Origin: an uncultured Pelagibacteraceae bacterium
Lineage (GTDB): Bacteria; Pseudomonadota; Alphaproteobacteria; Pelagibacterales; Pelagibacteraceae
DNA: 64,000 nt
Direction of reading: 5' to 3'
NCBI GenBank assembly: GCA_902595595.1
Contig: CACJQX010000001.1
Span: forward strand, 177,102 to 241,101
Below are positions 1 through 64,000 of the stretch, one piece after another. Position 1 is the stretch's first letter, and each line of letters starts with the position of its first letter. The notes under the pieces were generated by a model. The model was not told the DNA's origin. It made no database searches and saw nothing but the letters and a program-made list of their open reading frames with translations. The position numbers and the translations under genes are program-made.

Positions 1-810
1 ATCCTCAGTATTTGGCTTTCTATACCTTGTCCAGAAATCGAAATCTCTCTCCATTCTTGATCCTTTGGGGAAATTCTTGTTTCTATACTTTCCACTTAAA
101 TATCCACTTGCTAATGGTGAGTAAGCTAAGCAGCCAATGTTTTCTCTTATAGAAACTTCAGCTAGTCCAACTTCGTAAGATCTATTTAATAAACTATAAG
201 GATTTTGGATTGACATCATTCTTGGCAACTTTTTATCTTTGGATAACTGAAGATAATTTAAAACCCCCCAAGGGGTCTCATTTGATAAACCAACGTATCT
301 TATTTTTCCCTGATCAATATATTTATTTAACTCTGCAAGAACATCTTCAAATTTATTCCATTCATTTTCCTTATGAACATAACCAAGTCTTCCAAAATTA
401 TTTACATTTCTTTCTGGCCAATGAAGTTGATATAAATCTATATAATCAGTTTTAAGTCTTTTAAGACTGTTATTTAAAGCAGTTTCTAAGTTTGGACCTG
501 TAAAACTATTTTCTCCACTTCTTAAATAATCTCTTGCCGGACCAGCAACTTTTGTTGCAAGAATGACTTTGTCTCTTTTTTTTGTTTTTTCAAACCAGTT
601 TCCAATAATTTCTTCTGTATCACCATAGGTTTCCTTTCTTGGTGGTACTGCATATAATTCAGCAGTGTCCCAAAAGTTTACTCCTTCATCTAAAGCAAAA
701 TCCATTTGTTCAAATGCTTCAAGCTCAGTATTTTGTTCTCCCCACGTCATAGTACCGAGACAAATTGTACTCACTTTAATATTGGTATTACCTAAATTTT
801 TGTAATTCAT
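1..810 (-). CDS. Aldo/keto reductase, 3'-truncated by window edge
   Basis: Reverse-strand reading gives MNYKNLGNTNIKVSTICLGTMTWGEQNTELEAFEQMDFALDEGVNFWDTAELYAVPP..., an AKR-family N-terminus; not in the supplied ORF track because it runs off the window. Confidence 0.9.
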   Translation of the reverse strand, partial: MNYKNLGNTNIKVSTICLGTMTWGEQNTELEAFEQMDFALDEGVNFWDTAELYAVPPRKETYGDTEEIIGNWFEKTKKRDKVILATKVAGPARDYLRSGENSFTGPNLETALNNSLKRLKTDYIDLYQLHWPERNVNNFGRLGYVHKENEWNKFEDVLAELNKYIDQGKIRYVGLSNETPWGVLNYLQLSKDKKLPRMMSIQNPYSLLNRSYEVGLAEVSIRENIGCLAYSPLASGYLSGKYRNKNFPKGSRMERDFDFWTRYRKPNTED

Positions 811-889
811 TAGAAATATTAAGTTAAAATTTTGTTAATCTTTTAAGGTATCTTGAATAATTAGTAAAAGAATATATATATTACTTATT

Positions 890-1651
890 ATGGAATTTGA
901 TAAAAACGGAATACTAAATAGAGCAAAAGCAGCACAACAAACAGCTGCTGTAATGGATGAAGGTTTAAGAGCCTACATGCTAAAAGTTTATAACTACATG
1001 GCAACAGGTATATTGCTAACTGGAATAGTAGCACTATTAACATTTAAAATGTCTGTTGTTACTAATGATGCAGGTTCAATCGTTGGTTTAACGCAGATGG
1101 GGAATGCAATTTATTTATCAGGTCTTAAATGGCTTGTAATGTTAGCACCTCTAGGTATCGTTTTTTACATGAGTTTTGGAATTAATAAAATGAGTGCATC
1201 AAAGGCACAAACTACGTTTTGGGTTTTTGCAGCTTTGATGGGTCTATCATTATCTTCAATTTTATTAATTTATACTGGAATGAGTGTAACAAGAGTTTTC
1301 TTTATTACATCTGCAACATTTGGAGCGATGAGTATTTATGGATACACAACTAAAAGAGATCTTACAAAGTTTGGATCTTTTTTAATGATGGGTCTAATTG
1401 GAATAATTATAGCTTCAATTGTTAATATCTTTATGAAATCTTCTATGATGTATTTTGTGATTTCAATTTTAGGTGTTTTAATATTTGTTGGTTTAACAGC
1501 TTATGACACTCAGAAAATCAAAAATATGTATGTTGCGTCAGACTCAGGAGAGTTAATGGGCAAGAAAGCTGTAATGGGCGCTTTAACTTTATATCTAGAT
1601 TTTATCAATCTATTTATAATGTTGTTAAGATTATTTGGTCAAAGAAGATAA
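890..1651 (+). CDS. Bax inhibitor-1/YccA family membrane protein
   Basis: 253 aa, seven-TM-like, ends with ...LTAYDTQKIKNMY...ALTLYLDFINLFIMLLRLFG typical of the BI-1 family. Confidence 0.92.
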   Translation: MEFDKNGILNRAKAAQQTAAVMDEGLRAYMLKVYNYMATGILLTGIVALLTFKMSVVTNDAGSIVGLTQMGNAIYLSGLKWLVMLAPLGIVFYMSFGINKMSASKAQTTFWVFAALMGLSLSSILLIYTGMSVTRVFFITSATFGAMSIYGYTTKRDLTKFGSFLMMGLIGIIIASIVNIFMKSSMMYFVISILGVLIFVGLTAYDTQKIKNMYVASDSGELMGKKAVMGALTLYLDFINLFIMLLRLFGQRR

Positions 1652-1653
1652 AT

Positions 1654-2001
1654 TTATTTTTGAAGTTTCTTCCAGTTGGTATTTTTTAATAAAATTCTAA
1701 GATCGTAAGAATTTTTTAGTATTTTACCACTCGTATCAGTAATCAAGTATTTAAGATTTTTATTTTTAGGCTTAAAATTTTTACAAATTTTATATAGGGC
1801 ATTTTCAGTAGCATTTCTAAAAACACTAAACCCTACTTGCTTACTTGAAATACTTAAACCGTAATCTTTCCAAGAACCTTCAGAAACCATCTTGGCATAT
1901 AAGTCTAATATAATTTTTAGCTCATCTTTTTCAAAAAAATGTTTTTCTTCTATTTTATTATGGGGATTACTTACTACTAATTTTAAATTACTACGCATCA
2001 A
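1654..2001 (-). CDS. DUF2794 family protein
   Basis: 115 aa; F-x-ELKIILDLY...GSWKDYGLSI resembles the small alphaproteobacterial DUF2794 family. Confidence 0.7.
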   Translation of the reverse strand: MMRSNLKLVVSNPHNKIEEKHFFEKDELKIILDLYAKMVSEGSWKDYGLSISSKQVGFSVFRNATENALYKICKNFKPKNKNLKYLITDTSGKILKNSYDLRILLKNTNWKKLQK

Positions 2002-2542
2002 TCTTATGTTTATTAATTAATGGTACCTGAAACCCTGTAAATATTATTGTTATTGGAAGCATTCCCCATACTTTAAAATTAACCCAAAATTCTTCTGTTT
2101 GAGTTCTCCAAACAATTTCGTTTAATAAAGCAAGACCAAAGAAAAAATACATCCATCGTTTATTAAGAATTTCCCAGCCAATATCAGTCAGAGGAATAGA
2201 TTTACCCATAATTTTTTTAAGAATAGGTTCATTGGTAAAATATTTCCCAAAAAATAACGCAAGAGCAAACATAATGTTAATGATAGTTGGTTTAACGTAA
2301 ATAAATATTGGATCATTAAAGTAGATTGTTAATCCACCAAAAAAAGTAATTAAAATTCCACTTACCAAAGGCATTGGAGGAATTTTTTTTTCAAAAAACC
2401 AAACTATTGCTAATGCAACTAAAGTTGCAACTATTAGTGGAGGTATTGCTACAGATAAATTTTTATCACTATTGTAATAATAGAAAAAAAATATTGCTAA
2501 AGGACCGAAATCAGTAACAAATTTTAAAAAAGATTTATTCAC
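1991..2542 (-). CDS. yciB: Septation protein A / inner membrane-spanning protein YciB
   Basis: 183 aa; KFVTDFGPLAIFFFYY..., W-x2-LN-x-RW...LNEIVWR pattern of the IspZ/YciB family. Confidence 0.88.
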   Translation of the reverse strand: MNKSFLKFVTDFGPLAIFFFYYYNSDKNLSVAIPPLIVATLVALAIVWFFEKKIPPMPLVSGILITFFGGLTIYFNDPIFIYVKPTIINIMFALALFFGKYFTNEPILKKIMGKSIPLTDIGWEILNKRWMYFFFGLALLNEIVWRTQTEEFWVNFKVWGMLPITIIFTGFQVPLINKHKIDA

Positions 2543-2629
2543 TTAAAAGATATTAACATATTTGCCACATCACAAAACATTTATATTTTTAGCATTGATT
2601 TTTATTTCTAAATACCCATACTAAGATCA

Positions 2630-2950
2630 ATGCCAGTTCAGAAAGCTAAATTTTCAATTGGAGACATTGTAAAGCATAAACACTTTGAATTTAGAGGTGT
2701 GATTTATGATGTTGATTTTGAGTTTAATAATTCTGAAGAATGGTATCAGTCTATTCCAAAAAATGTTAGACCAAGAAAAGATCAACCATTTTATCACTTA
2801 TTAGCAGAAAATGATGAGATAACTTATGAAGCTTATGTTTCTGAGCAAAACTTGCTGATGGATGATTCTGATGAACCAATAAAACACCCATTAATTGAAG
2901 AGATTTTTTCAGGAAAAAAAGGCTCTAGTTATTTCAAGCCTTCTAATTAA
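2630..2950 (+). CDS. hspQ: Heat shock protein HspQ (hemimethylated DNA-binding YccV-like)
   Basis: 106 aa; FSIGDIVKHKHFEFRGVIYDVD...PFYHLLAE...YVSEQNL. Confidence 0.9.
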   Translation: MPVQKAKFSIGDIVKHKHFEFRGVIYDVDFEFNNSEEWYQSIPKNVRPRKDQPFYHLLAENDEITYEAYVSEQNLLMDDSDEPIKHPLIEEIFSGKKGSSYFKPSN

Positions 2951-3128
2951 GGCAACCATCATTCAACCACATTTAGCTCAAATCTAGGCCATACAAATTA
3001 GCTATATTTTTAGCATCTTCTGGTCAAGAGTGTTAAACGTTAATTTCAATCTTATTATCTCCCCTCTGCATTCTTGATCAGAAAACTATTTCATAATAGA
3101 AATCACCAAAAAAATTCTAAATTAAAAT

Positions 3129-3836
3129 ATGTTTAAACTTTTCGAACCTAACAAGATTTTCAAAATCACGTCAAAAGCACCTAAGTACGTTTTATTTTTG
3201 TTTATTGTTGTATTGAGTGTTGGTTTAGTTGAAGCATTAATCATATCACCTGAAGATTATAAACAAAGTGATGCAGTTAGGATTATGTATGTTCATGTTC
3301 CTGCCGCTTGGATTTCACTTGGAATATTTTCTTCTATAACATTTTTATCTATTTGTGGTTTTGTATTTAGAAACAAAAACTTTTTTTTAATCTCTAAAAG
3401 TTTAGCTCCTTCAGGATTTGTTTTTAATATTATTGCTTTAGTTACAGGATCAATTTGGGGAAAACCAACTTGGGGAACATGGTGGGCTTGGGATGCAAGA
3501 ATTACATCAATGTTAATATTAGCTTTGTTCTATGCAATGTATTTAATTGTATGGAGAATTTATGATAAGGAAGAAAAAGTCTATAAGATTTCAACTTTTA
3601 TAACTATTTTAGGAATTATTAATGTTCCAATTATAAAGTACTCAGTTGATTGGTGGAATACACTCCATCAACCTGCATCTATTAATATTTTGTCAAAAAG
3701 CTCAATTCATTCGTCAATGCTTTACCCATTATTGATAATGACTGCGGCATTTGCTCTTTTTTCATTGTTAATTTTCTTAATGAAATATAATACAGAACTG
3801 ATAAAAATTAAGAATAAAGGCTTAGATAGATTATGA
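3129..3836 (+). CDS. ccmC: Heme exporter protein CcmC
   Basis: WWAWDARITSML tryptophan-rich motif; start of ccm cluster. Confidence 0.95.
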   Translation: MFKLFEPNKIFKITSKAPKYVLFLFIVVLSVGLVEALIISPEDYKQSDAVRIMYVHVPAAWISLGIFSSITFLSICGFVFRNKNFFLISKSLAPSGFVFNIIALVTGSIWGKPTWGTWWAWDARITSMLILALFYAMYLIVWRIYDKEEKVYKISTFITILGIINVPIIKYSVDWWNTLHQPASINILSKSSIHSSMLYPLLIMTAAFALFSLLIFLMKYNTELIKIKNKGLDRL

Positions 3837-4060
3837 TAAATGAATTACTTTTTATGAATGGATATGCTGTGTACGTGTTATCTGCTTTTAGCTTTACCTT
3901 ATTAAGTTTCCTAGGTTTATATTTGGTAACTAAAATGCAATTTGTTAAAGAACAAAACAAATTTGTTGCTAAATTTGGATCACTTACTGCTGAGCAAGCT
4001 AATTCTGCAAAATCACAAAGAATAAATAAAGAAATTTTAGCAAACGTAACAAATAATTAA
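3833..4060 (+). CDS. ccmD: Heme exporter protein CcmD
   Basis: 75 aa single-TM protein between ccmC and ccmE, 4-bp overlap with ccmC. Confidence 0.8.
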   Translation: MINELLFMNGYAVYVLSAFSFTLLSFLGLYLVTKMQFVKEQNKFVAKFGSLTAEQANSAKSQRINKEILANVTNN

Positions 4061-4070
4061 CTTTTAAACC

Positions 4071-4490
4071 ATGTATGGTCGAAAAGTTAAATTAAGATTT
4101 CTGTTTGTAGTAATAATCTTAATTACTTTAATTCTAACAGCATTTTTGATTTTAAAATCATTAGAAGAAAATGTTGTATATTTTCAATCTCCCTCTGAAA
4201 TAAAATCACTTTCTGAAATAGATAAAAGCAAAATAAGAGTTGGAGGAATGGTTAAAAAAAACTCTATTTCCATAAGTTCAAATGAAGTTAATTTTATAAT
4301 TACAGACTTTAAAAATGAAATAAATGTTACTTACTCAGGAGCAGTACCAAATTTATTTGCTGAAGAAAAAGGGGTTGTTGCAGAAGGTTTTTTGAAAGAT
4401 AGAAACTTTTTCTCTGCAACAAAAATTTTAGCGAAGCATGATGAAAATTATATGCCACCGGAAGTAAAAGAAGCATTAGGAGAAAAATAA
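4071..4490 (+). CDS. ccmE: Cytochrome c maturation heme chaperone CcmE
   Basis: IRVGGMV..., C-terminal [13 protein letters not shown] heme-binding His motif. Confidence 0.95.
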
Positions 4491-4491
4491 A

Positions 4492-6366
4492 TTGATCTAT
4501 AATCTTATCGGATATTATTCATTAGTAATAGGATTAATTATTGGATTATCAATATTTTATTTTTCATATAAAAATTTTAATAACTCAAATACTTTAGATA
4601 CCAAAATATTATCATTTACATTTTTACAATTATTTTTTGTTGTCATAAGTTTTTTGTGTTTGATTTTTTCTTTTGTTATTTCGGATTTTAGTAATGAAAC
4701 AGTATTTAATAATTCTCACACTACTAAACCATTATTTTATAAAATAAGTGGAACTTGGGGAAATCATGAAGGTAGTTTATTATTATGGTTACTTGTTTTA
4801 ACGTTATTTATTTTCTTATTTTTAGTAAGAACTAAAAATCAACCAGTAAAATACAAAATTTTAACTTTAGTTTTTCAACAAATAATAATTGTTGGTTTCT
4901 TTTTATTTTTAATCAAAACATCAAATCCATTTAATTATATTTTTCCAATACCTACTGAAGGTCTTGGATTAAACCCAATTTTACAAGATCCTGCTTTAGC
5001 AATTCATCCACCTATTTTATATTTAGGCTATGTTGGTTCTTCAATTATTTTTTCATCAGTTTTGGCAGCGACAAGTTTAAAAATTATTTCTACTGGTTGG
5101 GCATCTCATATAAAAAAATGGATCTTAATTTCATGGATATTTTTAACTTTAGGAATACTGCTTGGATCAATTTGGGCTTATTACGAATTAGGCTGGGGAG
5201 GTTTTTGGTTTTGGGATCCAGTTGAGAATGTTTCTCTAATGCCGTGGCTTGCATTAACCACTCTTTTACATTGTATTTTAGTATTAGAAAAAAAATCTAT
5301 TTTAACTTCATGGGTAATAATTCTTTCTATTGCAACATTTACATTAAGCATGTGTGGAACATTTTTAGTAAGATCAGGAATATTAAATTCAGTTCATACA
5401 TTTGCTAATGATCCTGAAAGGGGTTTATTTATTCTTGTTTTTCTATTCATTTTGATTTTTTTATCTATTTTAATTTTTTTCTTTTTTCATAAAGATAATG
5501 ACAGAAAATCTCATAGCTTTTTTTGGTTGAGCAAAGAAACTTCAATATTAATTAATAACTGGTTCATGATGTATTTTTTATCAGTTGTACTAATAGGTAC
5601 CGTTTATCCAATTTTTTTAGATGTAATTTCTTCTCAAAAAATATCTGTTGGACCTCCATTTTATCATAAGTTAATAATTCCATTTTTAATTCCATTTTTA
5701 CTTATGATGGCGATAGGTCCAAAATTAAAATGGATCAAATCTCAACTAGAAGATAAGATTTATTTAATCTCCTTTTTGATTATCTCAATTTTATTAGCAT
5801 TTTTAGTATTAAAGAATTTTAATCAAAATATTTTAATAAATACAATTTTGATATCGAGTGCGCTTTATTTATTCTTTATTACCTTGCGAGATTTTTTTGT
5901 AAAAAAATATAAAAATATTTCACAAAATATTGCTCATTTTGGATTTAGTTTACTGATCCTAAGTATTTTATTTAATAATCTATTTGCTACTGAAATTATA
6001 ACAAATCTTAAGGTTGGTGAAACTTTTGAAAATTCGAAAACCAAGATAATTTTTGAAAATGTTGATCAGAAAAAAGAAAAAAATTATAATGCTATTGTTG
6101 CGAATTTTTCTATAAGTAATTTAAATGGTGAAGAGGATAGATTTTCTCCAGAGCTGAGAATTTATAATCAACCCGTCATTGCCACAAGTGAAGCTGATAT
6201 TAAAACAACACTTATGTCAGATAAATTTATTGTAATTAATCTGGTTCAAAATCAAGATTTTTTCAATGTAAGATACCAAGTTAAACCATTTATGCTATGG
6301 ATCTGGTTATCAGTAATTCTAATATCTTTTGGAGGTATTGTTAGCTTTTTACAAAAAAGATCATGA
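4492..6366 (+). CDS. ccmF: Heme lyase CcmF (TTG start)
   Basis: 624 aa multi-TM; WGNHEGSLLLW, GWGGFWFWDPVENVSLMPW. Confidence 0.95.
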   Translation: MIYNLIGYYSLVIGLIIGLSIFYFSYKNFNNSNTLDTKILSFTFLQLFFVVISFLCLIFSFVISDFSNETVFNNSHTTKPLFYKISGTWGNHEGSLLLWLLVLTLFIFLFLVRTKNQPVKYKILTLVFQQIIIVGFFLFLIKTSNPFNYIFPIPTEGLGLNPILQDPALAIHPPILYLGYVGSSIIFSSVLAATSLKIISTGWASHIKKWILISWIFLTLGILLGSIWAYYELGWGGFWFWDPVENVSLMPWLALTTLLHCILVLEKKSILTSWVIILSIATFTLSMCGTFLVRSGILNSVHTFANDPERGLFILVFLFILIFLSILIFFFFHKDNDRKSHSFFWLSKETSILINNWFMMYFLSVVLIGTVYPIFLDVISSQKISVGPPFYHKLIIPFLIPFLLMMAIGPKLKWIKSQLEDKIYLISFLIISILLAFLVLKNFNQNILINTILISSALYLFFITLRDFFVKKYKNISQNIAHFGFSLLILSILFNNLFATEIITNLKVGETFENSKTKIIFENVDQKKEKNYNAIVANFSISNLNGEEDRFSPELRIYNQPVIATSEADIKTTLMSDKFIVINLVQNQDFFNVRYQVKPFMLWIWLSVILISFGGIVSFLQKRS

Positions 6367-6881
6367 AAAATAAAATATTACCTTTTTCAGTTATTATTAT
6401 TTTTGTAATAATATTTTTTATTTTTTTCAAAGGTTTAGAAGACTCGAAAATATACACTCCAGATGTTAATACAAAAAAAGAGATACCAGTGTTTAATACT
6501 AAAGAATTTTTTTCTGGAGAAAATATAAAATCATCAAGTATCTTTGAGCTAGATAAGGTTTATTTATTAAATATTTGGTCATCCTGGTGTGTACCATGTC
6601 GACAAGAGCATCCTTTTTTGATGAATTTAAATTTAGAGAATAAATTAAATATTATTGGGATGAATTATAAAGATAATTTAAAAAATGCAGAAAATTTTTT
6701 AAAAGAACTAGGAAACCCATATAAAGAAATTTTTATTGATTTAGATGGTACAATTGCAATTGAGTGGGGAGCATATGGGGTTCCCGAATCATTTTTAATT
6801 TATAATAATGAAATTATTAAAAAATATATTGGACCTCTTAACCAAGAATTAGTTGATGAAATTAATTTATTGATAAAATGA
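6363..6881 (+). CDS. ccmG: Thiol:disulfide interchange protein DsbE/CcmG
   Basis: Thioredoxin-like, WSSWCVPCRQEHP active site; in ccm operon. Confidence 0.93.
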   Translation: MKNKILPFSVIIIFVIIFFIFFKGLEDSKIYTPDVNTKKEIPVFNTKEFFSGENIKSSSIFELDKVYLLNIWSSWCVPCRQEHPFLMNLNLENKLNIIGMNYKDNLKNAENFLKELGNPYKEIFIDLDGTIAIEWGAYGVPESFLIYNNEIIKKYIGPLNQELVDEINLLIK

Positions 6882-7240
6882 AAGTTCTTAAATTTTTTTT
6901 AATTTTTATAATATTGTTCCCTTTAAGTAGTGTTAATGCTGAGGAAAACGATAAAAGAAATAAAATAACTAAAAATTTACGATGTCTTATATGTCAAGGT
7001 CAATCAGTTTACGATTCAGATTCTGAATTTGCAAACAGTTTAAAAATTGTGGTTGATAAAAAGCTTCAAGAAGGTCTTTCTGAAGATCAAATTTATGAAT
7101 ATTTTAAAACTAAATATGGAGAATGGATACTTTATGATCCTGGTTTAAATAAAAACACATATATTCTCTGGTTATTACCAATATTGATATTTTTAATCGG
7201 AGGTGCAATAATCTATAAAAGCTTTATAGTTAGAAAATAA
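6878..7240 (+). CDS. ccmH: Cytochrome c-type biogenesis protein CcmH (short form)
   Basis: LRCLICQGQSVYDSDSEFA motif, C-terminal TM. Confidence 0.93.
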   Translation: MKVLKFFLIFIILFPLSSVNAEENDKRNKITKNLRCLICQGQSVYDSDSEFANSLKIVVDKKLQEGLSEDQIYEYFKTKYGEWILYDPGLNKNTYILWLLPILIFLIGGAIIYKSFIVRK

Positions 7241-7250
7241 TTTATCCATA

Positions 7251-7763
7251 ATGAATTTAAAAAAATTACTAGTAAATATTTTTTTTATTATTTTTGCTTT
7301 TTCTTCAATAGCAGAAGAAAAAAATATCATAGATCAAAATAATGAACTTAACTTTTACACAGGTATGTTTGATTTTAGTGACGATGGAAAAAGATCGACA
7401 TTATTTGGTTTCCAGCATCAAAATGAAAACTTAAATAGAGATACTTTTCTTGGAAATCTGTCGCCGATAACTGGTGTCTTGATTACAGCAGATAATGCAG
7501 GTTATATTTATACTGGTGTTCAGGCACAATATAAAATTGGCTCTTTAAACTTTACACCAAGTTTTACTCCTGGATTATATCATGAGGGTGATGGAAAAGA
7601 TCTTGGGCATGTAATTGAATTTAAAAGTGAATTACAGATTTCACTAGATTTATCTACAACTAGTCAGTTTGGCTTTTCGTATAATCATATATCAAATGCT
7701 AGCTTGGGTAAGAAAAATCCTGGGGCAAATAGTTATATGTTTAATTTTTTTAAAAGCTTTTAA
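7251..7763 (+). CDS. PagL-like lipid A 3-O-deacylase / acyloxyacyl hydrolase family outer-membrane protein
   Basis: Signal peptide, beta-rich 170 aa, C-terminal FGFSYNHISNASLGKKNPGANSYMFNF like the PagL His-Ser catalytic region. Confidence 0.72.
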   Translation: MNLKKLLVNIFFIIFAFSSIAEEKNIIDQNNELNFYTGMFDFSDDGKRSTLFGFQHQNENLNRDTFLGNLSPITGVLITADNAGYIYTGVQAQYKIGSLNFTPSFTPGLYHEGDGKDLGHVIEFKSELQISLDLSTTSQFGFSYNHISNASLGKKNPGANSYMFNFFKSF

Positions 7764-7771
7764 ATAATATC

Positions 7772-8923
7772 ATGAATATAAATGACTGTTATAATTTTGA
7801 AGATTTTCGAAAATTAGCAAAAAAAAAATTACCAGCTCCTATTTTTCATTATATTGATGGTGGAGCAGATGACGAAGTCACTTTAAATAGAAATACTGAT
7901 GCCTTTAATGATTGTGATTTAGTTCCTAACATTCTTAATAGTGTTGGTGAACCAGATTTGTCCACTACTGTCTTTGGCAGAAAAATTAGTATGCCTTTAT
8001 TTTTATCTCCTACTGCAATGCAAAGTTTATATGACCCTGAGGGAGATAAAGCTTCTGCAAGAGCTGCAGAGAAGTTTGATACAATTTACAGTATGTCCAC
8101 AATGGCGTCTTTTTCAATTGAAGAGGTTGCAAATATTTCTAGCGGGCCAAAACTTTTTCAACTTTATATTCACAAAGATAAATCAATTACTGATGATTTA
8201 ATCGAAAGATGCAGTAGAGCTAATTTTGATGGAATGTGTATTACTGTTGATACACTTGTTGCTGGAAATAGAGAAAGAGATCATAGAACTGGATTTACTA
8301 CACCACCTAAATTTACTTTGGATAGTTTATTGAGTTTTGCAATGAGACCAGGATGGGTTTTCAAATATTTTACAAATAAAAAATTTGAATTAGCAAATAT
8401 AAAAAACAAAACTGATAAAGGTACTAATATTGCAAAATCAGTTATGGATTACATTAATGAACAATACGATCCAGCAATGAATTGGAAAGATGCAGAATAT
8501 TGCATAAAAAAATGGAATAAGCCTATGGCATTAAAAGGTGTAATGTCAGTAGAAGATGCTAAACGAGCAATAGATATTGGTTGTACAGCAATTATGATTT
8601 CAAATCATGGAGGAAGACAACTTGATGGATCAAGATCTCCATTTGATCAAGTTAAAGCAATTTCAGATGCAGTTGGTGATAAATTAGAAATTATTCTTGA
8701 TGGTGGTGTAAGAAGAGGAACACATGTTCTTAAAGCTTTAGCCGCAGGAGCAACTGCATGTAGTTTTGGAAAAGCATTTCTTTTTAGCTTAGGTGCTGGC
8801 GGGCAAAAAGGTGTTGAAAGACTTTTAGAAAATATGCAAAAAGAAATTAGAAGAAATATGATTTTAATGGGCTGTAAGTCTGTTAAAGATCTTGATGCGT
8901 CAAAAATAATATATAGAGATTAA
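7772..8923 (+). CDS. lldD: FMN-dependent alpha-hydroxy-acid dehydrogenase (L-lactate dehydrogenase LldD-like)
   Basis: FHYIDGGADDEVTLNRN..., SNHGGRQLDGSRSPFD active-site motif. Confidence 0.88.
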   Translation: MNINDCYNFEDFRKLAKKKLPAPIFHYIDGGADDEVTLNRNTDAFNDCDLVPNILNSVGEPDLSTTVFGRKISMPLFLSPTAMQSLYDPEGDKASARAAEKFDTIYSMSTMASFSIEEVANISSGPKLFQLYIHKDKSITDDLIERCSRANFDGMCITVDTLVAGNRERDHRTGFTTPPKFTLDSLLSFAMRPGWVFKYFTNKKFELANIKNKTDKGTNIAKSVMDYINEQYDPAMNWKDAEYCIKKWNKPMALKGVMSVEDAKRAIDIGCTAIMISNHGGRQLDGSRSPFDQVKAISDAVGDKLEIILDGGVRRGTHVLKALAAGATACSFGKAFLFSLGAGGQKGVERLLENMQKEIRRNMILMGCKSVKDLDASKIIYRD

Positions 8924-9026
8924 AATATAAGAATTTTAAGCATTTATTTGATAAATTAAACTTTTAAACTAAATAGACAAAAAACTAATTTTCGTTTAGG
9001 TTGTCGATTTTAATTTTTAAATTGTT

Positions 9027-10190
9027 ATGGAACTTGCAAAATCTTTAAATAGGCTTGGAACTGAAAGCGCTTTTTCTGTTTTAGCTGAAGCAAAAAAACT
9101 TGAAGCTCAAGGTAAACCGATGATTCATTTAGGTCTAGGTCAACCTGATTTTAAAACTCCAAAACATGTAGTTGACGCAGCAAAAAAAGCTCTAGATGAT
9201 GGACATCACGGATATGTTCTTTCGAATGGTATTTTAGAGTGTAGACAGGCGGTCACTAGATGGATAAAGAAACGTTATAGTGCAGAGGTAGACCCTGAAA
9301 GAATTATTATTATGCCAGGTGGGAAACCAACAATGCATTATGCAATTCAGTGTTTTGGTGAGCCAGGCGCGGAGATAATTCATCCAACTCCAGCTTTTCC
9401 TATTTATGAATCAATGATTAATTTTACTGGTTCTACTGCAGTGCCTTACGATCTAACTGAAGATAAAGATTTAAAGTTTAGTGCAGATAAAATTTTATCT
9501 CTAATTACCGATAAAACTAGATTATTAATTTTAATAAATCCAAATAATCCTACTGGAAGTTTTGTAGAAAAATCAGAAATAGACAAATTGGCTGAGGGTT
9601 TAAAAAAATATCCTCATGTGACTATTTTAAGTGATGAAATTTATAGTAGACAAATTTTTGATGATAAAGAAATGCCAACATTCTTTAATTATCCTGAGTT
9701 AAGAGAAAGATTAATAGTTTTAGAAGGTTGGAGTAAAGCTTACTCAATGACAGGTTGGAGACTCGGTTGGAGTTTTTGGCCAGAAAATTTAGTTGAACAT
9801 GTAAATAAATTATTAATTAATAGTGTATCATGTGTGAATGCTGCTGCTCAGTTCGCAGGTATTGCTGCCCTAGATGGACCTGATGACTCAATTGATGAGA
9901 TGATGGAAAAGTTCACATTAAGAAGAAAATTAATTCATGAAGGTTTGAATAGTTTACCTGGTGTAGAATGTAGTTTACCTGGTGGAGCGTTTTATGCATT
10001 TCCTAAAGTTATTGGAACTGGAATGGATGGTGGTGAATTTTGTAAAAGAGCTATGCATGAGGCGGGTGTTGCTATAGTTCCCGGTACAGCTTTTGGAAAA
10101 ACATGTAAAGATTATGTAAGATTTAGCTTTGCAGCCTCTCGAGATAACATTTCTAACGCATTGGAAAATATCAAAAAAATGTTAGGCTAG
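9027..10190 (+). CDS. PLP-dependent class I/II aminotransferase
   Basis: INPNNPTGSFVE, SDEIYSRQIFD, EGWSKAYSMTGWRLGW Lys motif. Confidence 0.9.
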   Translation: MELAKSLNRLGTESAFSVLAEAKKLEAQGKPMIHLGLGQPDFKTPKHVVDAAKKALDDGHHGYVLSNGILECRQAVTRWIKKRYSAEVDPERIIIMPGGKPTMHYAIQCFGEPGAEIIHPTPAFPIYESMINFTGSTAVPYDLTEDKDLKFSADKILSLITDKTRLLILINPNNPTGSFVEKSEIDKLAEGLKKYPHVTILSDEIYSRQIFDDKEMPTFFNYPELRERLIVLEGWSKAYSMTGWRLGWSFWPENLVEHVNKLLINSVSCVNAAAQFAGIAALDGPDDSIDEMMEKFTLRRKLIHEGLNSLPGVECSLPGGAFYAFPKVIGTGMDGGEFCKRAMHEAGVAIVPGTAFGKTCKDYVRFSFAASRDNISNALENIKKMLG

Positions 10191-10193
10191 GCT

Positions 10194-11690
10194 ATGTCTG
10201 AAATAGCTTTACCAAAAATTGATAGTTCTATTTTAAATAGAAAAAGTGAAATAGTAAAAAAACTTTCAAAGTTAACCAATATAGAAAATGTATTGAGTGA
10301 GGCTGATGAATTGAGACCGTATGAAACTGATGCTTTATCAGTTTATACGCAAACACCATTAGCAGTAGTACTTCCAGAAAACACAGAAGAAGTAAGCGAG
10401 ATATTAAAATATTGTCATAGTGAAAATATTAAAGTTGTACCAAGAGGTGCAGGCACAGGATTGTCCGGCGGAGCATTACCTCTTCAAGATGCTATTCTTC
10501 TTGGTTTAGGAAAATTTAATAAAATATTAGAAATTGATTACGAAAATAAATGTGTTGTAACTCAGCCAGGAGTTACAAATTTAGGTATTACTCACGCAGT
10601 TCAACACAAAGGATTTTATTATGCGCCAGACCCTTCGAGCCAGTTAGCATGTTCTATAGGTGGAAATGTTGCTGAAAATTCTGGTGGAGTTCATTCATTA
10701 AAGTATGGAACGACCACAAATAATATTTTAGGTGTACAAATGGTTATGATGGATGGAACTATTTGTAGATTTGGAGGAAAATCTTTTGATCAAGAGGGAT
10801 ATGATCTTATGGGTTTAATTTGTGGTTCAGAGGGATTATTGGGAGTTGTCACTGAGGTTACAGTTAAAATTTTAAAAACACCAGAAGTAGTAAGAGCTGC
10901 TTTGATAGGTTTTCCATCTATTAAAGAAGGTGGAGATGCAGCTTCAGAAATTATTTCAAGTGGAATAGTTCCAGCAGGAATGGAAATAATGGATAAAGCT
11001 TTAATTGAGGCAACAGATAATTTTAGTAAAGCAGGATATCCACGAGATGCAGAATTATTATTAATAGTGGAACTTGATGGAACAGTTTCAGAGGTTAATG
11101 AGTTAATTAAAAAAGTAGAGGTAATCTGTAAAAAAAATAATTGCTCTAGTCTTAAACTTAGCAATAGTGAGAAAGAAAGACTTTCATTCTGGGCTGGAAG
11201 AAAAGCAGCCTTTCCTGCATGTGGAGCTATGGCACCTGATTACTATTGTATGGATGGTTCTATTCCAAGAGGCAAGCTTGCTGAAGCATTATTAGAAATA
11301 AAAAAATTATCTGAAAAATATGAGCTACCAGTGGCAAATTGTTTTCACGCGGGTGATGGAAATTTACATCCACTTATTATGTTTGATGGAAATGATAAAG
11401 AACAACTTAGAAAAACTGAAGAGTTTGGTTCGGAAATATTAAAAACATGTGTGAGACTTGGTGGAGTAATTACAGGAGAGCATGGTGTTGGTATAGAAAA
11501 GCGAGAACTTATGTGTGAAATGTTCAATGACAACGATATTCAACAACAATTGAGTATCAAAAAGTCATTAGATGAAAAAAATTTATTAAATCCTGGAAAA
11601 GTTTATCCTATACTTAGAAAATGTGCAGAGGAAGGAAGGGTTCATGTCCACAAAAATAAAGATAAATTCCCAGATCTCCCAAGATTCTAA
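10194..11690 (+). CDS. glcD: Glycolate oxidase FAD-linked subunit GlcD
   Basis: VVPRGAGTGLSGGALP FAD motif, C-terminal CFHAGDGNLHP...GEHGVGIEK; followed by glcE, glcF. Confidence 0.93.
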   Translation: MSEIALPKIDSSILNRKSEIVKKLSKLTNIENVLSEADELRPYETDALSVYTQTPLAVVLPENTEEVSEILKYCHSENIKVVPRGAGTGLSGGALPLQDAILLGLGKFNKILEIDYENKCVVTQPGVTNLGITHAVQHKGFYYAPDPSSQLACSIGGNVAENSGGVHSLKYGTTTNNILGVQMVMMDGTICRFGGKSFDQEGYDLMGLICGSEGLLGVVTEVTVKILKTPEVVRAALIGFPSIKEGGDAASEIISSGIVPAGMEIMDKALIEATDNFSKAGYPRDAELLLIVELDGTVSEVNELIKKVEVICKKNNCSSLKLSNSEKERLSFWAGRKAAFPACGAMAPDYYCMDGSIPRGKLAEALLEIKKLSEKYELPVANCFHAGDGNLHPLIMFDGNDKEQLRKTEEFGSEILKTCVRLGGVITGEHGVGIEKRELMCEMFNDNDIQQQLSIKKSLDEKNLLNPGKVYPILRKCAEEGRVHVHKNKDKFPDLPRF

Positions 11691-12924
11691 TAACATCTAT
11701 TATCCCAAAGATGAGTCGGAAGTTTCAGATTTAATTAGGGAACTATATAAACAAGATTCTCCAACAGAAATTATCGGTAACAACTCAAAAAGTTTTATTG
11801 GAAATAAAACGCAGTCAGCTAATACTACGTCTTTATCTAAAATCTCAGGTATTATCGATTATAGACCTGAAGAATTGTATATTAAAGTTAAAGCCTGTAC
11901 ACCAATCAATGAAATCGAGCAGGTCTTAAGCGAAAATAATCAAGAGCTAGCTTTTGAACCAATAGACTTTGGATATATTAAAGAAGGTAAGTCAAATAAA
12001 GGGACAATAGCAGGATACTTATCTTGCAATTATGCAGGTTCACGAAGATTTAAAGTTGGTAGTGTGAGAGATCATGTCTTGGGTTTTAAGGGAGTTAATG
12101 GAAAGGGAGATATAATTAAATCAGGTGGTACTGTTGTTAAGAACGTAACAGGTTATGATTTATCAAAACTTATAGCTGGTTCGTTTGGTACTCTCGTTGC
12201 TTTAACCGAAATTACATTAAAGGTGCTACCTAAGAAAGATTCTTCCAAAACTGTAATAATTTATCCTAGTAATTTCGAACAAATTTATGATTTTTTTAAT
12301 AAACTATCTAGCTCAAGTAGTGAAATTTCTGGTGCCGTTTTTGTTCCTGAACAATCAAAGGATAAAGATTTTGTTACTAAAAAAAATTCTGTTTTTAAGT
12401 TTAATGATCTTAAATCAAATGTTTCATTTATAGCATTTAGAGTTGAAGGGGACAAAATTTCAATTGAAGAAAAAATTAACAATTTAAAAAAAGAGCTTAA
12501 ATTAAGTAATTCAGATATTTCTACTCTTGATGTTTATCAATCAGAACCATTTTGGAAAAAAGTGAATAATTTAGAGGTATTTGAAAAGACTGAGCATAAT
12601 TTAATACGAATGGTGATACCACCTGCAAATGGTTCAAAACTATGCAAACATCTAGAAAACAACCATAACTATTTTGTTGATTGGTGTGGGTCGTTATTCT
12701 GGATTGAAGTTAATAATAAAAAAGAAGAAAAGATTAAAGACTTAAAAAAAATGGCAAAAGATTTTGGAGGTTATTTGACAGTAATTAAAACTTCATCAGA
12801 ATATGACTATGGAGAAGCTATTTTTACTGTTGATAAAGTACGTTTAATGATTTCTGAAAAAGTAAAACAAAGTTTTGATCCTAAAAGAATTTTAAACCCA
12901 GGGAAAATGTATAGAGGAGTTTAA
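11644..12924 (+). CDS. glcE: Glycolate oxidase FAD-binding subunit GlcE (track ORF starts at 11623; ATG at 11644 preferred)
   Basis: FAD-binding domain; SGGTVVKNVTGYDLSKLIAGSFGTL; overlaps glcD end. Confidence 0.88.
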   Translation: MSTKIKINSQISQDSNNIYYPKDESEVSDLIRELYKQDSPTEIIGNNSKSFIGNKTQSANTTSLSKISGIIDYRPEELYIKVKACTPINEIEQVLSENNQELAFEPIDFGYIKEGKSNKGTIAGYLSCNYAGSRRFKVGSVRDHVLGFKGVNGKGDIIKSGGTVVKNVTGYDLSKLIAGSFGTLVALTEITLKVLPKKDSSKTVIIYPSNFEQIYDFFNKLSSSSSEISGAVFVPEQSKDKDFVTKKNSVFKFNDLKSNVSFIAFRVEGDKISIEEKINNLKKELKLSNSDISTLDVYQSEPFWKKVNNLEVFEKTEHNLIRMVIPPANGSKLCKHLENNHNYFVDWCGSLFWIEVNNKKEEKIKDLKKMAKDFGGYLTVIKTSSEYDYGEAIFTVDKVRLMISEKVKQSFDPKRILNPGKMYRGV

Positions 12925-14213
12925 TGCAAACAAAATTTACAGAAGAACAGCTTAGAGATCCTGACAATTTTGCAAACGAAAAAGTTTTTAAAAAATGTGT
13001 GCATTGTGGAATGTGTAATGCTACTTGCCCTACGCATCAACTTCTAGGTGATGAGTTAGATGGTCCTAGAGGACGTATTTATCTTATTAAAGATATGCTC
13101 GAAAATAATAGGAAACCAACCGAAAAAGTTGTAAAGCATATTGATCGATGCCTCTCATGTTACAGCTGTATGACTACTTGTCCTGCAGGAGTAAATTATA
13201 TGCATATAATTGATCATGGAAAAAAATATATTGAAAAAAATTATCAAAGATCTCTCTTTGATAAACTAATAAGGTATTTTTTATCTATTACTCTTCCAAA
13301 TACAAAAGTTTTTCGATTATCAAGTTTATTAGTAAAATTATCAAAGCCATTCAAATTCTTAATGCCATCAAAAATTAAGGATATGATTGAATTAATGCCT
13401 ACAAATTTTCCTAAAAAAAGTTTACCAATAAAAGAAGTTTACAAATCTTCCACTAAAAAAAGAATTGCTAGAGTTGCTCTTTTAACAGGGTGTGTACAAA
13501 AAGAAATATCTCCTCAAATTAATGAAGCAACAATAAGGTTATTAAACAGACACGGTGTAGAAGTAGTTGTTCCAAAAAAAATTCGTTGTTGTGGATCTTT
13601 AAATCATCATCTTGGAAAAGAGGAGGATGCTCATCAAGATTTTAAAAACAATATAAACACTTGGTATGAGGAACATCAAAAAGGAAATTTGGATGCAATT
13701 TTATCAAATACGTCCGGTTGTGGAACAACCATGAAAGATTATGGATTTATTTTTCGTGAAGATAAAGAGCTAAGTAAAAAAGCTAAAGTAATATCAGAAC
13801 TTACAAAAGATATATCAGAATATATATTCGAAAGTTTGAAACTTGATATTAAAGATAAAGGAAAAAAATATAAAGTAGCATATCACTCTGCGTGTTCAAT
13901 GCAGCATGGTCAAAAGGTTCATTCGCAGCCAGTTTCATTACTTGAGAAAACTAATAATGAAATTATGGAAATTCCAGAAGGCCATATATGTTGTGGATCA
14001 GCTGGTACTTACAACATTTTGCAATCAAAAATTGCAAAACAATTATTAAAGAAAAAAGTAAATAATATTGAAAGTTTAAATCCAGATTTTATCTCTACAG
14101 GAAATATTGGTTGTATTACCCAAATCGCTCATGGTACTAAAGTTCCGATATTACATACAATTGAAGTTTTAGATTGGTACACTGGAGGACCAAAACCTGA
14201 AATTTTAAAATAA
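12924..14213 (+). CDS. glcF: Glycolate oxidase iron-sulfur subunit GlcF
   Basis: Two CxxCxxCxxxCP clusters (CVHCGMCNATCP, CLSCYSCMTTCP), CCG motifs. Confidence 0.94.
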   Translation: MQTKFTEEQLRDPDNFANEKVFKKCVHCGMCNATCPTHQLLGDELDGPRGRIYLIKDMLENNRKPTEKVVKHIDRCLSCYSCMTTCPAGVNYMHIIDHGKKYIEKNYQRSLFDKLIRYFLSITLPNTKVFRLSSLLVKLSKPFKFLMPSKIKDMIELMPTNFPKKSLPIKEVYKSSTKKRIARVALLTGCVQKEISPQINEATIRLLNRHGVEVVVPKKIRCCGSLNHHLGKEEDAHQDFKNNINTWYEEHQKGNLDAILSNTSGCGTTMKDYGFIFREDKELSKKAKVISELTKDISEYIFESLKLDIKDKGKKYKVAYHSACSMQHGQKVHSQPVSLLEKTNNEIMEIPEGHICCGSAGTYNILQSKIAKQLLKKKVNNIESLNPDFISTGNIGCITQIAHGTKVPILHTIEVLDWYTGGPKPEILK

Positions 14214-14218
14214 AAATT

Positions 14219-15172
14219 ATGAAAAAGGTTTTAATTACAAGACGTTTAATAAGAGAAAGTGAAGACAAAGCATCTAAATTATTTGATGCAAAATTTAATA
14301 CTAATGATGAACTTTATTCACAAAAAAAAATTATTGAAATGAGTGAAGGATTTGACGGTATATTATCATCATTAACTGAAAAATTAGATGCAGAAACAAT
14401 TAATCAATTACCAGACACTGTAAAAATTATTTCAAATTTTGCAGTTGGATTTGGAAACATTGATTTAGAGGCAGCAAAAAATAGAGGTATAGCAGTAACA
14501 AATACACCAGAAGTTTTATCAGATGCTACAGCAGAAATTGGAATTTTATTAATTTTAGGAGCATGTAGAAGAGCTTCCGAAGGAATAGAGTCCGCAAAAG
14601 AAGGTGGATGGAAATGGTCTGCTGATTATTTAATTGGGAAACAATTAACAGGAACAAGATTAGGAATTTTAGGTATGGGTCGTATTGGCCAAAAAATTGC
14701 AAAAATTGCAAAATCTTTAGGTATGGTTATTCATTATCATAATCGTTCAAAATTAAGTGAAGATAAAGAGCAAGGTGCAACATATCATGACAGCATAAAA
14801 AGTCTTTTTTCAGTCTCAGATGTTTTATCAATTTGTTGTCCAGCCACAAAAGAAACAGAGAACTTGATAAATAAAGAGACTGTTGAGTATTTCCCCAAAG
14901 GTGCTGTGATAACTAATGTTGCAAGAGGTGATATAGTTGATGATGAAGCTTTAATTGATGCATTGAATAGAAGAAAAATTTATGCAGCAGGATTAGATGT
15001 TTATAAAAATGAGCCAAATCTAAATCCTGGTTATTTAAAAATTCCAAGTGCTTTTGTTTTACCTCATCTGGGCAGTGCAACAAAAGATACAAGAATTGCA
15101 ATGGGAAATTTAGCAATTGATAATTTAGATGAGTTTTTTAGAACTGGTAATTGTATTAATAAAGTAAATTAA
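14219..15172 (+). CDS. D-2-hydroxyacid dehydrogenase (glyoxylate/hydroxypyruvate reductase-like)
   Basis: LGILGMGRIGQKIAK NAD motif, NVARGDIVDDEALIDAL, LPHLGSAT. Confidence 0.9.
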   Translation: MKKVLITRRLIRESEDKASKLFDAKFNTNDELYSQKKIIEMSEGFDGILSSLTEKLDAETINQLPDTVKIISNFAVGFGNIDLEAAKNRGIAVTNTPEVLSDATAEIGILLILGACRRASEGIESAKEGGWKWSADYLIGKQLTGTRLGILGMGRIGQKIAKIAKSLGMVIHYHNRSKLSEDKEQGATYHDSIKSLFSVSDVLSICCPATKETENLINKETVEYFPKGAVITNVARGDIVDDEALIDALNRRKIYAAGLDVYKNEPNLNPGYLKIPSAFVLPHLGSATKDTRIAMGNLAIDNLDEFFRTGNCINKVN

Positions 15173-15173
15173 A

Positions 15174-16088
15174 ATGTCTCAATCGATAGCTTTCATCGGC
15201 GTTGGCAACATGGGTTGTCTAATGGCTGAAAATTTAATGAAGGCAGGTAAATCTGTAAAAGTTTTTGACGTCTCAAAAAAAATGCTTGGGATTGCAAAAG
15301 ATAAAAATCTTGAAATAGCCGAAAATTTAGATGATCTAATTACAGATCATGTTGATGCGGTTATTACTATGCTTCCAGAGGGCAAGCATTCTAAGGAAGT
15401 TTATTTAGGTGATAATGGAATAATAAATAAAGTTTCAAAAAATAGTTTGCTAATTGATTGTTCTACAATTGATATTCAAACTTCTATTGAAATTGGAAAA
15501 AAAGCTTCAGAAAAAGGAATAGAAATGATTGATGCGCCAGTTAGTGGTGGAGTAATGGGAGCGCAAAAAGCAACTTTAAATATAATGGTTGGTGGATCAA
15601 AAGAAGCTTTTGAAAAAGCGCTTCCTTTATTAAAAATCATGGGAAAAAATATATTTCATGCAGGTGATTTAGGTAGTGGGAATGGTGCTAAGATTTGTAA
15701 CAACATGGCCTTAGGCATTGCAATGATTGCTGCTTCAGAGTCGTTAATGTTAGCAAAAAGATTAAATATAGATATTAAAAAAGTTCATGAAATCATGAAA
15801 AATGCATCAGGTAATAGTTGGCCAATTTCTGTATATCCACCTTTACCTGGTTTAATTGATGGTACGCCTTCAAATAACAATTATCGTCCAGGTTTCTCTG
15901 CAGGCATGATGAATAAAGATCTTAAACTTGCAAATGATTGTGCGAAAAGTGTGAATGCTGAAACACCATTAGGAAAAATGGCTCTAGAAATTTATGATCA
16001 ATTTTGTAAAGAAGGAAACGATACTAAAGATTTTTCAGCGATCTCTAAAGTTATAGGCGGTAATGCTTGGGATTATCCAATTGATTAA
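15174..16088 (+). CDS. mmsB: 3-hydroxyisobutyrate dehydrogenase-like NAD(P)-dependent oxidoreductase
   Basis: FIGVGNMGCLMAENLMKAG, DAPVSGGVMGAQKATLNIMVGG, NASGNSWPISVYPPLPG...NYRPGFSAGMMNKDLKLA. Confidence 0.82.
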   Translation: MSQSIAFIGVGNMGCLMAENLMKAGKSVKVFDVSKKMLGIAKDKNLEIAENLDDLITDHVDAVITMLPEGKHSKEVYLGDNGIINKVSKNSLLIDCSTIDIQTSIEIGKKASEKGIEMIDAPVSGGVMGAQKATLNIMVGGSKEAFEKALPLLKIMGKNIFHAGDLGSGNGAKICNNMALGIAMIAASESLMLAKRLNIDIKKVHEIMKNASGNSWPISVYPPLPGLIDGTPSNNNYRPGFSAGMMNKDLKLANDCAKSVNAETPLGKMALEIYDQFCKEGNDTKDFSAISKVIGGNAWDYPID

Positions 16089-16094
16089 ATAAAT

Positions 16095-17183
16095 TTATTG
16101 TAAGTGTTTATAAATTGTTGTTCTAGAAATACCTAATTTTCTAGAAGTTGCAGAGATATTATTTGTTTCATCAAAAGTTGATCTAATTAAAGTACATTTC
16201 TCTCTTTTAATTTTTGTATCTTCACAATTTTTACAAGTACTCAGTTTTTTTTCTTTTTTTGTTTCAACAAATTTATTTTCCTTAAAAATTTGACTTTTGA
16301 CCACAAAAACAGATGAGCCCAAATGATCAGTAATTTTTAATGTTTTATTATTTAATAAATCTGATGCGATAGATGAAAATGAATTTGTAAAAATTTTATT
16401 AAAATTTTCATTTTTAAGATCTACTAATCCATTAAGCATAATTTTTGCATTACTGTTAGCACCTACAATTAGACCGTCTCCATTGATAGCCAACAAACCA
16501 ACACTTGTTGTTGATAAATATTCTTGTCGAGGATGAAAGGATAAAATTAATTCATGTTCAAACTTTTTTAAAAATAATTTTGTTTCGATACTTCTGGTTG
16601 CTAGTTTCACTAAAGCTAGAGTATGTTGCTCTCTAGACATGTAGTCAGTTGAAGCATCTATAATTCCAATAGTCTTACCATCATAATTAATTATTGGACT
16701 TGCGAAACAAGATATATTTTCATGCGCTATAAAAAAATGTTCTTTACCAGAGACTATTGTTGGTTTTTTTAATTCAACAGATAATCCTAAACCATTTGTA
16801 CCACAAACCTTCTCAGCCCATATAGATCCTGGTATAACTGTTTTACCTACGTCGGTTTGAAGACAAGTTTTGTCATATATTGTATCAAGTACTAAGCCAT
16901 TCTCATCTGAATATGCGACCATAAAATTAGTTCCAGCAATTTGTGAGTATAAAAGTTCTAATTCTGGGAGAACTATTTTTCTAAGAGCTTCATTTTTTTC
17001 TTTGATTTCTTTTAATTGAACAGAGGATACCACGCTTTGTTTTGGATCTTTAAATGGATTAAGACCCTCTGCGATGCATCTTGACCAACTATCAGAAATC
17101 TCCTTACCCATCTCATAAGATAGCATTCCTCTTTTTTTTAGGATATCTTTAAACTCTTTTTTTAGTGAAGATAAATTTCCCAT
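16095..17183 (-). CDS. AcoR-like GAF(/PAS) sensor regulator with C-terminal Fis-type HTH, no AAA+ domain (track ORF extends to 17276)
   Basis: GAF-like GSIWAEKVCGTNGLGLSVELKKPTIVSGKEHFF...ASPIINYDGKTIGIIDAST; Fis HTH NNISATSRKLGISRTTIYKHL; preferred start MGNLSSLKKEF. Confidence 0.8.
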   Translation of the reverse strand: MGNLSSLKKEFKDILKKRGMLSYEMGKEISDSWSRCIAEGLNPFKDPKQSVVSSVQLKEIKEKNEALRKIVLPELELLYSQIAGTNFMVAYSDENGLVLDTIYDKTCLQTDVGKTVIPGSIWAEKVCGTNGLGLSVELKKPTIVSGKEHFFIAHENISCFASPIINYDGKTIGIIDASTDYMSREQHTLALVKLATRSIETKLFLKKFEHELILSFHPRQEYLSTTSVGLLAINGDGLIVGANSNAKIMLNGLVDLKNENFNKIFTNSFSSIASDLLNNKTLKITDHLGSSVFVVKSQIFKENKFVETKKEKKLSTCKNCEDTKIKREKCTLIRSTFDETNNISATSRKLGISRTTIYKHLQ

Positions 17184-17327
17184 TACAAAAAGATAATTAA
17201 AAATACTGTATTCAACAACTAACCAGAGGTTGTATTTGTCCATTAATTGAACACTTAAAAGCGACATTGACTCCATAGCAATTCAATTTTTTAATAATGT
17301 TTTAGAAATTAATAGGGAGAGAAAACG

Positions 17328-18389
17328 ATGAAAGCACAGGTTTTGCACAAGTATGACCCAGAAATGAAGGAAAAAGTTTGGGTTACAGGTGAAGAAATGC
17401 CAGATCCGAAGATTGAGAAGGCATCAGATGTAATTGTTAAAATTGGTGCTGCAGGAATTTGCAGAACAGATTTACATATAATTGAAGGAGTATGGAAACA
17501 TATTCAAGATCCAGATGGAACTTTGTTACCATGCGTGATGGGACATGAAAATGCAGGATGGGTAGAGGACGTAGGTAAGGATGTTACAGAATATAAAAAA
17601 GGTGATCCAGTCATTTTGCACCCATTAATATCAGGAACGGGCGGTACTTGTTTAGATTGTAGAAGAGGTAATGATATGCATGCTGCTGCTGGAGCATTTC
17701 CTGGATTAAGTATCAAAGAAGGTGGATATTCTGAACTATTAAAAACAAGTGTTAGAAATTTAATTAAACTTCCAAAAGTTTTAGCACCTAAAGATGTTGC
17801 ACCTTTTTCAGATGCAGGTCTTACAGCTTATAGGGTTGTTAAAAAGGCAACGAGACATTTATTGCCAGGTCAAAGCTGTACGATAATTGGTGCTGGAGGT
17901 TTAGGACATATTGCTATTCAATGTTTGAAAGCAATGTGTGCTGCTGACATTATTATTGTTGAGAAATCTGAAGCAGCTTTAAAACATGCAATGGAACTCG
18001 GTGGTGATCACGGAGTTTTAATTGATGGAAACGAAATTGAAAAAGTTCAAGAACTAACTAAAGGAAAAGGTTCAGAAGCTGTTATCGATTTCGTAGGTGA
18101 AAAAGGATCTACTGCCATGGGAATTCAAATGACTTCTAATGGTGGTTTTTACTACATTGTTGGTTATGGAGAAGAAATCAAATCATTAGCAGTTGATTTA
18201 ATTATTTCTGAAAAAACAATCGTAGGTAATTTAGTGGGAACGTGGTCTGAGTTATATGAATTGATGGAGTTAGCTGATAGAGGAAAAGTGAAGCTATCCA
18301 TGCAAGAATATAAATTAGACGATGCTAATAAAGCGCTCCATGATCTTAACGACGGTAAAGTTAAGGGACGAGCTGTTTTAGTTCCGTAA
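17328..18389 (+). CDS. Zinc-type alcohol dehydrogenase family protein (MDR superfamily)
   Basis: GICRTDLHIIEG, GHENAGWVEDVG, IIGAGGLGHIAIQ Rossmann motif. Confidence 0.9.
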   Translation: MKAQVLHKYDPEMKEKVWVTGEEMPDPKIEKASDVIVKIGAAGICRTDLHIIEGVWKHIQDPDGTLLPCVMGHENAGWVEDVGKDVTEYKKGDPVILHPLISGTGGTCLDCRRGNDMHAAAGAFPGLSIKEGGYSELLKTSVRNLIKLPKVLAPKDVAPFSDAGLTAYRVVKKATRHLLPGQSCTIIGAGGLGHIAIQCLKAMCAADIIIVEKSEAALKHAMELGGDHGVLIDGNEIEKVQELTKGKGSEAVIDFVGEKGSTAMGIQMTSNGGFYYIVGYGEEIKSLAVDLIISEKTIVGNLVGTWSELYELMELADRGKVKLSMQEYKLDDANKALHDLNDGKVKGRAVLVP

Positions 18390-18415
18390 TTAAGTAAAGG
18401 AAGAGAGAGGTAATA

Positions 18416-19954
18416 ATGAAAATAATGAAAACTTGCTTGACGGCTATTATATCAAGTTTGATGATATTTAGTCCTATGGCATATGCTGATAAGTGGAGCG
18501 ATCAGTTTCCACATATCAAAGCTACGGGAGATATTCCTGGTGACTGTTCTTATGAGAAGATGTCTAAGAAAAATTACAAAGGAAAAACTCTTAAAATAAA
18601 TACTCACGCAATACCGGTAATGGGAGAGCCAACAGCTCTACACGCTGAACAGTTTGAGAAATTAACTGGTGCAAAAGTTGAAGTTACACATACACCAGCT
18701 GGTGATTTGTACTCAAAAGCAATGGTTCCTTTCCAAGCTGGACAAGCTCCTTACGATGTTGTGTTTGGATTTTCTAACTTCATAAATGACTGGAAAAGAT
18801 ATTTAGCACCAGTTCCTAAGAAGTATATGAACTCACCTGAGATGAAAGATGTAACAAAATCTCACATGGGTGTATCATCTTGGGATGGAACTATGTACCA
18901 ATACCCAGTTGATGGTGACAGACATTATCTAAAATACAGAAAAGACGTAATAGATAATCCTGAAATGCAGAAGAAATATAAAGCTGACACAGGTAATGAG
19001 TTAAGAGTTCCAAGAACTTGGAAAGAATATGCTCAAATGGCTAAATATTTCAATGATTGGGATTGGGATGGAGATGGTGAAAAAGAATATGGTTCAGCTG
19101 AAGTTATGAAAAAAGATGACTTAATGTTTGCAGCTTTTTTCAGCAGATCAGTTGCTTATGCTAAAAACCCTAGAACTCCAGGTGGTTTCTTTTTTGATTT
19201 AGAAACTATGAAACCAAACATCAATAACCCAGGTTTTGTTGAAGCATTAACTGATTGGGTTGAAGCTACTAAATATGTTCCTCCAGGAGGAACTAACTTT
19301 GGTCTAGGTGATGAAATCGGATCATTTGGTGGTGGACAAACTTTATTTAGTTTCTCTTGGGACGATGCATTTATTGCAGCAATGCAAGATGATAGCCCAA
19401 TTAAAAATAAAGTTGGTGCAGCTCCACTTCCAGGCGCTGATAGAGTTTGGAACAGAGTTTCAAATAGCTGGGAAAATCAATACAACCAAGCTCCTTACAT
19501 TGTTTGGGGTTGGGCTGTAGGTGTTGCTAAGAAAAGTAAAGTAAAAGATATGGCATTTGATTATCTTTGCTTCTTTTCTAATGGTGCAAACCACCAAGCT
19601 GATTTAGCTATTGGTAGATTTGGTGTTAACCCATTTAAAAACTCAGACTTTGACCCTAACATTTATATTAATAGTATGGGTTGGGATCCAGAGATCGCTA
19701 ACAGTTACACTCAAACACTTTTAGATATGGAAAAAAGTAATAACAGAGTTTTCCCTCTAAGAGTTCCAGGTGTATTTGAATTTACAAGTGCTGTTGCTAC
19801 AGGAACTTCAAAAGCTTTAGCAGGACAATTATCTCCTCAAGAAGCTTTAGACGAAGTTGCTAAAGAGTGGGAAGCAATTGTAAGCAGAGTAGGTAAAAAA
19901 GCAGTTCAAGATGCCTATGCTGTTGGTGTCAAAATGGAAGACAACAAGCTATAA
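18416..19954 (+). CDS. ABC transporter extracellular solute-binding protein (sugar/polyol type)
   Basis: Signal peptide, 512 aa family-1 SBP layout; adjacent to two permeases and two ATPases. Confidence 0.88.
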   Translation: MKIMKTCLTAIISSLMIFSPMAYADKWSDQFPHIKATGDIPGDCSYEKMSKKNYKGKTLKINTHAIPVMGEPTALHAEQFEKLTGAKVEVTHTPAGDLYSKAMVPFQAGQAPYDVVFGFSNFINDWKRYLAPVPKKYMNSPEMKDVTKSHMGVSSWDGTMYQYPVDGDRHYLKYRKDVIDNPEMQKKYKADTGNELRVPRTWKEYAQMAKYFNDWDWDGDGEKEYGSAEVMKKDDLMFAAFFSRSVAYAKNPRTPGGFFFDLETMKPNINNPGFVEALTDWVEATKYVPPGGTNFGLGDEIGSFGGGQTLFSFSWDDAFIAAMQDDSPIKNKVGAAPLPGADRVWNRVSNSWENQYNQAPYIVWGWAVGVAKKSKVKDMAFDYLCFFSNGANHQADLAIGRFGVNPFKNSDFDPNIYINSMGWDPEIANSYTQTLLDMEKSNNRVFPLRVPGVFEFTSAVATGTSKALAGQLSPQEALDEVAKEWEAIVSRVGKKAVQDAYAVGVKMEDNKL

Positions 19955-19967
19955 TTTAAAGATACTT

Positions 19968-19997
19968 TATGTGGCCATTAATTTTAATGGCCACATA
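19968..19997 (+). terminator. Perfect stem-loop after SBP gene (TATGTGGCCATTAA-TT-TTAATGGCCACATA)
   Basis: 14-nt arms exactly complementary, no strong downstream T-run; mRNA-stabilising or attenuating hairpin within operon. Confidence 0.75.
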
Positions 19998-20028
19998 TAA
20001 TAAAAATAATATAATCCTTTATTTATAA

Positions 20029-20892
20029 ATGAACTTTAAACATAAATATTTTTTCCTGTTTCCAGGTTTATTTGTGTTGATAGGAATATTAATTTTTCCA
20101 ATTATTTTCGTAGTTAGATTAAGTTTGTCAGGATGGAATAGTTATAATCCTGGATTAGATTACATAGGTTTAGAAAATTACATAAGATTATTTACTGATG
20201 ACCCAAGATTCTGGGAATCATTTTTTAGATTGAGTTTTTTATCAGTTACAACAGTTATTTTGCAATACGTAATAGGTTTTGCTTTGGCGCATATGGTTTG
20301 GAAAGATATTAAATTTAAAAGATTTTTTAGAGTTCTTTTTTTAGTTCCAATGATGACAACCCCAGTGATCATGACGGTTATTTGGAGAACATTTTTTCAC
20401 GAGTCTCTTGGACCAGTAAATGATTTGTTGTCAGTTTTTGGGGTAGCTCCCAAGTGGTTGACAGATCCTGTTATTGCAAAATTTACAGTTATTATAGTTG
20501 AGGTATGGCAATGGACACCATTTATGTTTTTACTTTTATTAGCAGGGTTATTGTCACTACCTAAAGAACCATTTTTAGCTGCTGCGATTGATGGTGCTAG
20601 CCCAGTTAGAAAATTTATTTATGTAACATTTCCATTGATGGCTCCCATCTCAATTGGAGCAATAATTATAAGGTTAATTGAGGCATCAAAGATTATGGAT
20701 ACAGTTTATGTACTGACTTCAGGTGGACCAGGTACCTCTACAGAAACTTCAAGTTTTTATATCTTTATTAAAGGACTGAGAGAATTTCAGATGGGTTATG
20801 CAGCGTCGATGTCATTTACTTACTTAATAATTATGATCATAAGTCTCACCATTATAGCAAAAGTACTAACGAAGGTTTTATTAAAAGAATAG
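20029..20892 (+). CDS. ABC sugar/polyol transporter permease
   Basis: Multi-TM with EAA-type loop EPFLAAAIDGASPVRKFIYVTFPLMAP. Confidence 0.92.
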   Translation: MNFKHKYFFLFPGLFVLIGILIFPIIFVVRLSLSGWNSYNPGLDYIGLENYIRLFTDDPRFWESFFRLSFLSVTTVILQYVIGFALAHMVWKDIKFKRFFRVLFLVPMMTTPVIMTVIWRTFFHESLGPVNDLLSVFGVAPKWLTDPVIAKFTVIIVEVWQWTPFMFLLLLAGLLSLPKEPFLAAAIDGASPVRKFIYVTFPLMAPISIGAIIIRLIEASKIMDTVYVLTSGGPGTSTETSSFYIFIKGLREFQMGYAASMSFTYLIIMIISLTIIAKVLTKVLLKE

Positions 20893-20895
20893 AGT

Positions 20896-21744
20896 ATGAA
20901 TAAATTATATATTTTTTTAAAATATTTTTTTATTGTCGTTTGGACAGTATTTGTGGTTGCTCCTTTTCTTTGGGCTCTCACAACATCTTTTAAAGATTTC
21001 CAGTCTGTTAATGGGGGAGTAACATATATTCCATGGGTCGATTTTGAACCTAATTTAGAAGGGTGGAAGGTTTTAATTAAATCACCAGCTAAAGGTGGAG
21101 TAGATATAATTGAACCATATTTTAATAGTTTGTTTGTAACTTGCACTGCAAGTTTAATTAGTATTATTCTTGGAACATTGTCTGCTTATGCATTATCAAG
21201 ATACACATTTAAGGCAGGGTTTGTAAAAAATAATGACATTACTTTTTTCTTTATCTCACAAAGAATTATGCCACCGATTGTTTTATCAATTCCATTTTTT
21301 TTATTTTTAAGTTCAATAAATTTATTAGATAGTCTAACCGGGCTAATTGTTGTTTATATAGTTTTATTAATGCCAATAGCGGTTTGGATTATGGTGGACT
21401 TTTTTAATAAAGTTCCAAGAGAAATTGACGAGACAGCTCTAATTGATGGTTGTAATCCTTATCAAGCATTTTTAAAAGTGGTATTACCAAATTCAATACC
21501 AGGTTTAATTGTAGCAGGAATGTTTTGCATAATTTTTGGATGGATTGATTTTTTCTTTGCTTTTATTTTAACATTTACAGAGGTGCAGTTATTACCTGTT
21601 AAAATAGTTGCATTAAATTCATCAGTAACTCCTTGGTGGAGCTTATCTGCATCAGCTTTAGTTTCAGTAGCACCATTAATTATTGTTGCGTTCATAGTTG
21701 AACGATATTTATCAAAAGGAAATTTATCAGGAGCTATTAAGTAA
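20896..21744 (+). CDS. ABC sugar/polyol transporter permease
   Basis: Multi-TM with EAA-type loop VPREIDETALIDGCNPYQAFLKVVLPNSIPG. Confidence 0.92.
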   Translation: MNKLYIFLKYFFIVVWTVFVVAPFLWALTTSFKDFQSVNGGVTYIPWVDFEPNLEGWKVLIKSPAKGGVDIIEPYFNSLFVTCTASLISIILGTLSAYALSRYTFKAGFVKNNDITFFFISQRIMPPIVLSIPFFLFLSSINLLDSLTGLIVVYIVLLMPIAVWIMVDFFNKVPREIDETALIDGCNPYQAFLKVVLPNSIPGLIVAGMFCIIFGWIDFFFAFILTFTEVQLLPVKIVALNSSVTPWWSLSASALVSVAPLIIVAFIVERYLSKGNLSGAIK

Positions 21745-22823
21745 TGGATTTAGTTGCAAATAATTTATCATACAAACCAGATGATCAATATCATTTAAAC
21801 GAGGTATCCTTTAATTTTAAAGAAGGAAATTTATATACAATTTTAGGAAGAACCTTATCAGGAAAAACAACTCTATTAAAAACAATAGCTGGTCTTTTAA
21901 CACCGGATAGTGGTGAAATTGAATTTGATGGTAAAAATTTCTTAAAAATTCCTGTCTGGGAAAGAAATGTAGCAATGGTTTATCAGCAATTTATAAACTA
22001 TCCTCATTTAAATGTTTTTGAAAACATTGCCTTTCCTTTGAAACAAAGAAAAATAGATAAAAGTATTATTAAAGAAAAAGTAATGGACGCTTTAAAATCT
22101 GTAGGCTTGTTAGGTTATGAAAATAGAAAGATTCAAGAGCTTTCTGGAGGGCAGCAACAAAGGGTTTCGCTTGCAAGATCTTTAGTCAAAAACGCTAAAA
22201 TACTGTTGCTAGATGAGCCATTGGTAAATTTAGACTATAAATTGAGAGAGCAACTTAGAGAAGAGTTTAAGAACCTATTTTCTAAAGGGTTAGCAGATGA
22301 AACAATATTAATTTATTCAACTACTGACCCAAGAGAAACTATGGAATTAAATGGTGAAGTTATAGTTTTAGATGAAGGCAAGGTCTTACAAGTTGGTCCA
22401 GCAAAAGAAATATTTGAAAACCCTAACTCTTTAAAAGTTGCAGAAATTTCTAATGACCCGCCAATGAATATAATCGAAGCTAAAATTTCAGATAATCAGA
22501 TTAGATTTGAAGGCATAGATGTAGAGGCTCCACAACATTTATCTAAATTAACCGAAGATGGTTTAAAAATCGGATTAAGATCTTCTGATATTGAATTAAA
22601 TGAAAATGGACACGAATTTGAAGTTGAGCTTGCAGAAATTAGTGGTTCAGAAACATTGCTACATTTAAAAAGAGGAGATACAAAAATTATAGTTTCAATA
22701 GAAGAAGTTCTTAACTTTAAAATACACGATAAAGTAAAAATTAATTTTAAAATTGATAGAGCTTATGCGTTTCATGCTGATGGAAAATTAGCATCTTCAC
22801 CTTTTGGGGGTTTGAATGGCTAA
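21744..22823 (+). CDS. ABC transporter ATP-binding protein 1 (MalK/UgpC-like)
   Basis: Walker A GRTLSGKTT, signature LSGGQQQR, Walker B ILLLDEP; C-terminal OB-like domain. Confidence 0.92.
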   Translation: MDLVANNLSYKPDDQYHLNEVSFNFKEGNLYTILGRTLSGKTTLLKTIAGLLTPDSGEIEFDGKNFLKIPVWERNVAMVYQQFINYPHLNVFENIAFPLKQRKIDKSIIKEKVMDALKSVGLLGYENRKIQELSGGQQQRVSLARSLVKNAKILLLDEPLVNLDYKLREQLREEFKNLFSKGLADETILIYSTTDPRETMELNGEVIVLDEGKVLQVGPAKEIFENPNSLKVAEISNDPPMNIIEAKISDNQIRFEGIDVEAPQHLSKLTEDGLKIGLRSSDIELNENGHEFEVELAEISGSETLLHLKRGDTKIIVSIEEVLNFKIHDKVKINFKIDRAYAFHADGKLASSPFGGLNG

Positions 22824-23889
22824 AATCGATTTAAGCAACATATCTCACTCATACAATCCAAATGATCCAAATCCTGTTTATGCTTTGAATCCTTTCTCAA
22901 TGACATGGGAAAATGGAAATAGATATGCAATTTTAGGTCCTTCTGGATGTGGAAAAACTACGATGCTTAATATTGTATCTGGCTTAGTCAGACCTTCGGC
23001 TGGAAGAATATTATTTGATAATAAAGATGTTACAGATTTAAAAACAGAAGATAGAAATATTGCTCAAGTTTTTCAATTTCCAGTTATTTATAATACAATG
23101 ACTGTTTATGAAAATTTAGCTTTCCCACTTAAATGTAGAGATTTTTCTAAAAGTAAAACGGATGAAAGAGTTAATTCAGTTGCTGAAACTTTAAATTTAA
23201 AATCTTTTTTAAATTCTCCTGCAAGAAAATTAACAGCAGACCAAAAGCAATTAATATCTTTAGGAAGAGGTCTTGTAAGAGAAGACGTTGCTGCAGTTTT
23301 AATGGACGAGCCTTTAACTGTTATTGATCCAGACTTAAAATTTAGATTAAGAAGAAATCTTAAAGAAATTAATGAGCAATATAAAACAACATTAGTTTAT
23401 GTAACTCATGATCAAAACGAAGCGATGACTTTTGCGGATAATATAATAGTAATGAGCGAAGGAGAGGTGGTTCAAACCGGTTCCCCTAAAGAACTTTTTG
23501 AAAGACCTAATACAACATTTGTTGGATACTTTATTGGATCGCCAGCTATGAACTTATTTGAAAGTGAAGTTTCCTCAAACGATAGTGTAAAAATAAACAA
23601 TAATTTAATTAAAACTCGTACAAATTTGTCAAATTTAAAAACAAAAAAAATTAAATTAGGGATTAGATCCGAATTTATTAAGATAGCACAAAACCAAAAT
23701 GAAAATTTAGTTGATGTTAATGTTGAAAAAGTTGAAGACCTTGGAAATTATAAATTAATTACAGCAAAACTTGGAGATTTTACTATTAAATCGAAAGTTA
23801 CTAGAGAGACTGAAATACCAAGCTCGAAAGTAAAGCTTCATATACCTGCGGATAGATGCTGTGTTTATGAGGATAATAAATTGATTTAG
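22816..23889 (+). CDS. ABC transporter ATP-binding protein 2 (MalK/UgpC-like, atypical signature)
   Basis: Walker A GPSGCGKTT, signature position LTADQKQ, Walker B AVLMDEP. Confidence 0.92.
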   Translation: MAKIDLSNISHSYNPNDPNPVYALNPFSMTWENGNRYAILGPSGCGKTTMLNIVSGLVRPSAGRILFDNKDVTDLKTEDRNIAQVFQFPVIYNTMTVYENLAFPLKCRDFSKSKTDERVNSVAETLNLKSFLNSPARKLTADQKQLISLGRGLVREDVAAVLMDEPLTVIDPDLKFRLRRNLKEINEQYKTTLVYVTHDQNEAMTFADNIIVMSEGEVVQTGSPKELFERPNTTFVGYFIGSPAMNLFESEVSSNDSVKINNNLIKTRTNLSNLKTKKIKLGIRSEFIKIAQNQNENLVDVNVEKVEDLGNYKLITAKLGDFTIKSKVTRETEIPSSKVKLHIPADRCCVYEDNKLI

Positions 23890-23900
23890 AAACAACCATT

Positions 23901-23920
23901 AATTGAAAATATTTTCAATT
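23901..23920. repeat. Perfect 20-bp palindrome AATTGAAAATATTTTCAATT downstream of ABC operon
   Basis: Read directly: two 10-nt self-complementary halves; terminator or operator not distinguishable. Confidence 0.7.
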
Positions 23921-24016
23921 TTAACGCTAATGGTGACAATCTGTACCTCTTTTTAGAAAGACTCTAATTTAAATCTATGTTTTAATTTTAGTAGTTAATT
24001 AACTAGAGGAGAATAA

Positions 24017-25177
24017 ATGATTAAGAATAAAAAATCATTGAAGGGTTCTAAAACTCCTTCAAGAAGAAAGTTCTTCAAAGCAGCAGCAGCAACTGGTGCA
24101 GCAGCGACAGCAGCTGTAGCAATGCCAAACCTAGCTTTAGGAGCTGGACACATTACTCTAAAGATGCAAGCAGCTTGGCCTTCAGGCGCAAACATCTTTT
24201 TTGAAATGGCATCTGATTACGCAAAAATGGTTAGCGATATGTCAGATGGTAAACTTAAAATTGATGTTCAACCAGTTGGAGCAGTTGTAAAAACTTCTGA
24301 AATTGGACAAGCAGTAAGTTCTGGGGTTGTTGATATGGGTCACTGGGTGACAGCATATTGGTACGGAAAAAATCCTGCTGCTTCACTTTTTGGAACTGGA
24401 CCATCTTACGGAATGTCATCTCAAGAAGTTATGGGATGGATGGAGTACGGTGGAGGAAGAGCGCTATATGACGAAGCTGTTAAGAGTGTAGGTTTTAACT
24501 ACTACGGTTTCTTCCATATGCCAATGCCTGCTCAGCCATTTGGTTGGTTTAAAAAGAATGTAACAAAAGTTTCTGATGTTAAAGGAATGAAGTATAGAAC
24601 AGTTGGTCTTGCGACTAACGTTTTAACTGCTATGGGAATGGTTGTAAGACAATTACCAGGTGGTGAAATTCAACCAGCTATGAAAACTGGTTTGATTGAT
24701 GCTGCTGAGTTTAACAACCCTACATCAGATTCACAGTTTGGAATGCAAGATGTCTCTAAACATTACCACTTAGGAAGTTTCCACCAGTCTCAGGAAATGT
24801 TTGAAGTGCCGATTAATAAGAAGAGATATGACAGCCTTTCACCTGCTCATCAAGCTATCTTGAAAAATGCTGCTTACGCTGCGAACTCAGATAACTACTT
24901 TAAAGCATTGGTTAGATATTCAACTGACTTAGCTAAATTAATGAATGAGCATAAGGTTAATGTTTACCAAACATCAGACGCTATCTTGGCTGAACAATTA
25001 AAAGGTTGGGATAAAGTTGTTGGTGAGTTTTCTGGTAAAGATGCTTTCTTCAAAAAAGTAGTAGACTCACAAAAAGCATACGCTAAGAGAACAATGAAGT
25101 ATCTGTTGATGAATCAACCGAACTACAAATTAGCTTATGAAAACGAGTTTGGACCAATTGAGAAAGTTAAAATCTAA
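24017..25177 (+). CDS. dctP: TRAP transporter substrate-binding protein DctP (Tat-exported)
   Basis: SRRKFFKAAAATGAAATAAVA twin-arginine signal; DctP-family 386 aa; followed by DctQ/DctM. Confidence 0.9.
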   Translation: MIKNKKSLKGSKTPSRRKFFKAAAATGAAATAAVAMPNLALGAGHITLKMQAAWPSGANIFFEMASDYAKMVSDMSDGKLKIDVQPVGAVVKTSEIGQAVSSGVVDMGHWVTAYWYGKNPAASLFGTGPSYGMSSQEVMGWMEYGGGRALYDEAVKSVGFNYYGFFHMPMPAQPFGWFKKNVTKVSDVKGMKYRTVGLATNVLTAMGMVVRQLPGGEIQPAMKTGLIDAAEFNNPTSDSQFGMQDVSKHYHLGSFHQSQEMFEVPINKKRYDSLSPAHQAILKNAAYAANSDNYFKALVRYSTDLAKLMNEHKVNVYQTSDAILAEQLKGWDKVVGEFSGKDAFFKKVVDSQKAYAKRTMKYLLMNQPNYKLAYENEFGPIEKVKI

Positions 25178-25197
25178 TTAACTTTAATAAAAATTAT

Positions 25198-25228
25198 AAA
25201 AAGGGGGTTTAAAACCCCCTTTTTTTTT
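25198..25228 (+). terminator. Strong GC hairpin with T-tract between dctP and dctQ
   Basis: AAAAAGGGGGTTTAAAACCCCCTTTTTTTTT. Confidence 0.9.
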
Positions 25229-25245
25229 AGACTAATTTAATATAA

Positions 25246-25839
25246 TTGTTGGTGATGGAAAACTTCATTAAATTTGCAGACACGCTTAGCACTTCAATGG
25301 GAAAAGCATTTTCCTGGTGCATTGTAATTTTAATGGGAGGAACAGTTTATGAAGTTGTAATGGCTTATGTATTTAATAAGCCGACTTTGTGGAATTTTGA
25401 TTTTAGTATGCAGATGTACGGAGCAATTTTAATGATGTCAGGTGCATACTGTTTAGCAACCGAGGCTCATGTAAGAGGAGACGTAATTTACAGATTATTT
25501 AAACAGAGAACTCAAGCTTGGATAGATTTAGTTTTATATTTTATATTCTTTTTTCCAGGTGTCGTTGCTTTAGCATTTTATGGATACGAATATGCAGCCT
25601 TAGCTTGGAAAATAAAAGAGACTAGTTGGAGTAGTCCAGCACAAATCCAAATCTATATGGTTAAAACTATGATACCTGCAGCTGGCACTCTATTAGTAAT
25701 TCAGGGTATTGCCGAGGTTTTTAGATCTATAATTTGTATTAAAACAGGAATGTGGCCAGCGAGAATGGTTGTTGCAGAGGAAACAGAGCAAATGTTGATG
25801 AGAACTTCTCAAGAGGAGGATAAAGAAAATGTTATTTAG
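25246..25839 (+). CDS. dctQ: TRAP transporter small permease DctQ
   Basis: 4 TM, CLATEAHVRGDVIYRLF. Confidence 0.88.
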   Translation: MLVMENFIKFADTLSTSMGKAFSWCIVILMGGTVYEVVMAYVFNKPTLWNFDFSMQMYGAILMMSGAYCLATEAHVRGDVIYRLFKQRTQAWIDLVLYFIFFFPGVVALAFYGYEYAALAWKIKETSWSSPAQIQIYMVKTMIPAAGTLLVIQGIAEVFRSIICIKTGMWPARMVVAEETEQMLMRTSQEEDKENVI

Positions 25840-27190
25840 TCTTACTAATCCAGAGGTAGCTATTTTAATGATGGGACTATTTTTGTTCGCAGTTCTTTTA
25901 GGCTTTCCAATTGCTTTTACATTAATGGCGATGGGGATTGGCTTTGGTTATTATGCTTATTTTGATGCAACAATGATGGAGCATATTTTTGATAACAGAA
26001 TTTTCCAATTATTTGTTCAAAACACATACACAGTTATGGATAATAATGTTCTTACAGCTGTACCATTATTTTTGTTTATGGGTTATTTGGTTGAAAGAGC
26101 AGGAATAGTTGCAAAACTATTTTTTGCTATAAGATTAGCTGCCCACAGACTTCCTGCATCGATGGCTGTGGCTGCTTTGATTACTTGTACTTTATTTTCT
26201 ACAGCAACAGGAATTATTGGAGCAGTTGTTACTCTAATGGGATTACTGGCGTGGCCAGCAATGGTTAAAGCTGGATATGATAAAAAATTTGCGTCAGGAA
26301 TTATTTGCTCTGGTGGATGCTTGGGTATCTTAATCCCTCCAAGTATTATGTTAATTGTTTATTCAGTAATTGCACAATTGTCACCGTTAAGACTTTTTGC
26401 AGCTGCAATATTTCCAGGACTATTATTAGCTGGTCTTTATATTGCTTACGCAGTTACAAGGGCTTGGTTAAATCCTTCAATAGCACCAAGACCACCAAAA
26501 GAAGACATCCCGCCAACAGGTGAAATTTTAAAAGAGGTACTAGTATCTTTTGTTCCTTTATTTGGATTAATAATGTTGGTTCTTGGTACAATTTTAGCTG
26601 GAATAGCAACACCAGCCGAAGCTGCAGCAGCAGGAGCATTTGGGGCTTTAATTTTATCCTGGTTTTATAAAACTTTAAAATGGCAAAATTTCAAAGAGTC
26701 AGTATTTTTAACTGCCAAAACAACTGCAATGATTATGTGGTTGTTTATAGGTTCTTGGACTTTTTCATCTGTATTTTCTTATCTAGGTGGTCATGAAGTA
26801 TTTGAACATTTTTTCACATCAATAAATATTTCAACATGGCAATTTTTAGTAATCACTCAAATTATAATTTTCCTTTTAGGCTGGCCTCTTGAATGGACAG
26901 AAATTTTAATTATTTTCGTGCCTATATTTTTACCCCTGCTAGAAGTATTTGGAGTTAATCCATACTTCTTTGCTATGTTAATTGCATTAAATCTTCAAAC
27001 ATCCTTTTTAACTCCACCGATGGCAATGTCAGCATATTATTTAAAAGGCGTTCAAAAAACAGCTGTGGAACTTTTAGATATATTTAGAGGTATCATGCCA
27101 TTTTTAGCAATTGTTATTTTTGCAATGTTTTTGATGTATATGTTTCCAGGAATAGCTCTATGGTTACCAGAATTATTATTTGCACAGTAA
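25829..27190 (+). CDS. dctM: TRAP transporter large permease DctM
   Basis: GIIGAVVTLMGLLAWPAM, SGGCLGILIPPSIMLIVY, LNLQTSFLTPPMAMSAYYL. Confidence 0.93.
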   Translation: MLFSLTNPEVAILMMGLFLFAVLLGFPIAFTLMAMGIGFGYYAYFDATMMEHIFDNRIFQLFVQNTYTVMDNNVLTAVPLFLFMGYLVERAGIVAKLFFAIRLAAHRLPASMAVAALITCTLFSTATGIIGAVVTLMGLLAWPAMVKAGYDKKFASGIICSGGCLGILIPPSIMLIVYSVIAQLSPLRLFAAAIFPGLLLAGLYIAYAVTRAWLNPSIAPRPPKEDIPPTGEILKEVLVSFVPLFGLIMLVLGTILAGIATPAEAAAAGAFGALILSWFYKTLKWQNFKESVFLTAKTTAMIMWLFIGSWTFSSVFSYLGGHEVFEHFFTSINISTWQFLVITQIIIFLLGWPLEWTEILIIFVPIFLPLLEVFGVNPYFFAMLIALNLQTSFLTPPMAMSAYYLKGVQKTAVELLDIFRGIMPFLAIVIFAMFLMYMFPGIALWLPELLFAQ

Positions 27191-27197
27191 AAATTAA

Positions 27198-28526
27198 ATG
27201 ACCAATATATTTTCTTTGAAGGCTGAAGAGCTTGTTTCAAAAATTAAAGATTCACAACTTACATCTGTTGAGCTTTGTGAAAGATATATTGAGAGAGTAG
27301 AAAAATTTGAAAAAGATGTAAAAGCTTGGGCACATTTTGATAAAAAACTTTTACTAGAAAAAGCTGCAGAGGCTGATGAATACAGAAGATCAGGAAAACC
27401 TACGGGACCTTTGCATGGTATTCCTGTAGCTGTAAAAGATATTGTTGGAACAGTTGATATGCCAACAGAATGTGGAACAGTTATCAGGAAAGGAAAATCT
27501 TATTCACAAAATGCAGAAATTATCGATTTGCTTTTAGCAGCTGGTGCAATTGTAATGGGCAAAACTGCTACAGCTGAATTAGCTTATCTTGGTCCTCCTA
27601 AAACAACCAATCCACATGATCATTCTAGAACTCCGGGCGGTTCATCAAGTGGTTCTGCTGCTGCTGTCGCATCATTTATGGCACCTTTATCAATAGGATC
27701 TCAAACTGGTGGCTCGGTTATAAGACCAGCATCTTACTGTGGTGTTGTTGGGTACAAACCAACTTATGGACTTATTTCAAGAAATGGAGTGCTTAAAACT
27801 TCTGAAAAATTAGATCACATTGGTTTATTTGGTAAAACAGTTGAGGATGTAGCTCTACTTGCAAAAGTTTTAATTAAAAAAGATAAATTTGATACTGCAA
27901 CTGTTTACTATTCGGCTGATGGTATACTTGAAGAAACAAAAAAAGGGCCATTATTTGAGCCAAAATTTATTTTTTATAAAACAGATCATTGGAAAAATAT
28001 TGAAAAGAAATCTAGAGAAGCTTTTGAATATTTTATTAAATCTTTTAAAAAAAATATCGAAATTTTTGACACCCCATCTTATTTTAAAGACATTCATAAG
28101 TATCATCAAATAATTTATGAAACAGATTTAGCAAACAATTTTGGATTATATTATAAAAAGTATAAAAAAAAATTATCTAAACCCATGCAAGATGCCATTG
28201 TCAAAGGCAATAAACATTCAGCAAAAGAGTATGCAGAAGCCGTAGATTTTATGAAAAGAAGTTATGAGTCTTATGAAGAAGTATTTGAAGATTATCATGG
28301 GGTATTATCACCATCTAGTCCAGGTGTTGCTCCTAAAAGCTTGAAGAGTACTGGCTCTGCTGAATTCAATAAAGTATGGTCTTATTTAGGAACTCCATGC
28401 ATTTCTCTTCCACTTTTACAAGGAGAGAGTAAAATGCCATTAGGTGTTCAATTAATTGGTGCAAAATATGATGATCATAGATTTTTAGGTGTTGCTAATT
28501 GGCTAGAAAAAGAATGTAATAATTAA
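27198..28526 (+). CDS. Amidase (amidase signature family, GatA-like)
   Basis: TPGGSSSGSAAAVASFMAPLSIGSQTGGSVIRPASYCGVVGYKPTYG. Confidence 0.92.
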   Translation: MTNIFSLKAEELVSKIKDSQLTSVELCERYIERVEKFEKDVKAWAHFDKKLLLEKAAEADEYRRSGKPTGPLHGIPVAVKDIVGTVDMPTECGTVIRKGKSYSQNAEIIDLLLAAGAIVMGKTATAELAYLGPPKTTNPHDHSRTPGGSSSGSAAAVASFMAPLSIGSQTGGSVIRPASYCGVVGYKPTYGLISRNGVLKTSEKLDHIGLFGKTVEDVALLAKVLIKKDKFDTATVYYSADGILEETKKGPLFEPKFIFYKTDHWKNIEKKSREAFEYFIKSFKKNIEIFDTPSYFKDIHKYHQIIYETDLANNFGLYYKKYKKKLSKPMQDAIVKGNKHSAKEYAEAVDFMKRSYESYEEVFEDYHGVLSPSSPGVAPKSLKSTGSAEFNKVWSYLGTPCISLPLLQGESKMPLGVQLIGAKYDDHRFLGVANWLEKECNN

Positions 28527-28703
28527 ATGCAAAAATTTACAGTATTTTTAGGAACTTTACTTGCAACTGCATTTCTAGTTGGCTTGGCTACCACTTTAAC
28601 AAGATCAACTATGATTGGTTTTTTCGATGTTTTGCCAGTTTATATATTGATGGCAATCGCAATCTTCATGATGATCTATGAAGCTTTTTTTGACAAAAAA
28701 TAA
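28527..28703 (+). CDS. Small hydrophobic protein, 58 aa, two TM segments (absent from supplied track)
   Basis: MQKFTVFLGTLLATAFLVGLATTLTRSTMIGFFDVLPVYILMAIAIFMMIYEAFFDKK; ATG immediately after amidase stop. Confidence 0.6.
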   Translation: MQKFTVFLGTLLATAFLVGLATTLTRSTMIGFFDVLPVYILMAIAIFMMIYEAFFDKK

Positions 28704-28830
28704 TTTTATTTAATCCAAAATTTACTACCTCAGATTGTAATACAATACTTTAAAGTTATTTTAATCTAGACTTAAACGTACATTTGTAATTTACTCTGTA
28801 CAGTTAATTAACAAAGAAGAGGAGATACTA

Positions 28831-29955
28831 ATGATTAAAGAAAAAAAATCATTGAAGGTTTCTAGATCACCTTCAAGACGTAAGTTCTTTAAAACTGCAG
28901 CTGCAACTGGTGTTGCTGCTGTTGCTTTATCTGCTCCAGCTGTTGCCAAAGAAAGAGTCGAAGCTTCTATGGTAGCTACTTGGCCTAGAGATTTTCCAGG
29001 CCTAGGAACTGGGGCACAAAGACTTGCTCAAAGATTAAGCGATATGAGTGACGGTAGAATTCAAGTTACTTATTATGCTGCTAACGAAAGGGTAAAAGCA
29101 TTTGACTCATTTGACGAAGTTGCATCTGGTAACTCTCAAATGTATCATGGTGCTGATTACTACTGGGTTAAAAAACACCCTGCATTTGGATATTTTACTG
29201 CAGTTCCATTTGGTTTCACATATGCTGAAATGAATGCGTGGTTAAAATTTGCTGGTGGACAAGAATTGTGGGATGAATTGACTGATGATTTTGGAACACA
29301 AAGTTTTGCAGCTGGTAATACTGGAGTGCAAATGGGTGGTTGGTTTAACAAGAAAATTAGATCAGCGAATGACTTTAAAGGTTTAAAAATGCGTATGCCT
29401 GGATTAGGTGGACAAGTACTTGGAAAACTAGGTGGTTCTCCAATTTCACTTCCTGGTGGACAAATTTATGAAAACCTTGTTTCAGGTGCAATTGATGCAA
29501 CAGAATGGGTAGGACCTTGGAATGATGAGGCTATGAAGTTCCAAGAAGCTGCTAAGTATTATTACTATCCAGGAATGCATGAACCAGGATCTACACTAGC
29601 TTGTGGAGTGAACAAATCTTGGTTTACTAGTTTGTCAAAATCAGATCAGTTAATTATTAAAACTGCATGTGATTGGGCTGACACAACTACAATGGCTGAA
29701 TACAATGCTAAAAACGGAGCTGCACTAGCGCGATTAGTTAACGAAAGTGGAGTTAAACTAGAGAAGTTTAACGATAAAGTTTACGATGCTTTCGCTAAAG
29801 GTGCTGCTGAAGTTTTCGATGAAGTTCAACAACATAGCGCTCTTGCTAAGAAAGTACATGCTGCCTTTGTTAAAGGTCGTAAGGAAATTGGTGCTTGGAC
29901 TAACTTGTCTGACGGGCCATATGTTGCTCAAAGAAATAGAGCATTAGGAGTATAA
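28831..29955 (+). CDS. dctP: TRAP transporter substrate-binding protein DctP (Tat-exported, second copy)
   Basis: SRRKFFKTAAATGVAAVALSAPAVA; AAGNTGVQMGGWFNKKI..., TRAP SBP layout. Confidence 0.9.
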   Translation: MIKEKKSLKVSRSPSRRKFFKTAAATGVAAVALSAPAVAKERVEASMVATWPRDFPGLGTGAQRLAQRLSDMSDGRIQVTYYAANERVKAFDSFDEVASGNSQMYHGADYYWVKKHPAFGYFTAVPFGFTYAEMNAWLKFAGGQELWDELTDDFGTQSFAAGNTGVQMGGWFNKKIRSANDFKGLKMRMPGLGGQVLGKLGGSPISLPGGQIYENLVSGAIDATEWVGPWNDEAMKFQEAAKYYYYPGMHEPGSTLACGVNKSWFTSLSKSDQLIIKTACDWADTTTMAEYNAKNGAALARLVNESGVKLEKFNDKVYDAFAKGAAEVFDEVQQHSALAKKVHAAFVKGRKEIGAWTNLSDGPYVAQRNRALGV

Positions 29956-29974
29956 TTTAATTCTAATTATTACT

Positions 29975-30003
29975 AGAGGGCCCTTAAATGGGCCCTCTTT
30001 TTA
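29975..30003 (+). terminator. Hairpin with T-tract between second dctP and dctQ-like gene
   Basis: AGAGGGCCC-TTAAAT-GGGCCCTCT-TTTT. Confidence 0.9.
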
Positions 30004-30024
30004 TATATCAATAAAAGATTTAAT

Positions 30025-31008
30025 ATGATGGCGAAAAATAACTTATCTATTTTAATAAGAATATTTAGTTATTCTATCTTAGCTTTAACTTTTGTTTTTT
30101 TAGTCAATAATGTTTTAACAGTTTGGTTTGATTGGCCAGGAGTTAAAAAACTTTTTGCTCATTATGAATTATTTGGATTTAAAAAATTAAATAAGCCTTT
30201 AGAGGGGCTTGCAATAAATTTATCGTATATTCAATTACTATTTTATTTTGTATCTTTAGCAGGAGTTATATTTTTTGTTTTAAAATCTATAAAACAAACA
30301 TTACAAACAGACTCTGAAATCTTATCGAAAATTACAGCTTACGTAGTAAGGTCCTCTTTCTGGGCTGTACTAATTGTTGGAGTAGCAGACTTTTTAATCT
30401 CATTCATGGTAGTAGAAAAGCTAGTTGAGCCAATTTTTGGAGAACAACTTAAAATTAATTTAGTAATACCTGCTTTTAGAATTACATACATACACTTTCC
30501 TTTAATATTAGCTTCTTTTGTAATTGGTTATTTTACAAGATCTGTAGGGTTTATTTGGTTAGCAGTTTTAGTAGTTGGAAGTGAATTTTTAATTGTATTA
30601 TCAAGATTTATTTTTCAATATGAACAAGCATTCCAAGGTGACTTGGTTCGTTTTTGGTATGCAGCCCTTTATTTATTTGCAAGCGCTTATGCGTTAATTC
30701 ACGAGGGCCACGTTAGAGTTGATGTTCTTTATACTGGTTTTAGCGAACGTAAAAAAGCATGGACTAATGCAATTGGGTCATTAATTCTAGGAATTCCCTT
30801 ATGTTTGATTGTAATATTTTTAGGCATGGGGGGCAAAGCTAGTATCATCAATGGTCCTGTAATTTCATTTGAAATTACGCAGCAAGGTTCAAACGGATTA
30901 TATTTACTTTATCTAATGGCAGTTTATTTAGCTGTGTTTGCAGTAAGTATGTTAACTCAATTCACTAGCTACTTTATGAGTAGCAGTCACAAACTTTTAA
31001 AGAATTAA
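30025..31008 (+). CDS. dctQ: TRAP transporter small permease DctQ with long N-terminal membrane extension
   Basis: 327 aa; C-terminal half has DctQ motif YALIHEGHVRVDVLYTGFSERKKAW; N-terminal ~180 aa adds TM segments. Confidence 0.85.
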   Translation: MMAKNNLSILIRIFSYSILALTFVFLVNNVLTVWFDWPGVKKLFAHYELFGFKKLNKPLEGLAINLSYIQLLFYFVSLAGVIFFVLKSIKQTLQTDSEILSKITAYVVRSSFWAVLIVGVADFLISFMVVEKLVEPIFGEQLKINLVIPAFRITYIHFPLILASFVIGYFTRSVGFIWLAVLVVGSEFLIVLSRFIFQYEQAFQGDLVRFWYAALYLFASAYALIHEGHVRVDVLYTGFSERKKAWTNAIGSLILGIPLCLIVIFLGMGGKASIINGPVISFEITQQGSNGLYLLYLMAVYLAVFAVSMLTQFTSYFMSSSHKLLKN

Positions 31009-31011
31009 ATA

Positions 31012-33663
31012 ATGGAACATTTATTTTTAGCTTTACTTGTAATTATAATGATTGGAGCATTAGCTTCTGGTTTTCCAGTAGCTTTTGCATTACCTGGATC
31101 AGCAATAATTTCAATCGGGCTTGCTGCTTTTTTTGGTTATTTATTTGCAGGAGATAGCAGTGCTTATTTTGCTGTTGATGGCCCTAAAGAATGGTTAACC
31201 GCCGGTATTACAAATTTTAGGAGTAACTACTGGGATGTAGAAACTGATACTTTAATTGCAATTCCTTTATTTATTTTCATGGGGATCATGTTGCAAAAAT
31301 CAAAAATTGCGGAAGATCTTTTAGTTACAATGGGGCAGTTGTTTGGACCTATTCCCGGAGGTTTAGGAATATCAGTGATTTTTGTTGGGGCTTTACTTGC
31401 AGCTACAACAGGTATTGTTGGCGCAACAGTAATAGCAATGGGATTAATATCACTACCCACAATGCTTAATAATAAATATGATAAAAGTCTAGCAAGTGGA
31501 ATTGTTTGTTCTTCTGGAACTCTTGGGCAAATCATACCTCCTTCAATTGTATTAATTATTATAGCCGATCAATTAGCTAGCGCAGCAGACGTTGCAAATA
31601 CTATGCGTCAGACTGATTACAAAATTTTAACTGGTGAATTTAATATGCCTGGAGAATTTAGAGTGGGTTCTACTTCTGCAGGAGATATGTTTTTGGGGGC
31701 ATTATTACCTGGTTTAGTATTGGTTGGTTTGTATATGATTTATGTATTTGTGTATGCAAGACTAAATCCCAAGGCAGCTCCTCCCGTTCCATTTAAAGGA
31801 AATTTTGACTCAAAATTTTGGATTAAGGTTTTAATAGTAATTATTCCTCCCCTTGCTTTAATTTTTGCGGTTTTAGGATCTATACTTTTAGGTATTGCAA
31901 CCGTTAATCAAGCTGGATCAATTGGAGCAATAGGTGCAACCATGATGGCTGGTTATCGTTTACATAAAGGAAAAAAAGATGCTTACTATCCAATTATAAT
32001 TGCAATTTTATCTGTCATTCCAATTTATATTTTATCTAAGAATTATAATTTAAATATTAAGGCTGTAGAAACTAGAGATCTTACAGCAATTTTTATCACA
32101 GGATTTTTTACTATTACTTTTTTAATTGGAATTGTTTGGAGTTTTTGGAGAGCATACAAAATTGAGAATGTTTTAAGAGAGGTTGTTACAGAAACATGTG
32201 TAACGACTTCAATGGTCTTTATAATTTTATTAGGAGCTGCAATGTTAACCTCTGGATTTAGAGCGTTTGGAGGTGAGGAGCTAGTAAGAGATTTTCTTCA
32301 AGATTTGCCAGGTGGATTTTGGACACAGTTTATTGTTGTAATGGCAGTGATTTTTTTACTAGGTTTCTTTCTTGATTTTATAGAAATAGCCGTTGTTGTT
32401 GTTCCTATCATTGCTCCGATATTATTAGCTGAACCAGGAGCTAATGTAAGTGCAATTTGGCTTGGTGTAATGATTGGGGTGAATTTACAAACCTCATTTT
32501 TAACACCACCATTTGGTTTTGCATTATTTTACTTAAAAGGTGTAGCTTCAAAACTTGTTACTACTTTAAATATCTGGAAAGGTGTTGTTCCATTCATTAT
32601 ATTACAATTAATAGGCCTTGGAATTGTTGGTTTCTATCCATCATTAGTAAACTATCTACCAGCAAGAACATATTTAACATCGAACGTTGCTCCACCACCG
32701 ATGAATCCAAAGCTACAATATTGCTTACAAGAGTATAAATTTGCGATTTACAACACCGAAGAACAAAGAATTACTAATGCAATAAAAGACATGCAGAAAT
32801 TAACTCCCACAAATCTTCCAATGGATAAATTAGATATTTTTGAAGAGCATTTTGATAATGCGCTTGGGACTTTTGCTATTGTTAAAAAACTTCAGAAAAC
32901 AGAGGAAGAATATGAATTATTTACAAAAGATTATAGGGACTTGCATTTCAATGTTAGAAAAATTGAGAAAAAAATTAGAAAAATAGACCAGAAAATTAAA
33001 AAAATAAAAGCTGAAATTAGAAATTTAGATGATGATAACTTATCAGATAAAAATAAATTAGAATTAAAGATCGAGAATTACGAGCTAGAAATTAAAGAAC
33101 TTCAAAATAAAGTTCCTGAAAGCTGGAAAGCTAAAAATGGAGAGTTTGAAATATTGCACAACGCAAAAAACACAAGAACAAAAAGATATAGAAAAAACGT
33201 TGATGAAGCTTATGAAACTCTGGATCAAATAGTGATGTTTATAAATGACAATGAAAAATTAAAAGAACTTTCACCAGAAATAAAAGAATTAAAATATAAT
33301 ATTGATAATAAAAATTACGAAAACGCAATATCAATAATTGATAATCTTTTTGAAAAACTAGGAGAAATTTCTGGAACCGAAGAATTTGCAAATAAATTAG
33401 ATGACCTAATATCTGTTATAGATAATGATGAGGTAGATGAGCAAAAATTGTCTGAAGTAAGTTCAGAGACTTTTGATCTTTTCAATTTAGAAGTTTCATG
33501 GAGAGATGATGCCAATAAGAATTTGATGCCTGAATTAATTAAATATAATGATGTTATCAAACATAATATTGGTCTTAGACTTCAAAACAGATTAACTAAA
33601 GAACAAGCTAAATTTGTTGCTAGGTGTAACTCAGTTCATAGAGATATATCTTTAAACTTTTAA
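31012..33663 (+). CDS. dctM: TRAP transporter large permease DctM fused to C-terminal charged/coiled-coil-like domain
   Basis: N-terminal DctM (GIVGATVIAMGLISLP, SSGTLGQIIPPSIVLIII, VNLQTSFLTPPFGFALFYLKG) then ~335 aa KE-rich helical region. Confidence 0.9.
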   Translation: MEHLFLALLVIIMIGALASGFPVAFALPGSAIISIGLAAFFGYLFAGDSSAYFAVDGPKEWLTAGITNFRSNYWDVETDTLIAIPLFIFMGIMLQKSKIAEDLLVTMGQLFGPIPGGLGISVIFVGALLAATTGIVGATVIAMGLISLPTMLNNKYDKSLASGIVCSSGTLGQIIPPSIVLIIIADQLASAADVANTMRQTDYKILTGEFNMPGEFRVGSTSAGDMFLGALLPGLVLVGLYMIYVFVYARLNPKAAPPVPFKGNFDSKFWIKVLIVIIPPLALIFAVLGSILLGIATVNQAGSIGAIGATMMAGYRLHKGKKDAYYPIIIAILSVIPIYILSKNYNLNIKAVETRDLTAIFITGFFTITFLIGIVWSFWRAYKIENVLREVVTETCVTTSMVFIILLGAAMLTSGFRAFGGEELVRDFLQDLPGGFWTQFIVVMAVIFLLGFFLDFIEIAVVVVPIIAPILLAEPGANVSAIWLGVMIGVNLQTSFLTPPFGFALFYLKGVASKLVTTLNIWKGVVPFIILQLIGLGIVGFYPSLVNYLPARTYLTSNVAPPPMNPKLQYCLQEYKFAIYNTEEQRITNAIKDMQKLTPTNLPMDKLDIFEEHFDNALGTFAIVKKLQKTEEEYELFTKDYRDLHFNVRKIEKKIRKIDQKIKKIKAEIRNLDDDNLSDKNKLELKIENYELEIKELQNKVPESWKAKNGEFEILHNAKNTRTKRYRKNVDEAYETLDQIVMFINDNEKLKELSPEIKELKYNIDNKNYENAISIIDNLFEKLGEISGTEEFANKLDDLISVIDNDEVDEQKLSEVSSETFDLFNLEVSWRDDANKNLMPELIKYNDVIKHNIGLRLQNRLTKEQAKFVARCNSVHRDISLNF

Positions 33664-33666
33664 TTA

Positions 33667-34905
33667 ATGGAAAATTATATTTTACCAAAAAAACAGGCTA
33701 TTATTGTTTTTTTTGTATTTGCATTTGGTTATTTTTTATCATGTTTGTTACGTGCAATTACTGCAACACTTTCACCAGTATTAACCTCAGAATTTAATTT
33801 ATTAGCAGCTGATTTAGGATTACTAGCTGGAGGTTATTTTTTAGGTTTTGCTTGTATGCAAATACCGCTAGGATATTTGTTAGATAAATATGGACCAAAA
33901 AAAATTGTCTCTTCTTTTTTATTAATCGCATTGGTTGGAACAGGGTCATTTGCTTTAGCTGAAAGCTTTTCTGGATTGTTAGTTTCACGAATTCTAATTG
34001 GTGTAGGTGTAAGTGCTTGTTTGATGGCTCCGTTAACGGGTTACAGAATATGGTATGCAGAAAATCAGCAACAAAGAGCAAACTCATGGATGTTAATGAT
34101 TGCATCATTAGGTTTTTTGTCATCCACATTGCCTGTACAACTTTTATTGCCTAGTTTCGGATGGAGATGGATATTTGGAGGTATCGCTATCTTAATTTTA
34201 ATTAGTATTTTTTTAATGTTAGTTTTCATTCCAAAATGGAATTTAACTAAAAATAAAGAGTTAGAAGAGCCAAGTAATACTGGAACTTTATCAGAAGTTT
34301 GGAAAAATAGATTTTTTATAAGTGTAATTCCAATGGGTTTATTTAATTATGGGGGCTTAATGGCTATACAAACTTTATGGGCAGGCCCATGGATGACAAG
34401 AGTTGCTGGTTATACACCACTTCAGAGCGCTACAGGATTATTTTGGATCAATGTAACTATGTTGGCATCCTTTTTTTTGTGGGGTTATTTTTTACCAAAA
34501 ATTTCAGGTATAGGTTTTACTGCAAAAAGAATACTTAAATTAGGTTTGCCAATTAGTTTTTCTGTAATGTTTGTGATTATATTGCTAGGCCCGAAAGCGG
34601 GTGCATTCTACATAACTTTATTTATTTTAAGTTCAATTTTTTTATCAGTTACACAGCCAGCTGTGGGCCTATCTTTTTCAGGTTATTCTGCTGGTAAAGC
34701 ACTAACTTCATTTAATTTATTAATATTCGCAGGAACATTCATAATGCAATGGCTAATGGGCTTAGTGATAGATATTGTTAAAGGCATGGGTCACACAGAA
34801 ATATTTGCTTTTAAATCAGCTTTTTCAGTTTTCTTAATCTTAAGTATTATTTCTTATATATTTTTTTTAATATTAAATAGAAAAAAATATGAAAACAAAA
34901 CGTAG
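33667..34905 (+). CDS. Major facilitator superfamily transporter
   Basis: 12-TM-like, GYLLDKYGPKKIV motif. Confidence 0.9.
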   Translation: MENYILPKKQAIIVFFVFAFGYFLSCLLRAITATLSPVLTSEFNLLAADLGLLAGGYFLGFACMQIPLGYLLDKYGPKKIVSSFLLIALVGTGSFALAESFSGLLVSRILIGVGVSACLMAPLTGYRIWYAENQQQRANSWMLMIASLGFLSSTLPVQLLLPSFGWRWIFGGIAILILISIFLMLVFIPKWNLTKNKELEEPSNTGTLSEVWKNRFFISVIPMGLFNYGGLMAIQTLWAGPWMTRVAGYTPLQSATGLFWINVTMLASFFLWGYFLPKISGIGFTAKRILKLGLPISFSVMFVIILLGPKAGAFYITLFILSSIFLSVTQPAVGLSFSGYSAGKALTSFNLLIFAGTFIMQWLMGLVIDIVKGMGHTEIFAFKSAFSVFLILSIISYIFFLILNRKKYENKT

Positions 34906-35707
34906 GAATTTTTTTTTGGAATTATTTATTGGTATTGTTGCAATTTACTTAATTATATTAATTTTCTTATTCTTTTTTCAAAGAAATTTAATGTATCATC
35001 CTGATGAGAATAATTATTCTGGAGATAATTTAGAAGTTAACGTTGAAAAAGTTACAATCAAAACAACTGATAATATTGATCTTTTAGGCTGGTTTCATAA
35101 TAAAAATTTAAAAAGTTATAAAACAATAGTTTATTTTCACGGAAATGCAGGGACACTTGAAAACAGAATCCATAAGTTAAATCATTTTAAAGACATGGAT
35201 GTTAATTTTTTAATTATTGCATGGAGAGGGTTTAGCGGTAATAAAGGAAAACCAAGTGAGGAGGGTCTTTATACAGATGGTACTAGTGCAATAAACTGGC
35301 TTAAAGAAAAAGGTCTAAATGAAAAAGATATAATTATTTATGGAGAGTCATTAGGAACTGGCATTGCCACTGAAATTACTCAGAATAAAAATTTTGCAGG
35401 ATTAATATTAGAAACGCCCTTCACATCAATGATAGAGGCTGCGAAAAACTTTTATCCATATATTCCAGTAGGTTTAATTTTAAAAGATAAGTATGAAAAT
35501 AATGAAAAAATTAAAAATATTAATATTCCAGTATTAGTAATGCATGGTGAGGCTGACCAAATAGTTCCATTTTGGATGGGTAAAAAAATTTTTAATTTAG
35601 CAAGTGAACCCAAATATTCATATTTTACAAAATATGACGATCATATGATGGAATATGATGATAAACTTGTATTAGCTCTTAAATCGTTTGTTGATAGTTT
35701 AAATTAA
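34889..35707 (+). CDS. Alpha/beta hydrolase (membrane-anchored BEM46/YfhR type)
   Basis: N-terminal TM, YFHGNAGTLENR, YGESLGTGIA nucleophile elbow, HGEADQIVPF. Confidence 0.9.
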   Translation: MKTKRRNFFLELFIGIVAIYLIILIFLFFFQRNLMYHPDENNYSGDNLEVNVEKVTIKTTDNIDLLGWFHNKNLKSYKTIVYFHGNAGTLENRIHKLNHFKDMDVNFLIIAWRGFSGNKGKPSEEGLYTDGTSAINWLKEKGLNEKDIIIYGESLGTGIATEITQNKNFAGLILETPFTSMIEAAKNFYPYIPVGLILKDKYENNEKIKNINIPVLVMHGEADQIVPFWMGKKIFNLASEPKYSYFTKYDDHMMEYDDKLVLALKSFVDSLN

Positions 35708-35755
35708 GCCACAATCTAAACAAACATAACTCAAATTTTTTTTTTAAGTTACATT

Positions 35756-36319
35756 ATGAAAAATCTTTTCATATTTTTTATTATCTTGTTTTCTTTAAGT
35801 AATTTATCAAATGCCAAAGAAAATTTAGCATCTGTAGATAGTCTTTTTCATATTGATCAAATGAATTCGCACGATGAAAATTTTGCATTATATTTTAAAA
35901 CCCGTGAAAAAGCTGTCTTAGCTCGAGGAGAAAATTCAAATTATATTAATGATTTTCCAAAAGATCTTTATATTTATAACTATAAAACAAAAGAGTCTTT
36001 GCCATTAATCTCTTATGAATGGTTTCCCAAAACTGCAAAATATTTTTTGCAAGAGTATGATTTCCCAGTTTTCCCAGATGATTTTGCATATTATCTTTTA
36101 AAAGATAACAAAACTCTGGTGATGATTAGTGCTGTAAAAAGTTTAAAAGCTAATTTTAAATTTGATATTATTGAAAAAAAGTTAGAGCTTTATCCTGTAA
36201 ATGGAAAATTTGATTTTATTATTTCTTCTATAGCTAAAAATTGTGGACATTATGAATTTAGAGAAAATTATAAGTGTAGTTTTTATAAACCTTTAATTTC
36301 TAGTACCTTAATTAATTAA
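35756..36319 (+). CDS. Hypothetical secreted protein
   Basis: 187 aa with signal peptide (LFSLSNLSNAKEN); 8-bp convergent overlap with ftsY end. Confidence 0.7.
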   Translation: MKNLFIFFIILFSLSNLSNAKENLASVDSLFHIDQMNSHDENFALYFKTREKAVLARGENSNYINDFPKDLYIYNYKTKESLPLISYEWFPKTAKYFLQEYDFPVFPDDFAYYLLKDNKTLVMISAVKSLKANFKFDIIEKKLELYPVNGKFDFIISSIAKNCGHYEFRENYKCSFYKPLISSTLIN

Positions 36320-37229
36320 TTTGAGTAAATGCTTCTGCGAATTTTTCGGCCTCAAAAATTTGCAAATCATCTTCTTTTTCACCTAATCCAAGGGCAATAA
36401 TTGGTAGTTTATATTTTTTAGCAACTGCTAAAAGGATACCTCCTTTTGCTGTACCATCTAACTTTGTCATAATAAGACCAGTTATTGGAATAATTTTATT
36501 AAATTCTTCAACTTGATTAATTACATTTTGACCTGAAGTTGCGTCCAAAACTAAAATAACATCATGTGGAGCATCAGGATCAATTTTTTTAGTAACGTTT
36601 GCAATTTTTTTATATTCTTCCATCAAATTTTTTTTATTTTGTAATCTCCCAGCTGTATCGATTAAAACTTGATTGAAATCATTATTTAATGCCTCTTCAA
36701 TAGCCTTGTAGGCAACTGATGCAGGATCAGAGCCTTGAGATGATTTTGTAATTTGAACATCAACTTTGTTTGCCCAATTTTCTAACTGTTCTATGGCTGC
36801 CGCTCTAAAAGTATCTGATGCAGCTAGCATTACTTTATTTCCATTACCTTTTAATATTTTACTTATTTTTCCAATAGTAGTTGTTTTTCCAACACCATTG
36901 ACACCTGAAATTAATGTCGCATTTAATTTTTCTTTTTTTTTGAAGAATTCAATATTTTCTAAAGGTTTCATTATTGAAATAATATAATTTTTTAAAATAT
37001 TATTTATTTCTTCGGTTAAATCTTTATTGGGATCAATTTTTGTTTGAGAAATTATTTCTCTTATTTCTGAAGCCGAAACAATACCAACATCGGATTGAAT
37101 TAAGTAATCTTCAATTTTGTCTAATGTTTTGTCATCAATCTCTTTTTTTACAACTATATCTCTTAAACCCGTTGTAAAAGCTGAGGCACTTTTTTTAAAA
37201 CCTGATTTAAATTTCTCAAAAATTCCCAT
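36312..37229 (-). CDS. ftsY: Signal recognition particle receptor FtsY
   Basis: SGVNGVGKTTTIGKIS, DTAGRLQNKKNLM, TKLDGTAKGG. Confidence 0.95.
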   Translation of the reverse strand: MGIFEKFKSGFKKSASAFTTGLRDIVVKKEIDDKTLDKIEDYLIQSDVGIVSASEIREIISQTKIDPNKDLTEEINNILKNYIISIMKPLENIEFFKKKEKLNATLISGVNGVGKTTTIGKISKILKGNGNKVMLAASDTFRAAAIEQLENWANKVDVQITKSSQGSDPASVAYKAIEEALNNDFNQVLIDTAGRLQNKKNLMEEYKKIANVTKKIDPDAPHDVILVLDATSGQNVINQVEEFNKIIPITGLIMTKLDGTAKGGILLAVAKKYKLPIIALGLGEKEDDLQIFEAEKFAEAFTQIN

Positions 37230-38053
37230 TAAATTTTAAAATTTATCTCCTCAATATCTGAAACTGGTCCTTTCATATGAATACTATTGTTTTCATCAAT
37301 TGAAATTGTCAATCTACCTGTAGAAAATTCAATATCAACTTTATCATTTACCAGTCCGTTTTGTTTTGCGGCAAAAGCTGTTGCGCAAGCTGCAGTTCCA
37401 CAAGCTTTGGTAAGTCCAGCTCCTCTTTCCCAAACTCTAACTTTTATCAATTCTTTGTTAACAACAGTTGCTAAAGTAACATTACATTTTTCTGGAAATA
37501 GAGAGTGGGTTTCGATTTTTGGTCCAATTTTTTCAATTTCAAAATTTTCGTTATTATTAACAAAAAAAACTACATGTGGGTTTCCAACATTTACAGCAAT
37601 TCCACCAGAAAATTCGTTATTATTTTTGTCATTAATTTTAATTCCTAAATTATTCGTATTTAATTCTTTAGACAATGGAATCTCATCCCATTTTGTTTTT
37701 GCAACACCTATTTCTGTAGAAACAATTTTATCTCCAACAATATTTGATTTTAATTTGCCAGATAAAGTTGTTAGAACAATTTCTTTTTTGTTATTTTCTT
37801 TACCTAATAAATCAGCAATACATCGCGTACCATTTCCACACGCACCAGACATTCCTCCATCTGAATTATAAAAATCTAGTGAAGCATCTGAAATATCATT
37901 TTTTTTAATCAATATGAGTTGATCACAACCAATAAATTTTCTGTCACAAATCTTTATTATTTGCTCTTTCGTCAAATTTGTAATTGTTTGCCTATTATCT
38001 ATAATGACAAAATCATTACCTAAACCGTCCATTTTAAAAGCTTTAATATCCAT
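37229..38053 (-). CDS. dapF: Diaminopimelate epimerase
   Basis: KMDGLGNDFVIID, SGACGNGTRC, ERGAGLTKACGTAACA. Confidence 0.95.
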   Translation of the reverse strand: MDIKAFKMDGLGNDFVIIDNRQTITNLTKEQIIKICDRKFIGCDQLILIKKNDISDASLDFYNSDGGMSGACGNGTRCIADLLGKENNKKEIVLTTLSGKLKSNIVGDKIVSTEIGVAKTKWDEIPLSKELNTNNLGIKINDKNNNEFSGGIAVNVGNPHVVFFVNNNENFEIEKIGPKIETHSLFPEKCNVTLATVVNKELIKVRVWERGAGLTKACGTAACATAFAAKQNGLVNDKVDIEFSTGRLTISIDENNSIHMKGPVSDIEEINFKI

Positions 38054-38100
38054 ATATAGATATTTAACTTATTTATTGACTTTTTGAACCTCTATTATAG

Positions 38101-38206
38101 GTTGTTGCCGTTTCCGCAAAAACATTAACTTTGCGGTGTCTTTGGAAACAAAGAGATCGACACTAGTCAGCGAGGGTTCGCCCACTAGTGCGTTACTGCT
38201 ATGCGT
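38101..38206 (+). ncRNA. Structured 5' leader RNA upstream of ffh (three hairpins)
   Basis: CCGCAAA(38114-38120)/TTTGCGG(38130-38136); TCTTTG-GAAA-CAAAGA (38139-38154); CACTAGT(38161-38167)/ACTAGTG(38184-38190) enclosing GGG-TTCG-CCC; GC-rich in an AT-rich genome. Confidence 0.75.
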
Positions 38207-38213
38207 AATAAAT

Positions 38214-39572
38214 ATGTTTGAAAATTTAACAAATAAATTTGAAGAAATTTTTTCTTCTCTGAAAAAGGCACCTTCACTTGATGAAGCTCAAGTAGATGAA
38301 GGTTTAAGAGGTATTAGGCAAGCCTTACTTGAAGCAGATGTCTCTTTGGATGTTGCAAAAGATTTTATTGAAAAAGTTAAGCCAAAAGCATTAGGCCAAG
38401 AGATAATAAGGTCTACCTCTCCTGGGGATATGGTTGTTAAAATTGTTTATGATGAGCTTGTAGACTTATTAGGTGCAACAAATAATGAGATAAACTTAAA
38501 CGCAGTACCGCCTGTGCCAATGATGTTAGTTGGGTTACAAGGTTCTGGAAAAACAACAACAACAGCAAAATTAGCAAAATTTTTAGAAAACAATAAAAAG
38601 AAAAAAGTGATGATGGTCAGTCTAGATATTTATAGACCAGCTGCTCAAGAACAACTTAGATCTTTAGGAGAACAAAATAATATTTTAACTTTACCTATTA
38701 TAGAAGGTCAGCAACCTGCTGATATTTGTAGAAGAGCAATAAGTGCCGCTAATTTAAATGGAGCTGAAATAATTTTATTTGATACTGCTGGTAGAACTCA
38801 AATTGATTTACAAATGATGAGTGAGATTAAGCAAATTGAAGCTGTCATTAATCCAACAGAAACTTTCTTAGTTGCAGATTCTTTAACAGGTCAAGTTGCA
38901 GCCTCAGTGGCAAAAGAATTTAAAAACACAGTTAATTTATCTGGAATTATTTTAACTAGAGCTGATGGTGATGCAAGAGGTGGAGCCGCAGTGAGTATGA
39001 AATATGTTTCAAACGTTCCAATTAAATTTTTAGGTGTAGGAGAAAAAATAGATAATCTTGAAGTATTCCATCCAGATAGAATTGCAAACAGAATACTTGG
39101 TATGGGGGATATCGTATCCCTTGTAGAAAAGGCGGCTCAAGATTTAGGAGAAGAAAATCTTAAAAAGGCAGAGGAAAATTTAAAAAAAGGTCAATTCTCT
39201 ATGGAAGATTATTTATCTCAATTAAGACAAATGAAAAAAATGGGTGGCATTGAGGGAATTATGTCTTTTATGCCAGGAGTTTCTAAAATTAAATCTCAAA
39301 TGGATTCAGCGGGAATTGATGAAAGTATAATTACTAAAAATGAAGCTGTTATTTTATCAATGACAAAAAAAGAAAGAGAGAACCCAAAAATAATAGATGG
39401 TTCTAGAAAAAAAAGAATTGCTAATGGCTCTGGCACAGATCCGGCCACTATCAATAAATTGCTTAAGCAATTTAAAATGATGTCTGAAATGATGAAAAAG
39501 ATGTCAAAAGGTAATCTGAAAGGTATGTCTGATAAAGGTATACCGCCAGAGCTATTTAACCAATTAAAGTAA
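38214..39572 (+). CDS. ffh: Signal recognition particle protein Ffh (true start MFENLTNKF; track ORF from 38136 reads through leader RNA)
   Basis: GLQGSGKTTTTAKLA, DTAGRTQID, TRADGDARGGAA, C-terminal M-domain. Confidence 0.95.
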   Translation: MFENLTNKFEEIFSSLKKAPSLDEAQVDEGLRGIRQALLEADVSLDVAKDFIEKVKPKALGQEIIRSTSPGDMVVKIVYDELVDLLGATNNEINLNAVPPVPMMLVGLQGSGKTTTTAKLAKFLENNKKKKVMMVSLDIYRPAAQEQLRSLGEQNNILTLPIIEGQQPADICRRAISAANLNGAEIILFDTAGRTQIDLQMMSEIKQIEAVINPTETFLVADSLTGQVAASVAKEFKNTVNLSGIILTRADGDARGGAAVSMKYVSNVPIKFLGVGEKIDNLEVFHPDRIANRILGMGDIVSLVEKAAQDLGEENLKKAEENLKKGQFSMEDYLSQLRQMKKMGGIEGIMSFMPGVSKIKSQMDSAGIDESIITKNEAVILSMTKKERENPKIIDGSRKKRIANGSGTDPATINKLLKQFKMMSEMMKKMSKGNLKGMSDKGIPPELFNQLK

Positions 39573-39584
39573 AAAGGAGAAGAA

Positions 39585-39998
39585 ATGTTAAAATTAAGAT
39601 TATCAAGAGGTGGAACAAAAAAACGTCCTGTTTATAAAGTTGTTGTTGCCGACAGCCGTTTTGCAAGAGATGGAAGATTTATAGAAAAGGTTGGTTTCTT
39701 TAATCCTCTATTACCAAAAGAGAAAAAAGAAAGAGTGGGTCTAGAAGCTGAGAGAATTAAATATTGGCTTGGTCAAGGAGCTCAACCAACAACTAGAGTA
39801 GCAAGAATTTTAGGTGAGAACGAACTAATGCCTATGCCTGCAAATGGAAATAATCCAAATAAAGCAGTGCCAAAAAAAGAGAGAAATAAAAAAGAAGAGG
39901 ATAATAAAGAAGCTCCTAAAGAAGAAGCTCCTAAAGCAGAAGCAGCTCCAGCAGCAGAAGCTCCTAAGGAAGAAGCTCCAGCAGAGGAAAAAAAATAA
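39585..39998 (+). CDS. rpsP: 30S ribosomal protein S16 with low-complexity C-terminal tail
   Basis: [25 protein letters not shown]; tail [30 protein letters not shown]. Confidence 0.95.
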
Positions 39999-40012
39999 TT
40001 TAAAGATTATTT

Positions 40013-40699
40013 ATGTGGCAAGCTCAAGTGTTTACACTTTATCCAGAGATTTTCCCTGGTCCTTTGTCTAAAGGACTTTATGGAAAAGCTTTATCAAATA
40101 ATTTGTGGAAACTTAAAGTTGTAAACATAAGAGATGCAGCTGACGACAAACATAAAACAGTTGATGATACACCTTATGGGGGTGGTTCAGGGATGTTGTT
40201 AAAAGCAGATGTTCTCGCAAAGTCTTTAGATAAAAACAAAAATGAGAGTGAGAGAATTTTATACTTATCACCAAAAGGAAAAAAATTTGATCAAAATTTA
40301 GCAAAAGAGCTAGCTAATGAAAAATCTCTGTCTTTAATTTGTGGTCATTTTGAGGGTGTGGATGAAAGAATACTTTCAACAAGAAATATTGAGGAAATTA
40401 GTATTGGAGATTATGTTTTGTCAGGCGGAGAGTCAGCGGCATATGTAGTTATAGATAGTATTTTAAGATTGCTGCCAGGTGTATTAGGAAATGAAAACTC
40501 TAAATTAGATGAAACCTTTGAAAATGGTCTTCTAGAGTACCCTCAGTATACAAAACCTCAAATTTGGGAGGAAAAAGCTGTGCCAGACGTACTATTATCA
40601 GGTGATCATAATAAAATTAAACACTGGCGTTTATCTCAATCTGAGGCTATAACACGCGTCCGAAGACCAGATTTATGGGAAAAATATAAGAAGAATTAA
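40013..40699 (+). CDS. trmD: tRNA (guanine-N1)-methyltransferase TrmD
   Basis: [34 protein letters not shown]. Confidence 0.95.
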
Positions 40700-40715
40700 C
40701 TTGATAAATATTAAC

Positions 40716-41258
40716 ATGAAAACAATTGAAGAAATAAACCAGCATAACGTTAACAAAATTCTTTCAGAGAAAAAAATTCCAGAATTTTATCCTGGAGATG
40801 TTGTTAAGGTTGGTGTGAGAATTACCGAGGGTAAAAAAGAAAGAATTCAATATTTTGAGGGAGTATGTATTGCTAAAAAAAGCAGAGACCTAAACTCATC
40901 TTTTACAGTTAGAAAAATTTCCTTTGGAGAGGGTGTTGAGAGAACTTTCCCATTATTTGGAACTTTAATTGATTCAATTAAGGTTATTAGATCAGGTAAA
41001 GTAAGAAGAGCAAAACTTTACTATCTAAGAGATAGAACTGGTAAATCAGCAAGGATTGCTGAAAAAATTAGAAAAAAAATTGGTATTGATATCGAGGCAA
41101 AACCAGAAACAGTTACAGAGGAAAATGTAGCTCCTGCAGTAGAAGCACCAAAAGAAGAAGCTTCTAAAGCAGAAGCAGCACCTAAAGAAGAGGCGGCTCC
41201 ATCAGCAGAGGCTCCTAAAGAAGAACAAAAATCAGAAAGCTCTAAAGAAAAAAAATAA
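40716..41258 (+). CDS. rplS: 50S ribosomal protein L19 with low-complexity C-terminal tail (ATG 40716 preferred over TTG 40701)
   Basis: [41 protein letters not shown]; tail rich in A/E/P/K/S. Confidence 0.93.
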
Positions 41259-41269
41259 TTTTTTTTTCA

Positions 41270-42673
41270 ATGTCTACAACATTATACGATAAAATTTGGA
41301 ATGATCATCTAGTTGATCAACAAGATGACGGCACATCTTTACTTTTTGTAGATAGACATTTAATTCATGAGGTGACAAGCCCCCAAGCTTTTGAAGGATT
41401 AAGAAATTCAAACAGAAAAGTTAGACACCCAAATTTAACTTTAGCAGTTGCAGATCATAATGTTCCAACGACTGACAGATCAAAAGGTATTTCAGATGAA
41501 GAGTCAAAAATTCAAGTAGATACTTTAGAGGCAAATTGTAAAGAATTCGGTATTCAGTTATTTGGTATGGATGATAAGAGGCAAGGTATCGTTCATATTA
41601 TAGGACCTGAGCAAGGTTTTACTCAACCAGGTACAGTTATTGTTTGTGGAGACAGTCATACCGCAACGCATGGAGCATTTGGTGCTTTAGCATTTGGAAT
41701 AGGAACTTCAGAAGTTGAACATGTTTTAGCAACCCAAACACTAGTTCAAAAGAAAGCTAAAAATTTTAGAATTAATGTTAATGGTGAACTTCCTTTAGGA
41801 GTTACTTCTAAAGATGTAATACTTCAAATAATTGGAAAAATAGGTACAGCGGGTGGAACAGGATCTGTTGTGGAATATGCTGGAGATTTAATAAGATCTT
41901 TAAGTGTTGAGCAAAGAATGACTATTTGCAATATGACAATTGAAGGTGGTGCAAGAGCAGGATTAATTGCACCAGATGAAAAAATTTTTGAGTATTTAAA
42001 AGGAAAACCAATGTCTCCAAAAGATGAAAATTGGGATAAAGCTTTGAACTATTGGGAAGCTTTAAAAACAGACTCTGATGCTAGTTTTGATAAAGAAATT
42101 AGCCTTAATGCAAATGAAATTTTACCTATGATTACATGGGGTACGTCACCACAAGATGTAATAACTATTGATGGAAAAGTTCCAAATCCAAATAATGAGA
42201 CTGATGAAGATAAAAAAAATTCAATTGAAAGAGCTTTAAAGTATATGGGTTTAAAACCTGACATGGCAGCCAGAGATATAAAAATAGATAAAGTATTTAT
42301 TGGTAGTTGTACTAATGGCAGAATAGAAGATTTGAGAGAAGCAGCAAAGATCTTAAAAGATAAAAAAGTATCATCGCATGTTAATGCTATAGTAGTTCCG
42401 GGCTCAGGCTTAGTTAAAGAACAAGCAGAACAAGAAGGACTAGATAAAATTTTTGTTAGCTCAGGGTTTGAATGGAGAGAACCAGGTTGCTCTATGTGTT
42501 TAGCGATGAATGCTGATAAATTAAAACCAGAAGAAAGATGCGCCTCTACATCAAATAGAAATTTTGAGGGAAGACAAGGTAGAGGTGGTAGAACCCATCT
42601 AGTTAGTCCAGGAATGGCTGCAGCAGCTGCAATTTCGGGTAATTTAGATGATGTCAGAAAGTATCAAAATTAA
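41270..42673 (+). CDS. leuC: 3-isopropylmalate dehydratase large subunit
   Basis: [43 protein letters not shown]. Confidence 0.95.
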
Positions 42674-43279
42674 ATGCAAAAATTTAATAAATTAAAAAGT
42701 ATCCCAGCTTATTTGCCAATTGTAAATATTGATACAGATATGATAATTCCAAAACAGTTTTTAAAAACTATCAAAAGAACAGGTCTTGGAAAAAATTTGT
42801 TTTTTGAAATGAGATATGATGATCAAGGCAAAGAAATAAATGATTTTGTGTTAAACAAAGATCCATTTAATCAATCTAAAATTTTAATTGCTGGAAAAAA
42901 CTTTGGATGTGGTTCATCAAGAGAACATGCTCCTTGGGCTTTATTAGATTTTGGAATTACTTGTGTAATAAGTTCAAGTTATGCAGATATTTTTTTTAGT
43001 AATTGTTTTAAAAATGGAATTTTGCCTATAATCCTTGAAGAAGAAAAAATAAAAGAGCTATCTGAATACGCAAATAGACAAGAAGAAATTTCTATTGATT
43101 TGCAAGAGGAAAAAATAGTTTATGGAAATAATGAGCTAAAATTTGAAGTTGATCCATTTAAGAAAAAATGTTTGTTAGAAGGGCTTGATGATATCGCTTT
43201 ATCACTAAAAAAATCAGAAAAAATAGAAAAGTTTGAAACAAATTTAAAAAACGAAAAGCCTTGGGTATTTAATGATTAA
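42674..43279 (+). CDS. leuD: 3-isopropylmalate dehydratase small subunit
   Basis: [28 protein letters not shown]. Confidence 0.95.
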
Positions 43280-44378
43280 AGTAAAAAAAAGAAAAATACT
43301 TTTACTTCCTGGTGATGGTATTGGTCCAGAGGTAATAGCTGAGGTAAAAAAAATTATTAACTGGTTTAATGATAAAAAATCTTTAGATTTTGAAATTGAT
43401 CAGGAGCTAGTTGGTGGTTGTTCTTATGATAAACACGGTACCCCAATCACTGATGAGGTTTTTTACAAAGCACTAGAAAGTGAAGTAATTATGCTTGGAG
43501 CAGTTGGTGGTCCTACATGGGATAACCTAGAATTTTCCAAAAAACCAGAAAGAGCATTATTAAAACTCAGAAAAGAATTAAAGCTTTTTGCTAACTTAAG
43601 GCCTGCAATTTGTTTTAAACAATTAGTCGATGCTTCAACCCTAAAGCCAGAGGTAGTTTCAGGACTAGATATAATGATAGTAAGAGAGTTAACGGGTGGT
43701 ATATATTTTGGTGAACCTAGAGGAATTAAGCCAATTGAAAATGGAGAAAGAAAAGGAATTAATACACATACTTATACGACTAGTGAAATTACTAGAGTAG
43801 CTAGGATCGCTTTTGATTTAGCTAGAAAAAGATCAAATAAAGTTACTTCTTGTGAAAAATCAAATGTGATGGAAGCGGGACAATTGTGGAAAGAAGAAGT
43901 TCAAGAACTTCATGAAAAAGAATACAAAGATGTAGAATTAAGTCATATGTTAGCAGACAATTGTGCTATGCAGCTTTTAAGAAACCCAAAACAATTTGAT
44001 GTAATTGTAACAGATAATTTGTTTGGAGATATGTTGTCAGACCAAGCTTCAATGTTAACAGGATCTTTAGGTCTTTTACCTTCAGCATCTTTAGGCGCAA
44101 AAAATAAAGATGGTGAGATGAGAGCAATGTATGAGCCTATACACGGGTCAGCCCCAGATATAGCTGGTAAAGGGATAGCAAATCCAATTGCTTCTATTTT
44201 GAGCTTTGCTATGGCACTAAGATATTCTTTAGATCTTGATAAAGAAGCAGATATTTTAGAAAAAGCAGTTCAAGATGTTTTAAATGATGGGTTAAGAACT
44301 AAAGATATAATGTCTGAGGGTATGAAGGAGACTACCACGTCAGCAATGGGTGATGCGATAATTTCAAAATTGCAATAA
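43272..44378 (+). CDS. leuB: 3-isopropylmalate dehydrogenase
   Basis: [42 protein letters not shown]. Confidence 0.95.
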
Positions 44379-44404
44379 AACTAGAAGTATTCTAAGCTTT
44401 AAAT

Positions 44405-46168
44405 ATGCCAAGTTACACCGCACCAGTAAAAGATATGATGTTTCTCTTTGAAAAATTAAGAGATAACAAGAATTATAATGAGCTTGAAAAATATAATGAG
44501 GTGACTGCAGATCTTGTTAAAGATATTTTAGAAGAAGCAGCTAAAATAAATCAAAATTTAATTTTACCTCTTGCTAAAGCAGGTGACGAAAATCCAGCAA
44601 TTTTAGAAAATGGTGTTGTCAGAACACCACCAGGTTACAAAGAAGCATATCAGAAATACATAGAAGATGGTTGGACGTCATTGTCTTGTGATCCTAAATA
44701 TGGAGGTCAAGGAATGCCAAAAACAGTAAGTGCATTTTTTGATGAAATGCTTTCCTCAGCCAGTTTGTCATTTAAATTATATAGCGAACTTAGTATCGGT
44801 GCCTATAATTGTATTAATCATCATGCTACAGCTGAAATAAAAGATAAATATTTACCAAAAATCGTCGAGGGTAAATGGAGTGGCACTATGTGTTTAACAG
44901 AACCAGTCTGCGGTACAGACTTAGGTTTGTTAAAAACTAAAGCCATCAAGCAATCTGATGATACCTATAAAATTAGTGGTCAAAAGATTTTTATAACTTC
45001 TGGTGATCATGACTTAACTGAAAATATTATTCATTTAGTTTTAGCAAGATCAACGGACTCCCCTTCAGGCACTAAAGGAATTAGTTTATTTTTAGTACCA
45101 AAATTTATTGTAAATGAAGATGGTAGTGTTGGTCAAAGAAATGGAATTTCAACAGGATCTATAGAGAGCAAAATGGGAATAAAGGGTTCAGCAACATGTG
45201 TGTTAAATTTTGATGAAGCAACTGGTTATATGATTGGTAACAAAGACAAAGGTCTTAGTGCTATGTTTACTATGATGAACCTTGAGAGAATAGTGGTAGG
45301 CATTCAAGGTTTAGGAATTTCTGAAATTGCGTATCAGAACTCACTTGCTTATGCAAAAGAGAGAAAGCAAGGAAAAACAAATAATTCAAAATCTACAAAT
45401 GGTGCAGACTTTATAATTGATCATGCGGATATTAGAAGATCTTTACTTAATATGAAGTCAATTATTGAAGGAGAAAGAGCTTTATGTTTTTGGTTATCAC
45501 AACAAACTGAGGTGAGTCTTTATCATCCAGATGAAAAAATTAAACAAGAAGCTTTGGATTATGTTTCATTGATGACACCAGTTGTTAAGTCATTATTTAC
45601 AGATTTAGCTATGGAAATTACGAACGACGCGATGCAAATACATGGTGGATATGGGTACACTAAAGATCAAGGAATAGAGCAATTATATAGAGATAATCGT
45701 ATCACCCCAATCTATGAAGGAACAAATTCTGTTCAGGCAGCAGATTTAGTATTTAGAAAATTATCAAATAAAAATGGTGATGTTATCAATAAGTTTTTAG
45801 ATATGATTAAATCTGAATGTGATAGTAAAAATGAAAAAATAAAAACATTTTCAAAGGAATTAAATCATTATTTAGATATTTTATCTAAGTTTACCGACTG
45901 GATTAAGGATAAACATAAAATCGAAAAAGACGATGTTAGTGCTGCAGCAAATGATTATTTAAGAAGTTTGGGATATGTTTCAATTGCTTACGCTTGGATC
46001 AAAATTTTAGATGTAAGCTTTAAGGATTTTGATTCAAATAAAGAATTTTATTCTGATAAAATAAATACAGCAAAATTTTATTTTGATAAGGTATTGCCTA
46101 GAGCTGAGTATCATTACAAATCAGCTATTACTGGAAGTTCTAACATAATGAATTTTAAGTTTAATTAA
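44405..46168 (+). CDS. dmdC: Acyl-CoA dehydrogenase, DmdC-like (3-methylmercaptopropionyl-CoA dehydrogenase candidate)
   Basis: YTAPVKDMMFLFEKL N-terminus, CLTEPVCGTDLG, QIHGGYGYTKDQGIEQLYRD; adjacent to dmdB-like and dmdA. Confidence 0.75.
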   Translation: MPSYTAPVKDMMFLFEKLRDNKNYNELEKYNEVTADLVKDILEEAAKINQNLILPLAKAGDENPAILENGVVRTPPGYKEAYQKYIEDGWTSLSCDPKYGGQGMPKTVSAFFDEMLSSASLSFKLYSELSIGAYNCINHHATAEIKDKYLPKIVEGKWSGTMCLTEPVCGTDLGLLKTKAIKQSDDTYKISGQKIFITSGDHDLTENIIHLVLARSTDSPSGTKGISLFLVPKFIVNEDGSVGQRNGISTGSIESKMGIKGSATCVLNFDEATGYMIGNKDKGLSAMFTMMNLERIVVGIQGLGISEIAYQNSLAYAKERKQGKTNNSKSTNGADFIIDHADIRRSLLNMKSIIEGERALCFWLSQQTEVSLYHPDEKIKQEALDYVSLMTPVVKSLFTDLAMEITNDAMQIHGGYGYTKDQGIEQLYRDNRITPIYEGTNSVQAADLVFRKLSNKNGDVINKFLDMIKSECDSKNEKIKTFSKELNHYLDILSKFTDWIKDKHKIEKDDVSAAANDYLRSLGYVSIAYAWIKILDVSFKDFDSNKEFYSDKINTAKFYFDKVLPRAEYHYKSAITGSSNIMNFKFN

Positions 46169-46170
46169 TA

Positions 46171-47787
46171 ATGAATCATTACGAGACAAATTTAGATAAA
46201 AATAAAGCGAACTACGTTCCACTTACCCCACTTACGTTTCTTAAAAGAGCAAGGGAAATTTATCCAAATTATGAAGCCATAATTTATGAGGATAGGAAAT
46301 ATACTTGGAATGAAGTTTATAAAAGAGCTGTAAAATTTGCTAGTGCGCTGTCAAAAATTGGAATTAAAAAAGGTGATACAGTTTCATTTTTAGCTTTTAA
46401 TACACCAGAGATTTTTGAAGCACATTACTCAGTACCTATGGCGGGTGCAGTATTAAATACAATTAATATAAGATTAGATGCAAATACAATTTCATATATT
46501 TTAGATCACAGTGATGCAAAGGTGTTAGTAGTTGATCGACAATTACATGGAGAAGTTAAAAAAGCATTAAAAACTTTAGGTAAGAAAATTACAATAATTG
46601 ATATTGATGATAAAAATGCTGACCAATCGAAATTAGAAAAAATTGGTGATTTAGAATATGAGAGTTTCTTAAATACAGGCGATGAAAATTTCGATTGGCA
46701 AATGCCGGAAGACGAATGGCAAGCAATATCATTAAGCTATACCTCGGGCACTACAGGAAATCCAAAGGGAGTAGTTTATCATCATAGAGGAGCATATTTA
46801 ATGTCCACAGGAAGTTCAGTAGCTTGGAACATGCCAAATAGATTAAATTTTTTAACAGTGGTTCCAATGTTTCATTGTAATGGTTGGTGTTATCCGTGGA
46901 CAGTTCCAATGTTAAACGGAAGGACAATTTGTTTAAGAAATATTGACATAAAAAAAATTTTTGAATTAATCGATAAATACGACGTAACTCATTTTGGCGG
47001 TGCCCCAATAGTATTAAACATGATTACAGGAGCTCCTGAAAGTGACAAAAAAAAATTAAAACAAAAAGTTTATGTTTTGACTGCTGGAGCTCCACCACCA
47101 AGTATAATTTTCAAAAAAATGAGAGCATTAGGTTTTGAAGTTATGCATGTATACGGTTTAACAGAAACTTATGGACATGTTACCCAGTGTGCTTGGAATG
47201 ATGAGTGGAACAATTTTGATGAAGAAAAACAAAATGAAATTAAGGCTAGGCAAGGTGTGAGATATCCAAATACTGAAGGTGTCGTTGTTTTGGATCCAGA
47301 AACAATGAAAGAAGTTCCTAAAGATGGAAAAACAATTGGTGAAATTATGATTAGAGGGAATGTCGTAATGAAAGGTTACTTTAAAGACAAAGATGCTACT
47401 GATAAAGCCATGAAAGATGGATGGTTTCATAGTGGTGATTTAGCTGTAATGCATCCTGATGGGTATGTAAAAATACAAGATAGATCAAAAGATATAATTA
47501 TTTCTGGAGGAGAAAATATTTCTTCAATTGAAATAGAAAATACACTTTCTAAACATCCATCAGTTTCTATTGCTGCAGTTGTTGCAAAACCAGATGAAAA
47601 ATGGGGAGAAGTTCCTTGTGCATTTATTGAAATGGTTAAAGACAAGCCGGTATCAGAAAAAGAATTAATTGATTTTTGTAAAGAAACTTTAGCGGGATTT
47701 AAAGTTCCTAAAAAGGTTGTGTTCTGTGATTTGCCAAAAACTTCGACAGGAAAAATACAAAAGTTTGAATTAAGAAAACAAGTTTAG
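46171..47787 (+). CDS. dmdB: Acyl-CoA synthetase, DmdB-like (3-methylmercaptopropionyl-CoA ligase candidate)
   Basis: LSYTSGTTGNPKGVVYHHRGAYL AMP-binding motif; operon with dmdA. Confidence 0.78.
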   Translation: MNHYETNLDKNKANYVPLTPLTFLKRAREIYPNYEAIIYEDRKYTWNEVYKRAVKFASALSKIGIKKGDTVSFLAFNTPEIFEAHYSVPMAGAVLNTINIRLDANTISYILDHSDAKVLVVDRQLHGEVKKALKTLGKKITIIDIDDKNADQSKLEKIGDLEYESFLNTGDENFDWQMPEDEWQAISLSYTSGTTGNPKGVVYHHRGAYLMSTGSSVAWNMPNRLNFLTVVPMFHCNGWCYPWTVPMLNGRTICLRNIDIKKIFELIDKYDVTHFGGAPIVLNMITGAPESDKKKLKQKVYVLTAGAPPPSIIFKKMRALGFEVMHVYGLTETYGHVTQCAWNDEWNNFDEEKQNEIKARQGVRYPNTEGVVVLDPETMKEVPKDGKTIGEIMIRGNVVMKGYFKDKDATDKAMKDGWFHSGDLAVMHPDGYVKIQDRSKDIIISGGENISSIEIENTLSKHPSVSIAAVVAKPDEKWGEVPCAFIEMVKDKPVSEKELIDFCKETLAGFKVPKKVVFCDLPKTSTGKIQKFELRKQV

Positions 47788-47794
47788 GTAATTT

Positions 47795-48571
47795 TTGAAT
47801 TTTCAATTAGAAAATAAAAATGTTTATGCGTCTGATGCAGGACAGGGTATTGATCAAAATAAAGAAACAATAGTATTTCTTCATGGAAGTGGTCTTTCGC
47901 ATATTGTTTGGTCTCTAACTGAACAGTTTTTTTCAAATAATAATTTTAACGTATTATCTATTGATTTACCTGGGCACGGTAATTCTGATGGCCCTTGCTT
48001 AGATAGTATTGAAAAAATAGCTGATTGGTTGGAACAGGTTTTTAATAAACTTAATTTAAATAATTTAATTTTAATTGGTCATTCCCAAGGTTGCTTGGAG
48101 ATACTTGAATATGCTCATAAATATAAAAATAGATTAAAAAAATTAGTTTTTATCGGAGGGTCAAATAAGATGCCAGTTCATCCAGATTTAATTGATCTAG
48201 CAAAAAATGGGGACTCTGACGCTGTTAAATTAATGATGAAGTGGGGTTATGAAGGTTCAAAAAGATTTATTGGAGGTAACCCAGTAGAAAAAATAATTCA
48301 ATCACCTCGAGACATAAGAGACATACTGGCGGTGGACCTTGTTGCATGTAACAATTACAAAAATGGTTCTGATGCTGCTAAATTAATAGAATTTCCATCA
48401 ATGTTTATTTTTGGTTCTCTAGATAAGATGGTAAATCTAGAAGCTGGAAAAAAATTTTCTAGTCTAATTAACAACTCATCTACACACATTATCGAGGGTT
48501 GTGGCCATATGATTATGATTGAAAAAGCATTTGAAATGAGAGACAAAGTTTTAGAATTTTTGAAAAAATGA
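47795..48571 (+). CDS. Alpha/beta hydrolase within DMSP operon (TTG start)
   Basis: [24 protein letters not shown] nucleophile elbow, [11 protein letters not shown] catalytic His. Confidence 0.85.
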
Positions 48572-49677
48572 AAAACTTTTTAATTGCAAAATCAAGAAGA
48601 CTTAGAGGTACACCATATACTTCTCGAATTGAGGAACAGGGTGTTACAGCTTATACAATTTATAACCATATGTTGCTTCCAGCTGCCTTTGGTTCAATTG
48701 AAGATTCTTATCATCATTTAAAAGAGCATGTTCAAATTTGGGATGTAGCAGCTGAAAGACAGGTAGAAATTTCAGGAAAAGATTCTGCAAAATTAGTTCA
48801 GCTAATGACTTGTAGAGATTTGTCAAAATCCAAAGATGGAAGATGTTATTATTGTCCGATTATAGATGATAATGCTGGATTAATTAATGATCCAGTTGTT
48901 TTAAGAATTAATGAAAATAAATGGTGGATTTCTATTGCAGATACGGACGTAATATTATTTGCAAAAGGATTAGCAATTGGAAATAAATTTGATGTTAAAA
49001 TCATAGAGCCAAAAGTTGATATCATGGCTGTACAAGGTCCAAAATCATTTGAATTGATGGAAAAAGTATTTGGAGAACAGATCACAAAATTAAAATTTTT
49101 TGGTTTTGATTATTTTGAATTTGGAGGTGCAAAACACCTTATCGCACAATCTGGATGGTCTAAACAAGGAGGTTATGAAGTATATGTTCAAAATACTGAT
49201 GCAGGATTAAAATTATATGATCATTTATTTGAAATTGGAAAAGAATTTAATATTAAACCAGGGTGCCCTAATTTAATAGAACGAATCGAAAGTGGACTGT
49301 TATCTCATGGCAATGATATGGATAACGGAGATAATCCTTATGAATGTGGTTTTGATAAATATGTAAACATAGATAGTGAGATTATTTTTTTAGGAAAAGA
49401 AAAATTAAAGAAAATAAAATCTGAAGGTATAAAAAGAAAATTAATGGGTGTGAAGTTAGATTTGGACAAAATAAGTTTAACAGGATCTTTAGATCTGACT
49501 GATGATAATAACAAAATCATTGGGGAATTAAGGTCAGCCTGTTATTCACCTCATTTTAAAAAAGTAATTGGTATTGCTATGATGAAAAAATCGCATTGGA
49601 ACATAGACCAGAACGTAAAAGCAAGCATAAATGGTGATATTTGTAGTGGTAAAGTTTGCGATTTACCTTTTATTTAG
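48568..49677 (+). CDS. dmdA: Dimethylsulfoniopropionate demethylase DmdA
   Basis: GcvT-like 369 aa; [65 protein letters not shown] as recalled for Pelagibacter DmdA. Confidence 0.93.
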
Positions 49678-49692
49678 TATAACAACCTTAAA

Positions 49693-50688
49693 ATGAACAT
49701 TGCTATAGTAGGTGCAACTGGAAATGTTGGGAGAAAAACTCTTGAAGTATTTGATAAAAAAAACTTTAAGTTTGATAATCTATATTTAGTTGCTTCAGAA
49801 AAAAGTGCAGGAAAAAAAATCTCTTTTAGAGATAAAGAGTATGTTGTTGAAAATTTGGAGACATATGATTTTTCAAAAGCAGATATAACTTTTTTTGCAG
49901 CAGGAGGAAAAATTGCTGAAAAATTTGCAGAAAAGGCTGCCAAGCATACAATTGTAATAGATAATTCAAGTTTTTTTAGGATGGATCCTGATGTTCCATT
50001 GATCGTTCCACAAGTGAATGCAGCCGAAATTAAAAATATGAAAAAAAATATTATTGCTAATCCAAATTGTTCTACAGCACAACTTGTTATAGCACTTAAA
50101 CCACTACATAATTTATTCAAGATTAAAAGAGTTGTAGTTTCAACTTACCAATCTGTTTCAGGTGGTGGCAAAAATCCAATGGACGAATTAATTGATCAAA
50201 CTAAACAATATTTAGATGGAAAAAAAATAGAGTCAAAAAATTTCACTAAACAAATCGCTTTTAATGTTATTCCACATATCGATGTTTTTGCTGATGATGG
50301 ATATACAAAAGAAGAATTAAAAATGACAAATGAAACAAAAAAAATCTTAGATGAGTCAATTGAACTTACAGCTACATGTGTAAGAATTCCTGTTTTAGTA
50401 TCTCATTCGGAGTCTGTAAATATAGAATTTGAAAAACCATATACTTTAGAAAAAGTGAGAGATGTTTTAAGTAAAGCAGATGGTTGTGAGGTTATTGATA
50501 AAAGAGAAAATGGAGGTTATAGCACACCATTTGAAGCAGCTGGGAGTGATGAGACATATATATCTAGAATTAGGGAAGACAAAACTAAAAAAAATTCGTT
50601 AAATTTGTGGATTGTATCAGACAACCTATTGAGAGGTGCTGCACTTAATTCTGTTGAAATTGCTGAAACAATTATTAATTCAAAATAA
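49693..50688 (+). CDS. asd: Aspartate-semialdehyde dehydrogenase
   Basis: IVGATGNVGRKTLEVF, NPNCSTAQLVIALKPL. Confidence 0.94.
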   Translation: MNIAIVGATGNVGRKTLEVFDKKNFKFDNLYLVASEKSAGKKISFRDKEYVVENLETYDFSKADITFFAAGGKIAEKFAEKAAKHTIVIDNSSFFRMDPDVPLIVPQVNAAEIKNMKKNIIANPNCSTAQLVIALKPLHNLFKIKRVVVSTYQSVSGGGKNPMDELIDQTKQYLDGKKIESKNFTKQIAFNVIPHIDVFADDGYTKEELKMTNETKKILDESIELTATCVRIPVLVSHSESVNIEFEKPYTLEKVRDVLSKADGCEVIDKRENGGYSTPFEAAGSDETYISRIREDKTKKNSLNLWIVSDNLLRGAALNSVEIAETIINSK

Positions 50689-50691
50689 AAT

Positions 50692-51072
50692 ATGGAAAAC
50701 AGACCTTTATCACCACACATACAGATTTATAAATGGCATATTTCTTCATTAGTATCTATTTCACACAGAATTACAGGAATAATTAATTTTTTTGTAATCA
50801 CATTAATTTGTATTTGGTTTGCATTAATGCTTCTAGGAGAAAGTAATTATCAAATTATTAAAAATTTTTTAGAAACTTTTTTAGGTAAATTCATTTTAAT
50901 TGGAATAACCTGGTCATTTAGTTTTCAAATGTTAAGTGAAGCAAGACATTTGATTATGGATTTAGGTTATGGATTTGAATTACAAACAACAAAAATTACA
51001 GGTTTGTTAGTTATTTTTGGTTCGATTGTTTTAACTATCTTAATTTATTTATTTGGCAGAGGATTAATATAA
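50692..51072 (+). CDS. sdhC: Succinate dehydrogenase cytochrome b556 subunit
   Basis: RPLSPHIQIYKWHISSLVSISHRITGI, EARHLIMDLGYGFE. Confidence 0.93.
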   Translation: MENRPLSPHIQIYKWHISSLVSISHRITGIINFFVITLICIWFALMLLGESNYQIIKNFLETFLGKFILIGITWSFSFQMLSEARHLIMDLGYGFELQTTKITGLLVIFGSIVLTILIYLFGRGLI

Positions 51073-51401
51073 TGCTTCCAGTAACAAAAAAATGGTTGTT
51101 CTTAAAAATTAGTTCCGCAATCTTATTACCTTTAATGCTTTGGTTTATTATAAATTTAGTAAATATCTATGATAAAAGTTATCTTGAAATAGTGAATTTT
51201 TTAACAACACAACCATCTAAATTCCTAATTGGATTATTTTTAGTTATTGCTTATTTTTTTTCAGCTTTGACTATAAGCGAGGTTTTTGAGGACTATATTA
51301 ACGATAAAAAAACCAAAAATGCCGCAAACAAAGTCCTAAATTTTTTTGCTATAACAATTCCAGTAATTACAATAATTGTAATTTTTAACTTAAATACATG
51401 A
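51072..51401 (+). CDS. sdhD: Succinate dehydrogenase membrane anchor subunit
   Basis: Three-TM protein between sdhC and sdh[15 protein letters not shown]. Confidence 0.88.
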
Positions 51402-53173
51402 AAGCATATAATATTATAGACCATGAGTACGATGTTGTTGTACTTGGTGCAGGTGGATCAGGTTTAAGAGCGGCAGTAGGGCTTAGCGAGGCTGGCTTAA
51501 AAACAGCTTGTATCTCAAAAGTATTTCCTACCAGAAGTCATACATCAGCTGCACAAGGTGGAATATCAGCAGCACTAGGAAACATGGGAGAAGATGATTG
51601 GAGATGGCACATGTATGACACTGTCAAAGGTGCAGATTGGTTAGGTGATCAAGATAGTATTGAATATCTTTGTAAAGAAGCACCTAAAGCAGTTTTAGAA
51701 TTAGAGAAATATGGAGTTCCATTTAGTAGAACTGAAGAGGGAAAAATTTATCAAAGACCATTTGGTGGAATGACAAAAAATTATGGAAATGGAATAGTTC
51801 AAAGAACTTGTGCAGCAGCTGATAGAACAGGACATGCTATTTTACACACATTATATGGACAAGCGTTAAAGCATAATACAGAATTTTTTATAGAATATTT
51901 TGCATTAGATTTGTTGATGAAGAATGGAGAGTGCAAAGGTCTAATTGCTTGGAATTTGAATGATGGCACAATTCATAGATTTAGATCGCACACAGTAATT
52001 ATTGCTACTGGTGGTTATGGAAAAGTTTATTATTCAGCAACATCAGCACATACTTGTACTGGTGATGGCAATGCAATGGTTTTAAGAGCTGGATTACCGC
52101 TTCAGGATATGGAGTTTGTTCAATTTCACCCAACAGGAATTTATGGCCACGGTACCTTAATAACAGAAGGTGCGCGAGGAGAAGGAGGCTATCTTACAAA
52201 TTCTAAAGGTGAAAGATTTATGGAAAGGTATGCTCCAAATGCAAAAGATTTAGCATCAAGAGATGTTGTTAGCAGATCTATGTCTATTGAGATTAATGAG
52301 GGAAGAGGTGTTGGAAAAGATCAAGATCATGTTCATTTGAATCTAAGTCACTTAGATAAAGATATTATTGAAAGCAGGCTTCCGGGAATTACTGATGCAG
52401 CAAGATTATTTGCAAATGTAGATGTAACTAAAGAACCAATTCCTGTTGTACCAACAGTTCATTATAATATGGGTGGTATTCCAACAAACTATAAAGCAGA
52501 AGTATTAACTGTAAATGGCTCAGAAAAAACTGTTCCAGGTTTAATGGCTATAGGAGAAGCGGCATGTGTCTCTGTTCACGGAGCAAATAGACTTGGTTCT
52601 AATTCTTTAATTGATTTAGTAGTATTTGGAAGAGCAGCAGCAAAAAGAGCAGCTGAAATAGTTAAGCCAGGAACACCTCATGAGGAAATTCCTGAGTCAG
52701 AAACACAAAAATGTTTAGATAGATTTGATAAACTTAGAAATGCACAAGGAAATAATAGTACTGCTGAACTTAGACTTTCAATGCAAAAAACGATGCAGTC
52801 GAAATGTGCAGTTTTTAGAACAGAAAAAAATCTTAAAGAAGGTGTTGATGAGATTAAAAAAACCTATGATGGTATGGACTCAATTTCAGTTAAAGATAGG
52901 TCTTTAGTATTTAATACTGATTTAGTTGAAACATTAGAATTTGATAATTTAATAAGACAAGCAGTAACTACTGTAGAATCTGCATATCATAGAAAAGAGA
53001 GCAGAGGTGCTCATGCGAGAGATGACTATCCAAAAAGAGATGACGAAAAGTTTATGCAACATACTCTTGCTTGGTGTGATGGAAAAAATACAAAAATTAG
53101 TTACAGAGCAGTACACAAATCAACTTTAACAAATGAAGTTCAATATTTTCCACCACAAGAGCGAGTATATTAA
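51398..53173 (+). CDS. sdhA: Succinate dehydrogenase flavoprotein subunit
   Basis: [57 protein letters not shown]. Confidence 0.96.
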
Positions 53174-53952
53174 TGGTTCAGCTAAGCTTACCTAAAAATT
53201 CAGAGGTTAAAAAAGGCAAATATTTTAAAGACAAAACTGGATCTAAAAATTTAAGAAAAGTAAATATTTATAGATGGGATCCATCGACAGAAGAAAATCC
53301 TAGAATTGATACATACGAAGTTGATATGGATAATTGTCCATCCAAAGTGCTGGATATTCTAAATAAAATTAAAAACGAAATTGATCCTACATTGGCCTAT
53401 AGAAGGTCTTGTGCTCATGGTGTTTGTGGTTCTTGTGCTATGAATATGGGAGGAAAAAACGGACTAGCTTGCACAACTCCTCATGCAGAGATAGATGGTG
53501 ACATCGATATTTATCCTCTACCTCATTTAAAAGTTAAAAGAGATTTGATTGGCGATTTAGATGGCTTATATAAACAATATCAATCTATTGAACCTTGGTT
53601 AAAAAATAACTCAACAAAACAGACAACAGAAATTTATCAGTCTAAAGAAGATAGAGCAAAACTTGATGGTGCTTACGAATGTATTATGTGTGCTTGCTGT
53701 TCTACATCTTGCCCAAGTTATTGGTGGAATGGAGATAAATATTTAGGTCCAGCAGTTCTGCTACAGGCTTATAGATGGATTATTGATAGTAGAGATGAAG
53801 AGAGAAAAGCTAGATTAAAAAAAGTTTCAGATGAATTAAAATTATATAGATGCCATACAATATTAAATTGTACAAATGCATGTCCTAAGGGCTTGAATCC
53901 AGCAAAAGCTATAGCTGAAATAAAAAAAATGTTAGCAACAGCTAATGTTTAA
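53173..53952 (+). CDS. sdhB: Succinate dehydrogenase iron-sulfur subunit
   Basis: [45 protein letters not shown]. Confidence 0.96.
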
Positions 53953-53991
53953 ATAGACTATTCGATATTTTTGATCTAAAACACCGTATTC

Positions 53992-55485
53992 ATGAAATTA
54001 ATAGAACACTTTGTAAACGGTAAAATAATTCCGGGATCTTCAGATAAAAAAGGAAAAGTTTTTAATCCAGCAACTGGCGAACAAGAGTCAGAGGTAAGAC
54101 TTGCTTCAAAATCTGATCTAGACAGTGCTGTTGAGGTAGCAAAAAAAGCATTTGAAAGTTGGTCTTTAAAACCTGCTCTACAAAGAGCTAGAATAATATT
54201 TAAATTTAAAGAATTAATTGAAAAAAATTCTGATGAATTAACGAAGCTAATAGTTTCAGAACATGGAAAAGTTTATGAAGATGCAAGAGGCTCTTTAACT
54301 AGAGGACTTGAGGTGGTAGAGTTTGCTTGTGGAATACCACATTTATTAAAAGGTGAGTTTTCAGAAAATGTTGGAACCAATGTTGATAGTTGGTCAATCA
54401 GACAACCATTAGGAGTTGTTGCAGGTATTACACCTTTTAATTTTCCTGCTATGGTACCAATGTGGATGTTTCCAATAGCAATAGCTTGTGGAAACACTTT
54501 TATTCTTAAACCATCTGAAAAAGACCCTTCTTGCGCAATAAGATTAGCAGAACTACTTTCTGAGGCGGGTCTTCCAGAAGGAGTATTTAACGTAATAAAT
54601 GGAGATAAAGAAGCTGTTGATGCAATTTTAGAAAACAAAGATATCAAAGCTGTTAGTTTCGTAGGATCTACTCCTATTGCAAAATATATTTATGAAAATT
54701 CAGCTAAAAATGAAAAAAGAGTTCAAGCTTTGGGTGGAGCAAAAAACCATTTAGTTGTTATGCCAGATTGTGATTTAGATGGTGCAGTAAATGGTCTAAT
54801 GGGTGCTGCTTATGGTTCAGCTGGAGAAAGATGTATGGCTCAATCAGTTGCTGTTGCGGTTGGGGATATCGGTGATGAACTTGTTTCAAGATTATCAAAA
54901 AAAGCTGAAGCTTTAAAAGTTGGTCCTGGGATGGATAAAGCATCGGAAATGGGACCTTTAGTTACAAAAGAACATTTAGAAAAAGTTACAAGTTACGTTG
55001 ATTTAGGTGTCAAGGAGGGCGCAAAGCTAGTGGTTGATGGAAGAGGTTTAAAACTTCAAGGTTATGAAAATGGTTTCTATATAGGCGGATGTTTATTTGA
55101 TCATGTAAATAAAGATATGAGAATTTACAAAGAAGAAATATTTGGTCCAGTCTTATCAGTTGTTCGAGTAAAAACTTTTGAAGAAGCTGCAAAATTAATT
55201 AACGACCATGAGTATGGAAATGGAGTTAGTATATATACAAGAGATGGTGATGCAGGCAGAACTTTTGCAAGTAAAATTCAAGTAGGTATGGTTGGTATTA
55301 ATGTGCCGATCCCAGTCCCAATGGCATTTCATAGTTTTGGTGGCTGGAAAAGATCATTATTTGGAGATAGTGGAATGCATGGTATGGAAGGAATAAAATT
55401 TTATACTAAACTTAAAACAGTAACATCCAGATGGCCTTCAGGTGTCCGATCAAATGCGGAATTTGTTATGCCAACAATGAAATAA
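53992..55485 (+). CDS. mmsA: CoA-acylating methylmalonate-semialdehyde dehydrogenase
   Basis: Aldehyde dehydrogenase fold; VAGITPFNFPAMVPMWMFP, LGGAKNHLVVMPD, GAAYGSAGERCMAQS. Confidence 0.9.
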   Translation: MKLIEHFVNGKIIPGSSDKKGKVFNPATGEQESEVRLASKSDLDSAVEVAKKAFESWSLKPALQRARIIFKFKELIEKNSDELTKLIVSEHGKVYEDARGSLTRGLEVVEFACGIPHLLKGEFSENVGTNVDSWSIRQPLGVVAGITPFNFPAMVPMWMFPIAIACGNTFILKPSEKDPSCAIRLAELLSEAGLPEGVFNVINGDKEAVDAILENKDIKAVSFVGSTPIAKYIYENSAKNEKRVQALGGAKNHLVVMPDCDLDGAVNGLMGAAYGSAGERCMAQSVAVAVGDIGDELVSRLSKKAEALKVGPGMDKASEMGPLVTKEHLEKVTSYVDLGVKEGAKLVVDGRGLKLQGYENGFYIGGCLFDHVNKDMRIYKEEIFGPVLSVVRVKTFEEAAKLINDHEYGNGVSIYTRDGDAGRTFASKIQVGMVGINVPIPVPMAFHSFGGWKRSLFGDSGMHGMEGIKFYTKLKTVTSRWPSGVRSNAEFVMPTMK

Positions 55486-55494
55486 AGGAAATAA

Positions 55495-56457
55495 ATGACA
55501 AAAATATCTTTAATTGGTGCAGGCCAAATAGGTGGAACTCTTGCACATTTAATAGGAACAAAAGAATTAGTAAATGAAGTGGTTTTATTTGATGTAGCTA
55601 ATGGTATTGCAAAAGGAAAAGCATTAGATATTGCACAATCTTCATCTGTAGATGGTTTCAATGTTAGGTTTTCAGGAACTGATAACTATGAGGATATAAA
55701 AGATTCAGATGTAATTATAATCACAGCAGGTGTTCCAAGAAAACCTGGAATGAGCCGAGACGATCTTCTTGGAATTAATTTAAAAATTATTAAACAAGTT
55801 GCTGAGGGGGTAAAGAAAAATGCTCCTAACGCTTTTGTGATCTGTATCACCAATCCTTTAGACGTTATGGTTATGGCATTTCAAAAATTTTCAGGTTTGC
55901 CATCAAATAAAGTTGTTGGTATGGCAGGTATTTTAGATAGTTCGAGATTTAAATTATTTTTATCATTAGAACTTAATGTGCCAGTAAGAGAAATTGAGGC
56001 AATGGTTATGGGTGGTCATGGTGACACTATGGTTCCTATGCCAAGATTTACAAAAATTTCAGGTAAACCATTGTTGGATCTTGTAAAGGATGGAAAGATT
56101 TCTTCAGAAAGAGTTGAGGAAATTAATCAAAGAACACGAGATGGTGGTGCGGAAATAGTTAAATATTTAGAAAAAGGATCAGCCTTTTATGCGCCAGCAG
56201 CTTCAGGTGTTCAAATGGCAGAAGCATATTTAAATGATCAGAAAAAATTATTACCCTGCGCTGTACAATTAAATGGAGAATATGGTGTGAAAAATGTTTA
56301 TGCAGGCGTTCCTGTTGTCATTGGAAAAGATGGTGTAGAAAAAATTGAAGAGATTGATTTAGATGAAAAAGAAAAAAAAGAATTTATGCATTCAATAGAT
56401 GCTGTAAAAGCTTTATGGGAAGCTGCATCTAAAATAGATCCTGATTTATCTAAATAA
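55495..56457 (+). CDS. mdh: Malate dehydrogenase
   Basis: [44 protein letters not shown]. Confidence 0.95.
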
Positions 56458-56459
56458 TA

Positions 56460-57620
56460 ATGAATATTCACGAGCATCAAGCTAAACAAATATTAAAAAA
56501 ATATGGAGCTGTAGTTCCCGAAGGAGTATTTGCGCTTAATGTTGATGAACTTATTCAAAAAGCAAAAGCACTCAAAACTGAGAAATATGTGCTTAAAGCA
56601 CAAATCCATGCTGGAGGTAGAGGAAAAGCTGGTGGTGTAAAAATTTTAAACTCTATTGAGGAACTAACGGTAGCAGCTAAAGAATTACTTGGAAAAACAC
56701 TAGTTACTCATCAAACTGGGCCTGAAGGTAGAGAGGTAAAAAGATTATACGTAGAAGAATCATCAAATATAGATAAAGAATTTTACTTATCGTGCCTGGT
56801 TGATAGGGCAAGTTCTAAAATTGCATTTATATCAAGTGACCAAGGAGGGATGGACATTGAAGAAGTTGCAAGCAGTTCACCTGAAAAAATTATAACTACA
56901 AAAGTTGATATAGCTGATGAAATTTCTGAGTCAGATTGTGAAAAAATAATTAATATTTTTAATTTAAATGAAGAAGCAAAAAAACAAGCAATAACATTAA
57001 TTAAATCAATATATAAAATGTTTGTGAGTACTGATGCAAACATGGTTGAAGTAAATCCATTAATTTTGACAAAAGAGGAAAAAATTGTTTGTTTAGATGC
57101 AAAAGTTAATTTCGACTCTAACGCTTTATTCAGGCATCCAGAAATTGTTGAATTAAGAGATTTAAATGAGGAAGATCCTACCGAGATAGAAGCTAGCAAG
57201 CATGATCTTGCATATATCAAGCTAGATGGAAGTATTGGCTGTATGGTAAATGGAGCAGGATTAGCGATGGCAACAATGGATATAATTAAATTGTATGGTA
57301 AAGAGCCAGCAAATTTTTTAGATGTAGGTGGTGGTGCATCCAAAGAAAAAGTATCTGCAGCATTAAAGATAATTCTTTCAGATAAAAATGTTAAAGGTAT
57401 TTTAATAAATATTTTTGGAGGAATTATGCGATGCGATGTTCTTGCTCAAGGAGTAGTTGATGCAGCTAAAGAAATTAATATTAGTGTACCTTTAGTTGTA
57501 CGATTAGCAGGTACAAATTTCAAGGAAGGAAAAGAAATTCTTGATAATTCTGGATTAAAATTAATTTCTGCAGAAAATTTAGATGATGCTGCTAAGAAAA
57601 TTGTTGAGGCGATAAAATAA
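56460..57620 (+). CDS. sucC: Succinate--CoA ligase beta subunit (ADP-forming)
   Basis: [37 protein letters not shown]. Confidence 0.96.
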
Positions 57621-57621
57621 A

Positions 57622-58497
57622 ATGTCAGTTTTGGTAAATAAAAATACTAAAGTAATTTGTCAGGGATTTACTGGCTCACACGGAACATTTCATTCAGAGC
57701 AGGCTATAAAATATGGAACTAACCTTGTTGGTGGAGTTACGCCAAAGAAAGGTGGACAAAAACATTTAGACAGACCAGTTTTTAATAGCGTTTTAGAGGC
57801 AAAAAATGAAGTAGGAGCAGATGCAACTATGATTTATGTACCTGCTAAATTTGCTGCAGCAGCAATCATTGAAGCTATTGATGCATCAATTGAACTTATT
57901 GTTTGTATAACAGAGGGAATTCCAATCCAGGATATGCTTAAGGTCAGACAAAAATTAAGTGGATCTAGTAGCAGATTAATTGGACCTAATTGTCCAGGAA
58001 TAATCACACCAGATGAATGTAAAATTGGGATTATGCCAGGAAGCGTTCACAAAAGAGGAAGTGTTGGAATTGTATCAAGGTCAGGAACATTGACATATGA
58101 AGCAGTAGCCCAAACAACTGAAAATGGACTTGGTCAATCAACCTGTATTGGTATTGGTGGTGATCCTATTAATGGAACAAATTTTATAGATTGTTTAGAT
58201 TTATTTCTAAATGATTCTGAAACAGAATCTATTTTAATGATAGGTGAAATTGGTGGAACAGCTGAAGAAGAAGCGGCTGACTTTATAAAAAATCATAAGA
58301 TTAAAAAACCAATAGTTGGATTTATTGCTGGAATTACCGCTCCTCCAGGAAGGAGAATGGGGCATGCTGGTGCTATTATATCAGGTGGCAAGGGTGGAGC
58401 TGAAGATAAAATTAAAAAAATGGAAGAATGTGGTATTACAGTTGCCAAATCACCATCAATTATTGGAAAAACTTTATTTGATAAACTGTCTAATTGA
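57622..58497 (+). CDS. sucD: Succinate--CoA ligase alpha subunit
   Basis: [46 protein letters not shown]. Confidence 0.96.
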
Positions 58498-58531
58498 AAA
58501 AAAATATTAGAGGGATATATTAAATAAATAG

Positions 58532-61450
58532 ATGTCTTCATCAAAAAATCTTGATTTCGAAAAAACTTCATTTTTAAACAAATCTAATAGTGCATTTATA
58601 GAAGAAATGTATTTAAAGTTTGTAAATAAAGATGCTGATCTTCCAGAAAGTTGGGCAAATTATTTTGAGGGAATTGGTGAAGAATTAAATGTTATAGCAA
58701 AAGAAATTAATGGTCCATCATGGGGACCTACTAAAAAAAAGATTGATATTGATGAATTACAAAAAAAAATAGAAGAACAAGATAAAAATGATTTTGATAA
58801 TGTCAAATTAGACACTTCAGAAAAATTTAATTTTCAATTACTTGCTGACTCAAATAAAGATTCTATTAGTGCTGTAGCATTAATTAGAGCATATAGACTA
58901 AGAGGACATTTATTAGCGGATCTTGATCCTTTAGAAATGAGAGAGTCAGAATATCTAGATGAGCTTCATCCAGATTTTTACGGTTTTAAAAAAGAAAATT
59001 ACGATAAGAAAATTTTTCTAAACGGGGTAATCAATCGTAAATATGCAAATATAAGAGAAATACTTAAGTTTATGAAGAAAACCTATTGTGGAAAAATAGG
59101 TTATGAGTTCATGCATATTTCAAACCCAGATGAAAGAAAGTGGTTTAGAGACAGGATTGAGCAAGATAAAAATGCACTTCAATTTACAAAAAATGGTAAA
59201 GAGGCAATTTTAAATAAATTGGTACAGGCAGAAGGATTTGAAAAATTTTTAGCCACAAAGTATGTGGGAACAAAAAGATTTGGTTTAGATGGTGGAGAAA
59301 GTTTAATACCTGCTCTCGAACAAATTATAAAAATTGGTGGTCAAAATAATATAAAAGAAGTTAAAATAGGTATGTCTCATAGAGGTAGGCTTAACGTTTT
59401 GGCAAACGTTTTACAAAAATCTTACAAAAAAATTTTTAATGAGTTTGCTGGTGAGTTTAGTACCGACTCTGAAGATAGTGCTGGAGATGTAAAATATCAT
59501 CTTGGAGCGTCGTCTGATAGAGAATTTGATGGAAACTTAGTACACGTCAGTTTAACAGATAATCCTTCTCATTTAGAAGCTGTTAACCCAGTTGTTTTAG
59601 GACAAACAAGAGCCAAACAATTTTTTCACAAAGACCGTGAAAGAAATAAAGTTATACCGATTCTCATTCATGGGGATGCAGCTTTTGCTGGCCAAGGAGT
59701 TGTTGCAGAATGTTTTGCAATGTCTGGACTACCAGGACACAACACTGGAGGAACTATTCATATTATTGTAAATAATCAGATAGGATTTACTACTAGTCCA
59801 AGATTTGCAAGATCTTCACCTTATCCATCGGATGTTGCAAAAATGGTAGAGGCACCAATTCTTCATGTTAACGGAGATGATCCAGAAGCAGTTGTTTATG
59901 CAACTAGAATAGCAACAGAATTTCGATTAAAATTTAATAGAGACGTTGTAGTAGATTTAATTTGTTATAGAAGATTTGGACATAATGAGGGAGATGAGCC
60001 TTCTTTTACTCAACCTTTAATGTATAAAAAAATTAGATCTCATCCCAGTGTTTACAAAATTTATGGTAATAAATTAGTAAACGAAAAATCTATAACTGAA
60101 GAATTACTAAATCAAAATGTTAAATCATTTAAAGATTTACTTGATGAACAATACAAAAGTGCAAAAGATTATAAACCTAAAATAGAATGGTTTGAGGGAA
60201 CTTGGTCAAGATATAAACCTGAAAGAGGTAAAGATAAAAGGGGCATAACAGGTTTTGACGAAAATAAATTAAAAATAATTTCAGATAAAATAAATGGTAT
60301 TCCTGAGGAAAAAAATATTCATAAGACTATCTCTAAAATATTTAATGCCAGAAAAGAAAGTATCGAGAAAGGTACTGGAATCGATTGGTCTTCAGCTGAA
60401 TCTTTAGCGTTTGGATCTTTGCTGGAAGAGGGATATCCAGTTAGGCTTGTAGGACAAGACTCTGGAAGAGGAACATTTAGTCAACGACATTCTGTATTGA
60501 GAAATCAAATAGATAATTCTAGGTATATTCCCCTTAATAATATTTCTAAAAATCAAAAGCAATTTGAAGTAGTAGATAGTTTTTTATCTGAACTTGCGGT
60601 TTTAGGTTTTGAATATGGCTATAGTCTAGTAGAGCCAAACACACTTACTCTTTGGGAAGCGCAATTCGGTGACTTTGCTAATGGAGCCCAAGTAGTAATT
60701 GATCAATTTATTGCATCTGGTGAGAGAAAATGGAATAGAGCATCTGGTATAGTAATGTTGTTGCCCCACGGATATGAGGGACAAGGACCAGAACATTCTT
60801 CAGCAAGATTAGAAAGATTTTTACAACTATGCTCAAACGATAATATGCAAGTAATGAACTGCACAACTCCAGCAAATTATTTTCATGCTTTAAGAAGACA
60901 AATGCATAGGAGTTTCAGAAAGCCATTAATCATAATGACACCAAAATCATTATTAAGAAATAAATATTGTGTTTCAAATTTAGAAGATTTTAACAAAAAA
61001 AATACTTTCCATAGAGTATTGTGGGATCATGCCATCGATCCTAAGTCTACAGGATTTATCAAACTAAAAGAGAGTTCTAAAATTAAAAAAGTAATTCTTT
61101 GTTCTGGAAAAGTATATTTTGATTTATTAGATGCCAGAGAAAAGCTCAAAAGAGATGATGTAGTGATGTATAGAATTGAACAATTGTATCCATTTCCAGC
61201 AAAAGCTTTGGTTAAGGAGTTAAAACCATATGCTGAAAATGCTGAATTCTTTTGGTGCCAAGAGGAGCCAAAAAATATGGGTGCTTGGTTTTCAGTTAGA
61301 GATTATATCCAATGGACATTAGACACTTTAAAGGCTAATAATAATAAAATTTCTTATATAGGAAGAAGCCCAGACGCAACACCTGCAACAGGATATGCTA
61401 AAAGGCATAATTCTCAACAACAAGAAATAATTAACAAGGTATTTGATTAA
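58532..61450 (+). CDS. sucA: 2-oxoglutarate dehydrogenase E1 component
   Basis: [45 protein letters not shown]. Confidence 0.96.
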
Positions 61451-61455
61451 TTTTA

Positions 61456-62757
61456 ATGAGTGAAAAAATAGTAGTCCCAGTTCTTGGTGAAAGCATAACA
61501 GAGGCGACTGTTGCAAAATGGTTAAAAAATGCAGGCGACACAGTCGAAGCAGATGAACCAATTGTAGAACTCGAGACAGATAAAGTAAATTTAGAAGTGC
61601 CATCTCCAATTTCTGGTGTGTTAACTGAGATAAATTCACAAGATGGATCAGTCGTTGAAGTAGGAGCATTATTAGGTTCTGTATCAGCCGAAGTTGGGGC
61701 AGTGGTTAAATCTGTGCCAAAAATCCAAAAAGAAGTTAAGCAAGAAAAAATAGTTCCTGCTGAGAGCAATGTAATAAAATTAGATGCAAATAAAAAAGAA
61801 CCAAAAGTATTTGAGGAAAAAGAGATCGAAAAACCTAAAGAGAAACCTTTAGTTTTAACTGAGGAAGTTAAACCAGATGTTGCTCCAAAAAGAGATGTTA
61901 ATCCAACCTTGTCTCCAGCAGTAAGAAAAATAGTAACTGAAAATAATATCGATATTAATTCAATTCAAGGTTCAGGGAAAGATGGAAGAGTTTTAAAAGG
62001 AGATTTAATAAGTTTGATGGGTGCAAATCCAAAACCGTCTGAAAGAAAAATTCAATATGGTGAAGAAGAACGAATTAAGATGACTAGGTTGAGACAAACT
62101 ATTGCAAAAAGATTAAAGCAAGCTCAAGAGAATGCTGCTCTTTTAACAACATTTAATGAGGTAGATATGAGCAGTGTAATGGAAATGAGGAAAGAAAATC
62201 AAGAGGATTTCCAATCTCGTTATGGGATAAAATTAGGATTTATGTCTTTCTTTGTAAAAGCATGTGTAGTTGCTTTAAAAAATTTTCCTGCCGTGAATGC
62301 TGAAATAGATGGAGAAGAGATTATCTATAAAAACTATTACAATATTAGCTTTGCTGTCGGAACAGATAAGGGTTTGGTTGTTCCAGTTTTAAGAAATGCA
62401 GATGAATTATCCTTTGCTGATATTGAAAAAAATATCAAAGAAATTTCAGAAAAAGCACGAGATGGGAAGCTAACGATTGAAGATCTTCAGGGAGGAACAT
62501 TTACAATAAGTAATGGAGGCGTGTATGGGTCTATGCTTTCAACCCCAATACTAAATTTACCTCAATCTGGAGTGTTGGGCATGCATAATATAGTGGAAAG
62601 ACCTGTTGTTGTAGACGGTGAAATTAAAATAAGACCAATTATGTATTTAGCATTATCATATGATCACAGAATTATTGATGGAAAAGAGTCTGTATCTTTC
62701 CTTAAAATGATTAAAGAAAATTTAGAAGACCCTAGAAGGTTGTTTTTAGATATTTAA
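61456..62757 (+). CDS. sucB: 2-oxoglutarate dehydrogenase E2 (dihydrolipoamide succinyltransferase)
   Basis: [14 protein letters not shown] lipoyl site, E3-binding domain, [16 protein letters not shown]. Confidence 0.96.
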
Positions 62758-64000
62758 ATGTCAGAAAAATTTCAAGCTGTAGTTATTGGAGGTGGACCGG
62801 GTGGTTATGTGTGTGCAATCAGACTTGCTCAATTAGGATTAAAAACTGCATGTATAGAGTCCAGAGGGTCTTTGGGAGGTACTTGTTTAAACGTTGGTTG
62901 TATCCCATCAAAAAGCTTACTTAATCTGTCTGAAGAATTCCACAAAGTAAAAAGTTTAGCAAACAAAGGTATTGAAGTTGGTGAAGTAAAATTAAATTTA
63001 GACAAAATGATGAAAAGCAAAGATAAAGCTGTAACAGTTCTTACAAAAGGTGTTGAATTTCTTTTGAAAAAAAACAAAGTTACTTACTTTAAAGGACACG
63101 GAAGTTTTAAATCTAAAAATGAAATTTTAATAAAGGATGACAAAAACAAAGAAACTGTCATCCAATCAGAAAAAACAGTTATTGCAACAGGATCAATTCC
63201 AGTTTCATTACCAGGAATAGAAATAGATGAGAAAACAATTGTCTCATCAACAGGTGCCTTAAAGTTAGAAAAGGTACCTAAGAAAATGGTTGTAGTAGGA
63301 GGAGGTTATATAGGATTGGAGATGGGATCTGTATGGTCAAGACTTGGAGCAGAGGTGCAAGTTGTTGAATTTTTAGATCATATTACACCTGGTATGGATA
63401 AAGAAATCTCTTCAGAATTTATGAAAATTTTAAATAAACAGGGAATGAAATTTAATATGCAAAATAAAGTTGAAACAATTAAAAAAAATGCAGCAGGTGC
63501 AGTGGTTTCAACAGTAGATAAAGATGGTAATAAAAATAATTTTGAGTGTGATGTTGTTTTGATTTCTGTTGGCAGAAAACCTAATACAGATGGTTTAAAT
63601 TTAGAGTCTGTAGGAGTAGATATTGATGAAAGAAATAGAATTAAAACTGATAAAAGTTTTAAGACGAACGTTGAAAATATTTATGCAATAGGCGATGTAA
63701 TTGTTGGTCCAATGCTTGCACACAAAGCGGAGGACGAAGGTATAGCAGTTGCAGAAAACATAGTTGGTCAATCTGGACATGTAAATTATGATACAATCCC
63801 AGGAGTAGTTTATACAACACCAGAAGTAGCATCAATCGGTAAAACTGAGGAACAATTAAAAGAATTAAATAAAAAATACAAAGTAGGGAAATTTTCGTTT
63901 ATGGCTAATTCAAGAGCCAAGGCCATAGATGATGCAGAAGGTTTTGTTAAAATTTTAGCTGATGAGCAAACAGATAAAGTATTAGGTGCACATATAATTG
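62758..64000 (+). CDS. lpd: Dihydrolipoyl dehydrogenase (E3), 3'-truncated by window edge
   Basis: FQAVVIGGGPGGYVCAIRLAQLG, GGTCLNVGCIPSKSLL redox motif; runs to window end. Confidence 0.94.
   Translation, partial: MSEKFQAVVIGGGPGGYVCAIRLAQLGLKTACIESRGSLGGTCLNVGCIPSKSLLNLSEEFHKVKSLANKGIEVGEVKLNLDKMMKSKDKAVTVLTKGVEFLLKKNKVTYFKGHGSFKSKNEILIKDDKNKETVIQSEKTVIATGSIPVSLPGIEIDEKTIVSSTGALKLEKVPKKMVVVGGGYIGLEMGSVWSRLGAEVQVVEFLDHITPGMDKEISSEFMKILNKQGMKFNMQNKVETIKKNAAGAVVSTVDKDGNKNNFECDVVLISVGRKPNTDGLNLESVGVDIDERNRIKTDKSFKTNVENIYAIGDVIVGPMLAHKAEDEGIAVAENIVGQSGHVNYDTIPGVVYTTPEVASIGKTEEQLKELNKKYKVGKFSFMANSRAKAIDDAEGFVKILADEQTDKVLGAHII

Follow-up and report, generated by a model that had tools for sequence, protein, structure and literature searches.

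A conserved three-hairpin leader with a competing helix upstream of ffh in SAR11 and other Alphaproteobacteria

The leader of the ffh gene in the window, a 64,000-nt stretch of a SAR11 genome (G000, contig C1), comprises three consecutive hairpins (P1, P2 and P3) and a helix, P2ext, that competes with the base of P1, and these features are conserved upstream of ffh. An Rfam search matched the family RF01793, named "ffh", at 38146-38198 on the + strand with 56.9 bits (gathering cut-off 35, E 3.6e-8), along the full length of the model (positions 1-52). The structured leader proposed here by the initial annotation is real, and the Pelagibacter 'ffh' motif that it named is this family, described by Meyer et al. 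(2009, PMC2704228) as one bulged hairpin 5' of ffh with a function then unknown. The same work found the motif in Pelagibacter, Rhodobacterales, Sphingomonadales and Rhizobiales, described it as absent from Rhodospirillales and Caulobacterales, and posed as an open question how bacteria balance Ffh against SRP RNA. Our leader is therefore a rediscovery of a catalogued element, with the same position between dapF and ffh, the same gene, the same P3 hairpin with its conserved C.C bulge and the same host class, the Alphaproteobacteria. New here are the full three-hairpin architecture, the class-wide spread and the competing helix: whereas the family was described as a single bulged hairpin, we find P1, P2, P2ext and class-wide covariation in addition. 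Judging from sequence comparison, we consider it fairly probable (about 0.6) that the element is a 5'-terminal leader of the ffh-rpsP-trmD-rplS operon, bistable, acting in cis and, most likely, autogenously controlled by a protein.

The ffh gene, which encodes the signal recognition particle GTPase, a factor of protein export, occupies 38214-39572 on the + strand; its ATG at 38214 lies 16 nt past the end of the Rfam match, and its relatives share the MF(E/D) start position. On the same strand it is followed by rpsP (39585-39998), trmD (40013-40699) and rplS (40701-41258). The divergent dapF starts at 38053, which leaves 38054-38213 as the intergenic region. An ftsY-like gene (36312-37229, - strand) is found on the other side of dapF, so that the two SRP GTPases are encoded about 1 kb apart. 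A promoter is predicted at 38076-38103 on the + strand, with a -35 box TTGACT (38076-38081), a 16-nt spacer and a -10 box TAGGTT (38098-38103). A simple consensus promoter scan of the window did not list this site; SAR11 leaders and those of many other alphaproteobacteria have the pattern TTGAC, 16 or 17 nt, TANNNT ahead of the element. The RNA is accordingly predicted to start at about 38109-38112, that is 3-5 nt before P1. The outer stem of the lowest-energy fold, between 38102-38108 and the tail, was discarded: it lies mostly 5' of the predicted start.

P1 (38114-38136, + strand, as are all parts of the element) pairs CCGCAAA at 38114-38120 with TTTGCGG at 38130-38136. It is followed by P2 (38139-38154), in which TCTTTG at 38139-38144 pairs with CAAAGA at 38149-38154, and by P3 (38161-38190), the core of RF01793, in which CACTAGT at 38161-38167 pairs with ACTAGTG at 38184-38190 and encloses GCGA/TCGC. 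All three stems had been placed correctly by the initial annotation. The published model contains the third hairpin only, P1 and P2 being absent from the RF01793 structure. The folding of the window leader beats that of 198 of 200 dinucleotide shuffles (z = -2.9). We assembled 100 distinct SAR11 leaders from two families and eleven genera, and computed pairing statistics on 60 distinct leaders in a plain MAFFT alignment. Across P1, P2 and P3, 97.9% of the cells in this alignment are paired, versus 91.6% when the partners are shuffled and 37-45% when they are slid; changes on both sides occur at ten stem pairs. The stem covariation in other SAR11 ffh leaders, on which the initial annotation had staked its proposal, is thus present. 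In P1 alone 95.2% of the cells are paired, with G-C replaced by A-U in eight rows, and P2 has both-side changes at all six of its pairs. The GNRA-type loop ascribed to the second stem is not conserved: GAAA occurs in only 24 of the 60 leaders.

Two open reading frames within the leader were also considered. A short ATG frame at 38201-38221 (ATG CGT AAT AAA TAT GTT TGA) overlaps the ffh start codon; it is probably due to chance, since its ATG is missing from most SAR11 leaders. A longer frame that starts with GTG at 38136 is both in frame and open in just 11 of the 100 leaders, and we rejected the leader as a coding sequence.

RF01793 was found in 268 of 297 genomes of the SAR11 order. Twenty of the genomes without a match were searched for Ffh; 18 had no match at E <= 1e-60 and two had fragments lacking a start. 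None of the 20 thus has a complete ffh at the cut-off used, which attributes the absence of the motif there to an ffh gene missing or fragmented in the assembly. A model built from SAR11 leaders only (R1) matches over its whole length at the majority of 64 loci from other alphaproteobacteria. A second three-hairpin model (R2), trained on SAR11 and other alphaproteobacteria, finds the element in 205 of 387 genomes of the class, compared with 112 for Rfam, and recovers it at 11 of 20 ffh loci taken from genomes where Rfam gives no match. The RF01793 model spans only half of the element, and the rebuilt model nearly doubles the number of genomes found. A pattern scan of the genome collection gave many chance matches, of which only those confirmed by the three-hairpin model were kept. 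Carriers include Rhodobacteraceae, Hyphomicrobiales, Sphingobium, Stakelama, Kordiimonas and a Caedimonas MAG. Among 60 diverse hits outside SAR11, 59 are followed on the same strand, no more than about 100 nt away, by the N-terminus of Ffh, and the sixtieth ends at a contig edge. No match was found outside the class in a phylum sample of 299 genomes, where all 69 matches fall in Alphaproteobacteria.

The class-wide alignment comprises 96 leaders and was fitted to P1, P2 and P3. P2ext was left out of the alignment model, and the alignment is therefore unbiased toward it. In P3 the pairs covary, and the C.C mismatch (38168/38183) is present in 96 of 96 leaders, in agreement with a bulged hairpin with conserved bulge cytosines. 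The neighbouring A.C (38169/38182) changes to C-G or G.U with strong covariation, and so is a pair position, leaving C.C as the sole true mismatch. Of the two alternative interiors suggested for the third stem, GCGA/TCGC is invariant and GGG/CCC is not. An extension of P3 by AUCG/CGAU is 49-85% paired and shows no compensation; we did not retain it. The 3' tail (38191-38213 in the window) has a class-wide consensus of approximately CGNUUNNNGYUUGG by column counts and keeps a near-fixed distance from P3, also in leaders whose start codon lies another 100 nt away. In the window the last stem ends 23 nt before the ATG, not 8-20 nt as had been estimated, and the distance varies, reaching 40-140 nt in many other alphaproteobacteria. 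Simple occlusion of the ribosome-binding site is therefore not a conserved feature.

P2ext (38134-38159) pairs CGGT at 38134-38137 with ATCG at 38156-38159, including a G.U pair between 38136 and 38157. It lengthens P2 and takes up three bases of P1 (38134-38136), so that it excludes the base of P1. A competing pairing overlapping two of the stems had been anticipated, and one exists in the form of this helix. The particular pairing put forward, GTGTC (38136-38140) with GACAC (38159-38163), can be written in the window but is not conserved: half of the SAR11 leaders cannot form its pair 38139-38160. The four pairs of P2ext are intact in 60 of 60 SAR11 leaders, with C-G replaced by U-A in eight and one G.U invariant. 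RNAalifold, run unguided, chose P2ext instead of P1 in SAR11 and, independently, in 13 other alphaproteobacteria. Across the class the helix occurs as CGGU/AUCG, UGGU/AUCA (SAR11 sub-group, families f17 and f44), CGGC/GUCG (family f104) and GUGU/AUAC (family f33), and covariation was seen in five lineages. At the shared base in alignment column 86, the P1 partner usually changes alongside the P2ext partner (G-C-G to A-U-A or C-G-C). A P2ext pair is broken in a few lineages, with C.A in leaders L229, L235 and L244. In some lineages (leaders L250, L252 and L257) the second hairpin has shrunk to P2ext and a tetraloop, with the G.U pair kept, which shows P2ext to be the conserved base of that hairpin.

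The covariation of the helices was assessed in the 96 leaders against a phylogeny-aware null model made for this analysis (not R-scape). Several pairs of P2 and P3 and one pair of P1 reach E<=0.017. In P2 these are four of the six pairs; in P1 it is column pair 26-85 (G-C/C-G/A-U), and column pair 25-86 has E 0.6. Taken one by one, the P2ext column pairs do not reach significance (E about 20-30 over 5886 pairs), and three of the four were among the best pairs outside the model in an APC-corrected scan. As a four-pair helix, P2ext was equalled at its place by none of 300 null alignments, and none contained a helix with equal pairing anywhere. The leader thus has two exclusive helices, both with covariation, P2ext being supported as a whole helix and weakly by its single pairs. 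The predicted energies of the two folds are close: they differ by 0.9 kcal/mol in the window and by a median of 1.9 kcal/mol, with either sign, over 67 leaders.

The main alternative is that nothing switches, and that the leader has one fold, P2ext with P2 and P3, in which P1 is shorter or absent and whose role is to bind a protein or to shield the mRNA at its 5' end. The constancy of P2ext in SAR11, where P1 is the less completely paired helix, and the choice made by RNAalifold both speak for such a static structure. So does leader L247, which retains P2ext yet has U.U in P1, and P1 would come almost first in the RNA, in the position of stabilising 5' hairpins. P1, however, covaries in its own right at columns 26-85, the shared base is compensated toward both of its partners, and 41 of the 67 leaders are predicted to be more stable with P1. 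We therefore rate a static leader as unlikely, if the most serious competitor. The leader is probably able to flip between the two folds, which would let the cell tune its amount of Ffh.

Another way in which the choice of fold could act is through the 5' arm of P1, which, once freed by P2ext, might pair with the tail before the start codon and block translation. Some SAR11 clades have strong complementarity of this kind (ACUUCC/GGAAGU in L038 and UUUUCC/GGAAAA in L039; mean z -0.92 over 41 leaders), and the lowest-energy fold of the window from the predicted RNA start contains a comparable CGCA/UGCG. The arms, however, match their own tails no better than those of other clades (mean rank 0.47); the window gives no signal (p 0.41), and the effect is weak outside SAR11 (mean z -0.29). 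Such a block is correspondingly improbable.

The element might instead be a separate small RNA that acts in trans once termination after P3, or processing, has set it free. Rfam indeed assigns RF01793 the type 'Gene; sRNA', RNA-seq of Bartonella bacilliformis lists an 'ffH leader RNA' among its sRNA peaks (PMC7717549), and a candidate RNA of about 120 nt was predicted between dapF and ffh of Sinorhizobium meliloti, with an array signal (PMC2573895). For peaks of this kind the authors of the Bartonella study prefer an interpretation as cis-acting leaders (PMC7717549). The window has no terminator-like site, and no T run is conserved after P3; the same observations are against a transcription attenuator. 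In addition, the element stays beside ffh in 59 of the 60 diverse loci, which fits an action in cis. We consider a trans-acting product distinctly improbable.

The position upstream of ffh, together with the GNRA-like loop of some species, could also be taken to indicate the 4.5S SRP RNA or a mimic of its Ffh-binding helix 8. The initial annotation had argued that the leader is not 4.5S RNA, rightly so: this gene lies on another contig (G000:C4:12877-12969, L001), between pheA and dnaX. It scores 36 bits, under the Rfam cut-off of 40, and would therefore be missed by annotation that relies on the cut-off. RF00169, which covers the apical loop and helix 8, has no match in 38040-38260 up to E = 10, and P3 is by this search unlike the Ffh site of SRP RNA. 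The leader and the 4.5S RNA thus have in common the SRP pathway and Ffh as partner, and differ in that the latter is a separate gene here and no likeness of P3 to helix 8 was found. The GNRA-like loop, moreover, is not conserved. Identity with SRP RNA is refuted, and the chance of either form of this explanation being right is very slight. A duplex of the leader with the genome's own 4.5S RNA was also considered and dropped, as it is no better than shuffled (27% as good).

For a cis-acting bistable leader we propose the following sequence of events. The leader, as the first 100 nt or so of the ffh mRNA, would fold into P1, P2 and P3 right after the predicted transcription start. Because P1 and P2ext compete for one CGG, two exclusive states would result: one with P1 formed and a short P2, the other with P1 open at its base and a long P2. 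Recognition probably takes place at P3, whose C.C mismatch is invariant and whose flanks are conserved. Binding of a factor would tip the balance toward P1 or P2ext and thereby set how strongly ffh and the downstream genes are expressed. This factor is most likely an autogenous repressor encoded in the operon: Ffh in the first place, as an RNA-binding protein encoded beside the element, and then S16 or L19. A switch in cis is the simplest reading of an element that keeps its place before ffh across the class, starts where the RNA is predicted to start and contains two exclusive helices. The Bartonella leader transcript and the array signal from the dapF-ffh region of S. meliloti also speak for this reading.

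Control by S16, L19 or some other ribosome-linked product of the operon amounts to a reading of its own, in which the element is a ribosomal-protein leader with ffh as first gene by chance. Autogenous leaders are typical of ribosomal-protein operons, and rpsP is downstream of ffh in 20 of 20 sampled motif-bearing alphaproteobacteria, with trmD and rplS in most of the stretches fetched. S16 and L19, however, are not among the primary rRNA binders that usually act autogenously, and the element directly precedes ffh. Gene order itself is uninformative between Ffh and S16 or L19, since it is conserved and rpsP follows in all 20 genomes sampled. We think control by a ribosomal protein rather unlikely. 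The ffh leader resembles known autogenous leaders of ribosomal-protein operons (the rpsB and rpsL motifs of PMC2704228, the L20 leader and the S15 leader) in being a structured 5' leader of a translation-related operon encoding RNA-binding proteins. It differs from them in that ffh is the first gene and the recognition structure is unlike theirs, with no other Rfam match. With riboswitches that use exclusive helices it shares two helices with common bases and near-balanced energies; unlike these, it shows no sign of a small-molecule pocket or a metabolite gene. A protein is more likely than a metabolite as its ligand. Our literature search found neither later work on the mechanism of the ffh motif nor binding data for an operon protein on the leader.

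The Rfam model of this family is truncated, with many members missed. The three-hairpin structure and its competing helix supply the exact bases to mutate, so that a function long open can be tested at single bases, and work on the mechanism can move from SAR11 to culturable Rhodobacteraceae or rhizobia. Tentatively, and with somewhat less than even odds, the leader may be an ancient two-state switch, built on the mutual exclusion of P1 and P2ext and retained in SAR11, Rhodobacteraceae and other lineages of the class; it would then be the missing regulator by which Ffh synthesis is adjusted to how much SRP RNA, or how many ribosomes, the cell has.
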